Below are positions 1 to 64,000 of a stretch of DNA of 64,000 nucleotides, piece by piece (within the stretch, counting starts at the first letter, position 1; every line of letters begins with the position of its first letter). Source of the DNA: a bacterium (GTDB taxonomy: Bacteria; Bacteroidota; Ignavibacteria; Kapaibacteriales; UBA7675); contig JAUIKM010000022.1 of the NCBI GenBank assembly GCA_030430495.1, forward strand, positions 1 to 64,000, given 5' to 3'. The notes beneath the pieces were generated by a model, which was given only the letters and a program-made list of their open reading frames with translations, had not been told where the DNA came from and did not search any database. Position numbers and translations under genes: made by a program.

Positions 1-466
1 GCAGCGTCGTAAAGCCGTGCGCGCCGCCGAATGCGGAGGTACTGCGATCGCCGTCGCCGCGATGCGACGCGTCAACGAAAATGAACTGGCCGTCCTGGTC
101 TGATTGTGCGCGAATCGACATATCGGGATGCGAACTGGATCCTGAAAATTGATCCTGGGCTATAATGACGACGTCGGGATCGCCGGTTGAGAATTTCCAG
201 GCCAACGGCGCTTTGACCGTATACAGGTGCCACAACCAGCCGGTGCGGTTGGCATGATCGGAATGTTCCAGATTGGCATCCGCCATTTGCATGTCGCGAA
301 CGGGTATGCCGGGCGTCAAGCCGCGGTCGTTCGGCAGCCACTCCGGCGGCGGCGACTGAGAACTGACTGAAAAAGTTAAACACAGTGACAAACAAAAAGT
401 CAAAAAAGCGAGCCGGGGCAAAGAAGTGCCGCGGCGCTGCAATAAAAGCGTCGAGTTTTTAAGCAT
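1..466 (-). CDS. Subtilase-like (S8) secreted protein, N-terminal part, cut by window edge
   Basis: The frame runs open from an ATG at 466 to position 1, giving 155 residues without a stop. Residues 12-36 form a signal peptide (RR, then a hydrophobic stretch ending near SVSSQ). From about residue 77 it follows the subtilase pattern: a Trp-rich entry, APLAW, STGDPDVVIIAQD and then HPDM. The usual catalytic DTG is AQDQF here, so the presumed catalytic Asp is D105; the expected catalytic His is H150 in GGAHG, just before the edge. The Ser region lies outside the window. Family assignment rests on this pattern and is an inference. A T9SS-exported or cell-surface peptidase would fit the neighbourhood. 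Confidence 0.6.
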   Translation of the reverse strand, partial: MLKNSTLLLQRRGTSLPRLAFLTFCLSLCLTFSVSSQSPPPEWLPNDRGLTPGIPVRDMQMADANLEHSDHANRTGWLWHLYTVKAPLAWKFSTGDPDVVIIAQDQFSGSSSHPDMSIRAQSDQDGQFIFVDASHRGDGDRSTSAFGGAHGFTTL

Positions 467-914
467 GATATGTTTAAGTACAAGCGTGAAGAAAACGATG
501 ACGGGTTCAGACGGTGAACGATCGCACGAGTGCGCCGTGGTAATGCGATCGGTCGAAAGTAGAATGGACAAACGTCATCGGAACGTGTTTAACAGAAATT
601 CACCTCGTTTTTTGTGCGACAATTCAGTTGGGCGGAACGGGTTTGGTCTGATTCATGTAAGAAGGACGGCTGACAACATACGCTCAGGAAGTTTAACACC
701 CAAAAGTTTTACACATAAGTTTGGTCAGGTGCGGAACACTTCTGGTCAGAGTAGATTTGTGAGACTCAGTGCGAAAAAATCGCGTTAAGAACCGGTCAAT
801 TCGGAATAATTGCCGTGTTGAAAGCAGTGAAAAACCCTGGGGGAGGGGAAGCGGCAAATGCGGCAGGTGGTTTGAGCCAATTCGGTGTATCAAACGCGGC
901 CCGTACATGACGCT
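467..914. other. Gene-free intergenic stretch
   Basis: Separates kdsD (stop at 915) from the downstream minus-strand subtilase-like gene. No convincing gene on either strand. It holds an imperfect dyad CGATCGCA (519-526) / TGCGATCG (544-551) and two copies of the recurring word GTTTAAC (587-593 and 691-697). The promoter of the subtilase-like gene should lie here, but no clear -10/-35 pair was recognised. Confidence 0.5.
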
Positions 915-1907
915 TCAGCGCTGTTCGCCGCCCGCGCGGACAATGTCGTGCAAACGGATGAGGCCGTGCAGAGTCCCGCTCTTATCGACGACGGGAAGAA
1001 CGCTGATTTGCGTGCGGCGATTTTCCATCAATTCGAGCGCCTGACCGAGCAGCATGTCGGGATCCGCACAAACGGGATCCGGCGTCATCACTTCACCTGC
1101 ACGCAATTGCCGAATATCCTCGTGGCGTTGCAGCGCGCGCCGAACGTCTCCGTCCGTCAGAATGCCCCTCAGCGCGCCATCCTCGCCGGCGATCAGCACA
1201 CAGCCCAGGTGTTTGGCGGTGCTGACGATCAGAGCCTCGCGGAAATCGGACTGCGGCAAAACCAGCGGCAGCTCGTCGCCCGAATGCATCACATCGCGCA
1301 CGTGCAGCGTCAGGTTGCGCCCCAGCTGGCCGAGCGGGTGGTGACGTGCAAAGTCGGCGTGGCCAATGCCGTTGATGTGCATCAGCGCAACAGCCAGAGC
1401 GTCGCCGACAGCCAGGGCCGTCGTCGTGCTGCTGGTCGGTGCGGCGTTCAGTTTGCATGCCTCGCGTTCAACCGATGCGTCCAACACCACATCGACCATG
1501 GCGGCCAGCGGCGAATTCGGCGTTCCCAGAATGCCGATGCAAACAACGCCGCGCGACTTCAGCGCCGGAAGCAAGCGCAGAATTTCCTCGGTGGCGCCGC
1601 TCTTGGACAGCAGGATCGCGCAGTCGTGTTCGCCGACCAGGCCGATGTCGCCGTGCAGCGCTTCAACGGGATGCAAAAAAACGGCGGGCCGACCGGTGCT
1701 CGTCAGACTGGCGGCAATTTTGCGCGCCACAAGACCGGACTTGCCGACGCCGCTGACAAAACAGGTTCCGGCCGCGCTCAGTGTTTCCAGCGCGCGCAAA
1801 ACGGAAGAGCGGTCCAGCCGCCCGGCACAGGCGCGCACCGCGTCCGCCTCGTCCAGCATGGCGGCCTGCATGAGGTCAAAAGTTTCTGAAAGCGGTAGAG
1901 CACTCAT
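915..1907 (-). CDS. kdsD: Arabinose-5-phosphate isomerase (KpsF/GutQ/KdsD family)
   Basis: 330 residues. It interconverts D-ribulose 5-phosphate and D-arabinose 5-phosphate, the first step to Kdo for lipopolysaccharide. An SIS sugar-isomerase domain fills about residues 40-185, with the phosphate-binding GVGKSG at 53-58, HPVEALHGD, and the SKSG.TEEIL segment. Two CBS domains follow (about 205-328), as in full-length KdsD. The ATG at 1907 was chosen because it overlaps the heptosyltransferase stop as ATGA (1904-1907), implying translational coupling; a longer frame to 2048 only overlaps the upstream gene. It sits last in a lipopolysaccharide operon with glycosyltransferase and acyltransferase genes. 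Confidence 0.93.
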   Translation of the reverse strand: MSALPLSETFDLMQAAMLDEADAVRACAGRLDRSSVLRALETLSAAGTCFVSGVGKSGLVARKIAASLTSTGRPAVFLHPVEALHGDIGLVGEHDCAILLSKSGATEEILRLLPALKSRGVVCIGILGTPNSPLAAMVDVVLDASVEREACKLNAAPTSSTTTALAVGDALAVALMHINGIGHADFARHHPLGQLGRNLTLHVRDVMHSGDELPLVLPQSDFREALIVSTAKHLGCVLIAGEDGALRGILTDGDVRRALQRHEDIRQLRAGEVMTPDPVCADPDMLLGQALELMENRRTQISVLPVVDKSGTLHGLIRLHDIVRAGGEQR

Positions 1908-2962
1908 CTGGTTTGTCCCGGCGCTGATTGTTGGGAGTTCGCGGCCTGCCGCATATCCGCCAAAGTCTGGAGCACGGATTGCACCGAAATTTCGTGCATG
2001 CAGGCATGCGTGCCGAGCGGACAGCGGCGCGGACCGTGGATCGAGCAAGGGCGGCAGGACATCGGCCCCGCCTGCAGAATCCTGTCGTGCTCAGCGCGCG
2101 GCGCAAAGCCGAATTCCGGGATCGTCGGCCCGAACAAAACCGCCGCCGGGCAGCCCGCCAGATTGGCCAGGTGCGTCGGCGCGCTGTCATTTGTCAGTAT
2201 CTGGCGGCAGCGCGCCAGCAGCGCCAACATTTCCGGCAGTGAGGTGCGCCCGGCCAGGGTCGGCGCGTCGGATTCCGCCGCAAGCCGCGAACACAACTCA
2301 ACATCGTCGGGGCCGCCGACGAGCAGCGGCCGACAGTCTTCGGCCTGCATCTGTCTGATTACTTCGCCAAAGGACCCGCGCGGCCAGCGTTTGGTGGCCC
2401 AGACGGAGCCGGGAGCGATCGCAACGATGTTGTCCGCCTCGCGCAGGCCTGCTTCGTCGAGCAGGTTTTTAACGCTTTCCTGCGCCTGAGAAGGAATGCG
2501 AAGTTCGACCTGCGGCGCTTCGACGTCTGCGCAGTCGGCCAGGAGCCGCAGCAGCTCGAGGTTGCGCTCAACTTCGTGCTGATGCAAACGGTAGGCGGCC
2601 CGTTTTGAATATAAAAAGGACAGGGCCGCAGCGTCGAATCCGATGGTGATATCGGCTTCCGACATGCGCGCCAGCAAGGTGCTGCGCACGGAGCGATGCG
2701 GCACAAGCATGGTGTTGAAACGTTTCGATTTGAGCTCTGTCGCAAAACGACGCAGGCCGGACAATCCCTTGTGTTTGCCGCGTTTGTCGAACACGTGCAC
2801 GCGGTCCACCGCCGCAAAACACTCCGCCAGCGGCGCTGCCTGCGGCGTTGTGATGAAATGCAGCTCGCTCGCACGCGCGGCTTTTTTCAGCGCCTGCGCA
2901 AGAGAGCCCGTCAGAGCGACATCACCAATGAATGCGGTTTGCAGGATGGCTGTTGTGGACAT
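1904..2962 (-). CDS. waaF: Glycosyltransferase family 9, ADP-heptose:LPS heptosyltransferase II-like
   Basis: 352 residues, normal length for the GT9 family. It would transfer L-glycero-D-manno-heptose to the lipopolysaccharide inner core on the cytoplasmic face of the inner membrane. Seen in the sequence: N-terminal Rossmann-like start (ILQTAFIGDVALTG), the nucleotide-sugar segment APGSVWATKRWP in the middle, the C-terminal TNDSAPTHLA and LFGPT motifs, and the late Cys-rich CPLGTHACM typical of heptosyltransferase II. Its stop overlaps the kdsD start by four bases, and the acyltransferase gene lies 24 bases upstream, so the three probably form one transcript. Acceptor sugar specificity cannot be read from sequence; the symbol is by family resemblance. 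Confidence 0.85.
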   Translation of the reverse strand: MSTTAILQTAFIGDVALTGSLAQALKKAARASELHFITTPQAAPLAECFAAVDRVHVFDKRGKHKGLSGLRRFATELKSKRFNTMLVPHRSVRSTLLARMSEADITIGFDAAALSFLYSKRAAYRLHQHEVERNLELLRLLADCADVEAPQVELRIPSQAQESVKNLLDEAGLREADNIVAIAPGSVWATKRWPRGSFGEVIRQMQAEDCRPLLVGGPDDVELCSRLAAESDAPTLAGRTSLPEMLALLARCRQILTNDSAPTHLANLAGCPAAVLFGPTIPEFGFAPRAEHDRILQAGPMSCRPCSIHGPRRCPLGTHACMHEISVQSVLQTLADMRQAANSQQSAPGQTR

Positions 2963-2986
2963 GATCCGAATTTAATGCCTTGCGAT

Positions 2987-3892
2987 TCAGGACGCGGTCG
3001 GGCTTTGCGCCGCGGCCGCGACCTTGTGTTTCCAGCGGCGATGCTGCCAGACCCACTGGCCCGGATACTCGCGGATGTGTGCCTCCATCACCGCCACGTG
3101 ACGACGCGTCAGCTCCAGGATGCCCGCCTCGTCGTTGCTCAGGCCGTCCGTATCAATTGTCTGCAGATCGACGACATAACGACCGTCATCGCGGCGCGTG
3201 CACAGCCCCATGACGATCGGCACGCCGAATCGCAGCGCCAGCGCCGCCGGTGCGCGGTAGACCGGGGCCGGACGCCCGAAAACTTCCAGGAAAGGATCGG
3301 AGCCCGGTCGCGCACTTTGATCCGCCAGCAGCGCCAGCACGCCGCCGCCGCGGAACACGCGTACAGCTTCGCGCGCGGCGCGGTCCATTGGAATCAGGAC
3401 ATTGCCCCGCTCCGCCCGGATGCGATTGAGCAGCCGGTCGGCATAGGGATTGCGCTGGTGTTTGACGATCACGTTGAGCGGCCGGCCGATCAAGCGCGAA
3501 ACGCCATAGGCCGAGAGCTCCCAGTTGCCGAAATGCGCCGAGAGCAGAATCACTCCGCGGCCTGCCGCGCAGGCCGCTTCGATCAGTTCGATGTTGTTGA
3601 ATTGGATGAGATCGTCGAGTTCAGTGTCCGACAGCGCCGGGAAAGCGGTCAGTTCGACGAGCGTGATGCCGAGGTTGCGGTAGGAGTCGCGCGCGATGCG
3701 CGCCTGCTCGGCGGGTGAAGTCTGCGGCAGCGCCCGAGCGATGTTCTCCCGTGTGATGCGCCGCCGTCCGGCGCTCAGCAGCATCAGCAGGTCGCCGATG
3801 CGGCGCCCCAGATATTGCCGGGAACGGCGCGTCAGACGGCGGCTGAGTATGCCGATTGCGGCCAGAATTTGCGTCAGCAGCCACTGCGCCAC
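2987..3892 (-). CDS. Lysophospholipid / lipid A acyltransferase (LpxL/HtrB-like)
   Basis: 301 residues, the usual size for Kdo2-lipid A lauroyl/myristoyl acyltransferases, which add secondary acyl chains to lipid A on the inner membrane. The catalytic HX4E motif is visible as SAHFGNWE with H120 and E125. The later GGGVLALLADQ segment is the second conserved block, and the C-terminus carries the family ending around QWVWQHRRWK. The N-terminus is weakly hydrophobic with several Arg, consistent with a membrane anchor. The start is GTG at 3892. It is followed closely by heptosyltransferase and kdsD genes, supporting a lipopolysaccharide role. Which acyl chain and position it uses is unknown. Confidence 0.88.
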   Translation of the reverse strand: MAQWLLTQILAAIGILSRRLTRRSRQYLGRRIGDLLMLLSAGRRRITRENIARALPQTSPAEQARIARDSYRNLGITLVELTAFPALSDTELDDLIQFNNIELIEAACAAGRGVILLSAHFGNWELSAYGVSRLIGRPLNVIVKHQRNPYADRLLNRIRAERGNVLIPMDRAAREAVRVFRGGGVLALLADQSARPGSDPFLEVFGRPAPVYRAPAALALRFGVPIVMGLCTRRDDGRYVVDLQTIDTDGLSNDEAGILELTRRHVAVMEAHIREYPGQWVWQHRRWKHKVAAAAQSPTAS

Positions 3893-3919
3893 GTGTTGGT
3901 TTCCCCTTTTGTTCCCGGA

Positions 3920-5398
3920 TCAACGCCCCTGCAGAATGTCGGAGCTGTTCGTCGCATCGCCCGGTACAACCTTGGCGTAGCGGTCGAACCAATCTTCTTC
4001 GACGTTTTCTTCCAGTGCCGTCGAATGGACCAACGCAAAATTGCTGGCATTGCTCATGTCGACAAACACAAAGGTCACGCCGCCCTGAATCTGAGTGTAA
4101 GTCCAGATTTCGTAGGGACGCGTTTCCGGGTCGCTGTAGTGACGGCGGATATCATCCGGTTTGCCGTACTTCAGCAGCACGCGCCCGCGGCTGGTCTGCC
4201 AACCTTCTTTGTAGCGCAGGCTGCCGAAATAGGTGTTGGCGTATTCGATGCGCTCTTTGAATTCTTCCCAGGCTTCGTTGATTTTTGTGCCGCGGTCTTC
4301 GTCGCGGACGTCCCACTGCTGGAACAGAAACCGCGCCCGTGCGTGATCCTCCGTCAGCCGCTCCCACACCGCTACTTCGTTGGGACTGGCCAGCACGCGG
4401 AACTGCTGCCAGGTTCGCTCCAGTTCGCTCGGCGACATCGTCGCGAATTCGCTGGTTTCAAAGCGCTCATCCACTGTTGCAAAGCGCTCCTGTTCCGGCG
4501 GCCGCTCCGGATTGACCAGATAGAACCGCTTGGCCGTCTCCGTCTGCAACTGATTCTCGCCGTCCAGAATGCCGATGTTGACGTAGTACATGCCGCTCGG
4601 CAGCGTGTCGACCGGCAGTGAATGCGCCAGAACCTGAGCGTTGCCCCTGGCCGTGTGATGGTTGATTATCCGCATTTTTTCCCTGCCGTCCGACGCCAGA
4701 ATGCGGTAGCGCGCCGTAAATCCCGCGCTCAGAAACCGCGAGCAGTTGTACACTTCTACATAAGTTTTCAATTGCGGGCTCGTCCCGGACAGAATCTGGG
4801 ATGCGGAGGGAACGACGTAAAACGATGAATGCCGGAACACGGAATTGTAGCGCGCCGTGTCCTCCGCTGCGACGTTTTCAATGGTATTCGCCAGGATCGG
4901 CGTGCTCAGGTGGATGCGATTGTCGTCAAATGTCGGCACCTGCATCGGTACCTTGACGATCGTGGAATCCTCCGGAAAACGCAGGTCCTTGATCGTGATA
5001 GCCGCTTCGTACGTGCCCGGCGGCAGCAGGAACGACTTTATTCCGTTCAGGTCTGTCAGGTAGGGCGGATTCGCCGACTCACTGCGGTGTTCCACGATCC
5101 AGTGGAAAGCCAGCTCGCGCTTGGCTTTTGTTCCGATATCCACGCGGATGTACACCTCCCCCATATAGCCGCCGTTTGGTAAGGGCTGATAGTTGAGCGA
5201 TGAGTCCGGGATCGAGTAAAATACCTCGCAAAAATTGTTGGATGCATCGTAGCGAAAAAAGGCCGCATCAATACTTACCAAAGGCAGATTTTTTGCTTGG
5301 CAGCGGGTCGTCAGCGCCGCGTCGGCGAGCAGTCCAAGCGTGCAAAAGAGCGCCAGGACCAGGCCGGTCTGGAATCGGGAACGTGCCGTAATACGCAT
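3920..5398 (-). CDS. GWxTD domain-containing secreted protein
   Basis: 492 residues with an N-terminal signal peptide (about residues 8-32). The body is predicted beta-rich. Residues 397-420 form the GWxTD block: KEGWQTSRGRV, then a YGKPDD turn and a PYEIWTY strand, characteristic of a domain found almost only in FCB-type bacteria and of unknown function. The defining Asp is replaced by Ser here (GWQTS). The gene lies directly downstream of the PorV-like gene, with a good intrinsic terminator in the 84-base gap, so it may have its own promoter or be transcribed by read-through. It precedes the lipopolysaccharide genes on the same strand (27-base gap). Probably periplasmic or outer-membrane associated. 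Confidence 0.85.
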   Translation of the reverse strand: MRITARSRFQTGLVLALFCTLGLLADAALTTRCQAKNLPLVSIDAAFFRYDASNNFCEVFYSIPDSSLNYQPLPNGGYMGEVYIRVDIGTKAKRELAFHWIVEHRSESANPPYLTDLNGIKSFLLPPGTYEAAITIKDLRFPEDSTIVKVPMQVPTFDDNRIHLSTPILANTIENVAAEDTARYNSVFRHSSFYVVPSASQILSGTSPQLKTYVEVYNCSRFLSAGFTARYRILASDGREKMRIINHHTARGNAQVLAHSLPVDTLPSGMYYVNIGILDGENQLQTETAKRFYLVNPERPPEQERFATVDERFETSEFATMSPSELERTWQQFRVLASPNEVAVWERLTEDHARARFLFQQWDVRDEDRGTKINEAWEEFKERIEYANTYFGSLRYKEGWQTSRGRVLLKYGKPDDIRRHYSDPETRPYEIWTYTQIQGGVTFVFVDMSNASNFALVHSTALEENVEEDWFDRYAKVVPGDATNSSDILQGR

Positions 5399-5415
5399 GA
5401 GAAAGTCTCCTTAAA

Positions 5416-5451
5416 AAAATTGCCGCTGACTTTGCGGACAGCGGCAATTTT
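5416..5451 (-). terminator. Intrinsic terminator of the PorV-like gene
   Basis: A perfect 13-bp stem (AAAATTGCCGCTG / CAGCGGCAATTTT) with a 10-base loop, followed on the minus strand by a run of seven T. It lies 31 bases beyond the stop at 5483 and just upstream of the GWxTD gene start. Confidence 0.88.
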
Positions 5452-5482
5452 CATACATCCCTGATGACTAAACAGCCGAACG

Positions 5483-6553
5483 TCAGTTGAGGTCCACACC
5501 GATGCTAACGCGGTGAACGACGTCAAAATTGGACACCGTCGAGATCGCGTAATCGAGCTGGCCGCTGAAACCACCGCCGACATAGTTGATACCAAGACCG
5601 CCGGACAGGCCGAGCTCATCGTGGTTTGCTTTGTAGCCGCCGCGCAGAGACAGCAATTCGTTCCACGTGTACTCGGCGCCGATGTTGAATTGCTCCGGCG
5701 TGTCGGACAGCGTAACAAAATCCACTGCCATCAGCAGCGCGTGTTCGCGAACTTCGCCTTCTTCGGTGGTCATGCCGAAGAAGTTTTCGAGCACGTCGGC
5801 CGCCAGACCGGCGCGGAACGACAGCGGCAGCGAATACGGGTTCGAAAGAAGCGTGGCATCGCTCGGACGACGGTCCAGCACCGGCTCTTCTTCAGCCTGG
5901 AAAACCAGATCCTGACCGGAGTAGTTGAAGTCGGAACCGAGGTTGTTGATCGAAAAACCGAGCTTGACACCGTTGATGCCGGTGTCGTACATCGTACCGA
6001 CGTCAAACACCATGCCGCCGCTGGACACGGAAGAGAAACCCTCTTCCACGTATTTGGCGGTGACGGCAAAGGAGAACTGATCGGTCAGGTATCCGCCGAA
6101 GGTCGCGCCCACAGCGATATCCTCACGCGAGTAGAACGACCCGGTGCCGTCCGGATCCAGCAGCGTTGTGACTTCAATGTCGCCGCTGCTGAAAGTCGTA
6201 ACGCTCACCGCGGCACGAAACTGATCGCCGACCGGCAGCGAAGCCGCGACGAAATTGTGCGAAAAGTCGGCGAACCAACTTGTGTACGAAAAATTTGCCG
6301 AGACGCCTTCCAGATCGGCGATACCCGCCGGATTCCAGAAAAGGGCGGTCAGGTCGTCGGCGACACCTGTATATGCTCCACCCATCCCGACCGCACGTGC
6401 GCCTACTTCCATTTTCAGGAACTGACCGCCCGCCGCACCGACTTTTTTGAAGTCAGTACCGGACGAAGCCGCCGGCCCGCTCTGGGCAAGTGCTTCACCG
6501 GCGCCGGCGCACACCACGGCAGCGCACACGATAGAAAGAAAAAGTCTTTTCAT
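5483..6553 (-). CDS. PorV/PorQ-family outer-membrane beta-barrel protein
   Basis: 356 residues. The signal peptide ends at ALAQS near residue 24. The mature start contains the family hallmark: FLKMEVGARAVGMGGAYT, then a DDLTALFWNPAG segment, as in PorV (LptO) and the FadL-like PorQ/PorV superfamily. The remainder alternates polar and hydrophobic residues like a transmembrane barrel, and the C-terminus (VHRVSIGVDLN) is strand-like. PorV shuttles T9SS cargo from the translocon to the attachment complex in Porphyromonas; that role here is inferred, supported by several T9SS cargo genes in the window. It lies just downstream of the 1347-aa secreted protein gene and ends at a strong terminator. 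Confidence 0.88.
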   Translation of the reverse strand: MKRLFLSIVCAAVVCAGAGEALAQSGPAASSGTDFKKVGAAGGQFLKMEVGARAVGMGGAYTGVADDLTALFWNPAGIADLEGVSANFSYTSWFADFSHNFVAASLPVGDQFRAAVSVTTFSSGDIEVTTLLDPDGTGSFYSREDIAVGATFGGYLTDQFSFAVTAKYVEEGFSSVSSGGMVFDVGTMYDTGINGVKLGFSINNLGSDFNYSGQDLVFQAEEEPVLDRRPSDATLLSNPYSLPLSFRAGLAADVLENFFGMTTEEGEVREHALLMAVDFVTLSDTPEQFNIGAEYTWNELLSLRGGYKANHDELGLSGGLGINYVGGGFSGQLDYAISTVSNFDVVHRVSIGVDLN

Positions 6554-6648
6554 GGAGAACTGCTCCCACCTTATCTGTTGTATTGCTTTGTTTCAACGTC
6601 AGGCGACTCCGCGACCACGGCCGCGGAGCCGACTTTGCAGACTATCGA

Positions 6649-9600
6649 TTAGCGAGCCACGTTCCGGAAACCACCAGTGACAACCGAGAACTTCACGATG
6701 GTAGAAGCGCCGTTGGGTGCTTCCACGTGTGCAACAAGGGTTTGCGAACCAACGCGCTGGCGACCGTCGCTGAGCAGATCCCACACGGCAAAGGCGCGCG
6801 TGCCGGATTCTTCGCCCGACGCACCGTCAACGTGGTCGATCGTGCGGATCAGGTCGCCGTTAATCGTGTAGATCTTGATCGTACACTCTTGCGGCAGGTG
6901 CGTAAAGTAAATTTTACCCTGGTCGGTCGTGGGCTGGCCGATGTGCGTTACAACGTAGGGATTCGGTACAACTTTGACCTGCTCGAGCAGTCCGTCCGTG
7001 AACTCGCTCAGTTCAGGCAACATTTCGTTGATCTTGAACTGAACTTTGGCTCCCGGAAGCGGAAGGCCAAGGCCGCCGCCGAAGGTCGAGAAGCGCACGA
7101 TGTCGCCGGCTTCAAAGTCGACCGTCGGTGCATTCTCAATGCCTTCCCAGCTGTCGCTTGAACGGCGACCGCGTTTGTTGGCAAAGTCGATGCCGAACTC
7201 AACGCCGCCAACCACGAAGAAGTGCGTGAAGTCAATCGTGTGTTGCCCGTCGATGGACGTGGCGGACAGATAATAGCGACCCTGCGTTCCAACCGGACAA
7301 CCCGTGTTTTCACAGGCGGCCTGATTGCGGCGATCGATAAGGCGGTCGGACTCGCGGCCGTCAACCCAGCCATAAGCCGAAAGGTTGAAATTGCCGACAT
7401 CGACGAGGCGCGGATCCGGGTACGGCGCATCAGCCGTGTCGGGCTGACCGGTCGTCAGGTCAATCGTGAAATACTGCGACGGCAGCGCAATCGACTGATG
7501 TTCCATTTCACCCGGATAGCTGACTTCGACCGACTCAGTTTGCGAAACCGGACGATCGTAGGCGATCACGTTGCGCACGCGCATCGTCAGCCATGAGAGT
7601 TCAAACGTATGTGTTTCCGTCTGACCGCCGGATTGGTTGACGGTAACGTCAACGCGTTCGCCCGAGCCGCCCGGCAGGAATTCAACTTCGTAGATACCGG
7701 GGCCGTTGTTGAAGCTTTCAAAACGACCGCCCTGTCCCAACTGCATCAGGGCAACCTGATCGCTGAAGGTGACATTGGCATTTGCATCGCCATTGACAAT
7801 CGTAGCGTCGAAGGCGCGGTAGTTGCCGCCGTACTGCTGCATGAAGTGGTCAAAGCCGAATGCAAACGTTCCGCCGACAAATTGATCCGGGCGCCAGCGA
7901 GTGTCGCGTGTGTTAAACGCACCGCCGCGAGACAGGACTGTAGCATTCGTCACATCCTGAACGCCGACGCTGAGCGTATCCGTCGCAACATATGCCGCGC
8001 CGTTTTCGGAGTAGGAACCCAGAATGAAGCTGTTGCGGCCGTTGAAGTTGTAAGCGGGATAGCTGGCTACAACACGATCTTCAGTCATGTCGCGGATCGT
8101 AATGTCGCGAGCGTAAAGGCCGGTGTTGTCGTAGCGGCGTTCATTCGTACCGTCCGCATCGCGGAACACGAGGCTCACGCCCAGCCAAACGGGTTCGAAC
8201 GTTACTTCAAAGGTGTGACCGGAGTACAGCTGAGCCAGACGTTCGTAGTCGAGAACGTCGAGGCGGAAGTTGTACAGACCGCCCAGAAGGACGGAGTCTT
8301 CCGGCGTAATGATGAACTCAATGTTGGCGTCTTTGCGAGCGCGCGGTGCCAGAGGCAGCGTCGCAATCTGGTTGCGACCGCGAATGCGCGAGTTGAATTT
8401 ACCCGGCGTTCCCTGGTTGAAGTCACCTTCGTCGAAGGCAAGCATGCTGTAGAAGTAGTCGACATTGTTGATCAGCTTTTCCGTCGTCGCGATGTCGTCG
8501 GTTTCCGTCACCACGCCGTCGCCGTTGTCGTCACCGACATCGATGAAGCGGAAGCCGGAGGTGACGCTGTCCATCAGCGTAATGACGTACTCTTTGGCGT
8601 CCAGACGGTCGCCGATGTCGGCAAAAGTTACAACACCGGTGCCGCGGCGGATAAACTGATACAGCGAGTCCGCTACGCCCTCGTCATTGACGCCCGGCAG
8701 ATTTTCACCCGGAGATACTTCAACCGTACCGATGAATATGTCGCGCAATTGCTGCGCGCCGTTGCCGGACTCATCGATCGAACGGAAGAAGCTGTACCAG
8801 TCTCCCGTCGGGATCGGAAGGAAACCGTTCGTGTTCCAGTTGGGATCGTCGTAAGCCTCAACCCATACCGGCACCGTTCCGCCCTGCGGAATGGTTATCG
8901 CCGGGAACAGACCATTGCCGAAACGCGCGACCTGATATGTGCGCGACGCCTCGTCAAGCCCAAGCACTACAATCGAGTCGATTTGCGGTGCAAGTTCCGT
9001 GCGCGGGTTGTATGAGAGCACACCGTCGATCGGCTTTTTGAGGAAGGGAGCCGGCACCGTAAACGATGCAATTTCTTTCCAGCCCAGCGGACCTTTACCG
9101 CGCGAGTACTCGAGCGAAGGAGATTCCTGGCTGACGCTGAACGTGTCGAGGTCGAGACGACGAGCACGGTACAGACGATAGCCGAAGAAGTCAAGACCGT
9201 CTTCCAGCGAGTCGACCGAAAGCTCGGACAGGCTGTCCCAGGTAACGATCATCCCGTTGTCCAGCGGCTGCCACTGGAGGCGGTTGGCCACCGGCGGAAC
9301 CGGCGCGCGGAAATTGTCATCGTACACAGTCTGTGCAAACTTGTCTTTGCGAACCAGTTCGGCAAGGTCTTCTTCCGAACCGTCGGGAACCGTGCGGCGC
9401 GCGGCATCCGTGGAGGCCGAGCCGATGATCAGACCCACAACCACCGTCGCCGTATCACCCGGACGCAGGTTGAAAGGACCGGTTGCCATCAGGAAGCGTT
9501 TGTCACCCGCGTCGGAGTCGCCGTCGCGGATCTGAGCAGCCATAAAGTCATAGCGTTCTTCATCGCCGGTCGGGTCATTCTGAATCACCCAGTTGCGGAA

Positions 9601-10692
9601 GGTCACCAGACCGAGCTGCTCATCGTTGTCGTAGAATTTTTTATCCGTGCGCAGGAAGCCGTCTACGTCGACAGCCGGGCTTTCAAGGAAGTCAAAGCCG
9701 ATATAACCGAATCCGGCTCCGTTTTCACCGCGGTTGCCCTCGGACCATTGAACGGCCAGGTCAAGCGTGGGATCTTCTTCGTAGAAACGCGTCCGGTCGT
9801 TGTCGGCGCCATTGCGCTGGTTGGCGCGCGGCGCGATGTCCATGTCCATGGCGGGAGCCATGAAACACTCGAACAAGGTGTCCTGCGAACGGTTGATGAT
9901 TTTGTAGGACAGGAACATGAAGTCCTTGTAGTCCCCAAAACCCCAGGAGTAAATGGTCTGTTCAAAGTCGAGGCGCATCGGATAACCGCGACGACGGCGC
10001 GATTCGCGACCGCCTTCATACAGCGTCAGGTCCGTGTCTTTAAACACGCTGACGATGTCTTCCTGCGAGATGAAAGCCGGACCTTTCGGATAGACGTCGC
10101 GACTGCGATCATCGACCTCGTAGATGTAGCTACCCAGGTAGCGGTCGCGCTTCAGCGTTTCATTCGCTTCGGTGTCCCAGATCGGCCAGTTCGGGCCGTC
10201 ACCGGCGTCAAAAGGCTCGCCAGTCGAAAGATCGAAGTCCGTCGAGAAATACGTGCGGTATTTCGCGACGTTATCCGCGTCGTTGATGATGCCGTCGCCG
10301 TCCTGGATGCGGCCGGGCGACATCCAGGAGAGACCGGAGTTCGGGTTGTAGGAGATAACGACAAGTTTGCTGAGGTCGGTTGCGCCCTCAAGGCGTTTCA
10401 GCGCTGCAAACCAGACACCGCCGCCAAAGATGTAGGCGTTGTTGCTGTTGCGCGGCCAGAAACCGCCACCGGAGTTACCGGACACGTTCAGACCGAAGAT
10501 ACCGTAGTTGGTCGTGTAGAACTGGATGTTGCTGATCGTGTTCTGTTGCAGATCGAAGAGCGAACCCCGACGCTGTATCTGATCGCCGGTACCCTTCTTC
10601 GTGCTGACGGCCGTAGCGGCCAGTGCGGATTCGGCCATGAAGCCGAATACGACGAGGGCCAGGGCAGTCGTCAGAAGTTTGAAAGTTTTCAT
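6649..10692 (-). CDS. Very large secreted protein with T9SS/FlgD-like C-terminal domain
   Basis: 1347 residues. The ATG at 10692 was chosen because it begins a clear signal peptide (MKTFKLLTTALALVVFGF, cleaved near ALAA); a frame 13 codons longer would bury it. The body has no enzyme motif I recognise but contains many short Asp/Gly-rich loops, for example DGDGI near residue 130 and GDDNGDGVV near 720, suggesting calcium-binding turns. The last 100 residues match the T9SS type A / FlgD-like Ig domain: VVPNPYV, YFTHLPQECTIKIYTINGDL, WDLLSDGRQ. It sits between a TonB-dependent receptor and a PorV-like gene. Likely exported to the surface; function unknown. Confidence 0.8.
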   Translation of the reverse strand: MKTFKLLTTALALVVFGFMAESALAATAVSTKKGTGDQIQRRGSLFDLQQNTISNIQFYTTNYGIFGLNVSGNSGGGFWPRNSNNAYIFGGGVWFAALKRLEGATDLSKLVVISYNPNSGLSWMSPGRIQDGDGIINDADNVAKYRTYFSTDFDLSTGEPFDAGDGPNWPIWDTEANETLKRDRYLGSYIYEVDDRSRDVYPKGPAFISQEDIVSVFKDTDLTLYEGGRESRRRRGYPMRLDFEQTIYSWGFGDYKDFMFLSYKIINRSQDTLFECFMAPAMDMDIAPRANQRNGADNDRTRFYEEDPTLDLAVQWSEGNRGENGAGFGYIGFDFLESPAVDVDGFLRTDKKFYDNDEQLGLVTFRNWVIQNDPTGDEERYDFMAAQIRDGDSDAGDKRFLMATGPFNLRPGDTATVVVGLIIGSASTDAARRTVPDGSEEDLAELVRKDKFAQTVYDDNFRAPVPPVANRLQWQPLDNGMIVTWDSLSELSVDSLEDGLDFFGYRLYRARRLDLDTFSVSQESPSLEYSRGKGPLGWKEIASFTVPAPFLKKPIDGVLSYNPRTELAPQIDSIVVLGLDEASRTYQVARFGNGLFPAITIPQGGTVPVWVEAYDDPNWNTNGFLPIPTGDWYSFFRSIDESGNGAQQLRDIFIGTVEVSPGENLPGVNDEGVADSLYQFIRRGTGVVTFADIGDRLDAKEYVITLMDSVTSGFRFIDVGDDNGDGVVTETDDIATTEKLINNVDYFYSMLAFDEGDFNQGTPGKFNSRIRGRNQIATLPLAPRARKDANIEFIITPEDSVLLGGLYNFRLDVLDYERLAQLYSGHTFEVTFEPVWLGVSLVFRDADGTNERRYDNTGLYARDITIRDMTEDRVVASYPAYNFNGRNSFILGSYSENGAAYVATDTLSVGVQDVTNATVLSRGGAFNTRDTRWRPDQFVGGTFAFGFDHFMQQYGGNYRAFDATIVNGDANANVTFSDQVALMQLGQGGRFESFNNGPGIYEVEFLPGGSGERVDVTVNQSGGQTETHTFELSWLTMRVRNVIAYDRPVSQTESVEVSYPGEMEHQSIALPSQYFTIDLTTGQPDTADAPYPDPRLVDVGNFNLSAYGWVDGRESDRLIDRRNQAACENTGCPVGTQGRYYLSATSIDGQHTIDFTHFFVVGGVEFGIDFANKRGRRSSDSWEGIENAPTVDFEAGDIVRFSTFGGGLGLPLPGAKVQFKINEMLPELSEFTDGLLEQVKVVPNPYVVTHIGQPTTDQGKIYFTHLPQECTIKIYTINGDLIRTIDHVDGASGEESGTRAFAVWDLLSDGRQRVGSQTLVAHVEAPNGASTIVKFSVVTGGFRNVAR

Positions 10693-10752
10693 GCGTTGAT
10701 GTTCTCTATGGTTAATGTTGATGATTATCAATCCATCCTGCTGTCAGAGAAA

Positions 10753-10783
10753 GGCGGCCGCGACTGTGTGAGCGGCGGCCGCC
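10753..10783 (-). terminator. Possible terminator after the TonB-dependent receptor gene
   Basis: A GC-only stem, GGCGGCCGC (10753-10761) / GCGGCCGCC (10775-10783), followed on the minus strand by TTTCTC. It lies 14 bases past the receptor stop. The short T tract makes it weak, so partial read-through into the next gene is plausible. Confidence 0.55.
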
Positions 10784-10796
10784 GCGGGCTTCCAGA

Positions 10797-13700
10797 TCAG
10801 AAGTACAGGATCAGGCCGAAGCTCACCGTGCGCGGGTACTGATAGTTGCCGCGCAGTGATTGGAAGTCGGATACGAATTGCTGGTACGACTGGAACTTCT
10901 CTTCCTGCGTGATAACACCGTCCAGGTTGACATCCGACTCTACGTTGTAGAGGCGATTGCCGAAGGAGTCGTACTGATCGGCACGCGCAGCGCGCGGGTC
11001 GGCACCTGCGTCGCGGTAGAATTCCACCGACGAGAAGTCGCCGACTTTGCGATCCAGAACGTTGCCGTCGTTGTCCGGGCTGCCCGTACGCGCATAGTAG
11101 CGGGTTGCCACTGTGCGGTTCGTGATGTTGAACACGTCGACAAACAGCGTCAGGCGCGTGTTGCCGAGGCCTTCGCCGAACAGATCTTTCAACGGAATGT
11201 CGCGCTGGATGCGCGTGTCGATGCGCCAGAAATCAGGCTGGCGCTCGCCGTTGTATTCGCCGATTTGCTCGCCGGCGCGGTTGAGGCGCGTGTACGGCGT
11301 ACCCGAGGAATAATCACCAGTGAACGTCAGACGCGTGTGCTCGAGCACTTTAAGACCGCCGATCGTCGGACCTTCACCGTCACGCCAGATCAGATCCAGC
11401 GAGGAATTGATGCGATGGCGGATGTCGAAGCTCAGGTAGTATTCCGTCAGCGGGAAGGTGCGCAGGCTATCCGTAAAACCGTCGGTACCGCCCGTTACGA
11501 TGAGCGAGTAGTTGGTACCGGTGGCGGACGACGTTCCGCGCGACTGTGACAGCGTGTAGTTGGCCGAGAAACCAATATTGTCATTCACCGGCAGTTTGCG
11601 ATAGGTCAGCTCGATACCGCGCGAGTTGCCGTATTCAGCAACCGAGTAGACCGAGTACGGCACCGGCGTCGCCGGGACGTAGGTGATACCGGTCATGTTG
11701 AACATGTCGCGGTAATACGCTGTGACGTCGAACGCCATGTCGTCGGTAAACTGTCCGTTGTATGCAACCTGATAGGCTTTAACCGTTTGCGGCTCCAGGT
11801 TCGGCGTACCGATGATCTGGTTACCGCGCAGCAGGTCGGTGTTGAATGCATCGTAGAAGTTGTTGAATGTCGGACGCTGGTACTGAACCGTGTAGCTCAG
11901 GCTCAGGTTCGAGCGATCCGTCACCGGGTAAGCAACGCTCAGACGCGGGCTGACGCGGATGCGCGTCGGCGAATCTTCGAAGAACTCAGGCGCGCGAACT
12001 TTATCGACGATCGACACGAAGGAGTCGATGCGCGTGCGATATTCGGCGTTCGGAGCCATGAAGTCGAGGCGTACGCCCGGCGAAAAGATGATGCCTTTGT
12101 ACTTGATCTGATCCTGGATGTAAATAGCTCCATCCATCGGCTCATAGGGCTGCGAGGTCAGATCGCGTACGTCGGGATCTTCAGCGTAGAAGTTTCCGCC
12201 CCACTCCGACGTGTAGATGTCGTAAAAGGGTTGGTCGTTCCACGGCAGCGAGTTCTGGTGGCGCTCAAGCGAGAAGAGACGCATCTCAAAACCGGCTTTC
12301 AGCGTGTGATTGAAGTCGTTGATGTCGAAGATCGAGGTGTAGTTACCGTCGACCTGGAAGTACGTCGAAGTACGGAAGTCGAGCGCGCGCTGGTTGCCGT
12401 GCGTCACGAAGTAGTCGTCGCCGCCCGTGGTCAGCTGCTGCAGACCGTAGGGGTTGACGGTACCGGTGTTGTTTTCACCGCCTTCGATGTAACCCGTAAT
12501 CGGGTTGCGCACCGGACGAACGCCCGAGAGCATTCCGTCTTCCGTCAACGTTGTAGCTTCCGTCTCGGCAAAGTTGTCGAGAATGCGGTCCGGCTGGTTT
12601 TCAACAACGACGTTGCCTTCCGGATTCGTGAAGATCGTGACTTCGTCAACGGGCTCCCAGAGCTCAATGTTTCCGAGGATCGTCGGGTCGTCAAAGCTCT
12701 TGCGTTTGTTGATTTCCTGACGGCGCGAGTTCCACGAGAACGCCAGCTCGTAAAAGCTGCTGTTCGTGATCGTGTGACTCATACGAGCGTACAGCTGATT
12801 CAGCGACAGGTTGACGACGGCCTGCTTGGCCACGCGCTCCGGCACGTCATTCGTCGTGCCGTCGGGGAACAGAGCCGTATCGTCGACGTAAAGCCATTGC
12901 CAGGTCGAGGTTTCCAGCGACGTAGCGCCGTAGGTGCCTCCAAGTTGCAGGCGAATGTCATTCGTCAGACCAATGTCAAAACGACCGGTAACGTTGCGAA
13001 CCCACGATCCCTGGTCGGGACGCTGGCCGAGGTTGTTGCCGATCGGATCGTACACTTCAAGGCCTGCACCGCGGAATTCATCGGCAACGTAGCGACCCGA
13101 GATGTAGAACGTCGTTTTGTCGAGCGCCGGAATCGGACCGCCGACGCCAAATTCGTAGGTATTGCTGTTGCTGGCCTGCGCCTGTGCGCCGTTGTCGGCT
13201 TTGCCGTACAGCGCTTCGGCGTTGGTACGCCAGCGCGCGTGGCCTTCGTAGCGGTCGGTACGGCCGGCTTTCACCACAGTATTGACAACACCGCCGATGG
13301 CGTTGCCGTACTCCGCTCCGAGACCACCGGTCACAACTTCTACCTGCTCGGTCGCAAACGGGCTGATCGTCGGCTGATCGTTCAGGCCGACAGCGCCGCC
13401 GGCGCCGGAGAATTCATCGTTAACGTTAAAACCATTGATACGAACCTGCGTGTGCTCGGCACGCTGACCGCGGATATTAAATCCGCTGCCGCCGGCCTGA
13501 ACACCGGCCGAGCGCGTCACAGCGCCGGCGATGTTGTCCCGCGGAATCGATGTGGCCTGATCACTGCTGATCGCCCGCGAGGTCCCGATCTGGTCGTTCT
13601 TGACAAGAACATTGCGATCGGCAACAACGACAACGTCATCAGTGGTAACACCCTCGGGCATCATGTTGACGTTGATTTTAGTCGTCTGGTCCGGGTTGAC

Positions 13701-13970
13701 CGTTACGTTGGTTTTTTCGTACGGGGTATAACCAATATTGGTCACGTCCACGGTGTAAGTGCCTGCTTCGACCTTGACGATACGAAACTTGCCATCCACC
13801 CCCGCAACTGCTCCCTGAGATGTGCCACGCAAACGCACTGTGGCGCCCGGCAGCGGCTTGCCATCCTGCTGGTTCACAACCGTACCTTCGAGCACACCGT
13901 AAATACTGGCATAGCTCAGCGACGGTACGAAGAGGACGGCAACAACCAGGATGAGTAACCTTTGCAGCAT
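10797..13970 (-). CDS. TonB-dependent outer-membrane receptor with CarboxypepD_reg-like N-terminus
   Basis: 1057 residues. The ATG at 13970 follows a GGAG box and opens a signal peptide (MLQRLLILVVAVLFVP). Residues about 25-105 form a carboxypeptidase-regulatory-like beta-sandwich (GTVVNQQDGKPLPGATV, then GKFRIVKVEAGTYTVDV). The plug follows at about 120-260, with the signature pieces IPRDNIAGAV, FNIRGQRAEHTQVRINGF and EVVTGGLGAEYGNAIGGVV. The rest is a 22-strand-type barrel ending in a terminal Phe (FGLILYF). Such receptors import large substrates using TonB energy. There is no SusD partner, so this is not a standard polysaccharide locus. It is first in a surface module with a secreted protein and a PorV-like protein. 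Confidence 0.93.
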   Translation of the reverse strand: MLQRLLILVVAVLFVPSLSYASIYGVLEGTVVNQQDGKPLPGATVRLRGTSQGAVAGVDGKFRIVKVEAGTYTVDVTNIGYTPYEKTNVTVNPDQTTKINVNMMPEGVTTDDVVVVADRNVLVKNDQIGTSRAISSDQATSIPRDNIAGAVTRSAGVQAGGSGFNIRGQRAEHTQVRINGFNVNDEFSGAGGAVGLNDQPTISPFATEQVEVVTGGLGAEYGNAIGGVVNTVVKAGRTDRYEGHARWRTNAEALYGKADNGAQAQASNSNTYEFGVGGPIPALDKTTFYISGRYVADEFRGAGLEVYDPIGNNLGQRPDQGSWVRNVTGRFDIGLTNDIRLQLGGTYGATSLETSTWQWLYVDDTALFPDGTTNDVPERVAKQAVVNLSLNQLYARMSHTITNSSFYELAFSWNSRRQEINKRKSFDDPTILGNIELWEPVDEVTIFTNPEGNVVVENQPDRILDNFAETEATTLTEDGMLSGVRPVRNPITGYIEGGENNTGTVNPYGLQQLTTGGDDYFVTHGNQRALDFRTSTYFQVDGNYTSIFDINDFNHTLKAGFEMRLFSLERHQNSLPWNDQPFYDIYTSEWGGNFYAEDPDVRDLTSQPYEPMDGAIYIQDQIKYKGIIFSPGVRLDFMAPNAEYRTRIDSFVSIVDKVRAPEFFEDSPTRIRVSPRLSVAYPVTDRSNLSLSYTVQYQRPTFNNFYDAFNTDLLRGNQIIGTPNLEPQTVKAYQVAYNGQFTDDMAFDVTAYYRDMFNMTGITYVPATPVPYSVYSVAEYGNSRGIELTYRKLPVNDNIGFSANYTLSQSRGTSSATGTNYSLIVTGGTDGFTDSLRTFPLTEYYLSFDIRHRINSSLDLIWRDGEGPTIGGLKVLEHTRLTFTGDYSSGTPYTRLNRAGEQIGEYNGERQPDFWRIDTRIQRDIPLKDLFGEGLGNTRLTLFVDVFNITNRTVATRYYARTGSPDNDGNVLDRKVGDFSSVEFYRDAGADPRAARADQYDSFGNRLYNVESDVNLDGVITQEEKFQSYQQFVSDFQSLRGNYQYPRTVSFGLILYF

Positions 13971-14506
13971 AGGTCCAGCTCCTTCAGTAAATAAATGAAC
14001 GCCGCCGATTCGGAGTATCACTCGAGGCTGCGGCCAGGACGTTCAATGGTTCATTGAAATATGTCTGTATGTTTTTCTCTGAGTTTTTTTGGCGGTTTTT
14101 TTTGAAACCGCACCGAAACTTCGCGCGTACCATTGCGTCATTATTGGCACAATTGCGGCCCACCAGAGCGCATCAATACTCAATCGGCACAACGCAATGC
14201 CGGTTCAGTACTCGCGAAACTCCAGCGTAGACAATGCCCTTTACCAAAAGGTTACATTGCGACAACCACTTCGCGCAGCACTGAAACCACACATAATCAC
14301 ACCATCTCCGTGGGCTCTTCATCAACGGAAACGGCTCAGAAATTCTGGTTCACTTCTTCTTCATGCGGCGTTAAAAAACGCGAAAGATAGACAAGAAAGC
14401 GCAAATAATGAACTTTCTTTTGACTTGACAGGCAGTGGAAGTGTTGTAGCCGGCCGCCTGAACGGTCGCGAACCGCCCCTGGTTCCCGCCTGGCGCCAAA
14501 TTTACA
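13971..14506. other. Gene-free stretch upstream of the TonB receptor gene
   Basis: About 536 bases between the receptor start and the stop of the next minus-strand gene. No credible coding frame. The receptor promoter should lie here; A/T tracts occur at 14070-14105 and one perfect dyad at 14042-14058. No intrinsic terminator was recognised for the gene ending at 14507. Confidence 0.5.
14042..14058. promoter_or_regulatory. Inverted repeat TTCAATG-GTT-CATTGAA, possible operator
   Basis: A perfect 7-bp dyad with a 3-base centre, 72 bases upstream of the TonB-receptor ATG. Size and spacing suit binding of a dimeric regulator. Only position and symmetry support this. Confidence 0.35.
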
Positions 14507-16330
14507 TCAGCGTGCAATGGTAATGCCGATACCGCTCCGGGATTGACCGTCCGATATCGTGCAGTAATATACTCCGTCCGGAAGCTGAAAATTTTCCAGC
14601 GACAGCGCCAGGTCCGTTTGTCCGGCTTCGATGCGTCCTTCGTACAGCGTCCCGATCATGCGGCCGATGCGATCAAACAGTTCCACGCGCACGGCAGCGC
14701 CGCGTTGTGCATTCACGCGTAACGTGCACTCAGACGGCACTGGGTTCGGGAACACCTCCAGATCGTAGGGCTGAACCGCCGCACGCAGCGTCGGCGAATC
14801 CACCGAAGCTATCACGTCGCTGAGCTCATCGGCAGGAAAACGCAGGATTATAACCGAGTCCAGCTCGGGAGCTTCGCCGTCCAGGCGCAGACCCGGACGG
14901 TCGCCCTGTTGCCAGGCGATGTACAGGTGTTCATCCACAAATCCGGCAATCGAACCGTACAGGCAGTCCTGGCCTTCGGGCGTAAGATCCTGAGCCACCG
15001 ACCATTCGCCGGGATTGATTTCGCGCGTCACATAAACGTGACCGTAGAGCGCATCTTCTATCGAACCGCCGTCGCGGTTCAACGTCGTCATGTCGCCGTT
15101 TTTCACGGAGGTGTAAACACAATATGCTTTGTTGTCGGCGTCGAATGCCAGCTGCGGAAAGCGAGTGTAGTTCGTAGCTGCGGCAGTTTCAACAAAAACG
15201 CCCTCGCCGTTCCACAACTCGCCGGCCGGTCGGCCGATCTGCGTGTAGCCGTTTTCGCCGGCTATTTTGTGAGCCAGTCCATACTTGCCGAAGGCCGTCG
15301 TATCCACGTAGATCGTGTCGCGTCCGTCGCGCACAATTTCGCCGCCGTTGCGCGATCCCACGCCCGACACATAAACGCGCAGAAGTGGAAACACGACGTG
15401 AATGCGCCCCGCGCCGTCAATATTGACGTCGATGTCCGCGCCGGGTGCAAATACGGTGTCGCTGACAAAAGCCGCCTGCCCCTGAACGTTGCCGCGGTCG
15501 TTGAGACGTGTAAACGTCGGTTCCATCAGCGTCGTCAGGTTCTGCCAGCTTTGGCCGTTATCGCTGGAGCGACGCATGTGCAGACGGAAAAAGCGGTCCA
15601 TGTACACCAGCACGGCATCGTTATCACGCGCGTCAAATGCCAGAGCGTCAAATTCGAGCATGCGCGGTCCGGCGCCGTCCGGCGCAGCTGAACTCGTCAG
15701 GGCCTGCTCAGTCGTCCAGTTCGAGCCTTCGTCATTCGATTGCACGTAGTAAATATGCCGCGCTTTGGAACCCGAAACATAGGTGTAAACCATGTGCGTG
15801 CGGTCCTGCGCCCCAACGGCGGAACGCGGGAAGAAGGTGGAAAGCGGCGCGGCGGGAAGCGTCTGGAACGATTCTTCGCGCAGCTTGCTGTTTTTCGAGA
15901 ATTGTGCCGGCGTGTGTGAGGAAATTCCGACCGTTCCGTCGGAATATACGGCCATATCAGGCCAGCCGGCATTGGCGAACTCAACGCGCTGCCAGTCGCT
16001 GATGCGCTCCATCGCATCGTCCGTCAGATCGTAGAGCGTGTAGTAGCTGCCGCGCGAATCACTGCCCTGCTCATCAACCGCGCCCATCCAGACGAGGCGC
16101 AGCAAGTCCTGGTCGGCGCTGTAGTCGAGTCTGTAAGAAAGGGAGTGTTGTGTCTGCCGGTGAAAGTAGGTGTGTCCCGCTGAAACAGTGCGTTTCTCGG
16201 CCAGGAGTGCGTCGCCTGTTTCCTTGGCAAAACCGCCGACGGGTTCGGCGCTGAAAACGAGCATAAATGTCAAAGCCGACAGCGCCGCCAGGCCGAAGAC
16301 GGGCGCCAGACGCATTTCAGATGTTGTCAT
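14507..16330 (-). CDS. Secreted sialidase-like (Asp-box) protein with T9SS sorting domain
   Basis: 607 residues; the ATG at 16330 (MTTSEMRLAPVFG) opens the signal sequence, longer alternatives do not. The central part resembles BNR/Asp-box beta-propellers: SNDEGSNW and SSDNGQSW match the S-x-D-x-G-x-x-W Asp box. Clear sialidase catalytic residues were not identified, so the name describes fold only. The last 80 residues are a T9SS type A sorting domain (DLEVFPNPVPSECTLRV, then VELFDRIGRMI and GVYYCTI). It is divergent from another Asp-box T9SS protein at 16959. It probably reaches the cell surface or medium through T9SS. Confidence 0.82.
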   Translation of the reverse strand: MTTSEMRLAPVFGLAALSALTFMLVFSAEPVGGFAKETGDALLAEKRTVSAGHTYFHRQTQHSLSYRLDYSADQDLLRLVWMGAVDEQGSDSRGSYYTLYDLTDDAMERISDWQRVEFANAGWPDMAVYSDGTVGISSHTPAQFSKNSKLREESFQTLPAAPLSTFFPRSAVGAQDRTHMVYTYVSGSKARHIYYVQSNDEGSNWTTEQALTSSAAPDGAGPRMLEFDALAFDARDNDAVLVYMDRFFRLHMRRSSDNGQSWQNLTTLMEPTFTRLNDRGNVQGQAAFVSDTVFAPGADIDVNIDGAGRIHVVFPLLRVYVSGVGSRNGGEIVRDGRDTIYVDTTAFGKYGLAHKIAGENGYTQIGRPAGELWNGEGVFVETAAATNYTRFPQLAFDADNKAYCVYTSVKNGDMTTLNRDGGSIEDALYGHVYVTREINPGEWSVAQDLTPEGQDCLYGSIAGFVDEHLYIAWQQGDRPGLRLDGEAPELDSVIILRFPADELSDVIASVDSPTLRAAVQPYDLEVFPNPVPSECTLRVNAQRGAAVRVELFDRIGRMIGTLYEGRIEAGQTDLALSLENFQLPDGVYYCTISDGQSRSGIGITIAR

Positions 16331-16958
16331 TCGAATGTAAACTCCGATCCGACTGTCTTTCGATCTTCCCACTGTTTGTCAGCTTGCGTGCCGAATACAG
16401 CGGCGCGACTTTGTGGTGCCTGCCGCTCCGCACACCTTGAGAATCCGGCAGCGTGCCACATCCTCAGCGGATACACCAGAGTTCACGAAATTCCTAAAAT
16501 TTTCCTTAAGAAAAAAGCTCTTTACATTTCGCTGCACCGGAACTTCGTCGTCAGCTGCGTGGTTCCGCCCCTGGCACGCTCCGGCGCAGGTGAACTGTCA
16601 ACGACGCAAGGGACGCTTTGTTTGTCCCCGCCCGGTCCGCCTGAATGCACGACCGCGAGCAATAAAATTCGTGCGGGGTGAAACCAAATCGGGCTCAGCA
16701 TAATCATATTGGGACGCAGGTCCGCCGAACTCCCAAGTGTTTGATGGAGAGCGGAAATATGTATAATTTATGGGTTAACGATTTTTTGCGATCGTGCTAA
16801 GTTGCATTTCGGAAAGCGCCGCATTCCCGTTTGCGGGACCGCGACGCGAACGAAACGAAGGTTTGCCCGGCGGCTTTTTTTCAGCGGCCAACAACACTAC
16901 GACACTACATCTTTGGTTTCCTAAACTTCATTATTTCTCTTCTTTGGAGCGTGGTTAT
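16331..16958. other. Divergent promoter region between two T9SS cargo genes
   Basis: About 628 bases without a convincing gene. The right half is A/T-rich. A TATAAT hexamer lies at 16762-16767 with TTGATG at 16741-16746 (15-base spacer), oriented toward the plus-strand gene but about 190 bases from its ATG, implying a long leader. No repeats or riboswitch-like fold were recognised. Confidence 0.45.
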
Positions 16959-18941
16959 ATGAACATTTCCCGACTACTTTGCGCGGCGTTGGCCGTCCTT
17001 GTGGTTTCGGCCTCTGTGAGCGAAGCTCGCCACACCCTGTCCGAAATTCGCGCCAAAACGGCCCTCAAAAACGTCGACGACCCCGGCGTCGCAAGCTCGA
17101 TGAAATCCAACAAAGGCGCGACCGACCGCGTGCTTGGTCTCGATGCTACGATTTTCGACTCGCTCGAAAACGGGTTCTCCTACTACAACAACACTCAGTC
17201 GCCCCTGCGCTACGACCCGAACACGGGCCTGCTCGTGACGGTGCTGCGCGGCGGTATCCCCGGCGACCCCGTTTTCAATCGCAACCGCGGCTTCCTGCGC
17301 TATTCGGAAGACCTTGGTGAAACCTGGTCCGATTCCTACGGCCCGATGCAGGATCCCATCGACCCCGTACAGGATTCGCTGCGTTACCCCAACGTAGCTA
17401 TTTACTCGCCCGAAGGCGCGACCGGCGTTGCTGATCTGACCTTTATCCACTCCTACCCCTACGTCAACGGCGGCTGGGGCCAGTACGGTATCGGTTTTAC
17501 CTTCGGCAACGAACTGCAGCCGTTCTCCTTCCCGGTTCCTCCGCTTGAAATCGAAGGCGAAGAATACGACTGGCTGCCCAACACCTGTCTGACAATCGCG
17601 CCCGACGGCGAGACCGGCATCGTTTTTGTCCCCCTGGATGCGCCCGAGTTTGCTCACCCGGAGAACAACAACAACATCGGTATGATCAAATACAACTGGG
17701 CCGAAGATGACGAACCCGTCGGTTCGGTGCCCGAGCCCTTCCAGTCCCTCGTTTTTGACGAGCCCGTCGACATCGGTACGACTGCCGCCGAAGACCTGCG
17801 CACCAACCGCCTGATTCAAACGGGTTGGGACGGAAACGGCGCCCTGTATGTCGGCGTGATCGGCGAACTGCGCGCCAACGGCAGCGCCGCCTGGGATGTG
17901 CCGATGATCATCAAATCGACCGACTTCGGCGACACCTGGTCCGAGTGGGACTTCCTCCCCGAGCAGGACTTCGTCGACTATCTGAACAGCATCGGCGCTA
18001 TCTTCCCGACCAACAGCGACTACTTCCTGCTCGGCCAGGACATGCAGGTCGTCGGTGAAGACCACGTCGTCATCGTTTGCTCGCTCGTTGAAGGCGTTGA
18101 ATCCGACAACGAACTGGATCGCATTCTCGAGTTCGAATACAACAGCGGCCAATGGACCATCCGCTACATCGGCCCGAATACCGGCCGCTTCCAGTCCTTC
18201 TTCCACTCGCAGGAAGAATTCGACACCAACGACGGCCAGCAACCGCAAACGCTGCCCGACGTCCAGGTTTCGATTACCGCCGACGGCCAGACTCTCGTGG
18301 CTAAATGGGTCGACCTCGTTGCCTACACGGTACTCATCGATGGCGAAGAAACGGAAATCACGTCTTACGACATTTTCTTTTCCACCCGCGCTGTCGGCAG
18401 CGGCGAATGGAGCCCGGCCGTCAACGTGACGAACAGCATCTTCCACGAGAAAGTCACGTGGATCCCCGACATCATCCCGAGCCTGACCGAAGTTCCGCTG
18501 ATCACGAATCGCACGAACTTCGCCGTCAACACCTGGCTGAACGAGCAGGAAGCTCCGGATGACAGCCTGAATCTGAACATTGCTCAGCGCATGATCTTCG
18601 CTGATCAACACGTGATGTATACAAAACTGGACCTGACGGGCACCAGCACTGGTGTTGGTGAAGGCGGACAATCTCTGCCGAAAGCCGCAAACATCACGGT
18701 TGCTCCGAACCCCGCGACGAACGTTGCACACGTCAACTTCGAACTGCCGAATACGGGCCACACGACCGTCAGCGTCTTTGACCTCTTCGGCCGCAAAATC
18801 GCGACGATTCACGACGGGCTCATGCCCGCCGGCACACATTCGCTGGAATACAATGTTAACGGCAGCTACAGCGGCACCTACTTTGTGCAGGTTACGCTGG
18901 ACGGCGTTAACACGTCCGAGAGTTTCATGATCACGCGTTGA
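16959..18941 (+). CDS. Secreted Asp-box (sialidase-like) protein with T9SS sorting domain
   Basis: 660 residues. The ATG at 16959 is preceded by TTGGAG and starts a signal peptide (MNISRLLCAALAVLVVSAS, cleaved near SEA). Asp boxes are visible as SEDLGETW (about residue 115) and STDFGDTW (about 325), pointing to a beta-propeller like BNR-repeat glycosidases. The final 80 residues are a T9SS type A domain (ITVAPNPATNVAHVNFEL, VSVFDLFGRKIATI, GTYFVQVTLDG). It shares architecture with the divergent gene at 14507-16330 and ends at a strong terminator. Uses mostly C-ending codons, which suggests high expression (inference). Substrate unknown. Confidence 0.85.
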   Translation: MNISRLLCAALAVLVVSASVSEARHTLSEIRAKTALKNVDDPGVASSMKSNKGATDRVLGLDATIFDSLENGFSYYNNTQSPLRYDPNTGLLVTVLRGGIPGDPVFNRNRGFLRYSEDLGETWSDSYGPMQDPIDPVQDSLRYPNVAIYSPEGATGVADLTFIHSYPYVNGGWGQYGIGFTFGNELQPFSFPVPPLEIEGEEYDWLPNTCLTIAPDGETGIVFVPLDAPEFAHPENNNNIGMIKYNWAEDDEPVGSVPEPFQSLVFDEPVDIGTTAAEDLRTNRLIQTGWDGNGALYVGVIGELRANGSAAWDVPMIIKSTDFGDTWSEWDFLPEQDFVDYLNSIGAIFPTNSDYFLLGQDMQVVGEDHVVIVCSLVEGVESDNELDRILEFEYNSGQWTIRYIGPNTGRFQSFFHSQEEFDTNDGQQPQTLPDVQVSITADGQTLVAKWVDLVAYTVLIDGEETEITSYDIFFSTRAVGSGEWSPAVNVTNSIFHEKVTWIPDIIPSLTEVPLITNRTNFAVNTWLNEQEAPDDSLNLNIAQRMIFADQHVMYTKLDLTGTSTGVGEGGQSLPKAANITVAPNPATNVAHVNFELPNTGHTTVSVFDLFGRKIATIHDGLMPAGTHSLEYNVNGSYSGTYFVQVTLDGVNTSESFMITR

Positions 18942-18971
18942 TCCCGACGACTCAAGGACGGTATAAATAGA

Positions 18972-19011
18972 ACAGCCGCTTCATCCCTGTGATGGAGCGG
19001 CTGTTTTTTTT
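18972..19011 (+). terminator. Intrinsic terminator of the Asp-box protein gene
   Basis: A 14-bp stem, ACAGCCGCTTCATC / GATGGAGCGGCTGT (one T-G wobble), with a 5-base loop and eight T after it. It lies 30 bases past the stop at 18941. Confidence 0.9.
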
Positions 19012-19320
19012 GGAGCTTGATTACAACTCTCCTGCTTCGGAGCGCTCACACGTCGGCTGGAAATACACGCATTTTCATCAGGCCGGACTGCATGTCCGCG
19101 TGGCTTTTTCTGACCTTTTTGTTTACCATCGGGCTGAAAGCCGAAATCCGCTGAGCCGGCGCCGAACAACATTAAACACGCCGCTCGAAGACGAACAAGA
19201 GAAAAAAGCAAGCCCCGGCACAGCCGGAGGCGCGGCGCTCAAGGCCGCCAGCCGCGCCAATGGTGCGCGGCGCAACCGGCGCTTACACAACACAACATCG
19301 CCGAAAATACAGCCGGGCGT
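19012..19320. other. Gene-free spacer between convergent genes
   Basis: About 309 bases between a plus-strand terminator and the stop of the minus-strand dioxygenase gene. No credible gene or repeat was seen. Confidence 0.4.
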
Positions 19321-19995
19321 TTATACTTCACCCCACATGCGCAGGAGATTCGCGTAGGCATTGCGCACGCGACGAGTAGCCTCGCCGTTGGGCGACTCCT
19401 CGGTCAGCTGACCTTGCGCGCTGTTAAGTTCAAACAGGACCTCGCGTTTAAGCGGATCGCGAACGGCGCTCTGCATCCACAACACGGCCGCCGTGCGACG
19501 CCCGCGCGTGACTTCAACAACCTCGTGCAGAAAATAGGTCGGGTAAACGACCGCATTGCCGCGCGCGAGTTTATATTTCTGCTCGCGGCCGAAAGCGTAA
19601 ATATTGAGCTCGCCGCCGTCGTAATCCTCGGGATCATCCAGAAAAATTGTCATCGACATATCGCAGCGCAGCGGCGACTGACCGCCCCTCACGGGCACAT
19701 CGACATGCGAGCCGTAGCTCATGCCGACGTCGTAGCGACTTATCGTAACATTGGAAAAGGCGCGCGGCAACAGGGCCGCATGAATGAGCGGATAACGACC
19801 AATTGCCTGGAAAATCAGTTGCTCGATGGCGGCGCCGTGCTCGCTCTGACTGACGTCCATTTGCAGATTGTTTTTAACATCCTGCGCACCAGGGCCGGCC
19901 GTCAGTTTGCCGTCGACAAAGCGCGCGGACTCAAGCCCGTTGTGAATGCTGTTGCACTCTTCCGGCGTTAATATTTGATCCAGCTCGAGAATCAT
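19321..19995 (-). CDS. Fe(II)/2-oxoglutarate-dependent dioxygenase, PKHD-type hydroxylase (PiuC/YbiX-like)
   Basis: 224 residues, the normal length of PKHD-type hydroxylases. The double-stranded beta-helix iron site is visible: H97 and D99 in SYGSHVDVP and H157 in YFLHEV. The 2-oxoglutarate-binding Arg is in the following TRGRR segment (about 164-167). The GGEL turn before the second half is also typical. Members of this family are often linked to iron or siderophore uptake, but the natural substrate is not established, and no iron gene is next door. It stands alone between an intrinsic terminator and the SGNH/MBOAT pair. The sequence immediately upstream has no obvious Shine-Dalgarno box. 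Confidence 0.88.
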   Translation of the reverse strand: MILELDQILTPEECNSIHNGLESARFVDGKLTAGPGAQDVKNNLQMDVSQSEHGAAIEQLIFQAIGRYPLIHAALLPRAFSNVTISRYDVGMSYGSHVDVPVRGGQSPLRCDMSMTIFLDDPEDYDGGELNIYAFGREQKYKLARGNAVVYPTYFLHEVVEVTRGRRTAAVLWMQSAVRDPLKREVLFELNSAQGQLTEESPNGEATRRVRNAYANLLRMWGEV

Positions 19996-20043
19996 TGTAC
20001 TACAACTCCAATGTGTTTTGTGGGACGGAAGTAAATCGCGTGT

Positions 20044-21123
20044 TTAAAGTTTCAAGCGGTAGTTCTGTGCATCGCGTCGCAGCGAATCCAGATAAACATC
20101 CACGTTTCGCGCCGTCAGTTTCACGCCGATGCCAAGCGCGTCGGGCGGCAGTTCATTGTCTTTGGCGTACAGCCGGCTTAACATGCGGCGCGCGATCCGC
20201 GGTTTGTAGTGCCAGCCATTTTCGTCAAAGTTGGCCGAGTCTCGCGTCACATAAGAACGGCCGTAGAAGCTGTAGACATCCGCCTTCGTGTGTTTAACCA
20301 CCAGCGCAATCGCGTCGAAGTAGCGATCCGAAATGCCGTAGCGATCAAAGTAGTCGTACCAGCGGTAGTATTTTGCCGGGATGAGTATCTTGTCCCCTTC
20401 TTCAAACAGCGATGCAAAGTGCAGCAGCACCAAGTCAGGATACATGGCAAACCGCGAAAACTTGTTCTGAGCATTTGCGGCGAAAGAGGTCGGAATAATG
20501 TGCTCCAGCATCCGATAGCTGGTAGTATCCCAGGCCGTTATTGTAGCGCCGGAATGTTTACCCTTGGCGTGCCGATACACTTCCCGCATACTCTGGCGCA
20601 GCGTGGCGTAGTTTAACAAGCGAATTGTCATGTAATCGGCCCAGGCGGGCTGATTGAAGACCTGTTCAAAGCGCGCCTGCTTGGCGGCTTCTTCGGGATA
20701 TGTTTCACGCGATTTGTTCAGCGTAAAACAATCAAAACCACAGAGCACCGCGCCGCCGCGCTGTTTAATGCGCTCCAGCAACTTGACATTGAGACTGAAG
20801 GACGCGCCGGCGACTGAGAGATTCATGGAGTATTTGCCGGTGAGCGAGTCCAGGAACCAGGGATCCGCGCGGAACAAACGAGAAGAACCGAGCAGCGCCA
20901 GATCGTAGCGATCGCTGTCAAAACGCGCCTTGACAAACTCGGGCGCGTCGTCGTAAAGCAGGTCCACAAAGGCCCCGTCCTTATTGCGGCAGCCGAGCGG
21001 ATCGACATACCAGTTGAACAGCCCAACAAGCCCCAGCAGCACAAAGGCGCAGGCAAAAAACCAACGCAGCCAGCCGGCCGGCGCGGGGGCGGACGCTGCA
21101 CTATGTGTTGAACTGTTGCTCAC
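20044..21123 (-). CDS. Membrane-anchored SGNH-like (AlgJ/DltD-type) partner of MBOAT acyltransferase
   Basis: About 359 residues. There is no ATG near the start; GTG at 21123 (or TTG at 21135, two bases past the MBOAT stop) is the likely initiator. Residues about 18-40 are a single membrane segment (WLRWFFACAFVLLGLVGLF), placing the rest outside the cytoplasm. The LLGSSRLFRAD motif near residue 75 looks like block I of SGNH-type acyl transferases and esterases, which in AlgJ, PatB and DltD work with an MBOAT protein to move acyl groups to a surface polymer. Tight spacing downstream of the MBOAT gene supports this pairing. Polymer and acyl group cannot be read from the sequence. Confidence 0.72.
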   Translation of the reverse strand: MSNSSTHSAASAPAPAGWLRWFFACAFVLLGLVGLFNWYVDPLGCRNKDGAFVDLLYDDAPEFVKARFDSDRYDLALLGSSRLFRADPWFLDSLTGKYSMNLSVAGASFSLNVKLLERIKQRGGAVLCGFDCFTLNKSRETYPEEAAKQARFEQVFNQPAWADYMTIRLLNYATLRQSMREVYRHAKGKHSGATITAWDTTSYRMLEHIIPTSFAANAQNKFSRFAMYPDLVLLHFASLFEEGDKILIPAKYYRWYDYFDRYGISDRYFDAIALVVKHTKADVYSFYGRSYVTRDSANFDENGWHYKPRIARRMLSRLYAKDNELPPDALGIGVKLTARNVDVYLDSLRRDAQNYRLKL

Positions 21124-21137
21124 GGGCGGACCCAACC

Positions 21138-22613
21138 CTAAAAGTTAAAGTAGAGGAATTCGCTGATGCGGCTCATGCAGATAATTGCCACTGCAACCAG
21201 GGCCGCGCCGACAACTGCCGAGCGCCGGTTAAACACGAGATTTGCCGCCAGTTCGTTCGAGTCGCGGAACTTGACCGCCGCCAGCAGCGCCGCCGCCAGA
21301 AACAGCAGATATTCGGTTTCATAGCCCGCCGTTGTGCCGCGCACGTTGGCGAACATCACGCCGAATTCCACGCCGAAGTCGCGCAGAAAACCCAGCGAAC
21401 CGGCGAGCGATTCGCGCAGTACGACGCCCTCCAGCCCCAGCATGCCGCGCAGTATTTTAACAGCGTCGTCGAAACTCGTCGCGCGGAAAAAGACCCAGGT
21501 AATGTGTACAAACAAAAACGTCGTACCCCTGGCCAGCCAATTGGGCAGGCGCAGTCCGGCGCGGTGCCACCAGCGGTGCACCACCAGTCCCGCGCCGTGC
21601 AGAGCGCCCCACATGACAAATGTCCAGCCGGCGCCGTGCCACAGACCGCCAAGCAGAAAAGTCAGGAACAGGTTGCCCCAGGTGCGCGCCTCGCCCCTGC
21701 GATTGCCGCCGAGCGGAATGTAGACATAGTCGCGCAGGAAACGCCCGAGCGTGATATGCCAGCGTCGCCAGAAGTCCTGCAGGTCGAGCGCTTTGTACGG
21801 CGCCGCGAAGTTGATCGGCAGCTTGATGTTAAACATCAGCGCCGCACCCATCGCCATGTCCGTATAGCCGCTGAAGTCAAAATACAACTGCAACGTGTAG
21901 GCCAGGCTGGCGACCCAGGATTCAACAAAGGTGACGCTTGCGGCGACATCGTAGGCATTGGTCGCCCAGATAGCCAGTGTGTCGGCCACCACAACCTTCT
22001 TAAACAATCCGAGGCTGAAGAGGAAAACTCCGCGTGCGATGTTCTCCGTGTCAAGCGCGCGGCGGGATGCATCGGCAAACTGCGGCATCATCTCACTGTG
22101 ATGCACAATCGGTCCGGCGATCAGCTGCGGAAAATAGGTGACGAACAGCGCGTAGTTGAAAAAGCTGTACTCGCGCGTTTCACCGCGATACGAGTCGACC
22201 AGATACGCAATTTGCTGAAAAGTGAAAAAGCTGATTGCCAGCGGCAAGACCAGATGCAGGAGCGGCAGATCGCCGCGAAAGATCCAGTTGAGGTTGAGAA
22301 TAAAAAAGTCGGCGTACTTGAAATAGCCGAGCAGCGCCAGGTTGAGCGCCACCCCGCCGATCAGCGCCGCCCGCCGTTTATCCGAGGTCGAAGCGGTCAT
22401 CCTGCCCAGCCTGCCGCCGACGTAGAAGTTGAACAGCATGGAGCCGAGAATCAGCGGCAGGTAGACGGGATTCCACCAGCTGTAGAACAACAGTGAGGCG
22501 GCCACCAGCCAGAGTTTGCCCGCCCGATCCCCCAGAGTGCGGTTCAGGCTGAAATAGCCCAGTAAACTGAGCGGCAGGAACGCCAGCATGAAGGTGAAAG
22601 AGTTGAATAACAT
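21138..22613 (-). CDS. MBOAT-family membrane-bound O-acyltransferase (AlgI/PatA/DltB-like)
   Basis: 491 residues with many hydrophobic segments, typical of AlgI-type MBOAT proteins that pass an acyl group across the inner membrane. Hallmarks: PLAISFFTFQQIAYLVDSYRG near residue 130, LIAGPIVHHSEMMPQF, YFDFSGYTDMAMG, and the catalytic region DFWRRWHITLG followed by LLGGLWHGAGW with the invariant His. The ATG at 22613 starts a hydrophobic helix (MLFNSFTFMLAFLPL). The next gene begins within 15 bases and encodes the periplasmic SGNH-like partner, so the two are almost certainly co-transcribed. They probably acetylate an exopolysaccharide, lipopolysaccharide or cell-wall polymer. Confidence 0.92.
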   Translation of the reverse strand: MLFNSFTFMLAFLPLSLLGYFSLNRTLGDRAGKLWLVAASLLFYSWWNPVYLPLILGSMLFNFYVGGRLGRMTASTSDKRRAALIGGVALNLALLGYFKYADFFILNLNWIFRGDLPLLHLVLPLAISFFTFQQIAYLVDSYRGETREYSFFNYALFVTYFPQLIAGPIVHHSEMMPQFADASRRALDTENIARGVFLFSLGLFKKVVVADTLAIWATNAYDVAASVTFVESWVASLAYTLQLYFDFSGYTDMAMGAALMFNIKLPINFAAPYKALDLQDFWRRWHITLGRFLRDYVYIPLGGNRRGEARTWGNLFLTFLLGGLWHGAGWTFVMWGALHGAGLVVHRWWHRAGLRLPNWLARGTTFLFVHITWVFFRATSFDDAVKILRGMLGLEGVVLRESLAGSLGFLRDFGVEFGVMFANVRGTTAGYETEYLLFLAAALLAAVKFRDSNELAANLVFNRRSAVVGAALVAVAIICMSRISEFLYFNF

Positions 22614-22700
22614 GTGCGTGCACGCCGGTCGGGCGTCGGCGGGGCTCCGGAGTTTGAAATGTTGTCAGGCGCAAAATTAGCGATTGCGCCGCAACCAAAA

Positions 22701-22729
22701 AATCCCATGCGGCGGTACCGCATGGGATT
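22701..22729 (-). terminator. Intrinsic terminator of gcvP
   Basis: A perfect 12-bp stem (AATCCCATGCGG / CCGCATGGGATT) with a 5-base loop; on the minus strand it is followed by TTTTGG, giving a six-T run with the stem end. It lies 43 bases past the gcvP stop. Confidence 0.85.
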
Positions 22730-22772
22730 CGGGTATTTGACTTCGGCATCGCCGAACAGTAGTGTCGGTCGC

Positions 22773-25697
22773 TTACAGCGCTTCGGCGGGTTCCGCCTCG
22801 TCGCTGTCCTGATACTCTTCCAACGGAGGGCAGGAACAGACCAAATTGCGATCGCCGTAGGTGTTGTTGACGCGCGCGACGGAGGCCCAGAACTTGCGTT
22901 CGTGCAACCACTCAATCGGCCACGCCGCGGCGGAACGCGGGTAGGGACGATCCCAGTTGTCCGCCGTCACGAGAGCCAGAGTATGCGGCGCGTGTTTCAG
23001 CACGTTTTCCTCGCGGTCGGCTTCGCCGGATTCAATGGCGGCAATCTCGCGGCGGATGGAGAGCAGCACGTCGCAGAAGCGATCGATTTCGGCCAGGGAC
23101 TCGCTTTCCGTCGGCTCGATCATCATGGTGCCGGGCACCGGGAAGGAGACGGTCGGGGCGTGGTAGCCGTAGTCGATAAGGCGTTTGGCGATGTCTTCCA
23201 CCTCGATGCCGGCGCTCTGTTTGAACTCGCGCGTGTCGAGAATCATCTCGTGCGCCACCGTGCCGTTGGCGCCGGTGTAGAGCGGTTTGTACGCTCCGTC
23301 GAGGCGTTTGAGGATATAGTTGGCGTTGAGGATGGCGACTCTGGTGGCATCGGTCAGCCCTGCGCCGCCCATCATTTTGATGTAGGCCCAGGAAATGAGC
23401 AGGATGCTGGCGCTGCCCCAGGGAGCCGCGGCAATCGGGCTGATCGCCTTGTCTCCGCCGGTGTCGACCAGCGGGTGACCGGGCAGATAAGGCGCCAGTT
23501 TTTCATTGACGCAGATGGGGCCCATACCGGGACCGCCGCCGCCGTGCGGGATGCAAAACGTTTTGTGCAGGTTCAGGTGGCAGACATCCGCCCCGATGCG
23601 CGCCGGGCTGGTCAGGCCCACCTGGGCGTTCATGTTGGCGCCGTCCATATAGACCAGACCGCCGTACCGGTGCACCGTGTCGCAGATTTCGCGGATTGAC
23701 TCTTCGAATACGCCGTGCGTGGAGGGATAGGTCACCATCAGCGCGGCAAGTTTTTCCGAGTGTTTTTCAGCTTTGGCGCGCAGGTCGTCGACATCAATAT
23801 TGCCGAGTGCATCGCATTTGACCACGACGACTTTCATGCCGGCCATGACGCCGCTGGCGGGGTTGGTCCCGTGCGCCGAGCTGGGAATCAGGACGATGTT
23901 GCGATGTGCGGCATCGCGGTCCTTGTGATAGGCGCGAATGGTCATCAGACCGGCGTATTCGCCCTGCGCACCGGAATTGGGCTGCAGCGACACCGCGGCG
24001 AATTCCGTGATGGCCGCCAGGTCGCGCTCGAGTTCGGTAAAGATCTGACGATAACCCAGGCTCTGCGTCAGCGGCGCAAAGGGATGCAGGCCGCCGAACT
24101 CACGCCAGGTAACCGGGATCATCTCGGTCGTGGCGTTCAGTTTCATGGTGCAGGAACCCAGCGCAATCATGCTGTGCGTCAGCGAGAGATCCTTGTTTTC
24201 GAGGCGTTTCAGGTAGCGCAGCATCTCCGTTTCGGAGTGGTACAGGCTGAACACCGGATGCGTCATGTATTCGCTGGTGCGCTGCAGCTCGGCGGGAATG
24301 CCGCTCTGTGCGCCCTCCACCAATGCGGCGATGTCGAAATCGACGCCGTTACCGCCGCGCGCGGCGAGGAAAATTCGCAGCAGACGTTCGACGCTTTTTT
24401 CGTTGCAGGTCTCGTCGAGCGAGATGCCGATGCGTCCGTCCCCGAAGTAGCGCAGGTTGACCTGTGCGGCTTCCGCCTCGCGACGCACGGCCGCGGCGTC
24501 GACGCCGTCGGCCGGACGAACAGAAATGGTATCAAAAAAGGCCTGATTAAGAACCGCATGGCCCTGCGCTTTCAGTCCGTCGGCAAGAGCGACCGTCAGA
24601 CGGTGGATACGCTCGGCGATGGCGCGCAGACCGCGCGGTCCGTGGTAAACGGCATACGCGCCTGCGATAACGGCCAGCAGAACCTGGGCCGTACAAATAT
24701 TACTCGTGGCGCGCTCGCGGCGGATGTGCTGTTCGCGCGTTTGCAGCGCCATGCGATACGCCTGACCGCCCTGCGCATCGACGGAAACGCCGATGATGCG
24801 ACCGGGAATCAGTCGTTTGAATTTTTCTCGCGTCGCAAAAAAAGCGGCGTGCGGACCGCCATAGCCCATCGGCACGCCAAAACGCTGGGTGGAACCAACC
24901 GCGATGTCCGCGCCGAATTCGCCCGGAGGCGTCAGCAGCAGCAGGCTCATCAGATCACAGGCGGCAGCGATGTAGATGTGGTGCTCGCGGGCGCGTGTGC
25001 AGAACGAGCGATAGTCGGCGATGTTGCCGTCGTCGGCCGGATACTGCAGGATGGCGCCAAAGTAGCTGCCGTCGAACTCAACGGTTTTGTAGTCGCCAAA
25101 GACAAGTTCAACGCCGATGGGTTCGCAGCGCGTTTCCAGCAGGGCGCGCGTCTGCGGGTAGATGTCGTTGGAGACAAAGAGGCGTGTGGCATTGGCTTTG
25201 ACGCGCGTACGGCCGGCGAACATCATAGCCATCGCTTCGGCGACGGCGGTGGCTTCGTCCAGCAGTGAGGCGTTGGCGATTTCCAGGCCGGTCAGGTCGA
25301 CGACCATGGTCTGGAAGTTGATGAGGGCTTCGAGGCGTCCCTGAGCAATCTCGGCCTGATAGGGCGTGTACTGCGTGTACCAGCCGGGATTTTCCAGAAT
25401 ATTGCGCAGGATGACGGGCGGCGTGACCGTGTCGTAGTACCCCATCCCGATGTGGGAAGTAAACAGATCGTTTTTGGCCGCGGTCCGGCGCGCGTATTCG
25501 AGTAGTTCCGGTTCGCTCATGGCCGCGCCGATGTCCAGCGCTTTATCGCCGCGAATAGCCGCGGGGATCGTTTTGTCGATCAGTGCATCGAGCGAATCGA
25601 TTCCAATGTGTTCAAGCATGGACGCGACGTCCTCCGCAGAAGGTCCAATGTGCCTGTCCACGAAGCGGTCGCGATGCGCAGCCTGTTTGAATTCCAT
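22773..25697 (-). CDS. gcvP: Glycine dehydrogenase (decarboxylating), glycine cleavage system P-protein
   Basis: 974 residues, a full-length fused P-protein rather than the split GcvPA/GcvPB form. It decarboxylates glycine using pyridoxal phosphate and transfers the aminomethyl group to the H-protein lipoyl arm. Seen: N-terminal [17 protein letters not shown], the glycine-rich first half ([12 protein letters not shown]), and the PLP-binding Lys near residue 714 in [17 protein letters not shown], with [12 protein letters not shown] before it. No gcvT or gcvH lies nearby. It is divergent from metH across 241 bases, joining two one-carbon enzymes. A strong terminator follows. Confidence 0.97.
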
Positions 25698-25846
25698 GTC
25701 GCTATCCAGATTAGAAAAATCACGCAGGAAAGAATCGCCGGAAGCCCGTTTGCGCCGGAATTGACAGGCGCGGATGGACCTTTTGTACGAGCGAGCTACT
25801 TATTAAGAGCGCATAAGACGGGTATGAACCGGGCAAATTTGATTTG

Positions 25847-25877
25847 GCGGCGCAGTATCTGCGTGCACGCAGGCCGC
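25847..25877 (+). other. Stem-loop in the metH leader
   Basis: Outer arms GCGGC (25847-25851) and GCCGC (25873-25877) enclose a perfect 14-base palindrome CTGCGTGCACGCAG (25859-25872). It lies 62 bases before the metH ATG in a 241-base divergent region. It has no T run, so it is not a terminator. It may be part of an RNA leader or a protein-binding dyad. Confidence 0.4.
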
Positions 25878-25938
25878 ATTGCTTTCGTCGTATAGCTTCA
25901 TTTTTAACCGATCCAGAAATCGATTCCGGAAGAAGCCT

Positions 25939-29658
<3,720 letters not shown>

Positions 29659-29790
29659 ACAGCCGGTGGCGCGGCCGCCGCGGCAGCGCCCGGACAACAT
29701 GTTAAAAAAACGTATATTACGGGCTTTGCAGCTGGCACAGTCGGCACGATAGCAACGAATATCAATTTTGACCTAGGGGCATGTGTCTTC

Positions 29791-31482
29791 ATGGATATCC
29801 GCAATCGATCGATTCTTGTACTGGGTGGTTGGGGTTTGGTTGGTTCCGCAATATGTCGCGATCTGATGCGACACGAACCGCGCGAAATAGTTGTTTCCTC
29901 ACTGCGCAAAGAAGAAGCGCTCGACGCCGTTGAACAGCTGCGAAGGGAATACCCGGATCACAATCCGGAGATGTTTGTTCCGGCCTGGGGCAATGTATTT
30001 GTCCGCGAGGACTGGAAAGAGAAAAGCCGCCACGAGCTGTTAAACAACGACGATATCCGCCACGGCCTTGTGACCGACGTTTTTGACGAGCTGGACGACG
30101 AGCTGCTGCAGCGCTCGGCGCTGTACAACCTGCTGCAGCAATACAAACCCGACGCCGTTATCGACTGCATCAACACGGCGACGGCGATCGCCTATCAGGA
30201 TGTATACTCCGGCGCACGCGCGCTGCTGAAGGAAATCCGCGAAAACAATTTACAGGCGGCGACGGTGGAAACGCTGTTGGCCTCTTCGGCCGTGCCGCAG
30301 TTGATCCGCCACGTGCAGATCCTGTACCACGGACTTAAACAAATCGGCACGTACGCCTACATTAAAATCGGCACGAGCGGCACAGGCGGCATGGGACTTA
30401 ACATTCCCTACACACACAGCGAAGAACGCCCCTCGCGCGTGTTGCTGTCGAAGTCATCCGTTGCCGGCGCGCACACGCTGCTGCTCTTCCTGATGGCGCG
30501 CACGCCGGATGCGCCGATCGTGAAAGAACTCAAACCGACGGCGGCGATCGCCTGGAAAAAAATCGGCTACGGCGAAGTCAAACGCCAGGGCCAGACAATT
30601 CCGTTGGTCGACATGGACTTCGACAAAGCGCTGGAAGCCGCGGGCAAGTTCCTGGTGGGCAATTACGAGGACGTCGACGACTTTGGTGAGAACCTGCGGG
30701 CGGCGTTTATCGACACGGGCGAGAACGGCATTTTCTCTCGCGGTGAGTTCGAGGCGATTTCCGAAGCCGGACAGATGGAGTTGATCACGCCGGAAGACAT
30801 CGCGGACAGCGTGGTGCAGGAGCTACGCGGCAGCAACTCGGGCCATGACATTGTACAGGCGCTGGACGGCGCGGCGATGGAGCCGACCTACCGCGGCGGC
30901 TACATGCGCCAGAACGCCATCCGCGAACTGGAAAAGCTGGAGCGGGCCAACGATCACGACAGCGTGGCATTTGAGATGCTCGGCCCGCCGCGCCTCTCGA
31001 AACTCTTGTACGAGGCGCAGCTGCTCAAACTGGTCGTGGGCTCTCCGCGCGACGTGGTCGACGGCGACACAGGGGCGATAGCCGGGGCTGCGGCGCAGCT
31101 GTTGCAGACGAATCGCAAACTGCGCAGCGAGATGCTGTCGATCGGGCTGGCGATTCTACTGCCGGACGGCAAAAAATACCTGCGCGGCCGCGACGTGAAG
31201 ATACCGCCCTACCGCGGCGAGCGCGAGCTGCCGCTGACGCAGGAAAACATCGATATCTGGTGTGAAGAGGGCTGGGTGGACCTGCGCCCGTCGAGCATTG
31301 CGGCCTGGCAGGAGCGTTTTCAGCGGATCATGGCGCAGACGGAAGCGATCGACGCCAACGACACCAGTTCGCGCACGATTTTCAACCGCAGCTACTGGGA
31401 CAACTTCGACGCGATCACGCCGGGCAAAATCGCCGCCTGGATTTTCATTGAAGAAGACAAGGGCGAGCGGATGAAGGACTGA
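29791..31482 (+). CDS. Rossmann-fold (SDR/epimerase-like) protein of unknown function
   Basis: 563 residues. It begins with SILVLGGWGLVGSAICRDL, a GxxGxxG dinucleotide-binding start like NAD(P)-dependent epimerases and short-chain dehydrogenases, and contains KPDAVIDCINTATAIAYQ, resembling the strand before the active site. I do not see a convincing YxxxK catalytic pair. The second half (from about residue 330) is helical and unlike standard SDRs, making the protein twice normal length. It lies 132 bases after metH and 73 bases before an RmlC-like cupin gene, on the same strand. Cytoplasmic; probably a redox or sugar-modifying enzyme, but the substrate is unknown. Confidence 0.6.
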   Translation: MDIRNRSILVLGGWGLVGSAICRDLMRHEPREIVVSSLRKEEALDAVEQLRREYPDHNPEMFVPAWGNVFVREDWKEKSRHELLNNDDIRHGLVTDVFDELDDELLQRSALYNLLQQYKPDAVIDCINTATAIAYQDVYSGARALLKEIRENNLQAATVETLLASSAVPQLIRHVQILYHGLKQIGTYAYIKIGTSGTGGMGLNIPYTHSEERPSRVLLSKSSVAGAHTLLLFLMARTPDAPIVKELKPTAAIAWKKIGYGEVKRQGQTIPLVDMDFDKALEAAGKFLVGNYEDVDDFGENLRAAFIDTGENGIFSRGEFEAISEAGQMELITPEDIADSVVQELRGSNSGHDIVQALDGAAMEPTYRGGYMRQNAIRELEKLERANDHDSVAFEMLGPPRLSKLLYEAQLLKLVVGSPRDVVDGDTGAIAGAAAQLLQTNRKLRSEMLSIGLAILLPDGKKYLRGRDVKIPPYRGERELPLTQENIDIWCEEGWVDLRPSSIAAWQERFQRIMAQTEAIDANDTSSRTIFNRSYWDNFDAITPGKIAAWIFIEEDKGERMKD

Positions 31483-31555
31483 CGGTCCTTCCGCCCGCGG
31501 GCACGGAGCGGGCTTCCTCACTGCCAATTCAACAACTCAACAGCTGAAGGCCGGC

Positions 31556-32086
31556 ATGCGCATCGCCGACATTGACACACACTTTCTGCAGTCGATCGAC
31601 TTCCGGATCGAGGGCGCGTTTGCGGGCCCGACGATCGATGGCATCAGGTTCAAGGACCTCAAAACGCATCTGGACGGACGCGGCGACGTCATCGAGCTGT
31701 GGAGCAAACCCTGGGTGGAACACGACGGCATGATCGTGCCGACGCACGTGTATCAGTCGGCCACGGACTACGGCGTGGTAAAGTGCTGGCACCTGCACGA
31801 GATCCACACCGACCAGTTTACGGTGACGCGCGGCAAACTGCAGGTGGTCTGCGCGGACGTGCGCAAAGAGTCGCCGACCTTCGGCTGCGTGAACTCCTTT
31901 GTGATCGGCGTACAGCGGCCGGCGCTGATTCTGATTCCGCCGGGCGTGATGCACGGCTGGAAAGCGCTGGCGCGGCCGGAGACGATCGTCGTCAATCTGC
32001 AGTCGCACCCCTACGATCCGGCGGACGAGTTCAAGTTTCCGTGGGACTGCGTGCTTGAACAAGTGTGGGAGCCGCGCAACGGCTAG
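31556..32086 (+). CDS. RmlC-like cupin, dTDP-4-dehydrorhamnose 3,5-epimerase family
   Basis: 176 residues, the size of RmlC-type epimerases. The cupin core shows LDGRGDVIELW, then VKCWHLHEIHTDQFTV with the His cluster and GKLQVVCADVR, then LILIPPGVMHGWKAL, a typical cupin second motif. The C-terminus NLQSHPYDPADEF resembles the family's P-Y-dipeptide region. The usual GVLRGLH motif is altered to GVVKCWHLH, so activity on dTDP sugars is uncertain. It follows the Rossmann protein gene and precedes purN on the same strand, but no other rhamnose-pathway gene is seen nearby. Confidence 0.7.
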   Translation: MRIADIDTHFLQSIDFRIEGAFAGPTIDGIRFKDLKTHLDGRGDVIELWSKPWVEHDGMIVPTHVYQSATDYGVVKCWHLHEIHTDQFTVTRGKLQVVCADVRKESPTFGCVNSFVIGVQRPALILIPPGVMHGWKALARPETIVVNLQSHPYDPADEFKFPWDCVLEQVWEPRNG

Positions 32087-32116
32087 TCGGCATGTGTATA
32101 TTCACCAGGCGGAATC

Positions 32117-32737
32117 ATGGAAAAGAGTAAAACCAGGCGCGTTGCGCTGGCCGTATTTGCATCGGGCTCCGGCAGCAATGCTGAACGTCTGATGCAGGAA
32201 TCTCATTCGATGGATTCGAGCTTCCGCGTGGCGCTGGTCGTCGGCAACAATTCGTCGGCGCGCGTCATGACGCTGGCGACGATGTACGACATCCCGACGG
32301 CGCATATCAGCAGCAAGACACATCCGGACGATACGGAGCGCGACGCAGCGCTGCTGCAGGTGCTGGACGAACACGGAATCGAACTGATTGCGCTGGCGGG
32401 CTACATGAAAAAACTGCCCGAAGCCGTGACGCAGAAGTTCGCCCGCAGAATATTAAACGTCCATCCGGCGCTGCTGCCGAAACACGGCGGACGCGGCATG
32501 TTCGGCAAACACGTGCACGCGGCCGTACTGGAAGCCGGCGAAACGGAAACCGGCGTGACGATACACTACGTGAATGAAGAGTACGACGCCGGCGCAATAA
32601 TCGCCCAGGAGCGCGTCTCTGTTCTGGCGGACGACGACGTGGATGCGCTGGCGACGCGCGTGCTGGCGGTGGAACACGAGCTCTACCCCCGCGTTGTTAA
32701 ACAAATTGCGGCGGAGTTGCCCAGGGACTCTGTTTAA
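32117..32737 (+). CDS. purN: Phosphoribosylglycinamide formyltransferase (GART), formate-independent
   Basis: 206 residues, family length about 190-215. It transfers a formyl group from 10-formyltetrahydrofolate to GAR, the third step of purine synthesis. The phosphate-binding start AVFASGSGSNAE and the catalytic stretch RRILNVHPALLPKHGG (Asn and His) are intact, followed by GVTIHYVNEEYDAGAIIAQ with the catalytic Asp. It begins 30 bases after the cupin stop and ends 49 bases before the lytic transglycosylase gene. Links to the one-carbon enzymes upstream in function. Confidence 0.95.
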   Translation: MEKSKTRRVALAVFASGSGSNAERLMQESHSMDSSFRVALVVGNNSSARVMTLATMYDIPTAHISSKTHPDDTERDAALLQVLDEHGIELIALAGYMKKLPEAVTQKFARRILNVHPALLPKHGGRGMFGKHVHAAVLEAGETETGVTIHYVNEEYDAGAIIAQERVSVLADDDVDALATRVLAVEHELYPRVVKQIAAELPRDSV

Positions 32738-32786
32738 CCGACATCAGCTTCAGTTTTACCGACCCGGCAAACGAGGAGAGCAGTTT

Positions 32787-33878
32787 ATGAAAAGCCCGAC
32801 AGCAGCATTAACTCTTTCCGCCCTGACGTGGCTTGCAGTCGCGACACTGGTCGGCTCGGCGGGTACCGCCAGCCTGAACGCGTGCAGCCCGGGGGAAAAC
32901 AATAATGGTATGAAAAGCGAGCCGCAGCCCGACGCATCCGTCATTACCGGCGATAAAATTTCAGACGTCAAAGCGGCGCTGCAATCAGATTCGCTGCACA
33001 CCTGGCCGGACTCCACCCTGCTGCCGTTTATTGCGGAACACCTCAACGAAGACAAAGGCCAATTCAGCACGGCGGCATACAAGTTGATTCGCGCAGGAGC
33101 GGACAGCACATTTGTGTTTAACCTCATCAACGACCCATCGGTTAAACACGACACAAAGTACATGAAAATCAATGTGACGGGCTACCTGGGCAAGCCGGAC
33201 TATTCCTCGCATTACAACGCCTATTCCGTTAAAAAAGCCGTGGCATTCCACGACGAATACGACTCTCTGTTAACATTGGTGGAAAAGAAGTACGGCGTCA
33301 GCAGCGAGGCGTTGACGGCGGTGGCATGGGTGGAAACGCGGCACGGCGCCTACCTTGGCACTCACCACGTACCCAGCGTTTATTTATGTTTGTCGATGAC
33401 GGACAATCCGGAATACATCGAGTTAAACATGGAAGCGCTGCACGAAAAGTTTGACGGCGACAGTACGGAGTTGAAAAAGCTGGAGCAGAAAATCCTCGAC
33501 AGGTCGGCCAGTAAGTCGGCCTGGGCGGTGGAACAGTTGATAGCGCTGCAAGCGGTCGAGACGATGGGGCACCTGAGTGTTTCGGAATTGGTCGGGTCGT
33601 GGGCCGGAGCTTTCGGCATTTCCCAGTTTATTCCCAGCAGTTACGTGAGCTGGGCGGTGGACGGCGACAACGACGGTACGATTAATCTGTACGACATGCC
33701 GGACGCGCTGTTCAGCATCGGCAACTACCTGAAGGAACACGGCTGGGACCAGACGAACGAAGGCGAGCGCAAAGCTGTGTGGGGATACAATCACAGTACG
33801 GCCTACGTGGACGCGGTACTGCTGCTGCGCGACAAGATCCGTTCGCGCGTACAAAGCAGTGGTGGACAAGCCGAGTAG
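32787..33878 (+). CDS. Lytic murein transglycosylase, MltB-like lipoprotein
   Basis: 363 residues. The ATG at 32787 follows GAGGAG and starts a lipoprotein signal: the hydrophobic N-terminus ends in SLNAC, a lipobox with the lipidated Cys at about residue 33. The transglycosylase core (about 160-350) shows SSEALTAVAWVETRHGAYLGT, where the Glu of WVETRHG is the presumed catalytic acid, then GSWAGAFGISQFIPSSY, WAVDGDNDG and ANYLK-like IGNYLKEHGW, all MltB family marks. It would cleave glycan strands in the periplasm at the outer membrane inner leaflet. The region between about 80 and 150 is weakly conserved. Confidence 0.9.
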   Translation: MKSPTAALTLSALTWLAVATLVGSAGTASLNACSPGENNNGMKSEPQPDASVITGDKISDVKAALQSDSLHTWPDSTLLPFIAEHLNEDKGQFSTAAYKLIRAGADSTFVFNLINDPSVKHDTKYMKINVTGYLGKPDYSSHYNAYSVKKAVAFHDEYDSLLTLVEKKYGVSSEALTAVAWVETRHGAYLGTHHVPSVYLCLSMTDNPEYIELNMEALHEKFDGDSTELKKLEQKILDRSASKSAWAVEQLIALQAVETMGHLSVSELVGSWAGAFGISQFIPSSYVSWAVDGDNDGTINLYDMPDALFSIGNYLKEHGWDQTNEGERKAVWGYNHSTAYVDAVLLLRDKIRSRVQSSGGQAE

Positions 33879-33999
33879 ATTTTGGTACATTGGACCATCG
33901 ATCAGCGCCCACCTTACAAATCGACAATATGTGATCAACCCTCTGGTCACAAAACTTGCCCTGTGTAACGCCAAATTGCGGCGAGTGTTCTAGGGCCGG

Positions 34000-34587
34000 A
34001 TGCATTCAAAGGCGGAAATGAGTTTGTCCAAACACGAGTATCAGGACCGGGGCGACGAGGAATTGTTCGCCATGGTCCAGGAGAATGATCAGCAGGCTTT
34101 CAGCGTGCTGTACGAACGCTACAACAGGCGTCTGTACAGTTATTGCCTGCGCATGCTCGGCAGCCACGCGGCGGCCGAGGACATTTTCCACGATGTATTT
34201 GTCAAAGTCTACGACAATCGCCAGTCCTTCCGGGGCGGCAGTTTTGTCAAGTGGCTGTTCACAATTGGCAGAACGACCTGTCTGAATGCCATCCGCGACC
34301 GAAAACACGCTGATGATGTTAACGACCTGAAAGACCTGCTTGTCGGCAGCGATTCGAGCAAAACGGGCGAGAACCTGTTTGTACGCGAGGCGCTGCGCAA
34401 GGCAATCGCCGGACTACCGCCCGAATTCAGGGAAGTGTTGATCCTGAAGCAGTTCAACGAATATTCTTATGACGAGATATCGGACATTACGGGAATTAGT
34501 ATCTCTTTAGCCAAGGTACGGGTTTTCAGGGCGATCAAGATGTTGCAGAAGACGCTTGCGCCCTACCTGAGGGATGTAAAAAAATGA
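34000..34587 (+). CDS. RNA polymerase ECF-type sigma factor
   Basis: 195 residues. Region 2 is at about 30-100 (AFSVLYERYNRRLYSYCLRM, SHAAAEDIFHDVFVKVYDNR), and region 4 at about 130-185 (AIAGLPPEFREVLILKQFNEYSYDEISDITG, LAKVRVFRAIKMLQK). This is the architecture of ECF sigma factors such as SigW/RpoE. Start codons at 34000 or 34018 are both possible. The next gene overlaps by four bases (ATGA at 34584-34587), marking it as the partner and probable regulator. The upstream region (33879-33999) should carry the promoter; no clear consensus was recognised. Confidence 0.95.
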   Translation: MHSKAEMSLSKHEYQDRGDEELFAMVQENDQQAFSVLYERYNRRLYSYCLRMLGSHAAAEDIFHDVFVKVYDNRQSFRGGSFVKWLFTIGRTTCLNAIRDRKHADDVNDLKDLLVGSDSSKTGENLFVREALRKAIAGLPPEFREVLILKQFNEYSYDEISDITGISISLAKVRVFRAIKMLQKTLAPYLRDVKK

Positions 34588-35741
34588 CGAACGACGAGCT
34601 TTTAGCCAAACTATATGACGGCACGCTGACGGAGGCAGAACAGGATGTGTTGCAGCAACGCATCCAGGAATCGCCTGAATTTGCCGGCGAAGTCGCAGAA
34701 TTCGAGACGGTGGTCGAACTCATGGAGACATCCAGCGAGGACGACGAGCCGAAACCCGCGCTTTTGCGGACGACGAAGGAAAAAGTGATCGCGCTGATCG
34801 GCGCGGCGGCAGGCACAGCAACAATCGGCGGTGCAGCCTCACAGATGGGCGGCGGACTGTTTACTTCGGTGCTGTTCAAATGGATCGCCGGCGTCGTCGG
34901 TGCACTGACGTTCGGCGGGCTGGTATTCTGGGCCGTGAACGACAGCAACGACGACGGCGACCTTGCACAGAACGATCAGGTGCAGGTGGAACAGCCGGCT
35001 GATGCGACGGAGCAGGTTGACGCGACCGGATCCGAGACAAACGCGCCGGACATGGACGGAGCACAATTTGACGAGCCCGACCTGACCAACGACGCCGACA
35101 GCAATCCGGACAACACGCCGGATCCTTTGCACACAGACGTCGATCCTGCGGATGCGGACATTTCCCAGCCGACAAATGGCGGCGACAACGACCCCGATGA
35201 AGATCCGGAACAGGAAGGCAGCTGGAAAGTGGCCGGCATGGATCCGGATCACGACGCACTCTTGCTGGCCGTTCCGCGTGAGCGCAAAGCATTGGAAATG
35301 ATGGAAGCGCTCGACAGCGCCACCGGACAGGCCTTTTACATGACGCGCCTGGCGGGTCGATTGGCGCGATTGCAGGAATACGATGAAGCTTATGCACAAG
35401 CCGACGAGGCGGTTGCCATCTACCGACAACACAACAACGACGCCGATCTGGCCAGGGCGCTGTATGCACGGGCGGCTTCTTCGGTAGGACTTGACAATCT
35501 GGCTTCAGCCGAACAGGATCTCGACGAAGCGGAACGCCTGGCGAGCGGCGGCAACCTGACAGAACTGCGCGGCAAGATCGCCGGACAGCGCGGGCTGCTG
35601 GCTTTGGCGCGCGGCGACCTGCAAGGTGCGCTGCAAGGCGTGACCGCCTGCGTGACCGTGCTCGAGAGTTCGCGCGGTGAAGAACTGCGCAGCTGGCAAA
35701 AATGGCAGAACGTCATCCGTCAACGCATTGAAGAACAATAG
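34584..35741 (+). CDS. Single-pass membrane protein, probable anti-sigma factor with TPR-like C-terminal domain
   Basis: 385 residues. The N-terminal 50 residues (MTNDELLAKLYDGTLTEAEQ) resemble short cytoplasmic anti-sigma segments with no zinc motif. A membrane helix lies at about 94-116 (LFKWIAGVVGALTFGGLVFWAV), followed by an acidic, Asp/Asn/Pro-rich linker to about 212. From about 225 the sequence looks like tetratricopeptide repeats (AFYMTRLAGRLARLQEYDEAYAQADEAVAIYR, then RALYARAASSVG). The ATG overlaps the sigma-factor stop, so the genes are translationally coupled. Periplasmic TPRs in an anti-sigma factor would suggest protein sensing; this is inference. Confidence 0.65.
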   Translation: MTNDELLAKLYDGTLTEAEQDVLQQRIQESPEFAGEVAEFETVVELMETSSEDDEPKPALLRTTKEKVIALIGAAAGTATIGGAASQMGGGLFTSVLFKWIAGVVGALTFGGLVFWAVNDSNDDGDLAQNDQVQVEQPADATEQVDATGSETNAPDMDGAQFDEPDLTNDADSNPDNTPDPLHTDVDPADADISQPTNGGDNDPDEDPEQEGSWKVAGMDPDHDALLLAVPRERKALEMMEALDSATGQAFYMTRLAGRLARLQEYDEAYAQADEAVAIYRQHNNDADLARALYARAASSVGLDNLASAEQDLDEAERLASGGNLTELRGKIAGQRGLLALARGDLQGALQGVTACVTVLESSRGEELRSWQKWQNVIRQRIEEQ

Positions 35742-35783
35742 AACAACACCGCCATTTTTGACAGGTCCATTGAGGGACTGAAT

Positions 35784-35818
35784 AAAAGCCGCTCGACTTC
35801 TGGTCGGGCGGCTTTTTT
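35784..35818 (+). terminator. Intrinsic terminator of the sigma/anti-sigma operon
   Basis: A 14-bp stem, AAAAGCCGCTCGAC / GTCGGGCGGCTTTT with one wobble, 5-base loop, and a T run after it. It lies 43 bases past the stop of the anti-sigma-like gene. Confidence 0.9.
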
Positions 35819-36762
35819 GTTTGCGCGCCGGCAACCAGTTAACACGGCAACATCGACTGTTAACAGTCATCGCGCCTACGTACGTTATGATTTTGTAACA
35901 GCTCAATCTGGCCCGGCAAACATTTATTGTTAAAGCAATTTGCAATTAAACAACAATGCGCTATATTGCCGCCAATCCAAATGAAACCTGCCCTGTGTTT
36001 TGCATTGCGCTACTGCCACGCGAAATTCAAAACACACTCCCTCCCCCGGGACCTTCACTGGATTCACTTTGTCAGTCCGCAGCAATTATCTTTCACACCT
36101 GGAATGGAGACGAGCTTCCAGGAACAGGCTGTGTTGACATGACAGTTTCCGATCTTTGCCGGAGAAACAAAGAACAGGTGCAACTGGATCACATTGTATC
36201 CGGCTTTCCAATTTGTGTTTAGCAGCTTAACGGCCAGGCGCCGATCGCATGGATTCTGACCCTGCGATCAACTCCCGGGCGAAAGGTTGTTGTTATTTCC
36301 GAACCGAATGGCAGCCTATATCGCCGGCCGGGACGGAACACAGCCAAATCCAAGGATCAAAGACTTAAACGGAGACCAGACACAACTGAACCGGACCGGT
36401 GTAGTGCCGGACCAGGCTTGCCCGGCTGCGGACTTTTGAGATCATTGCACAAGCACTGAAGTCCCGGCCACATTTCCAACGGCAGGATGCAATTCAGCCT
36501 GCAACAGTTCCCGGAGGATTAAACAACGGAACTGCTGTCGGTTGAACAGGGATTGCCTGTGCCCGCAATATCCTATTGCGTACACAGGACACTAATCGCT
36601 TCCATATTCATCATTCAGGCCACACCCCCAAAAACCTGAATCGCGCAGCATACATACCGGCACGTCCGGGTGGACGCTCACACTCAATTTTGTTTAACCG
36701 CCTCTTTGAGAATCAAGTCAAAGGCGGTCTTTCTTCACATTCCTATTTAACAGGAGAGTCAA
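35819..36762. other. Gene-free stretch, A/T-richer than surroundings
   Basis: About 944 bases before the small secreted-protein gene. Short frames exist but have no signal sequence, start signal or recognisable motif. It contains a perfect palindrome at 35855-35868 and GATCGCA/TGCGATC arms at 36243-36249 and 36263-36269. The promoter of the 36763 gene probably lies at its right end; one GTTTAAC word is at 36692-36698. Confidence 0.45.
35855..35868. repeat. Perfect 14-base palindrome GACTGTTAACAGTC
   Basis: A self-complementary sequence 37 bases after the terminator of the sigma operon. It is not followed by a T run, so it may be a protein-binding dyad or chance. Confidence 0.35.
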
Positions 36763-37215
36763 ATGTCACGTTTAACACTTATCATCGCACTGATGTGTTT
36801 TGCAGTCACGACGTCGTCAGCCATTGAGAATGTCACAGTCGAGATTATTGAATGCGGCGGCGGCAAATTGGGCTTCAACATCAAATACCTCAATGGAGAC
36901 GGAACACTTAAGTGCTCTTCCAGTCGCGATTGCAACGGCAACGATGTCTCAGACTGCACTCCCGACGATTTTGCTTCGAATGTCGCCATTCACGCTCAGA
37001 GTGGGACCGTAGTGACCGTATCACATGATTGGGATGCCGACTACAGTATCGTGAATCTTGCAACGGATCTGGAAGTGTACGCCCATCCGACGACTGAAAC
37101 CGGCGGTATTCCTTTTGATCTGGATATTGCCGGACTGGCGCCAGGCGATTACGCCGTCGTGGCGGTTCACCCGGTGACGGAAGTTCTTCAGGGAATCACC
37201 GTATTCAGAATCTGA
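36763..37215 (+). CDS. Small secreted protein of unknown function
   Basis: 150 residues. The ATG at 36763 follows CAGGAG at a good distance and opens a signal peptide (MSRLTLIIALMCFAVTTSSA). The mature part has four Cys (ECGGG, LKCSSSRDCNGN, SDCTPDD) that could form two disulfides, then a beta-rich tail, for example GTVVTVSHDWDAD and PGDYAVVAVHP, which looks like an immunoglobulin-type or fibronectin-like strand pattern. I recognise no family. It stands alone, with a large hairpin 170 bases downstream, in a gene-poor stretch shared with two other small secreted Cys-containing proteins. Confidence 0.75.
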   Translation: MSRLTLIIALMCFAVTTSSAIENVTVEIIECGGGKLGFNIKYLNGDGTLKCSSSRDCNGNDVSDCTPDDFASNVAIHAQSGTVVTVSHDWDADYSIVNLATDLEVYAHPTTETGGIPFDLDIAGLAPGDYAVVAVHPVTEVLQGITVFRI

Positions 37216-38074
37216 GTTTGCCTTGGTCGGCAAACCTGGCATTTCCAGCGCAGCATTGCACAATTCAACGCAATGGTGGATGTGGCGTCACGCTGATCGA
37301 AGTACAGGGCGTTTTGTCCGAGCCGACTCCGGACAGGATGCCGAACATTCGGCTGTAGCACGCCTGGCAGCTTTCAGCCTGACCAACTGCGCCGATTCGA
37401 ATCCAGGCGGAACACCATTAACGTGTCCCGACACGATTCGAATCGGCGCATTGTTGTATTTGACCGCGCAGACTGGTTTAACGCTTAAACAATAGCCAGG
37501 AGCATGGTCACGCGCATCACGATGTCACACTCCTGCCTGGCTGCCGAGACAACACAAAACTCACTTTGCAGCTGATGTCAAACAGCAAACACCGTGACTC
37601 GCCGGCATTTGTGTGGAGTCTCCCGACTGACTGGATTTACAATCAGCACTGAACTGAATGCCAGGATACCGACAACACTCCGGAAGATGTGAGCGGACGA
37701 TTCTACAATCACTGCAAACTCCGCTTTGCAAATTCCGGGCACAATAGCGATAAAGCTAAGGAACCTGGAACAAGCTGGGCGCGATGTGGTCAGGCGCCGG
37801 ATAAAATTGTCTGTCAACATGGAGTCAGACATAGAAAAAAACTACGAGCAGACCAGAATTACATGCCGGCTTTCGAGCGGCGCAGGATTACGCCAGGGGA
37901 GAGAGCAACGTCAAATTGTTGGAGCGCATTAAAAAAATAATTGACAAATGCTGGTTTTGCGGTTATTTTAGTCGGACACACTGCCAACCGACGCGCATTT
38001 GCACCATTTACTGCTTACCTGCAGATGTCGCCGCATAACCAACATTTTCATTCTTTCCTTAATCGGAGCTTTCC
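37216..38074. other. Gene-free stretch between small secreted-protein genes
   Basis: About 859 bases. No frame with both start signal and plausible protein was seen. The main feature is the hairpin at 37388-37450; GTTTAAC is at 37476-37482. The promoter of the Cys-rich tandem genes should lie at the right end. Confidence 0.45.
37388..37450. repeat. Perfect 16-bp inverted repeat with 31-base spacer
   Basis: Left arm TGCGCCGATTCGAATC (37388-37403) and right arm GATTCGAATCGGCGCA (37435-37450) are exact reverse complements. The spacer can form a small inner hairpin (GTGTC/GAC AC), and the stem can extend with a bulge (CAAC / GTTG). It is followed by TTGTTGTATT rather than a clean T run. Terminator, attenuator, or ends of a tiny mobile element are all possible. 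Confidence 0.6.
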
Positions 38075-38437
38075 ATGAAACGCTTCTTGGGTTTCCTTGT
38101 GGTCGCAATGCTGGCCGCCCCCATGTTTGTAGCCAATGCCGCCGAAACTACCACAAAATCCGACAAAGTTCTGGCAACCGCCGTCGTCTGCTCGGACGTT
38201 AAAATGGTAACAGCCGAAAGTGATCCTTTTCCTTGCGACGCCGGTCCTGATGTTGTTGCACGTGCCGAAGAAAAAGCCTGCGAGCGCGCACTGCGCAAAG
38301 CACAAGACGAATGCATCGATACAACCGACGAGTGCTTCGTTGAAACAATCGAATGTGTAACGCAACGACGCGTACTCGACAACGGCGAATGTATCGTCGT
38401 AGCGAAACTTAGCTATCGCTGTTGTTGCTACCACTAA
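38075..38437 (+). CDS. Small Cys-rich secreted protein, paralogue A
   Basis: 120 residues. The ATG at 38075 follows a CGGAG box and opens a signal peptide (MKRFLGFLVVAMLAAPMFVANA). The mature 95 residues contain ten Cys: VCSDVK, FPCDAG, KACER, DECID, DECF, IECV, GECI and a C-terminal RCCC. Conserved pieces shared with the next gene include CSD.K, D.FPCDAG.DVV, RALRKAQDECI, and the RCCC end. It has a weak hairpin 19 bases after the stop. Family unknown to me; likely disulfide-stabilised and exported to the periplasm or surface. Confidence 0.8.
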   Translation: MKRFLGFLVVAMLAAPMFVANAAETTTKSDKVLATAVVCSDVKMVTAESDPFPCDAGPDVVARAEEKACERALRKAQDECIDTTDECFVETIECVTQRRVLDNGECIVVAKLSYRCCCYH

Positions 38438-38455
38438 TGTGACATTAAACAGGAG

Positions 38456-38476
38456 GACGGCGAGGTTTCGTCGTCC
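38456..38476 (+). terminator. Possible terminator between the Cys-rich paralogues
   Basis: A stem GGACGGCGA / TCGTCGTCC (one wobble) 18 bases past the stop, then TTCTGCATTT. The T tract is poor, so it may be leaky. Confidence 0.4.
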
Positions 38477-38668
38477 TTCTGCATTTACCGAACGCACGCC
38501 GTATTTAACGAGCAAACAGACTACAACGCCATACACCTGATACCGCCATTGCAATTCAATGTGGCGGACGGAATGTTGCATGCCTGAAGACTTTATCGAG
38601 GGTGACTTCCGGTGTGCAATACCAGTAACAATCACTTCAAACTGTTTAACCATCATTGGAGTAAATCC

Positions 38669-39028
38669 ATGCAACGCATCAAACTGTTTCTTGTAGCGGC
38701 CTTTTTGTTTACCCCGCTCGTGATGCTCAATTCAGCCGAGCAGCCACAGACGAAAGAAGTCGCTACCGCTGCGGGAGTCGAGTGCTCAGACCTCAAAACC
38801 AGCAGCGCGCGCAGCGATACGTTTCCCTGCGATGCCGGTGACGACGTGGTGAAAGCCGCCATTCAACAGGCGTACGACCGCGCACTGCGCAAAGCCCAGG
38901 ACGAGTGTATTCCCGTCACGGACAATTGTTGGGTCGAGGTGGAGCAAAAAGAAGCGACTATCGTGACCTTGGACAGCGGCAAATGCGTGGCGGTAGTCGG
39001 CATTCGCTGGCGCTGCTGCTGCACCTGA
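38669..39028 (+). CDS. Small Cys-rich secreted protein, paralogue B
   Basis: 119 residues; the ATG at 38669 opens a signal peptide (MQRIKLFLVAAFLFTPLVML), preferred over an upstream start that would add 19 hydrophilic residues before it. The mature part has eight Cys and aligns along most of its length with paralogue A: ECSDLK, SDTFPCDAGDDVV, RALRKAQDECIPVTDNC, SGKCVAV, RWRCCC. Two Cys of paralogue A are missing (the KACER and IECV ones), as expected if they pair with each other. Paralogues are 232 bases apart. It ends at a strong hairpin shared with the convergent kamA-like gene. Confidence 0.82.
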   Translation: MQRIKLFLVAAFLFTPLVMLNSAEQPQTKEVATAAGVECSDLKTSSARSDTFPCDAGDDVVKAAIQQAYDRALRKAQDECIPVTDNCWVEVEQKEATIVTLDSGKCVAVVGIRWRCCCT

Positions 39029-39098
39029 GCTGAAGAATCGGGCAACTCACAACAGGACATGCAAGCCCGTCACTTACATTTACCATTGGTTTAAAAGC

Positions 39099-39131
39099 AC
39101 ACGGGGCGCGGATAGTATCCGCGCCCCGTGT
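39099..39131. terminator. Bidirectional terminator hairpin between convergent genes
   Basis: A perfect 15-bp stem, ACACGGGGCGCGGAT / ATCCGCGCCCCGTGT, with a 3-base loop, 71 bases past paralogue B and 25 bases past the stop of the KamA-family gene. T tracts are modest (ATTTCTTT on plus, CTTTTAAA on minus), but the stem is very strong. Confidence 0.75.
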
Positions 39132-39155
39132 ATTTCTTTGCATCCGCGATAATTG

Positions 39156-40466
39156 TCAGTGCACCAACACAGCGTCGCCGTCGACTCCCTGGTCGAAGAA
39201 AAATTCATCCTTGTCAAATGCGGGTTCCAGATCATCCAGCCAGACGGCGTCGGGGTCATAGCGCGCGAAGAACGGTTTGTAGACCCAATCGGGATTGCGC
39301 CCCTGGATAAACTGCAGAACAAAGACTTTTTCATTGTTTACATCTGTAACGCCCAGAATGTGAACTTTGCCGGGATCGGCGGACATGCTGGGACCGCGCA
39401 CCGTGCGTCCGATGCCACTGACCCGCTTTACACCTTCCCGATAAATGCGCCAGGCTTTGTCCAGTTCCACAGCAAAGTAGTTCTGTGCACCGGTATCTCG
39501 CGCAACAAACATATAATATGGGATGCAGCCGAGTTTCAGTTGTTCACGCCACATTTCCGTCCAGGCGGCGCTATCGTCATTGATGTACTTCATCACCGGC
39601 GACTGCGTGCGAATCTGCGCACCGGTGCCCAGAATGCGGCGAACAGCCTTTTGTACGGCTTCGGTTTTTAACTCATTCGGATGATTAAAATGCGCCATAA
39701 GCGCCAAATGACGCCCGCTCTTAACAATCTTTTCAAAAAGTCGCAGCATATCATCGGCGTCTTTATCTGTTAAAAACTTATACGGCCAATAGCTTAGTGA
39801 CTTCGTACCGATGCGAATTGTACGCAGACTTTCTATGTCGGCGGCCAAAAGCGGATCGATATAGTTCGAGAAGTTTTTGGCCGACATCACCATGGGGTCG
39901 CCGCCCGTAAACAGAACATCCGAGACTTCCGGATGCTCCTGCAAATACGCCGTTAACAATTCCGTTTCGCGCATTGCAAATTTCATTTCATCCATACCGA
40001 CGAATTGCGGCCAACGGAAGCAGAAAGTACAATAGGCGTGGCAGGTTTGACCGTTGCTCGGGAAAAACAGGAGCGTTTCGCGATACTTGTGCTGAATGCC
40101 GGTTAATTTAACTCCATCCAGTTCCGGCACATTATCCTGTTGGCCGGCGGGATGTGGATTCAATTCAAAGCGGATTTCATTGGCGACGGCGGCGATTTCG
40201 GCCTTCCCCGGACTGCGCCGCAATACCGACTCCATTCGCGCAAAGTGGTCATCAGACAGCATGCCACGCTGAGGGAATGTTAATTGAAACAGAGGATCAT
40301 TCGGGATATCCGACCAGTCGATCAGCTCATCAATGACATAGTTGTTAACTTTGAACGGCAAGACGTTTCCAACAACTTCAATCGCATGTTTTTCGCCATC
40401 AGACAGATACTTCTGAACCTGGTCAATTTTCCTGAAATTTCTGAGTGAATATACTCGATATTTCAT
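39156..40466 (-). CDS. KamA-family radical SAM protein (lysine 2,3-aminomutase-like)
   Basis: 436 residues. The radical SAM cluster motif CxxxCxxC is seen as CHAYCTFCFRW at about residue 142, with a GGDP motif (LFTGGDPMVMSAKN) shortly after, as in lysine 2,3-aminomutases that use PLP and a deoxyadenosyl radical. The lysine that binds PLP in KamA may be in MSADPGKV (about 380), since the family's PGGGGK is not seen as such. N-terminal and C-terminal parts fit shorter members common in Bacteroidota. Whether it acts on lysine is uncertain; no lysine-fermentation genes lie nearby. Divergent neighbour regions are gene-free. Confidence 0.85.
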   Translation of the reverse strand: MKYRVYSLRNFRKIDQVQKYLSDGEKHAIEVVGNVLPFKVNNYVIDELIDWSDIPNDPLFQLTFPQRGMLSDDHFARMESVLRRSPGKAEIAAVANEIRFELNPHPAGQQDNVPELDGVKLTGIQHKYRETLLFFPSNGQTCHAYCTFCFRWPQFVGMDEMKFAMRETELLTAYLQEHPEVSDVLFTGGDPMVMSAKNFSNYIDPLLAADIESLRTIRIGTKSLSYWPYKFLTDKDADDMLRLFEKIVKSGRHLALMAHFNHPNELKTEAVQKAVRRILGTGAQIRTQSPVMKYINDDSAAWTEMWREQLKLGCIPYYMFVARDTGAQNYFAVELDKAWRIYREGVKRVSGIGRTVRGPSMSADPGKVHILGVTDVNNEKVFVLQFIQGRNPDWVYKPFFARYDPDAVWLDDLEPAFDKDEFFFDQGVDGDAVLVH

Positions 40467-41346
40467 TCGTCTCGCGCGTTTACATTCTCAAAAAAAGCAG
40501 CTTTTGTCCAAAATAGCTCTAAATATCGGGCTTTAGATTCACACTTCCAAAAGACCGCAATTGCAGCGGCGGCGAAAAATGGCAACTACCTGGGCGACCG
40601 ATTCACTGCGAGACCAGCATTGGGGCGGCCTGACAAATACACATGGCAGAAAAACCACGCAGAGAGAACACTCCGACTTTTACACATCAATCTAATTGCA
40701 AAAGCAGTGCAAAAGTATTTTACAACAGTTTTACCGATTATTTATTGCGCACTGCAATTGCTCTCAATTCCGCCGGCACCGGCCGGCAGGACTGACGGAC
40801 GCTGCATCGAACCACAAAAGGCAATCGCCCACTCTCAGCGTTCAATTCACGCACATCCGCCGCAAAGTGAGAATTCAAGTCAATGCTCTCCAGATCACTT
40901 AACATTGCGCCGTCCACCCTGCCCCATACAGCGTCCGTCATGCAGTAAAACCCGCCGCCTCCCGGGACAGCTATTGTTCGCGCGGCAGCGAAGGACTCGT
41001 TTCTGCAGGGACAAGCCGCGCCTCACATTAAACCACTCCATGGCAAAACACTCCACTTAAACAACCAACTTAAACCTGCCCGCCTCGGGGAGGCCCTGCA
41101 TCGGCATCACAAAGGAACACAGGGCGACAATTTCAATTCACACAACCCGCCGAACACTCTCCGGCATTAACAGGCGGCTGAAGGCAAACTCAACAACTTG
41201 TTCAAGCGATTGCAGTTCGGCGCTCGCGGACAGACGCGAGCATTTTTGTTAAGAGGATTTACACAAGAATACTTGCAGCGATGTGGCGCAGTGGATTCTC
41301 TCTGCGAGGTTAACAAAAAGGGATTTGCAAGGATTTCGGAGAGGAA
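40467..41346. other. Gene-free stretch around the KamA-family gene
   Basis: About 880 bases between the kamA-like start and the stop of the OmpA gene (both minus). No convincing frame. It must hold the promoter for the kamA-like gene and the 3' end of the OmpA operon, but the one good hairpin with T run (41222-41249) points along the plus strand. Confidence 0.45.
41222..41249 (+). terminator. Plus-strand terminator-like hairpin with no known upstream gene
   Basis: Stem GCTCGCG (41222-41228) / CGCGAGC (41235-41241) with a 6-base loop followed by ATTTTTG. On the plus strand, no gene precedes it for 2.2 kb, so it may end an unrecognised transcript. Confidence 0.5.
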
Positions 41347-43617
41347 TTAACGGGTGGGAGTTTCGATTAACACACGCACGGTGCGGCTGTAGAAGCGGCC
41401 TTCGGGCAGGTCGTTATCGAAGGTTATCTCGTCCTCCCCTACGCCCTCGGCATTTTCGGGCGGCAGGCCAAGCGCCTGAGCGATGGAACGCGCACGTCGA
41501 AGCGAGAGGTCGAGATTGTATTGGCGCTCGCCCACGCGGTCGGTTGAACCGGTAACTTTAATGCGCGATTCGGGCGTGATGCGTTCGCGAATAATTGAGA
41601 GCACACGCTCGTGTTCGGATGAGACGCGATCCTGATCAAAGTCAAAAAGAATGAGCGAAAATCGATCGATGAGTTTGTCCCCCAGGCGCTCACGGCGTTT
41701 GCGGCTGAGAGTGCGCTGCTCGAATTGAATGACGGCGTCGGTAGACGTGGAAAATTCCTGCCCGGTTGAGTCGCGGATGTGCAGGCGGTAGCGCAGCGGT
41801 TCATCAGCGAGAGGGCGGAGAATGTCGTCGCGTATGCGCCAGTCGACATCGGCGGGCACTTCGCCCAGGCCGCGGATATCTTTTAACAATTGTCCCGATT
41901 GCGACACCTCCAGGCGCCAGGACTCAATGCCGGCATCGGAAACGACGGAGGTGCGAAAGCGAATGGTGGGCGGGTCGATGATGCGAACGGTGTCGCTCAG
42001 CAGAACGGGCTCAAAAATGGCGGGGTCGTCGCTGATAATTTCAACGCGCCGGTTTTCATCCCTGCCTTCCGACGTTTCCAGAGCCGAAGGTGTAGGCGGA
42101 AGGTTGGCGGCTCCCACACGCACGCGGGCGCGATCGATGTGCCAGACGGAGCTGAGGTAGTCGCGAATTGTTTCGGCGCGAAGACGCGAGAGCGCCGTAT
42201 CGCCTTTTTCAGCGCCGGCGCCGGCATTGTAGCCATTGAGTGTAATGGACGCATCCGGATTGCGGCGCATGCGCTCACCGACGACGTTGAGTATGTTGTG
42301 ATACAGACCCAGCGTCGACTTACTGTAGAACGTTTCCACGGTAAAATTGCGGGCCTGCTCGTCATCCAGCTGCCTGTAGCGCGCCGGCAGGCGCGCCTGC
42401 CCCTCGTCAAAAAACACGTAGTTAAGCGGAGGCACATGGCGATTCATAACAAATTCTTCCAGGGTGACTTTGGCCTGGTTGCTGAGCGAATCGTTTTCCA
42501 GAACAAATGATGCGCCGACGCCGGCCACCAGGAGCGGTTTTATCGCCGGCAGGCGCAGCACCCAGGTTTCGATCGGCTGGATGACAATTACCGTCCGGCC
42601 GTTTTCGCGGCGGGTATCGCGTTCATAGCGGGTTGTGTCAAGCGTCAGCGGATCGCCTTCGAATTCCGCAACCGACCGTATGAGTGTATCGCGCCGCACG
42701 GCGAGCGTGTCGTACCGCGTCGTTACTCGTGGTGTTGAAATGACCGGCGGCCGGCGGCCGGGCGGATCATCCACCGCACTCGAATCGACGGGCGGCAGCT
42801 CGGGAGGCGGAGGAGGATTCATGACGGCCAGACCGAAACGCAGCGAATGCAAGTTCCACTCACCTGTATTCCAGAGGCCGGTAAGCGGCAGCGAGATGCG
42901 GATTTCGGGCATTACACGCAGGCCGGCGACTTCGAGCGAGCCGCTCGGCAGCAATTGTATGCCGGCGACAATCGAGGCGTAGACCGAGGTGGCCGAATCG
43001 AAGCGTCCCTCGTAGACGAGGCGGCGCGGACTGTCGGTATCAACAAATCGCCCGCCGGCGGGTTCGATGATTTCCTCGACCTGCCGGACATAGGAGTGCA
43101 ACAGGAAGTCTGCTTCGCCGCCGATGTCGAATCGCATGTAGTCATTGATACGATAGCCCCAGAACACCTGGAACAGGAGGTGCCCGAACTTGCCTTCGAC
43201 GCGGTTTTCCAGGATGCCGTCGCCGGGCACGCCATCAAACACCACGGGCAGAATTCCCTGCTCGCTCAATTCGGCGGTGCGATAGACATAGCCCAGGCGC
43301 ATGCTGAGCATGGAGGGATCGTCAAAGGGAACATCGAGCGCGATTCCGGCGCTGCCGCCCCAGCCGGTGCCGGAGCGAATATCAAACAGAGCGGAGTCGC
43401 CTTCGGCGAGACCGGCGTGTGGGATGAGGCCAAAACGAGAGGAATGAATACCGTAGTGCAGAGCGGCGTGGTAGCCAAAGAGGATTTCCTGCTGCGCTTT
43501 CTGATCGTCGTCGCCGCGGCCTGCGCTGCTGCGCGGCTGGGCATTTGCTGTGTAAGCGGCGGCCAACATCACAAGCATGCATATCGGGACGGTCACCCGT
43601 CGGATTATCCCCGTCAT
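41347..43617 (-). CDS. OmpA-family outer-membrane protein with two OmpA-like modules
   Basis: 756 residues. The ATG at 43617 opens a signal peptide (MTGIIRRVTVPICMLVML, cleaved near TANAQ); a start 23 codons upstream would hide it. The N-terminal half (about 30-260) looks like a beta barrel. Around residue 465 there is a partial OmpA-like module (TLNGYNAGAGAEKG, ALSRLRAETIRDYLSSV, DENRRVEI), and about residues 640-745 form a clear C-terminal OmpA domain (ILFDFDQDRVSSEHERVL, VTGSTDRVGERQYNLDLSLRRARSIAQALG) that binds peptidoglycan. It follows the 1719-aa secreted protein gene by 25 bases, so the two are co-transcribed and may act together. Confidence 0.87.
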   Translation of the reverse strand: MTGIIRRVTVPICMLVMLAAAYTANAQPRSSAGRGDDDQKAQQEILFGYHAALHYGIHSSRFGLIPHAGLAEGDSALFDIRSGTGWGGSAGIALDVPFDDPSMLSMRLGYVYRTAELSEQGILPVVFDGVPGDGILENRVEGKFGHLLFQVFWGYRINDYMRFDIGGEADFLLHSYVRQVEEIIEPAGGRFVDTDSPRRLVYEGRFDSATSVYASIVAGIQLLPSGSLEVAGLRVMPEIRISLPLTGLWNTGEWNLHSLRFGLAVMNPPPPPELPPVDSSAVDDPPGRRPPVISTPRVTTRYDTLAVRRDTLIRSVAEFEGDPLTLDTTRYERDTRRENGRTVIVIQPIETWVLRLPAIKPLLVAGVGASFVLENDSLSNQAKVTLEEFVMNRHVPPLNYVFFDEGQARLPARYRQLDDEQARNFTVETFYSKSTLGLYHNILNVVGERMRRNPDASITLNGYNAGAGAEKGDTALSRLRAETIRDYLSSVWHIDRARVRVGAANLPPTPSALETSEGRDENRRVEIISDDPAIFEPVLLSDTVRIIDPPTIRFRTSVVSDAGIESWRLEVSQSGQLLKDIRGLGEVPADVDWRIRDDILRPLADEPLRYRLHIRDSTGQEFSTSTDAVIQFEQRTLSRKRRERLGDKLIDRFSLILFDFDQDRVSSEHERVLSIIRERITPESRIKVTGSTDRVGERQYNLDLSLRRARSIAQALGLPPENAEGVGEDEITFDNDLPEGRFYSRTVRVLIETPTR

Positions 43618-43642
43618 CGGCTGCGGCACTACACAATTCTGT

Positions 43643-46600
43643 TTAATTAACCACAAATGGGCGGGTAATGGCTGCATCACCCACACTCACGAGGCAAAAA
43701 TACACACCAGCATTTGCAATTGCGGCATCGGGAAAGGAATTAAGCCCATTGGCCGGGATTGAGGCACTGTAAATACTGCGCCCCAGAGAGTCGAAAATTT
43801 CGAGCGTACCACCGCCATCCGGCATACCGCGGACGTCCAATTCCAGCGGATCGCCGACATTCATCGGAGAATTTGTCACCGTGACATAAAGCATGCCGGG
43901 CACGGGATTGATGAGATAGCGCGAGCTGATGCCTGTGATAAGCAGCACACCACCCTGCGACTGCGTAAAATCAAGCGGCTCCACTTCTCTGCCGTTGGAA
44001 TCGGTTACGGAAGCCTCAACGATTTCAAAAAAGCCGGTCGTTGAATTGCCCCAACCGGTCATCATGGGAATCGTTGCAAGCTCCGTCTGTGCCGGCGGCA
44101 GCACGGTGTCGATGCGAATAGCGGCACGTGCGCGATCGCGGCGCGACTCCAGGCCGGGATCCACCGGAGCGAGAATCGTGGAGTTGTACTCCAGTTCAAA
44201 ATTCAACCGGTACTCACCGACGTCAAAGCCGTCGGAGGAGTTCAGGGAGACGATGACGTCAATGGTGTCGCCAAACTCAACAATTCCGGACCGGACGGCA
44301 AAACCGAGACTGTAGGAATTGACAAAATCCATCCTGATCGTCACGGTCGCCGTGGATTCACCGCAGGGCGTATCAAAAATCACTTGCAACGTCGAGTTGT
44401 CGACATCCTGTGTCGGAGCCAGGCGGAAGGACAGCTCACATGTTTCACCTGATTCCAGGTCGCGCGGGAGGTCCTGCTGATTCAGCAGTACAAGACCGAC
44501 GGGCAGATTGTCCACGGCAGTCAGGCGCACGGTTGCATCGCCGGAATTGACGACCGCCAGTACGGCCGTGCCCGCGGCGCCGCGTCGCACGGCGCCGAAG
44601 TCGATGAAGTCGGCGACATCAATGGGGCCGATTTTTTTGATAACGGGGTTGAACTCCAGCGTATCCTGCAGACCGCACTGTTCATATGTTATTATCATAC
44701 GCAGCGGCGCGGAGCTCGCCGGCTTTTCGATACGGAACGCAATCTCGGCGGCGGCATCGGGCAGAATTTCTTGCGGCGCGGAGATCGGCAGCACTTCACC
44801 GGAGAACGACAGGTTCAAGGGTAAGACGCCTGTATTGCGAATCTCAAAGACGCCGTCATAGGGAAACTCACAGTCAAAGATTTCGGGCTCGAGGTCGGGC
44901 GCTGTCAGGACTCGGCCGATGTCCAGCAGATTGGCGCGCATTTCAGCTTCGAGCAGGTTGGACTCGACGCAGTTTGCGGCTGTATACTCGACGCTGAGCG
45001 TTTCGGATGTCTGGCCGACAAAGACAAGGCCGGGTTCAATCAAAACAGGGATAAGCAGCGTTTCGGTTGCGTCAAGAAATCTCGGCGTGCTCAGATCGAG
45101 GTCGACCTGGAAAGGCGGCGCAATTTCAACGCGAAAGACATTCAGCCCGACGTCGGGCGGTGCGGTCAGTCGCAGGGTGTCGAACATGACGGCGGAACAG
45201 CGTGCAAGCGAGCCGAAATCGACGAGGCGCGGTTCGAGGCGCGGCCGTTCTCCCCGCACGTCGGCCATGACGGTCATACTGCGCGTCATGTCGCATTCTT
45301 CAAACTTGATGTGAGCACGAACATCCACGAGCCCCGCGACTCCGGGCGAGTACGCAATTGACAAACCCGCCGTTCCACCGGGCGGGATCGGGTTCGGCGA
45401 CGTGCCGACGAGCGAAATACCGGGATCGGCCGACTGCAGATCGCGCACGGTCAGGTCGACAGGCGATTCGTTGCGCAATTCGATCAGCCCCAGCGCGCTG
45501 AGATTACAGGTCTCGATCAATCCCAGATCGAGCGTGTCTGAGGCGACAAAACGCACCTGTGCGGGATGAATGACCCGCAGCACGGCTTCAATGGTGTAAG
45601 CTGTATCGTTGCAGTACGATACGGCGGCGCGGATACGACGCCCGTCGTTTTCAGCGCTGGTGTTGGGACGCAGACGCTTGCTTCTGGCGGATCCGGGAAC
45701 GACACTCCAGTCGCTGGACCCCGGGCGTCGCCACTGCCACTCGATTTCGGCTTCGTTCGGTAGATTGGCGCCGACGTCAAATGAAAATTCGGCCTGTTCA
45801 CCGGCGCAGACCACCTGGGATTGCGGCTGCTGGATAAATTCAATGGCCGGAAAAATGTCAATGGATTCGGACATACTGTAGGCAGTACAGCCGTCAAGCG
45901 TAACGAGATAAACGCGATAACGCCAGCCGTCGCGGGTATCATCCTCGACATTGAACGAAAGCGTGGTGCCGGTTTCGCCGGGCACAAGCTCAAAGTCGGC
46001 GGGATTGCCTCGATTGACTTTGTCGACTTCCCAGCGCACGAGTATTTCGCGATCTTCAATATCGGTTGGCTGGGCTATGCGGAGAACGACGCGCGAACCG
46101 ATGCAGAAGGATCCACCGCCAATCAGGACCGCATCAAGCGCATTGACATGCAGCCGAATGGGCTCGCCGGCGGTTGTATCACACTCATTGGCATATACTG
46201 CGCGGTAGTATTTCTTGTCGTTTTCAGGCCCAACCTGACGCGGCGGATTTTTACCGATTGACGTCCATGAGTTGGGCAGCGCGGTCGGGCTTTCTTCCCA
46301 ATGTAAAAAACGCGGCTCCGGATACCCTTCGGCAACGGCAAATATGGCGGGCGAAGTACCCACACATACAATGGTATCTGCCGGAGACTGTGACTGTGGG
46401 TCGATGCGCGGCGGTGTATAGATATTAAATGTTGCATCCGACCTGTCAATGATCCGGTTTGTGGTCGGGCTGACAAGAACGACGCGGAAATCGCCGTCCT
46501 CTGGGAAACCAGGCGGCAGGGTCACGTCCCAGGGAATTGTGCCGATGGTCACATCAACATTGTCGGCAATGATTGCCGTCATACCGCTGCGCTCATCCCG

Positions 46601-48802
46601 CAGCCTGATATTGATGGTCGGCTCGCGGAAAATGCCTTCCCAACGAATCGCGACGCTGGTCCCGGCACAGAAAAATCCTCCGCCATTGGGCGCCAGAAGC
46701 TCCAGGCCGAGACGAAGGTGCGTGACAAACGCATCATTGGAGGTCGGATCAAGGTGGCGCGGCTGCATGGCGCCGGGAGAAACCGGGAACACCGACCCGG
46801 CGGACGTGGTGAAACCAGCCAAATAAAAACGGCCGATTCCGTCGCTGACAACCGCGGTCGCTTCGTCGGTCTGATTGCCGCCGAAGTAACTTGCATAGGT
46901 TATCTGAATGTCGTCGTACGGCGTCATCATGATCATCCAGGCGTCGGAAGACCCGCCCGCAAAAGAGGGATACTCGGCATTGGCGGTCACGTCAAAACTG
47001 TTTGAGGCGGTCGATCCAACGACTATGACATTCTGGAAAGGATCGAGCGTCAGGTCGGTCAGACGAGTAAAGTCGACGCCGGCGGTTTTGTGGCCGAGGT
47101 AGCTGGAATAGTCGACAATTCCGAGCCCCGGCTTCATTTTTACGACCACGGGATTGGTATCGGAACCGCCCGAATCAGAGTAGGCATTTTTGGGCGGGAA
47201 ACCGCCGCCCTGATTGTTGCCTCCGATCAATACCGCGCCATTGTCGAACACAACAATGGAACCGGCGCTTTCGTGGCCGGGGCCGCCCCAATACGTTGAA
47301 TTGTTCAAACTGGAAACATCGCTGCTGATGCAGGAAACAAACATGTCCCTGCCGCCCTGCCAGTCAAGCTGCGCCGCACCGGGGCGCACGGGGAAGCTGT
47401 CCGAGCTCGTTTCACCGGCGATGTAGATGTTGCTGCTTCCGACGTTGATCGCATTTCCCCGGTCTGCACCCCCGCCGCCCAGGAAGGTTCCCAGCGAGGG
47501 GATGATTGCACGCGCTGCGCCCGGATTAATCAGAAAGCGCACATAAATGGCGTCTTCACCGCCGGCATTGTCTGGTTGAACCACGCCGCCCACGATGCCG
47601 GGCAGTTTGATCGAGGTGGACGATCCGACGCAGTGCAGAACATTGGAACGAATTGCGATGTCTTCAATTCCGTCCAGCCCGGCGCCGCCGTAGTACGTGC
47701 CGTGGATAAAATCCATGTCGTCGCGCAACAAAAGCAAAAATGCGGCGCGCGCGCCCAGACCGGCAAAATCGGGTTGTGAAGCTTCCGCGCTCGTCGGAAA
47801 ATCGCCGGACTGCGTCCATCCGCAGACCAGCACGTTGCCGTCGGCCATTACGGCAATCGACGTCGCCACATCCACCCTGGAACCGCCGTACACGGCCGTT
47901 GCCTCAACGCGGTCGCCTGATGCGGAAAGACGAGTGACAAAAATGTCGGTATTTGTGTGTGGGCTTTTGTACACCCCCGTAAAATCCGGGAATATTTGTG
48001 AGGTCGTCGTCCCGGTCAGGTAGAGTTTGCCGCCGAACAGCGCCACGTCCGTCGGGCGGTCGTCGCCGTAGCCGCCCAGATAGGTGCTGTAGATCAACGG
48101 GTCAATTATAAGTTCGCGCGTGGGGTCGTAGTCTCCAGGTTCGAAGCCAATCAAAAAGTCATCCCGGAGCACAAATCGGCAGTCGACGCGTTCGTGCGAA
48201 CCATCGGGATTCAGTTGATAGGCGTAGAGATTGCGGTGTTCAAGCGGTCCAAAAGCCGTGTGTAAAATCAGCGTAGTGTCGGAGTCCAGCTTCAGAGCGG
48301 CGACGCCCTCGTAAACTATCCCGATCTGTGCGGGGTCCGCGCCGGGACTCAGGTGGAAGTCGTAGCGCGGCCGACCGTTCTCGATGTTCAGCGCCAGGTC
48401 CACGCCGCGGTACAAGTCCTGAATCTCGACAGCCGAATAGGCCGCGGCGGACGCAGAGAACGACGCCGACCTGTAGCTGCGCTCGTATTGCGCAATGCCG
48501 ACGGGCACCGCCCGCGCCGAGGTATGCGCCCCGACAAACCGCATGCGCGCCACATGGCCGCGCCTCTCAGATTCCCGATCCTCATATCGATCGATTGTCA
48601 AAGCGGAATCGGAAACCCACAGGTCCATGCCCGGCAGTCGACACATAAAACGCGCTTCCGGCGTCCACTGTCCGCCATTGGAATAGAAAACCGATTCCGC
48701 CGGACGCACCGAGGACAGCTCCGCAGTTTCTGCGCACAGCGGTAGCAGGCCGAAATTCAGCAGCGTGAACAAGGTTCCTATGCGAGCGTAGATGGAGCGC
48801 AT
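43643..48802 (-). CDS. Giant multidomain secreted protein: SBBP repeats, Ig-like domains, T9SS sorting domain
   Basis: 1719 residues. The ATG at 48802 opens a signal peptide (MRSIYARIGTLFTLLNFG); a start 23 codons earlier is possible but Pro-rich. After an N-terminal domain (about 30-235), SBBP-type beta-propeller repeats run to about 700 (YSTYLGGYGDDRPTDVAL, then repeated AVYGG, TYYGG, SYLGH, SYFGG strands). Ig-like domains follow (about 700-1080), then choice-of-anchor-D-like segments (about 1080-1500), a cohesin-like stretch near 1520-1610, and a T9SS sorting domain (LEIFDSLGRSIYSASI, NAGVYFCLVSVG). Likely a surface adhesin or matrix protein. It heads an operon with the OmpA protein gene. 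Confidence 0.82.
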   Translation of the reverse strand: MRSIYARIGTLFTLLNFGLLPLCAETAELSSVRPAESVFYSNGGQWTPEARFMCRLPGMDLWVSDSALTIDRYEDRESERRGHVARMRFVGAHTSARAVPVGIAQYERSYRSASFSASAAAYSAVEIQDLYRGVDLALNIENGRPRYDFHLSPGADPAQIGIVYEGVAALKLDSDTTLILHTAFGPLEHRNLYAYQLNPDGSHERVDCRFVLRDDFLIGFEPGDYDPTRELIIDPLIYSTYLGGYGDDRPTDVALFGGKLYLTGTTTSQIFPDFTGVYKSPHTNTDIFVTRLSASGDRVEATAVYGGSRVDVATSIAVMADGNVLVCGWTQSGDFPTSAEASQPDFAGLGARAAFLLLLRDDMDFIHGTYYGGAGLDGIEDIAIRSNVLHCVGSSTSIKLPGIVGGVVQPDNAGGEDAIYVRFLINPGAARAIIPSLGTFLGGGGADRGNAINVGSSNIYIAGETSSDSFPVRPGAAQLDWQGGRDMFVSCISSDVSSLNNSTYWGGPGHESAGSIVVFDNGAVLIGGNNQGGGFPPKNAYSDSGGSDTNPVVVKMKPGLGIVDYSSYLGHKTAGVDFTRLTDLTLDPFQNVIVVGSTASNSFDVTANAEYPSFAGGSSDAWMIMMTPYDDIQITYASYFGGNQTDEATAVVSDGIGRFYLAGFTTSAGSVFPVSPGAMQPRHLDPTSNDAFVTHLRLGLELLAPNGGGFFCAGTSVAIRWEGIFREPTINIRLRDERSGMTAIIADNVDVTIGTIPWDVTLPPGFPEDGDFRVVLVSPTTNRIIDRSDATFNIYTPPRIDPQSQSPADTIVCVGTSPAIFAVAEGYPEPRFLHWEESPTALPNSWTSIGKNPPRQVGPENDKKYYRAVYANECDTTAGEPIRLHVNALDAVLIGGGSFCIGSRVVLRIAQPTDIEDREILVRWEVDKVNRGNPADFELVPGETGTTLSFNVEDDTRDGWRYRVYLVTLDGCTAYSMSESIDIFPAIEFIQQPQSQVVCAGEQAEFSFDVGANLPNEAEIEWQWRRPGSSDWSVVPGSARSKRLRPNTSAENDGRRIRAAVSYCNDTAYTIEAVLRVIHPAQVRFVASDTLDLGLIETCNLSALGLIELRNESPVDLTVRDLQSADPGISLVGTSPNPIPPGGTAGLSIAYSPGVAGLVDVRAHIKFEECDMTRSMTVMADVRGERPRLEPRLVDFGSLARCSAVMFDTLRLTAPPDVGLNVFRVEIAPPFQVDLDLSTPRFLDATETLLIPVLIEPGLVFVGQTSETLSVEYTAANCVESNLLEAEMRANLLDIGRVLTAPDLEPEIFDCEFPYDGVFEIRNTGVLPLNLSFSGEVLPISAPQEILPDAAAEIAFRIEKPASSAPLRMIITYEQCGLQDTLEFNPVIKKIGPIDVADFIDFGAVRRGAAGTAVLAVVNSGDATVRLTAVDNLPVGLVLLNQQDLPRDLESGETCELSFRLAPTQDVDNSTLQVIFDTPCGESTATVTIRMDFVNSYSLGFAVRSGIVEFGDTIDVIVSLNSSDGFDVGEYRLNFELEYNSTILAPVDPGLESRRDRARAAIRIDTVLPPAQTELATIPMMTGWGNSTTGFFEIVEASVTDSNGREVEPLDFTQSQGGVLLITGISSRYLINPVPGMLYVTVTNSPMNVGDPLELDVRGMPDGGGTLEIFDSLGRSIYSASIPANGLNSFPDAAIANAGVYFCLVSVGDAAITRPFVVN

Positions 48803-49089
48803 ACCACGTAATATGATGATCGTTCTGAGCGGCCGGAGTAAGGCGGGCGGCGGCAGTTCCGACCGGGGCACGCTGAGTTTCGAACACGGAAGATACGAGC
48901 CTCCCTCCTGAAAATCAACACCGGTACAACTATATTACCAGCTTTCGCCGGACCGGCTATGAAGGCCTCAATCGCCGTTTAAGTCAAGACTACCGGCGCG
49001 TTCCTTTCAATTAGCCGCCCAACTCCGTAATTTGCATAATGACCACGTGAAGTGGCCTGTCGTTTCAACACCTCTCGAACCGGACCAGT

Positions 49090-50157
49090 ATGAACGATTC
49101 TCGCGTCCTGGCGATTTTGCTGGGCATTCTGACGTGCATAGCAACCGGCGTTGTTTTGAAAGAACTTTCGGACGTGCTGGTTCCCTTTGCGATCGCCGTC
49201 TTCATATTTTACATCTTCAAACCGGTCGTCGTTTATCTGGTGCAGCGCCGCGTACCGATGATCGTGGCGATTCTCATTGTCCTGTTCATCGTGGGCGCCT
49301 TGCTTTTTGGTTTGTCAATGGTCATCACGTCAAGCGTAAAATCCTTCGTGACCGAAGCGCCGAAGTATGGCGACAAACTTCAGAGCATTATCAACGACAT
49401 TTTTGCGGCCATTCGTCAGAACGACTTCCTGCACGAATACACACAGAATCTGGACTGGCGGGACTATGTCTCGGTCGGATCGATCACGTCGGTATTTACG
49501 TCCGGACTGGGCTCTTTTGCTTCGTCGGTGGGTGACGGGGTGTTCATCCTGCTGTACCTGGTTTTTCTGCTGGCCGGTACCGGGCAATTTATCGGCAAGC
49601 TCAATCTGGCATTTTCCAACAACCACGCCGAGCGCCTGTCGCAGATGGCAAAGAACATCGATGATCAGATACGCGAATACATTGTAACGAAGATTCTCGT
49701 GAGTCTGGGCACCGCGCTGCTCGCCTCCGGCATTCTCTACGCGTTCGGCGTCGACTTTGCGCTGTTGTGGGGCGTGCTGACTTTCATCTTGAATTTCGTG
49801 CCGAATATCGGATCGTTCGTCGCCACGCTGTTTCCGATTGTCCTCTCGCTGCTGCAATTCGATTCAATTGTGACGCCGCTGATCGTTGCGGTCTTGTTGG
49901 TTGGTTCGCAGTTGGTGATGGGCAACGTCATCGAGCCAAAGATGATGGAATCGCGGCTCAACCTCAGCCCCGTGCTGATTCTCGTTTCCCTGATACTCTG
50001 GAGCTGGCTCTGGGGCATCTGGGGTGCAATATTGGCGGTGCCGATCATGTCGACGATAAAGATCGCGCTGGAAAATATCACGGCATTGCGGCCCATCGCC
50101 GTGTTGATGAGCGGCAACAGCAGCGCCATCAACGAAGCGAACCCCATGACAAAGTAA
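49090..50157 (+). CDS. AI-2E-family transporter (PerM-like membrane protein)
   Basis: 355 residues with about eight hydrophobic segments in the UPF0118/AI-2E arrangement: two N-terminal helices (VPFAIAVFIFYIFKPVVVYL), a polar central part (about 80-150), and C-terminal helices with the family landmarks WGVLTFILNFVPNIGSFVA and GNVIEPKMM. This family includes transporters and Na+/H+ antiporters; the substrate is unknown here. It diverges from the giant protein gene across 287 bases and runs in the same direction as the sugar dehydrogenase-like lipoprotein gene, 22 bases downstream, and the MscS gene. Confidence 0.9.
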   Translation: MNDSRVLAILLGILTCIATGVVLKELSDVLVPFAIAVFIFYIFKPVVVYLVQRRVPMIVAILIVLFIVGALLFGLSMVITSSVKSFVTEAPKYGDKLQSIINDIFAAIRQNDFLHEYTQNLDWRDYVSVGSITSVFTSGLGSFASSVGDGVFILLYLVFLLAGTGQFIGKLNLAFSNNHAERLSQMAKNIDDQIREYIVTKILVSLGTALLASGILYAFGVDFALLWGVLTFILNFVPNIGSFVATLFPIVLSLLQFDSIVTPLIVAVLLVGSQLVMGNVIEPKMMESRLNLSPVLILVSLILWSWLWGIWGAILAVPIMSTIKIALENITALRPIAVLMSGNSSAINEANPMTK

Positions 50158-50179
50158 TCTTCACATCCGGACCCGCGCC

Positions 50180-51364
50180 ATGCCCTGTCTCCTGATCGCC
50201 CTCCTCTGCCTTGTGATTGCAGGCTGCTCACACGATGGCAAACAAGAAAATCAGGCAGGGAAATCTCAAGCGGATATCCACAGCACCCTGAACGCCCGGA
50301 CGGCGGACGACGACCACGGCCTGCCGCTGCACAAGCTGCAAGTGCCGGAGGGGTTCAACATTGCGGTCTATTGCGCGGACGTCCCGGCGGCGCGTTCCAT
50401 GGCGCGCGGAAACGGCGGAACAATTTTCGTTTCAACGCGCGCCTCCGACGTGGTGTATGCCATCCGGGATCCGGACGGCGACAACTATGCCGAAGAAGTG
50501 AAGGTCATTGCCGAAGACATGACCATGCCGAACGGCGTGGCGATGCACAACGGCGACCTCTACGTTGCCGAGGTCAGCCGCGTGTGGCGTTTCCCCGCCA
50601 TTGAGCGACACCTCGACAAGCCACGCAAGGAACTGGTGCGCGACGACTTCCCGACGGATCGTTCGCACGGCTGGAAATTCATTCGATTCGGGCCGGACGG
50701 CTACCTGTACATTCCGGTGGGCGCGCCCTGCAATGTGTGCGAAGAAGAGGATGAGCGCTACGCCACGATCATGCGCATGCGTCCCGACGGCAGCGATTTG
50801 CAGGTGTTTGCGCACGGGGTCCGCAACAGCGTCGGTTTTGACTTTCATCCGGACACAAAAGAGCTGTGGTTTACCGACAACGGTCGAGACTGGCTGGGCG
50901 ACGATCAGCCGTCCGACGAGTTAAACCACGCACCACGCGCGGGACTGCACTTTGGGTTTCCCTACTGTCACGCCGGAATGATCAGCGACGACGAGTTTTG
51001 TGAAAGCGGCGACTGCTGCAGCGATGAGCGCTACCGCAAACCGGCCAAACGACTGGGCCCGCACGTGGCCGCACTGGGCATGCGATTTTACACCGGCGCG
51101 ATGTTCCCCGAGCAATATCACAATGCGATTTTTATCGCCGAGCACGGTTCCTGGAATCGCTCCGACAAAATTGGATATCGCGTCGGCGTGGCATTGTTAA
51201 ACGGCAATGCCGTGCGGACGTATCGGCCGTTGGTCGAAGGATGGCTGCAGGATGGCGATGAGGTGTGGGGACGTCCGGTGGACGTCATGCAGATGCCGGA
51301 CGGCGCACTGTTAATTTCCGACGACCACGCCGGTGCAATTTACAGGTTGAGTTACAAAGGTTAA
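50180..51364 (+). CDS. PQQ-dependent sugar dehydrogenase-like lipoprotein (glucose/sorbosone dehydrogenase family)
   Basis: 394 residues. A lipoprotein signal peptide ends at LVIAGCSHDG (Cys about residue 16). The rest is a six-bladed beta-propeller of the glucose/sorbosone dehydrogenase type: LQVPEGFNIAVYCADV, FVSTRASDVVYAIRDPDGDNYAEE, MPNGVAMHNGDLYVAEVSRVWRF, GPDGYLYIPVGAPCNVC, and PHVAALGMRFYTGAMFPEQYHNAIFIAEHGSWNR. Cofactor (PQQ) and oxidation activity are inferred by family. An unusual Cys pair (NVC and EFCESGDCCSD) may form disulfides. Probably periplasmic and anchored in a membrane. Confidence 0.85.
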   Translation: MPCLLIALLCLVIAGCSHDGKQENQAGKSQADIHSTLNARTADDDHGLPLHKLQVPEGFNIAVYCADVPAARSMARGNGGTIFVSTRASDVVYAIRDPDGDNYAEEVKVIAEDMTMPNGVAMHNGDLYVAEVSRVWRFPAIERHLDKPRKELVRDDFPTDRSHGWKFIRFGPDGYLYIPVGAPCNVCEEEDERYATIMRMRPDGSDLQVFAHGVRNSVGFDFHPDTKELWFTDNGRDWLGDDQPSDELNHAPRAGLHFGFPYCHAGMISDDEFCESGDCCSDERYRKPAKRLGPHVAALGMRFYTGAMFPEQYHNAIFIAEHGSWNRSDKIGYRVGVALLNGNAVRTYRPLVEGWLQDGDEVWGRPVDVMQMPDGALLISDDHAGAIYRLSYKG

Positions 51365-51430
51365 ACACAAGTTGAGAGAGTTCGCCGTTTAAGCGGCGCG
51401 CATTTGTATCCCCCGGACAACGGCACTGCT

Positions 51431-52417
51431 ATGGGTGAGTTTTTCAAACAATTCGAAGACATCGTCGGTTTGAACGCGGCAATTCAGTTGCATCTGGTGC
51501 AATCGCTGATTGCCGTCGCGATTATCTGGGCGAGCAAGACAATCCTGCTTAAGCTGGCGTTTCGACGCATCGACGACGTGCAGAGTCGTTACCGCTGGCA
51601 AAAGACGGCCTGGTACACGGCCGTGACGTTGACGGTGTTAATTGTCGGACGCATCTGGTTTGAGGGGATACATTCGCTGGCGACGTTCCTGGGGCTTGTC
51701 TCGGCGGGCGTGGCAATCGCCCTGAAGGATCCTCTGCTTAACATTGCAGGCTGGGTGTATATCGTATCGCGCCGGCCTTTCCACGTCGGCGACAGAATCA
51801 CGACCAGCGACTTTGACGGCGACATTGTGGACCAGGGCATGTTTCACTTTGCAATCATGGAAATCGGCGCCTGGGTGGATGCGGATCAGAATACCGGACG
51901 AATTATCTACATTCCAAACGCGACCATTTTCAACAAACCGGTGGGCAACTACACCGAGGGCTGGTTTGAGTACATCTGGACCGAACTGAAGTTTTGTTTA
52001 ACCTTTGAGAGCGACTGGAAAAAGGCCAAGCGCATTGCCAACGACATTGTAATGAAACACGGCAAGCCGCTCAGCCACGCGGCGCAGCGCAAGGTCAGCC
52101 AGACGACGGGGCGCTACCTCGTGTTCCAGTCTTCGGTGCAGCCGACTGTGTACACGAGCATGAAGGAACACGGCATTCAGCTTGCAGCGCGCTACCTGTG
52201 CGATCCACGGCGACGCCGCCACAGCGAGCAGGCCGTCTGGGAGGAATTGCTCGACGCGTTTTCGGTGCACGACGACATTCAGTTCGCCTACCCGACGCAG
52301 CGCTTCTACCAGCAGAGCGTGGACGCGCCGACGCGTCCGCACCGCTACGGCGAGCAGGCGAATGCGGAGCACAGGGCGTCCAACAAAGGCGACGAAGATG
52401 TAATCGCAGAAAAATGA
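51431..52417 (+). CDS. MscS-family mechanosensitive ion channel
   Basis: 328 residues. The ATG at 51431 was preferred to one nine codons upstream because the protein then begins MGEFFKQFEDIVG before the first membrane helix. Three hydrophobic segments (about 20-38, 62-80, 88-108) precede the pore-lining Ala/Gly-rich helix (GLVSAGVAIALKDPLLNIAGWVYIV) and the beta domain motif RPFHVGDRITT. The later IYIPNATIFNKPVGNY is also typical. The tail from about 210 is polar and less conserved. It would act as an osmotic safety valve in the inner membrane. Follows the dehydrogenase-like gene with a 66-base gap. Confidence 0.93.
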   Translation: MGEFFKQFEDIVGLNAAIQLHLVQSLIAVAIIWASKTILLKLAFRRIDDVQSRYRWQKTAWYTAVTLTVLIVGRIWFEGIHSLATFLGLVSAGVAIALKDPLLNIAGWVYIVSRRPFHVGDRITTSDFDGDIVDQGMFHFAIMEIGAWVDADQNTGRIIYIPNATIFNKPVGNYTEGWFEYIWTELKFCLTFESDWKKAKRIANDIVMKHGKPLSHAAQRKVSQTTGRYLVFQSSVQPTVYTSMKEHGIQLAARYLCDPRRRRHSEQAVWEELLDAFSVHDDIQFAYPTQRFYQQSVDAPTRPHRYGEQANAEHRASNKGDEDVIAEK

Positions 52418-52469
52418 TGGGTGTTAAACGACACGTTGGTTGTAAACAAGCGCCGGCCCGCCGGGTTTG

Positions 52470-52736
52470 TCACTGGGCGTCCGGTTCCTGTTCCGGGAGA
52501 CTTGAGGCTGAGTCCGAATCGCCCGACGACTCCGGGGTTTGCGGCGGGAGTCCCTCACGGATGTGTTTGCGCTCGTCGAGCAGACGGAAAATCTCATCGG
52601 GTTGCAACTCGACGACTTTGCCGTCGCGCCAGATCACGGCGTACTGGCCCAGACGCGCTTTGCGATACAGCGCTTTGGCAATGGCGCGCTCAAAGATGAG
52701 TCTGACTTCTTCCGTGTCTGGTAGTTCGTAGCTCAT
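52470..52736 (-). CDS. Small conserved hypothetical protein
   Basis: 88 residues. The ATG at 52736 gives MSYELPDTEEVRLIFERAI, with the conserved-looking core KARLGQYAVIWRDGKVVELQPDEI and a Ser/Glu-rich tail from about residue 65. Longer frames upstream run into another gene's territory and are unlikely. No membrane segment or signal peptide. It lies 70 bases downstream of the amber-interrupted gene on the same strand. Function unknown; my recollection is that similar small proteins occur widely, but no name is certain. Confidence 0.6.
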   Translation of the reverse strand: MSYELPDTEEVRLIFERAIAKALYRKARLGQYAVIWRDGKVVELQPDEIFRLLDERKHIREGLPPQTPESSGDSDSASSLPEQEPDAQ

Positions 52737-52806
52737 TGTCGGGCCTGGTCGAGTAATTGAAAGTAGAGAGATTGATCGGCTATCCTTGACAATTTGCACA
52801 TCGTGA

Positions 52807-53649
52807 CTAGAATAGTCTTTCTTGTGAGTCTTTTGGTGGATAAAAAACACCGACGATGACAAATGGATTGGGTGCACGTTTATTGTGAAACTCCCAGGTA
52901 GTTCCCATCAACAATGTTATATCGTATTTGCCGCTTAGCACGAATTCATCCCAATATTTGTGTCTCACCATCTCAACCGCTTTCTGTTTGTCGCCATTCG
53001 ATATCTTTAAACAGTTGCGATAAAGTGCACCTATCTCCCAGTCCTCGATCATTGCAGTTCTCTCTTTCCCGCTCTCATCCAGATACTTGTACGAAAACTT
53101 GAAAGGAATTTTTTCGGCGAGTTTAATCTCATCCTCAACTTTGTCGTCGTTGAAGAGACTTAACTGAGCCTTTTCCCGCACCAGTTGATCCAATACCTTT
53201 TTCGACCAATCCGGATTGACCGGCTTATCCACAAATTTCGTCAGTTTCCTTGGTTTAAATGCTGCCAAAGACAGTCGATTGGAATGAGCGAGTTCGATCA
53301 ACTCACCTATACTGTCATACAATGTCACTCTTTCAAGAAAATGTGCGCGACGTCCAGACCAATTTCCGTCGGTGGGGATTGGGTTGCCGAGAATCTTGAT
53401 TTTACTATTGACAATCTTGTAGCTTTCCGGGCGACTATCTCTGGTTGATTTTTCAATCTCCGCTTCAACCCACTGATATTTTTTGTATTGTTTGTCCAAG
53501 ACAAGCTACCGGAACGGAACCGGGTATAGTCGCCGCCACTCCCCGTCCTCGTTGACTCCCGCAGTGCAGACCAGCTCCGTATATTTTTGAGATGGCGTGG
53601 GATAGGTCTTTACGGTAATGAGTATTCGTTCAGTTTTCGTTTTGGACAT
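52807..53649 (-). pseudogene. Conserved hypothetical protein with internal amber stop
   Basis: An ATG at 53649 starts MSKTKTERILITVKTYPT, then TELVCTAGVNEDGEWRRLYPVPFR. An in-frame TAG at 53508-53506 follows. The frame then continues for 232 codons as LVLDKQYKKYQWVEAEIEKS, with DSRPESYKI soon after, to the stop at 52807. This order (VKTYP, LVCTAG, RLYPVPFR, KKYQW, RPESY) is what I remember for an uncharacterised protein family of about 280 residues, so one gene is split by a nonsense mutation, or the stop is read through, or a TTG at 53499 restarts translation. It overlaps the upstream DUF488 gene by 40 bases. Confidence 0.7.
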
Positions 53650-54551
53650 AGGTGCCGTACCTTAACTTGAAAGTTCTTTTTCAGATAATCGCTGACGCAG
53701 TGCCTGTGACAGCTTTCTGCTTCTTTTTCGAAACAAGTTAATGCGATTTTTTTATTCAAGGCAAGCAAATTCATCACCTCTTCAAGAGCATTTTTACGGT
53801 TCGGCAAGTCATTTTCATATATACTGAACAACTGCAAATAATCGTCGGGGTTGTGCAAGTCTTTCCGAAGACTGGATTCAATGCCCAGCTCTGGAACGTG
53901 GCAATAGCAGATTCCAACTTTACCGAGGAGTGTTTCCAGACTAAACTGCGAGAATCCATACTTGCGACTGAGGGGATTATTCCGAACATCGCAAACCATT
54001 TTTACATCATTCATCAACAGGCAGTTGATATAATCTTCAATGTGTACACCTTCGTATCCAATGGTGTAGAGAGTGTCCCGTTCTTCGACATTGATTTTAG
54101 CAGAGACCAGTGCTTCAACATTCTGTAGTTCATGCTCCTTCAGCACACGGTGTTTGATTTCACTATGCCGGGTGTACCATGGATGATCCAGATATACTTT
54201 GCGCAACAACTCATTTCCGCGAAGTCGGTGCGTATCCAACCATTGACCAACATCTTTCGCTGTTGATCCAGCTTGATACCATGCGGAATCACTTATCGAA
54301 TCGGCCAGCCTTACTGCTCTTTCATCCATCTCCAGCCAGCCTCGTTTGCCCAAAAGTTCCAGATCGTCAGCCGCCAAAAAGGAATAACAGCCGAATTTAT
54401 ACGGAACAAACGAGTAAAATGGATTTCGGCGCTGCTCCTGGTGTAAAAACAGCAATTTCTGAAAATCCATTCGAGTCAATTCACCGCCGGCCTTGTCGAG
54501 CAGGATCAGCAGAAGTCTTTGACGATGATATACGGGAGGAGTTTTTGACAT
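53610..54551 (-). CDS. DUF488 domain protein with extra N-terminal domain
   Basis: 313 residues; ATG at 54551 (MSKTPPVYHRQRLLLIL) preferred to one 15 codons earlier. Residues about 165-300 are the DUF488 domain: DTLYTIGYEGVHIEDYINCL, VCDVRNNPLSRKYGFS, HVPELGIESSLRK and the LTCFEKEAESCHRHCVSDYL Cys/His block. The N-terminal 100 residues (GGELTRMDFQKLLFLHQEQ, FVPYKFGCYSFLAADDLELLGKRGWL) resemble the Panacea/SocA-like antitoxin fold, which is an inference from pattern only. DUF488 proteins often occur in defence or nucleic-acid-linked settings. Its stop lies inside the following gene (40-base overlap), so they are translationally coupled. Activity unknown. Confidence 0.75.
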   Translation of the reverse strand: MSKTPPVYHRQRLLLILLDKAGGELTRMDFQKLLFLHQEQRRNPFYSFVPYKFGCYSFLAADDLELLGKRGWLEMDERAVRLADSISDSAWYQAGSTAKDVGQWLDTHRLRGNELLRKVYLDHPWYTRHSEIKHRVLKEHELQNVEALVSAKINVEERDTLYTIGYEGVHIEDYINCLLMNDVKMVCDVRNNPLSRKYGFSQFSLETLLGKVGICYCHVPELGIESSLRKDLHNPDDYLQLFSIYENDLPNRKNALEEVMNLLALNKKIALTCFEKEAESCHRHCVSDYLKKNFQVKVRHLCPKRKLNEYSLP

Positions 54552-54688
54552 CGCAGTAAATACACCAACAATTTGGCTGAGACCGAAGCGCAACAATCCG
54601 CTTTTTGCGGCGCAGGAATAGATATACTACAATGACCTGAGAAACGGAAATGCAAATCTGAATCGGCAGCCGTAGCTGCCGATATTAA

Positions 54689-56866
54689 TCACACCATTCC
54701 CGAGCGTTTGCGCATAAACCACTCCAGGCCAAAGAGCAGGACGGCCGCGGCCAGCAGCCAGGGCAGATTCCACAGCGCAATTTCACTGCGCTCGCTGACG
54801 GGACGCGCCTGAAAACCGCGGTGTTGTTTAATTGCGTCGTAAAGGCCGGGCAGATCACCGGCGGCGAAAAATTTACCGCCGGTTCGTTCGGACAGGGTGC
54901 GCAGCAGTGCGGCGTTCATGCGCGGATTCTGGAATTCGATCGACACTTCACCGATGCTGAAACGGCCGTTGTCCGTGCCGTACTGCGCGTCGTTAACCAG
55001 GACGCGAGCATCAAAACTGTACTCGCCCTGCGGCAGTCCTTCAACCTCGGCGGAGTAGCGCCCGCCGCCGAGCGGCGTCAGAACAATGTCGCGCGGTTCC
55101 TCCGCTCCGGTGATGCGCACGCGGACATCGGCATTTTCAAGGGGTTCGTAGGTTTCGTCGTAGACCTGCCCGATGACTTCAACGCGCTCGCCGCTGGAAT
55201 ACTGTTCGCGACTTGTTTTAACGCGCACGAGTTTGCCCTGATCGCGCGTGGTTAACCAGCGCACGGAGTTTTCCATGAAGGAGGTGAACACGTCCGGCGT
55301 CTGCGTGCGGCCGCGCGAGATCTCGGCGGCGTAGCCCAGCGTTTTCCAGCGGAACAATCCGTAGGCAAAGACGGCCATGCTCTTGCGGTTCTGCAGCGTA
55401 CGCACGGCAATCAACGGTTCGTTCAGCGGGGCGTTGTTAACGCGAATCGAAGCCAGGACATCGGCTTCGGGTTTAACTTTCACGAATGTCTCGGTGCGGA
55501 AAACCGGCGGCATGGCGTTCCAGTATTGACCGTCCGCGCCGGAACCGTCGATTTTCATGATGGGGTGTCCGAGCGCCGTCGGCGGAACGTCCGGCGTCAC
55601 CAGCAGTTCGCGCTGCTGTGAGGCGCTGACGTTAAACGGCAGGTAGGGCTCAAGCGGACGCAGACGAACGTAGTCGATCTCCCGCGAGGCCATGAACATC
55701 AGCGGACGGCCGCGCTCCAACGCACCGGCAAGCATTTGCACCACTTCCGGCGAAGTCGACGAAACGGGGAAACCGATGGTTATGATCAACTCGGCCTGGA
55801 CCAGGTCCGCCGGCGTCGGTGCGGCGCCGATGTACTCGGCGCCCTTTTTCTGAATGAAGGTGCTCACCTCCACATTTTTGTTGCTCTCCAGCGTCGAGCG
55901 CACAAAACCCAGATCGGGCGTGGGCGCACCGGCCAGAATGACAACTTTGCGTTTGGACTTCAACACGCGGACAAACTCGACAACGCGGTTGTTTTTGTCT
56001 GTCAGCTCACCTTCAACAGCGTCGATGCGCGCTTCAATCTTGCGCGTGCCTTCTTCGTTGGGCAGATATTCAAACACCAGTGAATAGCTGTTCGCACCTT
56101 CGCGCAGCTGAACAATCTGCTCATCGATCACCGCGCCGTTGTCCAGCAGCCGCACGGCGATTTCTCCCTCGGAATAGCCCGACGAACGCACGTTGACGTT
56201 GACAGGCGCGGGCACGCCGACGTAGGCGAGTTCATTGGTAATGATGGTCTGCACCGAGACGTCGCGCGGTTCGGTTGAGTCGCCGATGCCGACGGTGTAG
56301 ACGGGGCGTCCGAGCAGCTCGGCGTCATAGATGGGATTCTGGCCGGCGTTGAAGGCGCCGTCGCTGACCAGTACAAGCGCGCGAATGTTATCGCGCTCAA
56401 CGTCGTTGAACACGTCTTTGAATGCGCTGGAGATGTTGCTGAGTTCGCCGTTGAAATCGAGCGAATCGGGGGCAAAGTTTTCGATACGGTCGGCGCGTCG
56501 ATCGAAACGCAGTACGCGGTTGTCGTCGCTGAACAACTCCTCGTCGATCTCTGCAAGCGCGGCCGTGTACTGCGCGCGCCGGTCGACCGAGGCGTCCTGC
56601 ATCGCAGCGGATTGAGAATTGTCGAGCATAACGGCGACGCGCGCCGGCTCCTCGGTCACCTTCACGAGGTTCAGGAGCGGCTCAAACAAAATGAAAAGAA
56701 GCAAGGCAAGCCCGCTGCCGCGCAGGAAAATCATGAAGACCTTGCGACGCGTGGAAATCGGCGGAACAGTGGTACGGTAGACAAAAATGCTGAGGGCAAA
56801 ACCGATCAGGCAGCTCAAAACCAGAAGCCAGACGCTGCCGCTCAAACCAAAATCATACGATGTCAT
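54689..56866 (-). CDS. Membrane protein with VWA-like domain
   Basis: 725 residues. Two N-terminal membrane helices (about 9-30 and 43-65) are followed by a von Willebrand A-like domain whose metal-site motif DxSxS is seen in VAVMLDNSQSAAMQD (about 80-90), with VSDGAFNAG further on. The central part has IEARID and VEVSTFIQKKGAEY, resembling a glutamine amidotransferase-like fold seen in related large VWA membrane proteins. A Cys-free beta-rich region precedes the last membrane helix (WNLPWLLAAAVLLFGLEWFMRKR). Members occur beside BatA-like genes in Bacteroidota, but no such gene is adjacent here. Probably periplasmic protein binding. Confidence 0.82.
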   Translation of the reverse strand: MTSYDFGLSGSVWLLVLSCLIGFALSIFVYRTTVPPISTRRKVFMIFLRGSGLALLLFILFEPLLNLVKVTEEPARVAVMLDNSQSAAMQDASVDRRAQYTAALAEIDEELFSDDNRVLRFDRRADRIENFAPDSLDFNGELSNISSAFKDVFNDVERDNIRALVLVSDGAFNAGQNPIYDAELLGRPVYTVGIGDSTEPRDVSVQTIITNELAYVGVPAPVNVNVRSSGYSEGEIAVRLLDNGAVIDEQIVQLREGANSYSLVFEYLPNEEGTRKIEARIDAVEGELTDKNNRVVEFVRVLKSKRKVVILAGAPTPDLGFVRSTLESNKNVEVSTFIQKKGAEYIGAAPTPADLVQAELIITIGFPVSSTSPEVVQMLAGALERGRPLMFMASREIDYVRLRPLEPYLPFNVSASQQRELLVTPDVPPTALGHPIMKIDGSGADGQYWNAMPPVFRTETFVKVKPEADVLASIRVNNAPLNEPLIAVRTLQNRKSMAVFAYGLFRWKTLGYAAEISRGRTQTPDVFTSFMENSVRWLTTRDQGKLVRVKTSREQYSSGERVEVIGQVYDETYEPLENADVRVRITGAEEPRDIVLTPLGGGRYSAEVEGLPQGEYSFDARVLVNDAQYGTDNGRFSIGEVSIEFQNPRMNAALLRTLSERTGGKFFAAGDLPGLYDAIKQHRGFQARPVSERSEIALWNLPWLLAAAVLLFGLEWFMRKRSGMV

Positions 56867-56996
56867 CTATGCCACACGCGGGGTATTTGTTCTGTGTGCG
56901 TCGCCGTCGCCGCCACTTTTTGCGGTGGATCGCCGTCGAAGCAAAAATTCTTTGGTCGGAATTTCCAAAAGACGTAATTTGCGATTCTGTCGAGAT

Positions 56997-57070
56997 CGGG
57001 GTGTAGCTCAGCCCGGTAGAGCACTACGTTCGGGACGTAGGGGCCGGAGGTTCAAATCCTCTCACCCCGA
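56997..57070 (+). tRNA. tRNA-Pro (anticodon CGG)
   Basis: A 74-base cloverleaf: acceptor stem CGGGGTG / CACCCCG, discriminator A, D-arm region TAGCTCAGCCCGGTAGAGCA, anticodon stem CTACG / CGTAG with loop TTCGGGA (anticodon CGG at loop positions 34-36), and T-loop TTCAAAT. No CCA is encoded. It reads Pro CCG codons, and stands alone between two minus-strand genes. Confidence 0.95.
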
Positions 57071-57079
57071 CAGAATCAG

Positions 57080-57116
57080 AAAAAAGCCGCATACATACAC
57101 GTATCGCGGCTTTTTT
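57080..57116. terminator. Bidirectional terminator between tRNA-Pro and the solute-binding protein gene
   Basis: An 11-bp stem AAAAAAGCCGC / GCGGCTTTTTT with a 15-base loop. T runs on both strands make it suit both the tRNA (plus) and the solute-binding protein gene (minus, stop at 57129). Confidence 0.9.
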
Positions 57117-57128
57117 ATTGGCTCAAAC

Positions 57129-58394
57129 TCAATTTTCAGTTGCCATCCCCAGCAGATCCAGGACGGCCGTCTGCGCGTCGTCGAGGCTTTCCTGCGCGGT
57201 TTTGTTGCCGTAGAGCGCTTCCACCGTCGCTTCCTCAATCACATCCTGCATATCCAGCCAGCGCGGATGCACCGGAGTCATGCGCGCGCTACGTAATTGT
57301 GCGGCAAACGTTTCACGATGGGGACGCGACTGAAAATACGGCGCGGCGAAGTACGAGGTGTCGGCGGGAAAACCGGCCGAGGACACCTTCTTGCACCACT
57401 CCAGCGCATTCCTGCCGTCGCACATCCAGTGCACAAACTTGCGAGCCAGGTCCATCTTGTCGGATTTGGCGTTGACGGCCAGGTACTCGCCGCCGGCAAA
57501 GGACACGCCGGGATTGCCGTCGACGGCGGGCATGGTCATCACGCCGTAGTCGAGCGAGGGGTTTTCAGCCGCAATGCGATCCAGCAGCCAGGAACCGCTC
57601 ATCCAGATGCCGATCGTGCCGCGAATAAAGGCGTCGTCAAGTTGACGCTGTGTTTCCACCAGTCCCGATTGCGCCGTTGAGACGTAGAGCTCCAGGCCCT
57701 TGACGTTGGACGCCGAGTTCAGGTTCGGCACGCCGCCGGGACCAAAAATATCGCCGCCGGAAGACCAGAACAGCGGCAGGATCTTTTTGTAGAGGCGGTT
57801 GCGGTCCGGACCATTGACGCCGAAGCCGTAGACGCCGTCGATTTCATTGATTTTCTCGGCGGCGGCGACCAGCCCGACAAAATCAGTCGGCGGGTTGTCC
57901 GCATCCAGGCCGGCCTGCGTCAGTAAATCGCGATTGTAGTAAATCACGCGACTGTCGACGACCCAGGGCCAGGCGGCGATTTCAGCGCCGTTTTTAGCCA
58001 CACGGTGCGTAAAGGGCAGAAAGGAATTCAGGTCCGCGTCGCCGCCGCTCAGATCGGCCAGCACGCCCGATCCGGCAAACTGCGCCACCCAGTCCGAGCC
58101 CAGTTCGAGTGCGTCGGGAGCCTGACCGGCGTTGAAGGCCGCCAGCAGCTTGGCCTTGCCGTCGTTCCACGAGAGCTCCGTTTTTTTGACGCGACAATTG
58201 TATTCGGCTTCAAATCCGGCAATCACGCTGTCGAGCGCGCGGCGCTGGGCCGGCTCGCTCCAGAAATGCCAGAAGGTCAGAGAGGCGGGCTCATCGCCCT
58301 GCGCCCCGTCCGGGGACGGACCATCGCCGGAACCGCAGGAAGGCAGAAGCAAGAGAGCCAGGCAAAAGCCGGCAAAAAGAGCGCTGAAACGCAT
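57129..58394 (-). CDS. ABC transporter solute-binding lipoprotein (sugar-type, family 1)
   Basis: 421 residues. The lipoprotein signal peptide ends in LLLLPSCGSGDG, with Cys at about residue 20. The mature protein has the sugar-binding family layout: LTFWHFWSEPAQRRALDSVIAGFEAEYNCRVK, AAFNAGQAPDALELGSDWVAQFAGSGVLADLS, WPWVVDSRVIYYNRDLLTQAGL, and FVHWMCDGRNALEWCKKVSSAGFPADTSYF near the end. It would capture a sugar or related solute in the periplasm for an inner-membrane ABC importer. No permease or ATPase gene is adjacent, so it is an orphan here. A good bidirectional terminator follows. Confidence 0.9.
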   Translation of the reverse strand: MRFSALFAGFCLALLLLPSCGSGDGPSPDGAQGDEPASLTFWHFWSEPAQRRALDSVIAGFEAEYNCRVKKTELSWNDGKAKLLAAFNAGQAPDALELGSDWVAQFAGSGVLADLSGGDADLNSFLPFTHRVAKNGAEIAAWPWVVDSRVIYYNRDLLTQAGLDADNPPTDFVGLVAAAEKINEIDGVYGFGVNGPDRNRLYKKILPLFWSSGGDIFGPGGVPNLNSASNVKGLELYVSTAQSGLVETQRQLDDAFIRGTIGIWMSGSWLLDRIAAENPSLDYGVMTMPAVDGNPGVSFAGGEYLAVNAKSDKMDLARKFVHWMCDGRNALEWCKKVSSAGFPADTSYFAAPYFQSRPHRETFAAQLRSARMTPVHPRWLDMQDVIEEATVEALYGNKTAQESLDDAQTAVLDLLGMATEN

Positions 58395-58464
58395 GGAGTA
58401 CTCCCGGATTCAAAGTGCTGGAAACTGGTCTGGACTAAAAAAAAGCCTGGTATCTAAACGACAA

Positions 58465-58504
58465 AGGCGCCGCCGGACCAACGTGTATTGTCGGCGGGGC
58501 GCCT
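58465..58504 (-). terminator. Possible terminator of icd
   Basis: Stem AGGCGCC / GGCGCCT, with GCCG/CGGC continuing across a small bulge, in the gap between icd and the solute-binding protein gene. On the minus strand only TTTGTC follows, so the terminator is weak. Confidence 0.5.
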
Positions 58505-58540
58505 CCGCAATATAGCAACAGAGCGCGGGCCTGTTCGCTT

Positions 58541-59809
58541 TTACATGTGCGCGATAACGGCGTCGCCGAAACCCGAGGTCTTCACCAGCGTGGCATCGTC
58601 CATCAGGCGGGCAAAATCATACGTCACCGTTTTGGCGGCGATTGCGCCGTTGATGCCCTTGACAATCAGGTCGGCGGCTTCGTGCCAGCCGAGGTGGCGC
58701 AGCATGAGTTCGCCGGAGAGAATCAACGAGCCGGGGTTGACTTTGTCCTGACCGGCGTACTTGGGCGCGGTTCCGTGCGTAGCCTCAAAAACAGCCACAC
58801 CGGTGTCGTAGTTGATGTTTGCGCCGGGAGCGATACCGATGCCGCCCACCTGTGCCGCCAGAGCGTCGCTGATGTAGTCGCCATTGAGATTGAGCGTGGC
58901 AATAACGTCGTACTCGGCAGGGCGCGTCAGAATCTGCTGCAGGAAGGCGTCCGCAATCGAATCCTTGACGAGCAGTTTTCCGCCCGGATTGCCGCCGCAG
59001 TCGTCCCAGCCGACGGCCTGATCGGCAAACTCGTTGCGCACGAGGTCGTAGCCCCAGTCGCGGAAAGCGCCTTCGGTAAATTTCATGATGTTGCCTTTGT
59101 GCACCAGCGTGAGGGACTTGCGGCCGTGGTTGAGCGCGTAGCGCAGCGCGGCGCGCACGATGCGTTCGGTGCCGGGGCGCGAGACGGGTTTGATGCCGAG
59201 GCCGACTTCATCGCTGTTCTCACCGCCGAAGCGCACTTTGGCCCATGCCTCGGGGAACTGCGTTTTGAGGATTTCGGCGAATCTTTTCTGTTGTTCGCTG
59301 CCGGCCTGGAACTCGATGCCGGCGTAGATGTCTTCCGTGTTTTCGCGGAAAATCACCATGTCGACGTCGCCGGGGCGTTTGACAGGCGAAGGCACGCCCT
59401 CGAACCAGCGCACGGGGCGCAGGCAGACGTAGAGATCCAGTTTCTGACGGAGTGCGACGTTGATCGAGCGAATGCCGCCGCCGACGGGCGTCGTCAGCGG
59501 ACCTTTGATGGCGACCGTGAACTCGCGGATGGCTTGCAGAGTATCTTCCGGCAGCCAGGTATTCGGGCCGTAGACGTCGTTGGCTTTTTCACCGGCAAAG
59601 ATTTCAAACCATGCAATCCGTCGCGCGCCGGAGTAGGCCCTGGCAACGGCGGCGTCAAAGACGCGTTGTGCGGCCGCCCAGATGTCGGGTCCGGTGCCGT
59701 CGCCCTCGATAAAAGGAATAATCGGCTGGTCCGGCACTTTGAGGTTGCCTGCGGCGTCAACGCTGATTGCCCGGCCGTTTTCCGGAGCCTTGATTTTGCT
59801 GTAAGTCAT
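58541..59809 (-). CDS. icd: Isocitrate dehydrogenase (NADP-dependent)
   Basis: 422 residues, normal length of the bacterial dimeric enzyme, converting isocitrate to 2-oxoglutarate. The ATG at 59809 ([12 protein letters not shown]) is preferred; a longer frame adds 69 unrelated residues. Seen: [15 protein letters not shown], the substrate loop [19 protein letters not shown] with the Ser that is phosphorylated in E. coli, and [19 protein letters not shown], whose Lys and Tyr point to NADP specificity. The same-strand neighbour downstream is a solute-binding protein, functionally unrelated. Divergent from gapA across 290 bases, so both promoters lie there. Confidence 0.96.
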
Positions 59810-60054
59810 TGTTTTTCCTGAAGTTACGCAATTGAATATTATAAGTCGTTTTTCTTGACGGCCGAAGATTGGCGCACAGCAGGATGCGTCCGGGTAGCAC
59901 AGATCGACCGCAGCGCAAAGATTCGCAAAATACGGATTTCCAGCTTCGTGACAATGCACGGCCGGTACGTTGAAAGCGCCTGGGGCGGTCCCTCTCATGA
60001 TTGCGCAGGTCGTCAAGATTCGGTAATTTTGAAGTCTTTTCCCTTCGGGACTAA

Positions 60055-61092
<1,038 letters not shown>

Positions 61093-61127
61093 TTTTCTTG
61101 TTTGTCATTGAGACGGAAGTTTAAAGC

Positions 61128-61161
61128 AAGTCCCGTCGGTTTAATCCGGCGGGACTTTTTT
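61128..61161 (+). terminator. Intrinsic terminator of gapA
   Basis: Stem AAGTCCCGTCGG / CCGGCGGGACTT with a 6-base loop and seven T after it, 36 bases past the stop. Confidence 0.93.
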
Positions 61162-61217
61162 GTACATGAATGCCGCATTCAGCGAATGCAAAGGAAACAC
61201 GTGCAGACTACATTAAC

Positions 61218-61253
61218 ACAAGGTCCCGGCTGATTCAATCGCCGGGACCTTGT
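61218..61253. other. Strong hairpin after gapA terminator
   Basis: A perfect 13-bp stem ACAAGGTCCCGGC / GCCGGGACCTTGT. It lies 80 bases past the stop of the minus-strand small secreted protein gene and likely terminates it, although the T tract (TGTTAATG on the minus strand) is poor. Confidence 0.5.
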
Positions 61254-61332
61254 ATTTAACACATCGCGATGATTCCCGCCTGCATGTCTGCTCCGTGGTG
61301 GGCGCGGCGGACTTAAACAAACATTATCTACG

Positions 61333-61665
61333 TTACTTGTCTTCGATCGTCACCCCCCTGCCTGAGACCGTGACGTACAGAGTCTCGTCGGGAAGCGGCA
61401 ACGCCGCGCCGCCGTGCGCCACCCAGATATTGTTGTTGATCGACACCGCGCCGACGCTGCTGCCCGCCGGCAGATTAGCGCTCAGCGACTCGCCCGCTTC
61501 CAGTGCGTAGGGACCGAGCACAAAACCATTGTCGAGTTTGATTCGAACTTCAATGTCTTCGGACGACTGATTGTCAACTGAATACTGCGCCGCACTGAGC
61601 GACTGCGCGACAAACAAGGAAATCGCCAGGCCGAGAATAACAGCCAGAAATTTGGGAGTTCGCAT
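61333..61665 (-). CDS. Small secreted protein, beta-rich
   Basis: 110 residues. The ATG at 61665 opens a signal peptide (MRTPKFLAVILGLAISLFVAQSLSA); an upstream start adds ten hydrophilic residues. The mature part contains alternating strands (YSVDNQSSEDIEVRIKL, LYVTVSGRGVTIED) and Gly turns, and no Cys. It looks like a small immunoglobulin-type or DUF-type beta sandwich. No family recognised. It is isolated between gapA and the restriction endonuclease gene, with a strong hairpin downstream. Confidence 0.7.
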   Translation of the reverse strand: MRTPKFLAVILGLAISLFVAQSLSAAQYSVDNQSSEDIEVRIKLDNGFVLGPYALEAGESLSANLPAGSSVGAVSINNNIWVAHGGAALPLPDETLYVTVSGRGVTIEDK

Positions 61666-61884
61666 GGATTCTCCGGATAAGATTGTGTTGGACAAAACAA
61701 CCGGAACAAAACGGAGTGGGAGCCTGTACGCAGCATGGCAGTGCCGGTACGGGAGAATTGAACGGTCGTCGGGAAATTGCGGCAGTGGCTGCGAACAACT
61801 GAGGTCGGGGTTGTTCGTGAAGAAGATACAAAAAAAATCGCTTGATGTTTCCCTGATTGGGATGTCATCTCACAGGACAAACTT

Positions 61885-62619
61885 TCAGGTTCTTCGTACT
61901 GCGGCTGCCAAAGCAAACCCCAGCGATTCAAAAAATGCAAGCGGAGCTGTTTCGGAGTCAAAACTTGAACAAGGTTTCTGCGCGTCACTTTGAACGTCAC
62001 TTAATATGAGACTCGCTTGCGAATACAGCCGCTCCTTCATCAGCTTGTGACAAAGCAACCCGTAACGTTGAACATAGGACGACCGCTCGAATTCCGGCAA
62101 GACAGGAAAGTGAGGAGATTTCAACTTCACTACTGTATTTGACTTTTCCGAGTTTTCCAGCAACATCAGATAACCCAGAAAAGGAGCAGAAGACTGCATG
62201 TAAACATTTTCGCGGAATGACGTCCAAAAATCGGTCGCCGCACCTATAGCCTCTTCGCACCTGTTGTTGAAATTATTGCCAAAAGAAGGTCCGATATGAG
62301 ACTTGAATTCGAGAGCTGCTACAAGTTGGCCGCCGTTAACAACAACTACATCCCAGCGCTTTAACGGTCGAAAAAAGCCGGGAAGACCGACATCGCCGGG
62401 GCGAACCATGACATCAGCCTCTTTAATCCCGCATGCCACGGCAATTTGTTTTGTCAACTCCACAAAACCATCCATGTTTCGGCCCGAGGTTACAGATGCG
62501 CGCTCCCCTTGATCACGCCTCCCGGACTCTGCTTGTTTTTCCCTGGCACTACGACGAGCAAGCCAAAATTGGCTGACCGCACTATCGATCCATTGTTTTA
62601 TTTCTTCTGCTGGAATCAT
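61885..62619 (-). CDS. Type II restriction endonuclease, PaeR7I/XhoI-like (CTCGAG)
   Basis: 244 residues. The ATG at 62619 is preferred to a TTG two codons upstream. Strong family landmarks: FWLARRSAREKQAESGRRDQ, RASVTSGRNMDGF, GDVGLPGFFRPLKRWDVVVV, and LEFKSHIGPSFGNNFNNRCEEAIG, where the Asp and the Glu-Phe-Lys form the PD-ExK-type nuclease core. PaeR7I cleaves CTCGAG; this specificity is inferred. It lies 13 bases downstream of its methyltransferase on the same strand, so methylation protein is made from the same transcript. Codon use is A/T-richer than the neighbours, hinting at transfer. Confidence 0.9.
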   Translation of the reverse strand: MIPAEEIKQWIDSAVSQFWLARRSAREKQAESGRRDQGERASVTSGRNMDGFVELTKQIAVACGIKEADVMVRPGDVGLPGFFRPLKRWDVVVVNGGQLVAALEFKSHIGPSFGNNFNNRCEEAIGAATDFWTSFRENVYMQSSAPFLGYLMLLENSEKSNTVVKLKSPHFPVLPEFERSSYVQRYGLLCHKLMKERLYSQASLILSDVQSDAQKPCSSFDSETAPLAFFESLGFALAAAVRRT

Positions 62620-62632
62620 AATCAACTAAGTA

Positions 62633-64000
62633 TCAACTGGAATAATCTGAGAGTAGCGACCAATCGGAAGCGCTGAATCCAAAAAGCCTCTGCACAGCCC
62701 GGTCCGCCCTATCCTCATCCTGATCTATGGCAGCCTGTCGAAGTTCTCGCTTAACACCTTCTTCTACAGACACCCACATTGGCAATCGCAGCCTCCGAAG
62801 GTACTGAGCCTGAAACCTCAAGTACCCACCTCTCATTTTTGTTGAATACAATTTGATGACAAACCGACACACTGTAGATGATAGTACTGCTTGCAAAGCC
62901 CGAATATCCCATTCGGCGGTAGTGACAAAATACAGATTATGATGGGGATAAAATTCGCCTGTGTCCAATGTTACTTGCGGCGAACCTTTAATGTCCGGAA
63001 TCAAGAGTTTTGGAACAAACTGCAGAGACTGGTGTATCTTGTCAATAGTTCGATACCATTTCAATGGATTTCTTTTAGCCACATTGCGACTGCGAATTAC
63101 ATCTTCGTGCTGTGCAATGTATTTTGCGAAATTCGGGTAGTGTTCAAGGTGAATTAAATTGCCGAACTCGTCAAAAGGGTTCAGCACGTATCTTCGCTTC
63201 CACTCAATGCGTCCGCCTTTGATGTCCGAAGTCATTACAAGCGGCAATAGCCGATCGGGCTCAATATCGACGTTATTAAACTCACTGATATATACTTTAT
63301 CCGCACCGGTTGCAACTCCAATGCCAACTTTACATCGCACGTTTTCGATTGGTTGGAAGGCACGTTCGTATCGCTCAAGAATTTTTCTAAGCTTGCGTGA
63401 ATTAAACAACCAGGGACTATCACCTGGGGTCAACTTGACTGACGCATCAGACTCAGATGTTTCACCTCGCGTCATTGAATCTGCAACGGAATCAAAAGAC
63501 ATTTCTGAATAGTTTGTCGCCTTCGGACTGCAATTCTGAATCACCGTAATCGCAGGATATGCAATCACGGCTTCCTGAAACACTGAATTTCCGTTAACAC
63601 CTACCACATTTTTCAGATGAAAATCTGCTGAAATCATTTTTCGGAGCGGTCCGCCATAGCGATTTTTCATCCACCGGTCATTACAGATGAATGCCAGCAC
63701 TCCATCTGGGTTCAACAAATCCAACGACTTCTCAAAGAATGGTATATAAAGATCGGCGCGATCAAAAAACGTCTTGAATCTGCGACGATACTCCAGTAGT
63801 TTGTGATGTTCGATATTTTCCTGCCTTACGTAGGGAGGATTACCCACGATGAAGTCAAACTTCAAATCGATACTATCCAATAAAAAGTCAGCGTGAACCA
63901 CCCAGCTGGAAACAAGACGTTCAATGTCCTCAGCGCTCCAACCTTTTTCGCACAACAGATCTGCAATCTTACGTCGCAGTATCACGCATGATCCTCTGGA
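62633..64000 (-). CDS. N6-adenine DNA methyltransferase (Eco57I/PaeR7I-type), C-terminal part, cut by window edge
   Basis: At least 455 residues, with the reading frame open to the window edge, so the N-terminus and the SAM-binding FxGxG motif lie outside. The catalytic motif IV NPPY is visible in FDFIVGNPPYVRQENIEHHKLL. The next part (LLNPDGVLAFICNDRWMKNRYG) and the C-terminal target-recognition-like region (DIKGGRIEWKRRYV, YFVTTAEWDIRALQAVLSS, LRFQAQYLRRLRLP) agree with adenine methylases that pair with PaeR7I-type nucleases. It would modify A in CTCGAG. It ends 13 bases before the nuclease start. Confidence 0.88.
   Translation of the reverse strand, partial: SRGSCVILRRKIADLLCEKGWSAEDIERLVSSWVVHADFLLDSIDLKFDFIVGNPPYVRQENIEHHKLLEYRRRFKTFFDRADLYIPFFEKSLDLLNPDGVLAFICNDRWMKNRYGGPLRKMISADFHLKNVVGVNGNSVFQEAVIAYPAITVIQNCSPKATNYSEMSFDSVADSMTRGETSESDASVKLTPGDSPWLFNSRKLRKILERYERAFQPIENVRCKVGIGVATGADKVYISEFNNVDIEPDRLLPLVMTSDIKGGRIEWKRRYVLNPFDEFGNLIHLEHYPNFAKYIAQHEDVIRSRNVAKRNPLKWYRTIDKIHQSLQFVPKLLIPDIKGSPQVTLDTGEFYPHHNLYFVTTAEWDIRALQAVLSSTVCRFVIKLYSTKMRGGYLRFQAQYLRRLRLPMWVSVEEGVKRELRQAAIDQDEDRADRAVQRLFGFSASDWSLLSDYSS

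What the first reader, a model, noticed from the sequence alone, without database searches (positions are those of the whole stretch)
38075..39028. Tandem paralogous Cys-rich secreted proteins ending in RCCC
Two adjacent genes encode 120-aa proteins that share a leader, CSD.K, D.FPCDAG.DVV, RALRKAQDECI and a terminal RCCC. They differ by one Cys pair, as expected for a duplicated disulfide-stabilised domain. I recognise no family. Candidates: toxin/bacteriocin, metal-binding scavenger, adhesin or extracellular matrix component.
Basis: partly seen in the sequence, partly recalled or inferred. Interest (0 to 1): 0.72.

Follow-up and report, generated by a model that had tools for sequence, protein, structure and literature searches.

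The report
Disulfide-rich exported proteins in Kapabacteria
Two neighbouring genes make small exported proteins packed with cysteines; they are old, selectively preserved duplicates and belong to a previously undescribed family of at least ten proteins found so far in only two related environmental bacteria, probably rigid disulfide-stapled binding or structural parts of the cell envelope rather than toxins.

Summary
Genes A (38075-38437, 120 aa) and B (38669-39028, 119 aa) are real, 47% identical and share a signal peptide and the motifs listed. They differ by one Cys pair (C69/C94 in A only). Synonymous sites are saturated while dN is about 0.52: ancient duplicates under purifying selection. 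No Pfam, NCBIfam, PHROGs, PADLOC or PDB-sequence family covers them. They are not alone. Weak profile hits, checked by eye and iterated, show a family of 10 proteins (16 domains): 7 genes, 11 domains in this genome and 3 genes, 5 domains in a same-family Candidatus Kapaibacterium genome. None was found in the third family genome, nor convincingly elsewhere. All ten mature proteins have an even Cys count, and close relatives differ by 0 or 2 Cys, which points to fully disulfide-bonded domains. AlphaFold gives a confident strand-strand-helix-hairpin core, nearest in arrangement to YbjQ/DUF74, dodecin and RcsF, but the match is not statistically decisive and there is no sequence link. Function is inferred: a non-enzymatic, disulfide-stapled envelope binding or structural domain. 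Nothing supports a toxin. An orphan family of moderate interest.

The parts
38075..38437 (+). Gene A: exported Cys-rich protein, 120 aa, 10 mature Cys
   Evidence: profile members
38075..38140 (+). Gene A signal peptide MKRFLGFLVVAMLAAPMFVANA (AxA cleavage motif, no lipobox)
   Evidence: read from the translation; no signal-peptide predictor was available
38279..38281 (+). Cys69 codon, mid-helix, only in gene A; probable partner of Cys94
   Evidence: (helix 58-80)
38354..38356 (+). Cys94 codon, middle of strand 87-100, only in gene A
38420..38428 (+). Gene A terminal Cys triplet (C116-C118) at the end of the last strand
38450..38481 (+). Stable hairpin between the genes (14-pair stem), terminator-like but without a clear T run
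   Evidence: 83-nt fold -29 kcal/mol, z -3.4
38669..39028 (+). Gene B: exported Cys-rich protein, 119 aa, 8 mature Cys
   Evidence: profile members
38669..38737 (+). Gene B signal peptide MQRIKLFLVAAFLFTPLVMLNSA
   Evidence: read from the translation
39014..39022 (+). Gene B terminal Cys triplet (C116-C118)
39099..39131 (.). Strong 15-pair hairpin between gene B and the convergent radical-SAM gene; probable terminator for both
   Evidence: z -6.8
37941..37969 (+). Promoter-like TTGACA-17-TATTTT upstream of gene A (no more than chance would give)

Best explanation
Genes A and B are ancient, selectively maintained duplicates of a small exported domain that is fully disulfide-bonded. Shown or well supported: the domain is short strand, strand, long helix, then a long beta-hairpin ending in CCC or CCxC. 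It belongs to an undescribed family of one- and two-domain proteins restricted so far to two genomes of one Kapabacteria family. Inferred: after Sec export and oxidation the helix is pinned to the sheet by 4-5 disulfides (C69-C94 being an optional extra staple in A), giving a rigid, protease-resistant, non-enzymatic module. It most likely works by binding a ligand (envelope polysaccharide or protein partner) or by oligomerising in the periplasm or at the cell surface, with the paralogues specialised for different partners, much as DUF1471 proteins are thought to work in enterobacteria.
For: Family: profile searches find 11 domains in this genome and 5 in G002, with every full sequence read. 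A profile built without A and B ranks both as the next best of 4,071 frames (E 6e-4 and 1e-3) after the true members and before the first chance frame at 0.24. Disulfides: all ten mature Cys counts are even (8, 10, 10, 10, 20, 20, 20, 20, 22, 22) and close relatives differ by 0 or 2; exported bacterial proteins prefer even Cys counts (PMC7678975). Selection. Fold: AlphaFold core pLDDT about 94-98 over most of residues 41-118, with a dip near 81-90; best structural rows are DUF74 3qkb Z 8.1, YbjQ-type 1vr4 Z 7.9 and 1y2i Z 7.3, dodecins about 7, RcsF 6.1. DUF1471, RcsF, YbjQ and DUF74 share a fold, and DUF1471 is a multi-paralogue exported family with one or three domains; its member SrfN binds sulfated polysaccharide (PMC4092069). 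No non-Cys polar residue is invariant across the domains, which argues against an enzyme.
Against: No sequence link to any of those families. Foldseek found nothing below E 0.001, and Z about 8 can be a common arrangement. The model rests on only two sequences, and the two-domain homologue folded alone gave no usable model. The link between the window pair and the two-domain members rests largely on Cys positions: with Cys masked the score vanishes, and 1 of 2,000 Cys-preserving shuffles of B scored above the real B (0 of 2,000 for A). No conserved gene neighbourhood points to a ligand or pathway. VKOR, one known disulfide-forming enzyme, was not found in the three genomes; DsbA/DsbB were not tested.
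Confidence: 0.5

Rival explanations
1. Metal-thiolate protein: the CCC/CCxC cluster and other Cys bind Zn, Cu or another soft metal in the periplasm or outside, for scavenging or detoxification.
For: 8-10 Cys per single-domain protein with a terminal Cys triplet; the structurally nearest YbjQ protein is annotated as a putative heavy-metal binder.
Against: Cys counts are always even and change by 0 or 2, as expected for disulfides; His is scarce (0-4 per protein); no metal transporter or regulator was recognised near the copies examined, though neighbours were not systematically annotated.
Confidence: 0.15
2. Envelope stress or redox sensor working like RcsF: disulfide status or binding of a surface partner signals damage across the envelope.
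For: RcsF has two non-consecutive disulfides and an arrangement similar to this model (Z 6.1; PMC9907809); an ECF sigma factor gene lies about 3.5 kb upstream of the pair (34000-34587), and another sigma-like gene similar to it lies near the C50 copy.
Against: No lipobox and no partner genes (IgaA/RcsCDB-like) were recognised; hhalign finds no RcsF similarity; seven paralogues are more than one sensor needs; the ECF gene is not adjacent.
Confidence: 0.12
3. Small secreted antibacterial toxin or bacteriocin, with its paralogues forming a toxin set.
For: Small, Cys-rich, exported, tandem paralogues.
Against: Net acidic, no adjacent immunity or export gene recognised, not variable between copies as an arms race would give (purifying selection), no PADLOC or PHROGs match, and not in plasmid or phage records searched.
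Confidence: 0.06
4. The pair is not homologous to the two-domain proteins; the two groups are convergent Cys-rich exported proteins.
For: Most of the similarity lies in the Cys positions and the pair sits on a very long branch.
Against: Shared order strand-C-loop-C-helix-C-hairpin-C-CCC with matching spacing, same leader type, profile ranking above all other frames and above nearly all Cys-preserving shuffles.
Confidence: 0.12

Closest known systems
YbjQ/UPF0145 and DUF74 proteins
   Same: Predicted helix packed on an extended hairpin sheet; top VIA-align rows 3qkb, 1vr4, 1y2i (Z 7.3-8.1).
   Different: No leader expected in YbjQ/DUF74 (from my own knowledge), not Cys-rich, pentameric in crystals (PMC4092069); no sequence similarity detected.
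RcsF (outer-membrane stress-sensor lipoprotein)
   Same: Exported and disulfide-stabilised, with the same general arrangement (Z 6.1; PMC9907809).
   Different: RcsF is a lipoprotein with two disulfides and a known signalling partner set; here no lipobox, 4-5 predicted disulfides per single-domain protein, no sequence link.
DUF1471 (YhcN/BhsA/McbA) family
   Same: Small exported domain, several paralogues per genome, one or more domains per protein, RcsF-like fold (PMC4092069).
   Different: DUF1471 is an enterobacterial family poor in Cys; no Pfam match and no hhalign match to BhsA.
Dodecins, including calcium dodecin Rv0379
   Same: Helix-on-three-strand arrangement; Foldseek rank 1 (E 0.027) and Z about 7.
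   Different: Dodecins are about 67-residue flavin- or calcium-binding dodecamers (own knowledge for location and assembly) without the Cys framework.

Membership tests
YbjQ/UPF0145 and DUF74 | Match to the family sequence profile | tested here: not met
   No Pfam match for A or B at E 10 nor for 15 aligned domains at E 1 to such a family; hhalign to E. coli YbjQ probability 3% over 16 columns
YbjQ/UPF0145 and DUF74 | Same fold | tested here: inconclusive
   Z 7.3-8.1 with rmsd 3.2-4.0 A over 72-83 residues; Foldseek E above 0.001
YbjQ/UPF0145 and DUF74 | Pentameric assembly | not testable with these tools
   Needs purified protein
RcsF | Lipoprotein signal (lipobox Cys) | tested here: not met
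   Leaders of A and B end in ANA/A and NSA/E with no Cys; first Cys at residue 39
RcsF | Sequence similarity to RcsF | tested here: not met
   hhalign probability 0.2%; no Pfam hit
RcsF | Fold with two non-consecutive disulfides | tested here: inconclusive
   Z 6.1; disulfide pairing not observable, coordinates not available
DUF1471 (PF07338) | Match to the Pfam profile | tested here: not met
   No match; hhalign to BhsA probability 0.2%
Dodecin | Match to the dodecin sequence profile | tested here: not met
   No Pfam match
Dodecin | Flavin- or calcium-binding dodecamer | not testable with these tools
   Needs purified protein
The family described here (exported domain ending CCC/CCxC) | Cys framework C-C-helix-C-hairpin-C-CCC with exported leader and even mature Cys count | tested here: met
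   for all ten proteins; single domains vary at one or two of the Cys positions
Known anti-phage defence or phage families | Match to PADLOC or PHROGs profile | tested here: not met
   PHROGs for A and B; PADLOC for seven proteins

The most novel reading that the evidence does not exclude
A lineage-specific, disulfide-saturated version of the YbjQ/RcsF-type domain that acts as a modular redox- or metal-responsive envelope device, with the terminal Cys triplet as a switch. This would be a new exported redox-sensing or metal-handling module.
Probability: 0.1. Interest if true: 0.6.

Novelty: new variant of a known kind. Interest (0 to 1): 0.36.

Why it matters
It defines a family with no entry in Pfam, NCBIfam, PHROGs or PADLOC, in a little-studied branch of Bacteroidota, with 11 domains in one genome. 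The Cys gains and losses in pairs make it a neat natural series for how disulfides are added to a fold. If the fold is confirmed it would extend the YbjQ/RcsF/DUF1471 arrangement to heavily disulfide-bonded exported proteins. The biological role stays open, so the general interest is moderate.

Tried and rejected
Orphan pair: rejected. The first searches found nothing outside the pair, but two profile hits at E 4-5, read by eye, proved to be distant members once iterated. I first misread minus-strand hits as plus strand and dismissed G000:C17; rereading the right strand showed it is a member. Rejected as chance after reading: L003 (GroEL-like), L006, L010-L013, L017-L019, L038, L040-L042, L051-L053, L055, L065 (stops inside, wrong frame, unrelated protein, or too short); L054 rejected by its four in-frame stops. 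Viral-contig, plasmid and phage searches: nothing. PDB sequence search: only weak chance-level hits. Viral structure library: nothing significant. Folding the two-domain homologue alone failed (pLDDT 38). No operon partner or shared gene neighbourhood. Upstream regions were printed but show no obvious common regulatory motif by eye. VKOR not found.

Full report
What is there. Gene A (38075-38437) and gene B (38669-39028) lie in tandem on the + strand, 231 bases apart, each with an ATG, a GGAG sequence a few bases upstream, and a typical Sec leader. They align without gaps over 118 residues at 47% identity. Gene B is 119 aa from its ATG, not 120. A stable hairpin lies between the genes and a very strong one follows gene B, facing a convergent radical-SAM gene. 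I infer separate short transcripts; the promoter-like site upstream of A is no more than chance would give.

Real genes under selection. Third codon positions differ at 63%, second at 34%. dN is about 0.52, and dS is 2.1 or more and saturated, so dN/dS is about 0.25 or lower.

No known family. Pfam, NCBIfam, PHROGs and PADLOC give nothing for the pair, and the PDB sequence set gives nothing beyond chance-level hits for it or its profile. Scans of 84,980 species genomes and of viral contigs with conserved peptides from the pair found no relative. A single-protein search of 61 near genomes and profile searches of 395 phylum and 123 order genomes found no convincing one outside this genome.

A wider family. 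Two hits of the two-row profile in the window's own genome, E 4 and 5, turned out on reading to carry the same Cys framework. Iterating gave 11 domains in 7 genes here: the window pair; three tandem two-domain genes on contig C71 (211, 215 and 214 aa); a two-domain gene on C50 (232 aa); and a one-domain gene on C17 (125 aa). In G002, a genome of the same family, there are 5 domains in 3 genes. G002 matches the record 'Candidatus Kapaibacterium sp. isolate IP29b_bin.46' through a contig of the same length, 65,925 bases, which places the window in a Kapabacteria family. The third family genome, G001, has none. Searches of 123 order, 391 class and 395 phylum genomes with the larger profiles gave no other convincing member. 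The second genome-contig scan returned only the G002 gene. The distribution claim is limited by pattern stringency, MAG completeness and the closed metagenome collection.

Is the pair really a member? A profile made only from the 14 other domains ranks A and B directly after the true members among 4,071 reading frames (E 6e-4 and 1e-3), ahead of the first chance frame (0.24). Most of that signal is in the Cys positions. With Cys masked nothing remains, and of 2,000 Cys-preserving shuffles none reached A and one passed B. On the domain tree the pair is a long, well-supported twig. I take homology as probable, about 0.88.

Disulfides. Counting from residue 23, the ten mature proteins hold 10, 8, 20, 20, 20, 20, 10, 22, 22 and 10 Cys. 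All are even, about 1 in 1,000 if the counts were independent, which they are not entirely. A and B differ by two, C71 and its G002 orthologue by two, C50 and its G002 orthologue by two. A preference for even Cys counts is known for exported proteins (PMC7678975). In the model of A, C69 sits mid-helix (58-80) and C94 mid-strand (87-100), so the pair present only in A is a natural helix-to-sheet staple.

Fold. From only two sequences AlphaFold gives pLDDT around 94-98 over most of residues 41-118, with a dip near 81-90: strands 37-39 and 43-48, helix 58-80, strands 87-100 and 105-119. Foldseek against the PDB has no hit below E 0.001. VIA-align puts DUF74 3qkb (Z 8.1), YbjQ-type 1vr4 and 1y2i (7.9, 7.3), dodecins (about 7) and RcsF (6.1) at the top. 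Eletsky et al. report that DUF1471, RcsF, YbjQ and DUF74 share a fold (PMC4092069), so these rows are mutually consistent, but Z of this size can be a common arrangement. hhalign with the 15-domain alignment gives no sequence support for RcsF, YbjQ or BhsA (the unrelated control YcfJ likewise). I therefore say it looks like this fold, and do not file it in any of these families.

How it probably works. Shown: real genes, old duplication, purifying selection, wider family, even Cys counts. Inferred: Sec export, complete oxidation, a rigid helix-on-hairpin module, no catalysis (no invariant polar residue besides Cys), and a binding or structural job in the envelope. DUF1471 is the best functional analogue: small exported domains with many paralogues, tied to stress and biofilm, with one member binding sulfated polysaccharide (PMC4092069). 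Neighbourhoods give no further clue. Metal binding, an RcsF-like sensor and a toxin are weaker rivals. VKOR was not found in the three genomes; other disulfide catalysts were not tested.

Verdict. This is a new, narrow family, probably a variant of a known fold, of moderate interest.

Noticed in passing
window 61885-63985 (- strand): XhoI-type restriction endonuclease (PF04555, E 1.3e-75) next to an Eco57I-type methylase with TaqI-like specificity domain: a type II restriction-modification pair.
   Followed up: partly
window 53610-54596 (- strand): DUF488 protein (E 9e-24) with an unassigned 230-aa neighbour at 52807-53499.
   Followed up: partly
window 34000-35741 (+ strand): ECF sigma factor followed by a protein with an anti-sigma-like start and TPR-like region; a sigma-like ORF 30.6% identical to the ECF factor lies near the C50 family copy (L022:483-1256).
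   Followed up: partly
window 43643-48871 (- strand): 1742-aa protein with DUF7948 and SBBP beta-propeller repeats, possibly ending in a T9SS-type sorting domain (by eye).
   Followed up: no
window 39156-40466 (- strand): Radical-SAM protein resembling lysine 2,3-aminomutase, 63% identical to one in G002; the family pair is not next to it there (L070).
   Followed up: partly
window 36763-37215 (+ strand): 150-aa exported-looking protein with Cys in its N-terminal half and no family match above cut-off; not a member of the family described here.
   Followed up: no
L021:9406-11690: Three tandem two-domain members; the two gaps between them (about 180 bases each) hold terminator-like hairpins by eye.
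   Followed up: partly
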